Source: Candidatus Nanosynbacter colneyensis (lineage in GTDB: Bacteria; Patescibacteriota; Saccharimonadia; Saccharimonadales; Saccharimonadaceae). From it: DNA of 7,507 nt. Location: assembly GCA_024330325.1 (NCBI GenBank), contig JANDWE010000076.1, positions 1-7,507 of the forward strand. Reading direction: 5' to 3'. How positions within the stretch are numbered: position 1 is the first letter of the stretch; each line of letters opens with the position of its first letter. The notes under the pieces were generated by a model. It saw nothing but the letters and a program-made list of their open reading frames with translations, had not been told where the DNA came from and did no database searches. Below are positions 1-7,507 of the stretch, piece after piece. A program made the translations under genes and the position numbers.

Positions 1-18
1 GTTCTAAATAGCTAAAAC

Positions 19-27
19 TGCTATAAT
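19..27 (+). promoter_or_regulatory. extended -10 promoter of der
   Basis: TG-C-TATAAT is a perfect -10 hexamer with an upstream TG. The -35 position falls at the window edge and cannot be judged. Only 8 nt separate the hexamer from the der ATG and no Shine-Dalgarno sequence is present, so transcription probably starts at or within a few bases of the start codon (leaderless mRNA, inferred). Confidence 0.7.
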
Positions 28-35
28 ATATAATC

Positions 36-1469
36 ATGTCTAAATTACCAACAGTCGCCATCATCGGGCAAGCCAACGTCGGCAAAAGCTCACTATTTAA
101 TCGCTTGACGCGCTCTCGCACGGCCATCGTCGCCAGGGAAGCTGGCACGACTCGCGACAACGTTGTTGGTAAAGTTTCATACAAACGACGCAACGTAGAT
201 TCTGCGCCGTCAGATGACTATTCGCAATTTTGGCTCATCGACACAGCTGGACTTAAGACTGCCGAGGACGAATTCGAGGCAACTATTCAGGACCAAATTG
301 CTGACGCTTCCGCCGCCGCTGACGTAATCCTCGTAACCGTCGACTCCACTGCATATCCTTCCGACGCCGATCGACAATTGGCCAAAAAAGCCTTAAAAAG
401 CAGTAAGCCAGTCATTCTAATCGCCAATAAAGCAGACTTAAAAGGCTCTCTTCACGTTGACGAATTCAAACGGCTCGGCATTAAAAACATCATAAAAACC
501 TCCGCCGAGCACAGCATTGGAATTTCGGAGCTTCTTGATAGCATTGCCGAACTTATTCCACCAGCCACCGAAACCGCACCTGACAATATCATCCGCGTCG
601 CGCTAATTGGTCGACCAAACGTCGGCAAGAGCAACCTGTTCAATACCTTAGCGGGCAAGCAGCAAGCCATCGTCGCCAACGTCGCCGGCACGACTCGCGA
701 CGTAAACCGCGTTCAAGTCCGTTATCACGGTCAGACGATTGAATTGCTCGACACCGCTGGAGTTCGCCGCCAAGGAAAGCAAGAAACGGGAATTGAAAAG
801 TTCTCAGTTCTTCGCACCATGCAAGCCATCAACGAAGCCGATGTTTGTCTACTTCTTATGGACGTCAATGAGCTTAATGTTCAATTGGATCAGCGCCTAG
901 CTGGAATTATTGACGAGGCGGGCAAGGGGCTTGTTTTGGTCGTCAGCAAATGGGATTCCGTCGAAGGTAAGGACGCTTACACACACGATGAAATTGCGCC
1001 ACAAATCAGCTATAATTTCAAGTTCACGCCGTACGCGCCGTTAATATTCACTTCTTCCGTCACAGGACAGAATGTCGCTAAGTTATTTGACCTGGCGCTT
1101 GATATCTATAAGCGTCGTCGTCAAGAATGTAAAACTCGCGCCTTAAACGACATTTTGCAGAAAGCCATCGCCGCACATCCGCCAGCTGGTCTGAAAAATT
1201 CACACCCGAAGCTGCGCTACATTGTCCAGACTGACGTTGCTCCGCCATGGTTTGTTATTTACGGTAGCAATCTGAAATTTGTCCACTGGAGCTACAAGCG
1301 TTATTTGGAGCGAACTTTACGCGAGGCTTTCAATTTTGCAGGAACGCCAATTAAAATGTCTTTCCGTGACGAAAAGCAATTAAAAGCTAATCGCGAACGC
1401 GTCGCCCGCGGCCTAGCGCCCGTTACCAAAGCCTACAAACAGGCCAAGAACGCTGAAAAACTCGCTTAA
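36..1469 (+). CDS. der: ribosome biogenesis GTPase Der (EngA)
   Basis: Der is a double GTPase that binds the 50S subunit and is needed for its late assembly. Both G domains are visible. The first has the P-loop GQANVGKS at residues 11-18, DTAG at 69-72 and NKAD at 131-134. The second has GRPNVGKS at 192-199, DTAG at 239-242 and SKWD at 304-307. The C-terminal part (about 355-440) fits the KH-like domain, and the tail is basic. The length of 477 aa is in the normal family range. The first P-loop reads GQAN rather than the common GRPN. The ATG at 36 follows the -10 box directly and no upstream alternative exists in the window. No terminator hairpin is seen after the TAA; promoter A of the island begins 23 nt later. 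The family assignment is very secure. Confidence 0.97.
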   Translation: MSKLPTVAIIGQANVGKSSLFNRLTRSRTAIVAREAGTTRDNVVGKVSYKRRNVDSAPSDDYSQFWLIDTAGLKTAEDEFEATIQDQIADASAAADVILVTVDSTAYPSDADRQLAKKALKSSKPVILIANKADLKGSLHVDEFKRLGIKNIIKTSAEHSIGISELLDSIAELIPPATETAPDNIIRVALIGRPNVGKSNLFNTLAGKQQAIVANVAGTTRDVNRVQVRYHGQTIELLDTAGVRRQGKQETGIEKFSVLRTMQAINEADVCLLLMDVNELNVQLDQRLAGIIDEAGKGLVLVVSKWDSVEGKDAYTHDEIAPQISYNFKFTPYAPLIFTSSVTGQNVAKLFDLALDIYKRRRQECKTRALNDILQKAIAAHPPAGLKNSHPKLRYIVQTDVAPPWFVIYGSNLKFVHWSYKRYLERTLREAFNFAGTPIKMSFRDEKQLKANRERVARGLAPVTKAYKQAKNAEKLA

Positions 1470-1491
1470 TCCTATTTTACGCCAATTTCTC

Positions 1492-1520
1492 TTGACTTAA
1501 ATATTATCGCGTGATATAAA
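1492..1520 (+). promoter_or_regulatory. island promoter A (gene 1)
   Basis: TTGACT (1492-1497), a 17-bp spacer and TATAAA (1515-1520), with TG at 1512-1513 as an extended -10. This is close to the sigma70 consensus. It is the first of three near-identical promoters in the island and is followed at a fixed distance by GCTTT (1529-1533). The start site is expected near 1526-1528, giving a 5' UTR of roughly 187 nt. Confidence 0.85.
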
Positions 1521-1528
1521 TAACATTG

Positions 1529-1567
1529 GCTTTCATTGACAAGTCGAGTAAATCCTTGTCCGAAAGC
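1529..1567 (+). ncRNA. conserved two-stem leader motif, copy A
   Basis: The predicted RNA 5' end folds into an outer stem GCTTT (1529-1533) with AAAGC (1563-1567), and an inner stem GACAAG (1538-1543) with CTTGTC (1555-1560). The segment from TTGTCCGAAAGCG to CAAGCAG (1556-1583) recurs almost base for base in cassette 3 (3523-3550). CTTGTC could instead pair with the second GACAAG at 1575-1580, so two exclusive folds are possible. No known riboswitch or ribozyme class was recognised. Confidence 0.5.
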
Positions 1568-1573
1568 GTACCT

Positions 1574-1583
1574 TGACAAGCAG
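1574..1583 (+). repeat. TGACAAGCAG element, copy 1 (5' leader of gene 1)
   Basis: One of four copies of TGACAAGCAG in the island. The others are 2611-2620 (+), 3541-3550 (+) and 4190-4199 (- strand). With its 3' flank, bases 1577-1587 are an exact reverse complement of 2668-2678 in the 3' UTR of the same cassette. Confidence 0.75.
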
Positions 1584-1609
1584 ATGATTATAAGAAAGAC
1601 GAAACTTAA

Positions 1610-1673
1610 GCATGAAGCGAGGTTTTGGTTGTTGATAGAAGATGTAATTGACAATTGAAATCTCGTTTCATGC
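1610..1673 (+). ncRNA. 27-bp leader hairpin A
   Basis: Bases 1610-1636 pair with 1647-1673 without a single mismatch: 27 pairs, 7 of them G.U, around a 10-nt loop (1637-1646). A few further pairs extend the stem outward to about 1603/1680. Read on the - strand the seven G.U pairs would be A.C mismatches, so the structure belongs to the + strand RNA, i.e. the leader of gene 1. The ATG at 1612 inside the left arm opens a 7-codon reading frame (1612-1635) with no clear ribosome site. The function is unknown; a long perfect duplex of this kind is a possible RNase III site or mRNA stabiliser. Confidence 0.75.
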
Positions 1674-1694
1674 TCAAATTAGGTAGCAGCATGG

Positions 1695-1714
1695 TCTTTG
1701 TCGAAAGGCAAAGA
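1695..1714 (+). promoter_or_regulatory. ribosome site of gene 1 in a small hairpin
   Basis: TCTTTG (1695-1700) can pair with CAAAGA (1709-1714). This places the likely Shine-Dalgarno sequence GAAAGG (1703-1708) in the loop and the A of the ATG at the stem base. GAAAGG is 5 nt from the ATG at 1714 and decides that start. Confidence 0.45.
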
Positions 1715-2583
1715 TGGCAACCGCCGCGAGAGATAGGAAGGAAGAGGAAGTGGAACGCTCACTCACCGTTCGCACTAGGTTGTCTTGTGGAGTAATTTCC
1801 CGCCAAGAGGTGCCTATTGGCGGACCTAGCACTACCGATAATCCCAAAACTTTCCGTGGTGCACACATCACCGTTGCAAACAACTGGGACAAGAATACCT
1901 TGTCTGTTTACAATGGCAAAGCGTTAGTCTACACGAACAGCGGCGAAATTGTCGCTTCAGGTGGACGCATCACCGCCAACAACAAGGAGAAGAATACCTG
2001 GTCCGTTTACAACGGCGAGGTATATACCGACCCGGACACTGGTGAGGTTATCGTCGACGGTATTTTATTGACCGCAGATGGCGAGCAGGAAACTGTCACT
2101 GCTCTTAACGCGGATCTCATCACCGATAAAGAAACCGTTTCACTCAAAAGCGATCGCATCGAGCTTACCTACAACGACCGCTCAATAGGCATCACCGTAT
2201 CAGGCGGAAAAGCTGAGGGCGAGACCAAAGCCAAACTAAATATTGGCAAGGACAAAAACGTCATCTCATTTGATGGCAAATCCATCGTCGTGGAGTGCGG
2301 CGACGACATAGAGATATCCGCTGAATATGCCAACATGTGCGTTAACAGCGCCGAAGGTAAGCTCCACCTGGAAGGTAGCGATGCCAATTTCCGTGCTGGC
2401 GAAGCAGAACGCTTCATTCCAAAGGTCAAGAACGCATGCGTAGACCTTGCCACCGGCAATATCTATTGCAATGGTGAATTTGTCTGCTGCGCGCCTCTAC
2501 TGGGTGGGCAGCTCAGGAAGCTATTCAAGGTCGGTCCGAAGCCTGCCTCAACTCTAGCCTCTAGCCTACTGACTTCTTACTAA
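1714..2583 (+). CDS. beta-rich repeat protein of unknown function (island gene 1)
   Basis: A protein of 289 aa that I do not recognise. There is no signal peptide and no membrane segment. After a charged N-terminus (residues 1-25) comes a 33-residue tandem repeat: ANNWDKNTLSVYNG at 55-68 and ANNKEKNTWSVYNG at 88-101, each followed by a strand and turn of the type G-E-I/V-x-V. From 110 to 255 the protein continues as short alternating strands and Gly/Asn/Asp turns (DGKSIVVECGDDIEISAE, EGKLHLEGSDANFRAGE). This pattern suggests a stacked beta structure such as a beta-helix or spike-like fold (inference). The C-terminal region holds four cysteines (242, 252, 258, 259) and a positively charged segment near 268-276. 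It has its own promoter, long structured leader, 3' UTR hairpin and terminator. The coding nature is supported by the repeat being conserved at protein level with synonymous changes. Confidence 0.85.
   Translation: MATAARDRKEEEVERSLTVRTRLSCGVISRQEVPIGGPSTTDNPKTFRGAHITVANNWDKNTLSVYNGKALVYTNSGEIVASGGRITANNKEKNTWSVYNGEVYTDPDTGEVIVDGILLTADGEQETVTALNADLITDKETVSLKSDRIELTYNDRSIGITVSGGKAEGETKAKLNIGKDKNVISFDGKSIVVECGDDIEISAEYANMCVNSAEGKLHLEGSDANFRAGEAERFIPKVKNACVDLATGNIYCNGEFVCCAPLLGGQLRKLFKVGPKPASTLASSLLTSY
1879..2016 (+). repeat. 39-bp direct repeat with 99-bp period inside gene 1
   Basis: Copy one at 1879-1917 and copy two at 1978-2016 share AACAAC, then AAGAATACCT, then GTTTACAA and GGC. Differences include third-position changes (for example AAT/AAC) as well as the replacement of WD by KE. 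The 99-bp period equals a 33-residue protein repeat, consistent with an internal duplication under protein-level selection. Confidence 0.8.
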
Positions 2584-2603
2584 TATTAAGAAATCAGGGC
2601 AAC

Positions 2604-2687
2604 TGAGTAGTGACAAGCAGACGGTAATATCAAACTGATGTCGCGGCCCGACGCCTAGTATTATATCTCATCTGCTTGCACTACTCA
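2604..2687 (+). ncRNA. 3' UTR hairpin B, downstream of gene 1
   Basis: The outer stem is 2604-2612 with 2679-2687 (9 bp). A single bulged A2613 follows, then 2614-2621 with 2671-2678 (8 bp), then after small internal loops 2625-2630 with 2658-2663 and an apical hairpin 2640-2643 with 2649-2652. The left arm contains TGACAAGCAG (2611-2620), so it repeats the 5' leader element of the same cassette. The right arm can therefore pair either locally or with the leader at 1577-1587. The canonical terminator follows at 2701, so this hairpin has some other role. Confidence 0.7.
2611..2620 (+). repeat. TGACAAGCAG element, copy 2 (3' UTR of gene 1)
   Basis: This copy lies in the left arm of hairpin B. 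Together with its 3' flank (ACGGTAATAT) it resembles the leader copy and flank at 1574-1592, so cassette 1 carries this element at both ends of its transcript in the same orientation. Confidence 0.7.
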
Positions 2688-2700
2688 TTGGAAATTATCA

Positions 2701-2724
2701 AGTCCCAACTGGGGCTGTTTTTTT
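2701..2724 (+). terminator. rho-independent terminator of gene 1
   Basis: AGTCCC (2701-2706), loop AACT, GGGGCT (2711-2716; one T.G pair), then G and seven T residues (2718-2724). This is a textbook intrinsic terminator, seven bases before promoter B. Confidence 0.85.
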
Positions 2725-2730
2725 ATTCTA

Positions 2731-2759
2731 TTGACTTAATTATTGATAAGTGATATAAA
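2731..2759 (+). promoter_or_regulatory. island promoter B (gene 2)
   Basis: TTGACT (2731-2736), a 17-bp spacer and TATAAA (2754-2759), with TG at 2751-2752. It matches promoter A in nearly all positions, including TGATATAAATAA and the GCTTT found 14 bases after the first T of the -10 box. Confidence 0.87.
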
Positions 2760-2768
2760 TAATACTAG

Positions 2769-2793
2769 CTTTTATGATCAACGGTCATAAAAG
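2769..2793 (+). ncRNA. 5'-terminal hairpin of the gene 2 mRNA
   Basis: CTTTTATGATC (2769-2779) pairs with GGTCATAAAAG (2783-2793), 11 bp with one U.G, and a G.U pair can be added at 2768/2794. It starts within a few bases of the predicted transcript start, so the RNA 5' end would be sealed in a duplex. As in cassettes 1 and 3, the GCTTT after the promoter forms the left side of the first stem. Confidence 0.65.
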
Positions 2794-2839
2794 TCGGCCC
2801 TTAAACAATCAATCCGAGGAGAAGGAGGAGGAACGATGA
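2774..2839 (+). CDS. possible 21-codon upstream reading frame, coupled to gene 2
   Basis: ATG at 2774 opens a frame ending in TGA at 2837-2839, which overlaps the gene 2 start as ATGA. The product would be MINGHKSRPLNNQSEEKEEER; its acidic end comes simply from the purine-rich ribosome site. No Shine-Dalgarno sequence precedes it, and it starts only about 8 nt into the predicted RNA. The ATGA overlap is typical of translational coupling, but chance is a fair explanation. Confidence 0.2.
   Translation: MINGHKSRPLNNQSEEKEEER
2816..2831 (+). promoter_or_regulatory. strong purine-rich ribosome binding site of gene 2
   Basis: A 16-base run of only G and A that contains AAGGAGG (2822-2828), ending 7 nt before the ATG at 2836. 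It is among the strongest Shine-Dalgarno sequences possible and contrasts with the leaderless chromosomal neighbours. Confidence 0.85.
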
Positions 2840-3360
2840 AACAGAAACAGAAGCTCATTTACGAGCTCCTGTCTGCGTTGTTTATTTTCGCAGGGTTTAT
2901 CATGAGCGCTACGCTCTACCTTACCCTGCCAGACAACGCTTCATACGTGTCTGACGGTGCAATTGTGATTGCAATATTACTGCTCTTAACAGCAGTAATC
3001 TTCTTTTGTGATGCAAGTGTCATAAAGTATAGCGAAAAGTGTACTTTATCTCATGAGATATTCGCCGACGAGAGACTACAGGAGCTGTGGAAAAAATCTT
3101 TCTGCAGTATGACTGATTTCTGTGTCAGCAGAGAGCTTTGCAGGTTCTCAATCTGTTGGGTAATCATGGGTTATCTCATGTCTCATAAAGATTACGTTTT
3201 AGACGTACGCAGCCTCGCTGTAGTACTAACCTTGTCAGCGCTGTCATTGCTATTAATATCCTTGTATTTATTATACGAATACAAGGATCCGATCTCGTCT
3301 TCTGAGTATCTAGACAATGACAATTCGCAGACTTCGGATGATGTGCAGCATCAGGGCTAA
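2836..3360 (+). CDS. small multi-pass membrane protein of unknown function (island gene 2)
   Basis: A protein of 174 aa not assigned to a family. Hydrophobic segments are at about residues 8-30, 41-58 and 126-147, and a weaker one at 101-116. This gives three or four membrane passes. A loop at 63-100 is charged and carries KSFCSMTDFCVSRELCRFSIC, where cysteines 90, 96, 102 and 107 are spaced 5-6 apart. The C-terminal tail (148-174) is polar and rich in Ser, Asp and Gln. There is no cleavable-looking signal peptide; the first segment behaves as an anchor. Start and ribosome site are unambiguous. The gene has its own promoter and 3' hairpin, so it forms a single-gene unit. Roles such as immunity, transport accessory or envelope sensor cannot be told apart from sequence. 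Confidence 0.8.
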   Translation: MKQKQKLIYELLSALFIFAGFIMSATLYLTLPDNASYVSDGAIVIAILLLLTAVIFFCDASVIKYSEKCTLSHEIFADERLQELWKKSFCSMTDFCVSRELCRFSICWVIMGYLMSHKDYVLDVRSLAVVLTLSALSLLLISLYLLYEYKDPISSSEYLDNDNSQTSDDVQHQG

Positions 3361-3368
3361 CGCCCGTC

Positions 3369-3439
3369 GAGAAATAGCTCGCTTTGAGGCTTAAGCCTTG
3401 AGCTTGAGCTCTCTTGGCGGGCTATTTCTTTTGGTTTTT
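3369..3439 (+). terminator. 26-pair hairpin with T-rich tail after gene 2
   Basis: Bases 3369-3383 pair with 3416-3430, a 2x2 T/T internal loop follows, then 3386-3388 with 3411-3413, a bulged T3410, and 3389-3396 with 3402-3409 around a 5-nt loop. That makes 26 pairs including four G.U. A T-rich stretch follows (TTCTTTTGGTTTTT). It probably terminates gene 2 transcription. It is far longer than needed for that and resembles the other long hairpins of the island. The palindrome AGGCTTAAGCCT at 3387-3398 is part of it. Confidence 0.65.
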
Positions 3440-3461
3440 GGAAGTTTATTTTTATATATTA

Positions 3462-3490
3462 TTGACTTTTTTATGCAAGTGTGGTATAAA
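3462..3490 (+). promoter_or_regulatory. island promoter C (gene 3)
   Basis: TTGACT (3462-3467), a 17-bp spacer and TATAAA (3485-3490), with TG at 3482-3483. GCTTTT follows at the same distance as in promoters A and B. The predicted 5' UTR is about 209 nt. Confidence 0.87.
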
Positions 3491-3498
3491 TAATATCA

Positions 3499-3534
3499 GC
3501 TTTTGTTGACGGAACAAATGTTTTGTCCGAAAGC
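3499..3534 (+). ncRNA. conserved two-stem leader motif, copy C
   Basis: GCTTT (3499-3503) pairs with AAAGC (3530-3534). Inside it, CGGA (3510-3513) and CAAA (3515-3518) pair with TTTGTCCG (3522-3529), with one bulged A. The inner stem differs in sequence from copy A but keeps its position between the same outer stem, and the 3' side TTGTCCGAAAGCG is shared. A changed but still paired inner stem is weak evidence of covariation. Confidence 0.5.
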
Positions 3535-3540
3535 GCACTT

Positions 3541-3550
3541 TGACAAGCAG
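3541..3550 (+). repeat. TGACAAGCAG element, copy 3 (5' leader of gene 3)
   Basis: The element together with U3540 and the downstream GAGAATA (3553-3559) is complementary to 4183-4200 in the 3' UTR of the same transcript: 18 pairs, one G.U, and a 2-nt bulge at 3551-3552. Confidence 0.75.
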
Positions 3551-3560
3551 TTGAGAATAA

Positions 3561-3627
3561 AGCAAGGTGAGATTTTATGGCGTTATTTTAGCGGAAGCAA
3601 AATAGTGTCGTGAAACCTCATCTTGCT
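3561..3627 (+). ncRNA. 29-position leader hairpin C with GNRA-type loop
   Basis: Bases 3561-3589 face 3599-3627: 28 pairs (six G.U) and a single A.C mismatch (3572/3616). The apical 9 nt, AGCGGAAGC, can add two G-C pairs closing a GGAA loop. It occupies the same place as hairpin A (just after the TGACAAGCAG element) and is nearly the same length, yet most of the sequence differs. The similarity is therefore in structure rather than sequence. Its left arm contains a 4-codon frame, ATG-GCG-TTA-TTT-TAG at 3577-3591, with AGGTGA 6 nt upstream. Confidence 0.75.
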
Positions 3628-3652
3628 CACACGTCATTCGGATGTAAGAGCA

Positions 3653-3685
3653 GTGTTTTTTATAAAACACGGACATTCCCGTCCG
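3653..3685 (+). ncRNA. two small leader hairpins before gene 3
   Basis: GTGTTTT (3653-3659) pairs with AAAACAC (3664-3670) around TTAT. Next to it, GGAC (3671-3674) pairs with GTCC (3681-3684), and CGGAC/GTCCG is possible if C3670 is shared. They end four bases before the ribosome site of gene 3, so they may stack with it or limit access to it. Confidence 0.45.
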
Positions 3686-3705
3686 GGTGAGGAGAAAGGT
3701 TCGTC

Positions 3706-4128
3706 ATGCGCAGTCGTAGTAGTGAGATTGGCGTAAAGGAATACGCCATTTGCTTCATCGTAGTTCTTGCTATCTGCTTCGGATTTAAAGCCTGCCACAC
3801 ATCAATAGAGCAGGGGAACTGGCACGAAGAAGTCGTCACCGTCTGCAGCAAAGAAGTAGCCACGGTAGGGAGCGGCGATAGCATCTCCCATCAGTACAGA
3901 GTGTACACTTCAGGACAAGTGTACACGGTTACAGATTACTATGGGTCTAACGGGCATAGGTTTAATAGCGCCGATATCTACGGCAGAATTGAGCCAGGCA
4001 AAGTCTACAGGATCAAGTCGTTTGGTTACCGAGTTCCGGCACTCTCACGCTTCTGGAACATTGAGACCATTGAATTAACGCAGCAGGAGCCCACCGGCAC
4101 CTGCGGGCTAACGCCGTCGAACAATTGA
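3706..4128 (+). CDS. small membrane-anchored protein of unknown function (island gene 3)
   Basis: A protein of 140 aa. A single hydrophobic segment at residues 13-28 follows a basic N-terminus (MRSRSSEIGVKEY), so the protein is probably anchored with the rest outside the cell membrane. The outer domain (40-125) is a small beta-rich unit: EVVTVCSKE, QYRVYTSGQVYTVTD, RFNSADIYGRIEPGKVYRIK and YRVPALSRFWNIETIE. From memory, this order (V-T-V..K.., Y-x-V-x-T, N-S-x-D-x-Y-G-x-I-x-P-G-K-x-Y, G-x-R-x-P-x-x-S-x-x-x-N-I) resembles small proteins of unknown function found in many phages and bacteria. That link was not tested. FKAC is not a proper lipobox. Ribosome site: GAGGAG at 3689-3694 and AAAGG at 3695-3699, the latter 6 nt from the ATG. 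It ends in TGA, the only such stop among the main genes here. Confidence 0.8.
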   Translation: MRSRSSEIGVKEYAICFIVVLAICFGFKACHTSIEQGNWHEEVVTVCSKEVATVGSGDSISHQYRVYTSGQVYTVTDYYGSNGHRFNSADIYGRIEPGKVYRIKSFGYRVPALSRFWNIETIELTQQEPTGTCGLTPSNN

Positions 4129-4135
4129 CGGCCGC

Positions 4136-4204
4136 CGAACTGACATCCGCCGAGAATACTTGGCGGTTCTCTCCGTCGTACATATTCTCCTGCTTGTCAG
4201 TTCG
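4136..4204 (+). ncRNA. 3' UTR hairpin D, downstream of gene 3
   Basis: CGAACTGACA (4136-4145) pairs with TGTCAGTTCG (4195-4204), 10 bp. GAGAATA (4152-4158) pairs with TATTCTC (4183-4189), 7 bp. GGCGG (4162-4166) pairs with CCGTC (4173-4177; one G.U). The right arm holds the reverse complement of TGACAAGCAG (4190-4199). The left arm keeps TGACA and GAGAATA of the leader element of cassette 3 with a changed middle. Bases 4200-4204 are shared with the hammerhead stem III, so the two folds exclude each other. Confidence 0.7.
4190..4199 (-). repeat. TGACAAGCAG element, copy 4 (inverted, 3' UTR of gene 3)
   Basis: CTGCTTGTCA on the + strand is an exact reverse complement of the other three copies, and so is able to base-pair with the leader copies at 1574-1583 and 3541-3550. 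It lies 8 nt before the predicted ribozyme cleavage site. Confidence 0.75.
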
Positions 4205-4254
4205 CTCCATAGATGTGTATCTATGCTGATGAGTCGGAAACGACGAAAGCGAAC
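4200..4254 (+). ncRNA. type III hammerhead ribozyme
   Basis: All parts of a hammerhead are present in order. Stem III 5' strand GTTCGC (4200-4205) is followed by U-C (4206-4207), completing the CUC (NUH) triplet. Stem I is CATAG (4208-4212) with CTATG (4221-4225) around an 8-nt loop. The core CTGATGA is at 4226-4232. Stem II is GTCG (4233-4236) with CGAC (4241-4244), closed by a GAAA loop. Core GAAA is at 4245-4248, then stem III 3' strand GCGAAC at 4249-4254. Every stem is perfectly paired and the invariant core is intact. Stem III is the open one, making it type III. Established chemistry places self-cleavage after C4207, leaving a 2',3'-cyclic phosphate on the gene 3 mRNA. It ends two bases before the stop codon of the opposing GTPase gene, so it would also cut read-through antisense to that gene. 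Confidence 0.92.
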
Positions 4255-4256
4255 TT

Positions 4257-5225
4257 TTATTCAAACATCATCAATTGCGCCGACAAAACTTCACGCGTAA
4301 TTTCGTCCGCACGTTCACCAATTAGCACAATTTTTGCTGGCTCTTCCGCCGCAGAATTAGCTATTTGAATCTGATTTTCCGTTGCCTCCAAATGATACCG
4401 CGCGCCATTATCATCAATAAAACAGCCCTTCATCCGCCTAAGTTTATAAGCGTCAAAAAGTTCCGGCCAAATTTTTTCCAGAGTCGCCGCAGCAATTTTC
4501 ATACCAGAAACATCCAGCACCGCATAAGTCGGATTATCCGGCACGACCAACTCGTCATCGTACTTATCAAAAAACGCCAACAAACCCGACGGCGCCGTCA
4601 TTTTATTGATATCAAATTTACCTCGTGGCGCGCTGAGTACCTTGGCGTAGGGTAGGATGCGCAATTTTTCCTCGTACTCGGCACGTTCATTTTCACCTAG
4701 CAAATCTTCTTTGGTCACTAAAATCATATCCGCCGCTTGCAACTCAATTTCATGCGCCGGCTCAATTCCATGTAAAATCTCATGTGCGTCAATAACATAA
4801 AAACTCTGCGCCAACTCATACTTATTGAATATTTGTGCATTAATCAATTTCTCAACTAAATTCATCGTTCGCGCTACACCAGTCGCCTCAATAAACACTG
4901 GGGCGGGGGAATTGCGACAAAAGTCAAGTAACATTCGTGTCAATGCATGTTTTGACGAACAACAGACACAATCGCCAGCCAAAGTCGTCACAATATCCGC
5001 CAATTTCTCCAGCCGATATCCATCAACATTTTCATTAGCATATTCATTCTCAATCACCCGAGAACCCTTATAGCCACTTTGTTGCAATAAGAACTCAAGA
5101 ACACTAGTTTTCCCAGCACCCAACGAGCCATTCACCAAATATAACGGAACTTTATCGATAACCGCTCGTCCATCATCAAACGGTGCATTAATGCTAAATT
5201 CCAAATCATCGTCGCGTTTTGCCAT
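4257..5225 (-). CDS. COG0523 (CobW/YjiA-type) G3E GTPase
   Basis: A protein of 322 aa. G3E family GTPases of this type act in the cytoplasm as metal chaperones or insertases, often for zinc or cobalt. Visible marks: Walker A GSLGAGKT at residues 33-40 (usually GFLGAGKT); the metal-binding C-x-C-C motif, CVCC, at 86-89 within GDCVCCS; the ATG/ETTG-like segment FIEATGVA at 111-118; and TKED as the G4 base-recognition motif in place of NKxD. The C-terminal part (about 220-322) fits a CobW-C-like domain. No His-rich metal loop is seen, so the metal cannot be named. The start at 5225 is chosen because a TATAAT box lies 6 nt upstream and the reading frame beyond it (to 5384) would run antisense into pth. 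Confidence 0.88.
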   Translation of the reverse strand: MAKRDDDLEFSINAPFDDGRAVIDKVPLYLVNGSLGAGKTSVLEFLLQQSGYKGSRVIENEYANENVDGYRLEKLADIVTTLAGDCVCCSSKHALTRMLLDFCRNSPAPVFIEATGVARTMNLVEKLINAQIFNKYELAQSFYVIDAHEILHGIEPAHEIELQAADMILVTKEDLLGENERAEYEEKLRILPYAKVLSAPRGKFDINKMTAPSGLLAFFDKYDDELVVPDNPTYAVLDVSGMKIAAATLEKIWPELFDAYKLRRMKGCFIDDNGARYHLEATENQIQIANSAAEEPAKIVLIGERADEITREVLSAQLMMFE

Positions 5226-5231
5226 ATGCTT

Positions 5232-5237
5232 ATTATA
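5232..5237 (-). promoter_or_regulatory. -10 box of the COG0523 GTPase gene
   Basis: TATAAT on the - strand, 6 nt before the ATG at 5225. There is no Shine-Dalgarno sequence and no good -35, and the mRNA is probably leaderless. It lies within the region that would be the upstream part of the divergent pth promoter, so binding at one may hinder the other. Confidence 0.65.
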
Positions 5238-5253
5238 CGTCATTTTCACAAGG

Positions 5254-5262
5254 TGATATACT
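5254..5262 (+). promoter_or_regulatory. extended -10 promoter of pth
   Basis: TG-A-TATACT, with the pth ATG only 6 nt after the hexamer and no ribosome site; the mRNA is presumably leaderless. At the -35 distance (5234-5239) nothing resembles TTGACA, so the extended TG is likely what matters. Confidence 0.65.
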
Positions 5263-5268
5263 AAGTCT

Positions 5269-5829
5269 ATGAAAGTCATCTTAGCATTGGGAAATCCAGG
5301 CGAAAAATACACAAACACGAGGCATAATGCTGGGTTTTTGGCTATTGATAAATTCACGTCAGAGAATAATGCAGTTTTTTGCAATAAGCCAAAATTTTCC
5401 GCCGATATTGCCGAAACAAATATTTCTGGAGAAAAAGTTTTACTAGTTAAGCCAACTACTTTTTACAACGAGGTTGGAATTTCCGCTCGAGCAATTTTAG
5501 ATTTTTACAAATTGACATTGGACGATTTACTAATTATTCACGACGACACGGCGCTGGATTTTGGTAAAATTCGAACCCGCAAAGGCGGACGAGACGCGGG
5601 CAGCAACGGATTGAAATCTCTCCATTCTCACGTCGGATCAGACTTTTGGCATATTCGTATCGGCACAGATAATTTGCTTAGGCGTCAAGTTGGTGACGTA
5701 GATTTTGTCCTAGGCAAATTCAACTCAGACGAGCAAAAGATTCTCCAAAGCTGGATATTGCCCGAATCAATTAATTTGATCGAGAAGTTTATTAACGAAA
5801 CTATCGAGCCGTTCAGTATAAAATATTAA
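5269..5829 (+). CDS. pth: peptidyl-tRNA hydrolase
   Basis: Pth frees tRNA from peptidyl-tRNAs dropped by the ribosome. The 186-aa protein has the usual bacterial Pth1 length and motifs: LGNPG at residues 7-11 (Asn9), the catalytic His19 in TRHNAGF, KPTTFYN at 61-67 (Asn67), IIHDD at 89-93, and GKIRxRKGG at 99-107 followed by AGSNGLKSL. Two positions differ from the common pattern. TFYN replaces TFMN (Tyr66 for Met). SNG replaces HNG (Ser112 for His), while Asn113 is kept. The catalytic His and the conserved Asp pair are intact, so the enzyme is expected to be active. The gene converges on the DUF475 gene with 7 nt between the stops and no visible terminator. Confidence 0.95.
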   Translation: MKVILALGNPGEKYTNTRHNAGFLAIDKFTSENNAVFCNKPKFSADIAETNISGEKVLLVKPTTFYNEVGISARAILDFYKLTLDDLLIIHDDTALDFGKIRTRKGGRDAGSNGLKSLHSHVGSDFWHIRIGTDNLLRRQVGDVDFVLGKFNSDEQKILQSWILPESINLIEKFINETIEPFSIKY

Positions 5830-5836
5830 CCAGATT

Positions 5837-6958
5837 CTAGCGTCGTTTTCGCGGCACAATTTTTGACGCGCCGCTTTTCAATTGCTCTTCGGCTTGATGT
5901 AATTTCACAGCCGCAGCTTCTTGCAGATTGATAGATCGAGCCTCCAATATGCTGCTGCCGACCGCCAGACTCACGAACAATAAGCCCAGGCCGCCCGTCG
6001 CCCATTCCGGCAATTCCAAGTGGAATAATTTGGCAATCATCATCACGCCGAGCGCCATAATTGCCCAGTGAGCGCCATTTTCCAAATATTTATATTTGCT
6101 AAGCGCGCCTGTTCGCAACAAATATACGGTTAGCGATCGAACCCAAATCGCTCCAGCGCCCAGCCCAGCCACGATCAGTAGCACGCTGTTGGTAATGGCG
6201 AACGCACCAATCACACCGTCAAAGCTAAAGCTGGCGTCCAGAACTTCCAAATATAACAAGCTAGCGAACGCCGCCCAGCCAGTTTTAATCTTAACGGATT
6301 TCGCATCATCTTCATGGAAAAATGACCCAAATAGTTCCAATCCAATATGCAGCACAATTCCAAGAACCGCTGAAATCAGCACCAAAGATTTATGCGGCGC
6401 CTCGACTGTAAAATACAAAACAGCCGCCACGCTAAGCATTATGCACACCTTAAAATTCTCAAATCGCCCAGCCTTAGCCAAAATCGGCTCAACATGTCGC
6501 ATCCAGTGAACACGCTTGTTGTAATCGATGAAATAGCTAAGCCCAATCATAATCAAAAACGCACCACCGAACGCATCAATCATCGGCGACGCCTCGTGCA
6601 GGATCTTGCCGTACTCAACAGGTTTATGTAGCGCCAGATTGACAACATCCATAAATCCGTGACCGCTCGCAATCATCACAATAGCAATTGGTAATATAAA
6701 TCGAACAATAAACACCGCCACAAATATGCCAGCCGTCAGGAAGACTTTCTGCCAAACTTGACTCATTCCCGCCAAAACCTTGCTATTTATCACCGCGTTG
6801 TCGAAGCTAAACGTAACTTCCAAAACCACCAAAATAGTGAATAGCCAAAGACCGCTAACGCCCATATGACTAAAAATCAAACTGCCCAAACCTAAGGTTA
6901 ATAGGACTGAAAACCAGAAAATCCGAAACGGATGATGTGAATGTAAAAGATGTTTCAT
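5837..6958 (-). CDS. DUF475 / TerC-related integral membrane protein
   Basis: A protein of 373 aa with about nine hydrophobic segments. The two family marks are EVTFSFDNAVIN at residues 47-58 and EVLDASFSFDGVIGAFAIT at 238-256. They are internal echoes of each other with acidic residues inside membrane segments, as in TerC-like proteins. Proteins of the TerC superfamily are linked to metal-ion export and tellurite resistance, and DUF475 members are placed beside them; no substrate can be given. The loop 147-170 and the C-terminal tail (340-373, ending in KIVPRKRR) are basic. The start at 6958 is supported by an extended -10 box 8 nt upstream. It is divergent from the permease gene, and its 3' end meets pth. 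Confidence 0.9.
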   Translation of the reverse strand: MKHLLHSHHPFRIFWFSVLLTLGLGSLIFSHMGVSGLWLFTILVVLEVTFSFDNAVINSKVLAGMSQVWQKVFLTAGIFVAVFIVRFILPIAIVMIASGHGFMDVVNLALHKPVEYGKILHEASPMIDAFGGAFLIMIGLSYFIDYNKRVHWMRHVEPILAKAGRFENFKVCIMLSVAAVLYFTVEAPHKSLVLISAVLGIVLHIGLELFGSFFHEDDAKSVKIKTGWAAFASLLYLEVLDASFSFDGVIGAFAITNSVLLIVAGLGAGAIWVRSLTVYLLRTGALSKYKYLENGAHWAIMALGVMMIAKLFHLELPEWATGGLGLLFVSLAVGSSILEARSINLQEAAAVKLHQAEEQLKSGASKIVPRKRR

Positions 6959-6966
6959 ATTGATTT

Positions 6967-6975
6967 AGTATAGCA
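6967..6975 (-). promoter_or_regulatory. extended -10 promoter of the DUF475 gene
   Basis: TG-C-TATACT on the - strand, 8 nt before the ATG at 6958. It has the same arrangement as the der and pth promoters and no ribosome site. Confidence 0.65.
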
Positions 6976-6986
6976 TAAGCATGGAG

Positions 6987-6992
6987 TATAAT
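6987..6992 (+). promoter_or_regulatory. -10 box of the permease gene
   Basis: TATAAT on the + strand, 7 nt before the ATG at 7000, again with no ribosome site. It stands back to back with the DUF475 promoter, the two -10 boxes being 14 bp apart. Confidence 0.6.
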
Positions 6993-6999
6993 TTTATAT

Positions 7000-7507
7000 A
7001 TGGCACAAAAATTGCCAGATGGTCGCATAAAAAAGTTTTTATCAGCCAACAGTGAATTGATCGGTTGGGTGGTTTTTGGCGTCCTTATAATCTCTATTTA
7101 TCAATTCAGCTCACGATTCGGCGTTATGTTATTAAACGGAGAATTTGCAGAATGGTGCAATAAATTACTTCCGTCATTACAAGATTTCATCACGCTGACG
7201 TTAAGCGTAATTGTCGAGGCGGTCCCATTCTTAATTTTAGGAATTATCATATCCGCGCTTATCAGGTACTTTTTATCATCAAAAGACGTTTTCAAAATAT
7301 TGCCAAAAAATGCCTTTCTTCGACGAATTACGCTCTCTATGATCGGGCTAATTTTACCCGTGTGCGAATGTGGCAACGTACCAATTGCACGCAGCTTAAT
7401 AGCAAACGGACTGAGACCCGCCGACGTTATTAGCTTTCTTTTCGCCGCGCCAATCTTAAACCCGATAACCATAATTTCAACCATGACCGCCTTCAGTTTT
7501 GACACCC
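7000..7507 (+). CDS. COG0701-type permease (ArsP_1/DUF318), N-terminal part, cut by the window end
   Basis: An open frame runs from ATG 7000 to the end of the window (169 codons) with no stop. It starts MAQKLPDGRIKKF and has hydrophobic segments at about residues 21-36, 63-90, 110-121 and 143-163. The family mark is LPVCECGNVPIARSL at 119-133, with the Cys-Glu-Cys (122-124) shared by COG0701 permeases. A following stretch, FLFAAPILNPITI at 146-158, also fits. Members are predicted transporters, some linked to organoarsenical export, but most have no proven substrate. The C-terminal half lies outside the window. A - strand frame over the same bases (7101-7505) is only a shadow. Confidence 0.88.
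   Translation, partial: MAQKLPDGRIKKFLSANSELIGWVVFGVLIISIYQFSSRFGVMLLNGEFAEWCNKLLPSLQDFITLTLSVIVEAVPFLILGIIISALIRYFLSSKDVFKILPKNAFLRRITLSMIGLILPVCECGNVPIARSLIANGLRPADVISFLFAAPILNPITIISTMTAFSFDT

Follow-up and report, generated by a model that had tools for sequence, protein, structure and literature searches.

The 5′ and 3′ untranslated regions (UTRs) of the icaR mRNA of Staphylococcus aureus pair with one another; the motif involved binds the ribosome site, blocks translation and creates a substrate for RNase III (PMC3868564). A long-distance 5′–3′ interaction is also found in the hok and aapA toxin mRNAs, in which one end of the complete mRNA pairs with the other and local folds are an alternative; the pairing hides the ribosome site until 3′ trimming activates translation (PMC6733600). 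In the hbs mRNA of Bacillus subtilis, a 14-nt interaction between the two UTRs protects the mRNA from nuclease, and RNAIII is a further single bacterial RNA with 5′–3′ pairing (PMC7821165). Hammerhead ribozymes flank single genes in prophages, for which Perreault et al. (2011) proposed gene-length mRNAs; spliced or circular products were sought in that work and none was detected (PMC3088659).

The 7,507-nt stretch of DNA from Candidatus Nanosynbacter colneyensis that was analyzed here (the window) carries a one-gene cassette, cassette 3, in which two complementary arms forming 18 pairs flank the gene and the 3′ arm adjoins a hammerhead motif. From this arrangement and from folding predictions, we consider it probable that the trimmed mRNA closes by pairing its own ends. 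As in hok/aapA (PMC6733600), the mRNA ends are predicted to pair and alternative local structures exist, but trimming in the window would be carried out by a predicted ribozyme, and the 3′ arm would stay on the mRNA. Unlike the icaR motif (PMC3868564), the 5′ arm of the window lies 165 nt upstream of the ATG, its partner adjoins a hammerhead, and the design occurs at many loci. The protection reported for hbs is the effect that we infer for the window, although the hbs passages concern a single gene and describe no ribozyme (PMC7821165). The window hammerhead adjoins a single gene, as the prophage hammerheads do, whereas the prophage passages are silent on arms that pair mRNA ends (PMC3088659). 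As far as a literature search shows, the union of these two known kinds, 5′–3′ UTR pairing and a hammerhead, appears to be new: within the open-licence literature, outside which most subscription papers lie, no paper was found that joins hammerhead ribozymes with Saccharibacteria or the candidate phyla radiation, or self-cleaving ribozymes with TM7 mRNA, and a search for Patescibacteria with hammerhead returned no related paper.

Three one-gene cassettes lie in the window between a cobW-like gene and a neighbor that we take, from its own sequence, to be der; a similar promoter block precedes each, and a Pfam scan placed none of the three genes in a family above cut-off. The parts of cassette 3 are as follows, all on the forward (+) strand.
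3462 to 3490, +: promoter-like TTGACT, 17 nt, TATAAA (direct reading; the block recurs before cassettes 1 and 2 as repeat family D1)
3499 to 3534, +: predicted 5′-terminal hairpin (fold; relatives resemble it in the 3′ strand of the hairpin and in the spacer, TCCGA...ACTTTGACAAGCA)
3540 to 3559, +: 5′ arm, consisting of TTGACAAGCAG, a TT bulge and GAGAATA (direct reading, fold, ensemble and own-match score; covariation in the family)
3561 to 3627, +: long leader hairpin, AGCAAGGTGAG...CTCATCTTGCT (fold)
3612 to 3699, +: RAGATH-10 RNA (RF03147; 84.8 bits, curated cut-off 41.2), the 3′ end of which contains the ribosome site GGAG at 3691–3694
3706 to 4128, +: cassette 3 gene, 140 aa, without a Pfam family (ORF list, Pfam scan; 45 homologues in protein collections)
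4136 to 4145, +: possible local rival strand CGAACTGACA, complement of 4195–4204, that is, of part of the 3′ arm and the hammerhead start (direct reading)
4183 to 4200, +: 3′ arm, complement of 3540–3559 (direct reading, fold, ensemble, own-match score)
4200 to 4254, +: type III hammerhead ribozyme motif with a predicted cut after 4207 (Rfam, 41.8 bits, E 4.6e-7; cut placed by script)

The interval that holds the cassettes appears to be a hypervariable insertion site. The cobW-like protein, which places the window in a Saccharibacterium (TM7), is 94% identical to its counterparts in L001 (TM7 oral taxon 352) and L002 (Candidatus Saccharibacteria), which share one gene in this interval; another gene occupies it in L004, and in L005 der directly abuts the cobW-like gene with nothing between them, as judged by eye. 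Homologues of the cassette 3 protein were found in two of 394 genomes at about 30% identity, and therefore no orthologous series could be built. When payload ORFs of relatives were called mechanically (39, of which 20 were scanned), two Tad4 and two RNA_pol_A_CTD matches exceeded the cut-offs. The Tad4 matches (type I Thoeris inhibitor; scores of 81.7 and 84.8 bits against a cut-off of 25) are payloads of end-paired cassettes in G075:C52 (L127) and G084:C1 (L118) and hint at an anti-defence or phage-linked gene pool; the other two, in G046:C4:115715 (L067) and G121:C51 (L092), are small proteins with an RNA polymerase alpha C-terminal-like domain at their end (scores of 47.8 and 38 bits against a cut-off of 23.8).

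Direct reading confirmed the complementarity that the earlier note had reported between the leader and 3′ UTR of cassette 3, coordinates included. T3540–G3550 pairs with C4190–G4200, with T3540/G4200 as a G-U pair, and GAGAATA at 3553–3559 pairs with TATTCTC at 4183–4189, leaving TT3551–3552 as the single 2-nt bulge, so that 17 of the 18 pairs are Watson–Crick. The core TGACAAGCAG occurs four times in all on the two strands, each time exactly, against an expectation of 0.41 even if up to one mismatch is allowed. Scored against the upstream regions of 88 hammerhead loci, the cassette 3 3′ arm matches its own region better than that of any locus in another genome (score 33, rank 1). The complementarity is thus real. 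The earlier note missed both the hammerhead that begins where the 3′ arm ends and the local rival strand.

The window hammerhead scores below the Rfam cut-off (41.8 versus 48.5 bits for RF00008) with a complete core: CUGAUGA and GAAA are present, with three stems and an opening at stem III. A match above cut-off is found in three of 394 family genomes, and a pattern search found the core intact in 91 of 92 matches. The motif likely cuts the transcript after base 4207. In the relative L004, perfect arms are kept, but the core reads CTGATGG with an altered GAAA, as seen by eye. A different hammerhead type, with 5′ strand AACTGTCC, lies in the 5′ leader of two relatives (L062 and L061; G150:C122 and G081:C11), directly 5′ of an AGGAGG or GAGGAG-like ribosome site and ATG. 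A half-hammerhead in the leader, suggested by the resemblance of GAAAGCGCAC to the ribozyme sequence GAAAGCGAAC, was discarded by eye; GAAAGCGCAC is present only in the window, G001 and G002 among 26 leaders.

The transcript of cassette 3 is predicted to start near 3497. The minimum-energy fold of 3497–4256 includes the end pairing, which has a predicted ensemble probability of 0.99 after trimming and 0.95 before it, with hammerhead stem III at 0.96. The local rival strand at 4136–4145 has a probability of 0.00 in the predicted ensemble of the full RNA. Many leaders, that of the window (3499–3534) included, align with GUUGA on one side of the 5′-terminal hairpin and UCCRA on the other, which could represent a conserved internal-loop motif. 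The RAGATH-10 match lies well above the curated cut-off, and the model covers 82 leader positions only, the end arms and hammerhead of the window falling beyond it. RAGATH-10 was found in nine of 295 family genomes (three above cut-off), four of which (G184, G172, G075 and G156) have a hammerhead match about 1 kb or less downstream on the same strand. A ACAAGGTGAG-like sequence often lies 3′ of the 5′ arm in leaders, and in the window it pairs with the RAGATH-10 5′ strand. The other strand with which that 5′ strand pairs lies beside the ribosome site, so that the leader may contain a second switch.

The earlier note had proposed a general design of end-paired mRNAs, and had suggested scoring within-cassette against between-cassette complementarity in related genomes. 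An RF00008 search of the family of L002 gave 92 matches in 55 of 394 genomes; we take all genomes of this family and of its class to be Saccharibacteria. Removal of five matches (four lacked 500 nt of upstream sequence and one carried N in its tail) and addition of the window left a first set of 88 loci. The 20 bases before each hammerhead were aligned locally with the complement of the region 300–1500 nt upstream, with a threshold score of at least 28 and reversed upstream regions as the control. Duplex energy over the whole region had been rejected as a score, as its tolerance of large loops made it noisy and it gave rank 1 in only 6 of 88 loci. Directly at the boundary, the threshold was reached by 37 of the 88 loci, versus two reversed controls, and the mean score was 25.99 versus 21.26. 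Other offsets gave 0–7 of 88, with the exception of +5 (24 of 88), an offset that still overlaps the arm. None of 20,000 partner permutations reached the observed mean, and the same was true of the 23 loci with the core and the 65 without it taken separately.

A second set of 61 hammerheads from 34 previously unused genomes, obtained by a class-wide search (71 of 392 genomes matched), was put through the unchanged test. Here 16 of 61 loci reached the threshold at the boundary, versus four reversed controls; other offsets gave 1–4, except +5 (14 of 61), own partners ranked first in 13 of 61, and again none of 20,000 permutations reached the observed mean. Matches within cassettes are thus better than those between cassettes in both sets. 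The threshold was missed by 51 of the 88 first-set and 45 of the 61 second-set hammerhead loci, and the sequence comparisons accordingly support a design that is general but not universal. The self-specificity of the extensions beyond the shared core was also borne out: across 27 rows, extensions scored 11.06 with their own partner versus 6.40 (s.d. 0.75) with others, a value reached by 0 of 50,000 permutations, with p 8e-5 (n = 19) after reduction for kinship, the one test from which the near-duplicates G001/G002 and G134/G215 were removed. One genome has six such cassettes, and there an extension is matched about equally well by another cassette and by its own, so that pairing in trans between cassettes is conceivable.

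An out-group of phage hammerheads comprised at least 85 pattern matches in 80 loci, with 20 type III loci that had enough flank. Seven of these 20 scored at least 28, versus one reversed control, among the matches listed; five of the seven tails, again among the matches listed, are palindromic and the remaining two have one and the same sequence, and end pairing at phage hammerheads was set aside as unproven. In four viral contigs (L173, L182, L190 and L199), palindromic hairpins lie directly before type III hammerheads and recur about 900–1200 nt upstream.

Covariation of the arms was examined in an alignment of 41 rows (one of 12 second-set rows was skipped), from which 31 distinct core-type rows were tested. 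Eight of 13 pairs change on both sides, as many as in only 2 of 500 shuffles, and 37 cells changed on both sides versus 10.5 (s.d. 3.1). Pairs 7 and 8 are formed in all 31 rows, each by five pair types. The covariation score was 0.293 versus 0.148, and at most 0.056 when the partner was slid. Paired cells amounted to 91.1% versus 83.6%, falling to 28–50% with the partner slid by 1–3 columns, but these percentages lean upward because the rows were preselected and the 3′ arms anchored at their best match, which favors pairing; the changes on both sides are the stronger evidence. Prediction and covariation both point to an mRNA whose two ends pair with each other. The ratio of G-U to A-C in the leader helix was rejected as proof of RNA pairing: with counts of 7 to 5, or of 17 to 17 under a laxer threshold, it does not tell pairing in RNA from pairing in DNA.

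In many relatives, a local strand may compete with the leader. Complementarity to the boundary within about 110 nt upstream was found in 38 of 88 first-set loci (control 3) and 27 of 61 second-set loci (control 2), with 59 G-U versus 19 A-C in the local helices. At many core-type loci this strand reaches over the ribozyme 5′ strand, in stretches of 26–28 nt at best. The cut site could be scripted in 79 of 93 loci, 75 of which were examined for helix ends; 35 had local helices scoring at least 24. Of these, 18 end short of the ribozyme strand, 12 finish no more than three bases from the cut nucleotide and five extend beyond it. The idea of a rival helix that invariably ends at the cut site was dropped, since only 5 of the 35 do so exactly. 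Among the leader helices, 28 of 35 stop 7–11 nt short of the cut nucleotide and so do not enter the ribozyme strand, and most are therefore compatible with an active hammerhead, whereas long local helices, which may cover that strand, are not. As many relatives carry a local strand able to cover the ribozyme 5′ strand, a switch between leader and local strand is possible.

The preference of the 3′ arm was predicted for 40 trimmed loci drawn from 48 kept by score (a few by hand), a sample preselected for complementarity: the leader was preferred in 31 and the local strand in eight, and hammerhead stem III exceeded 0.5 in 19. Cassette 1 behaves differently from cassette 3. Its elements, on the forward (+) strand, are:
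1574 to 1587, +: leader arm TGACAAGCAGATGA (direct reading, occurrence search)
2605 to 2621, +: local strand, partner 2671–2686, which outcompetes the leader in prediction (ensemble)
2668 to 2680, +: 3′ arm TCATCTGCTTGCA (direct reading, ensemble)
The leader arm and 3′ arm form 13 pairs with A1576 bulged. The local partner is longer, and the predicted ensemble gives it a probability of 0.79 versus 0.00 for the leader. Of the two self-matches on which the earlier note had relied, both exist in the sequence, but end pairing is predicted for cassette 3 only. A locus elsewhere in the genome of L002 (L134, about 3698–4640) resembles window positions 1527–2730 in its leader, local 3′ hairpin and terminator; the local strand wins there too (0.82), no hammerhead was detected in either cassette 1 or L134, and by eye the two local hairpins differ by a change on both sides, from GTG/CAC to GCG/CGC.

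The local strand might be regarded as the true partner, with the 3′ arm folding into a 3′-terminal hairpin after the cut and the leader match being secondary or serving only as a switch input. The frequency of local complementarity in both sets, its excess of G-U over A-C and the predictions for cassette 1 and L134 would fit, but the leader is preferred by 31 to eight among the preselected loci, the local strand has a probability of 0.00 in window cassette 3, and the leader arm shows covariation with the 3′ arm, making this reading improbable. A more serious contender, if still unlikely, is that the main purpose is translational silencing, the 3′ arm acting as a distant anti-ribosome-site element as in hok/aapA, with later 3′ trimming activating the message. 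Among 15 loci at which the start site is clear, nine are predicted to lose at least 0.1 of ribosome-site access when the tail is present, and some 5′ arms contain the ribosome site, for example TGTAAGGAGAAATC-ATG in G162:C1. Access changes little in the other six of the 15, and in the window, where the 5′ arm starts 165 nt before the ATG, the end pairing would not cover the ribosome site as it may in some relatives. Because predicted access there barely changes (0.31 with the tail, 0.38 without), stability is favored as the main effect in the window.

The remaining two readings have very little probability. One is that the arms are terminal inverted repeats of a mobile DNA cassette and act at the DNA level. 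In its favor, a single der/cobW-like site is occupied by different genes in L001, L002 and L004 and, by eye, by none in L005, so that cassettes move or are swapped. The arms differ between loci yet match their own partners, the hammerhead boundary sets the position of the 3′ arm, the promoter and hammerhead of the window lie outside the arms, and the terminal repeats are not identical in all copies, so we regard this as very improbable. Slighter still is the chance that the ends are ligated and close the message into a covalent circle, as a natural equivalent of circular RNA designs with flanking ribozymes. Hammerhead cleavage leaves a 2′,3′-cyclic phosphate, here beside a pairing arm, and some relatives have several hammerheads on one contig; but no ribozyme family matched the leader at E ≤ 1, leaving no 5′-side candidate from a described ribozyme family, and covalent circles are unlikely because RtcB was found in 0 of 52 relatives, compared with 9 of 14 control genomes.

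Closure by paired ends thus remains the reading that we prefer. A mechanism is proposed in which the transcript would start with a hairpin followed by the 5′ arm, and would carry the 3′ arm and hammerhead after the gene. The ribozyme would cut, providing a clean 3′ end beside the arm without a terminator or nuclease, and the arms would hold both ends together. This closed form would hide both ends from nucleases, the 5′ end lying also in the predicted hairpin, and could thereby lengthen the life of the mRNA; the end helix may also restrain translation in those relatives in which the ribosome site and the 5′ arm overlap. In part of the family, where the local strand would compete for the 3′ arm and the ribozyme strand, leader pairing may decide whether the ribozyme folds. 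A bolder and distinctly tentative extension is a self-licensing mRNA, in which the leader arm frees the 3′ arm from a strand that buries the hammerhead 5′ strand and cut site, so that cutting would need an intact 5′ leader and the same helix would close the finished message.

In the literature examined, 5′–3′ UTR pairing in bacteria has been described for individual genes, and what bacterial hammerheads do is largely unexplained. The architecture described here is found at dozens of Saccharibacteria loci, and the covariation points to exact arm mutations for testing. End pairing would give bacterial hammerheads a job, the making of a defined, pairable 3′ end, and would offer a natural model of closed-loop bacterial mRNAs. 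If the self-licensing extension were true, 5′ integrity would gate 3′ maturation across a whole bacterial group.
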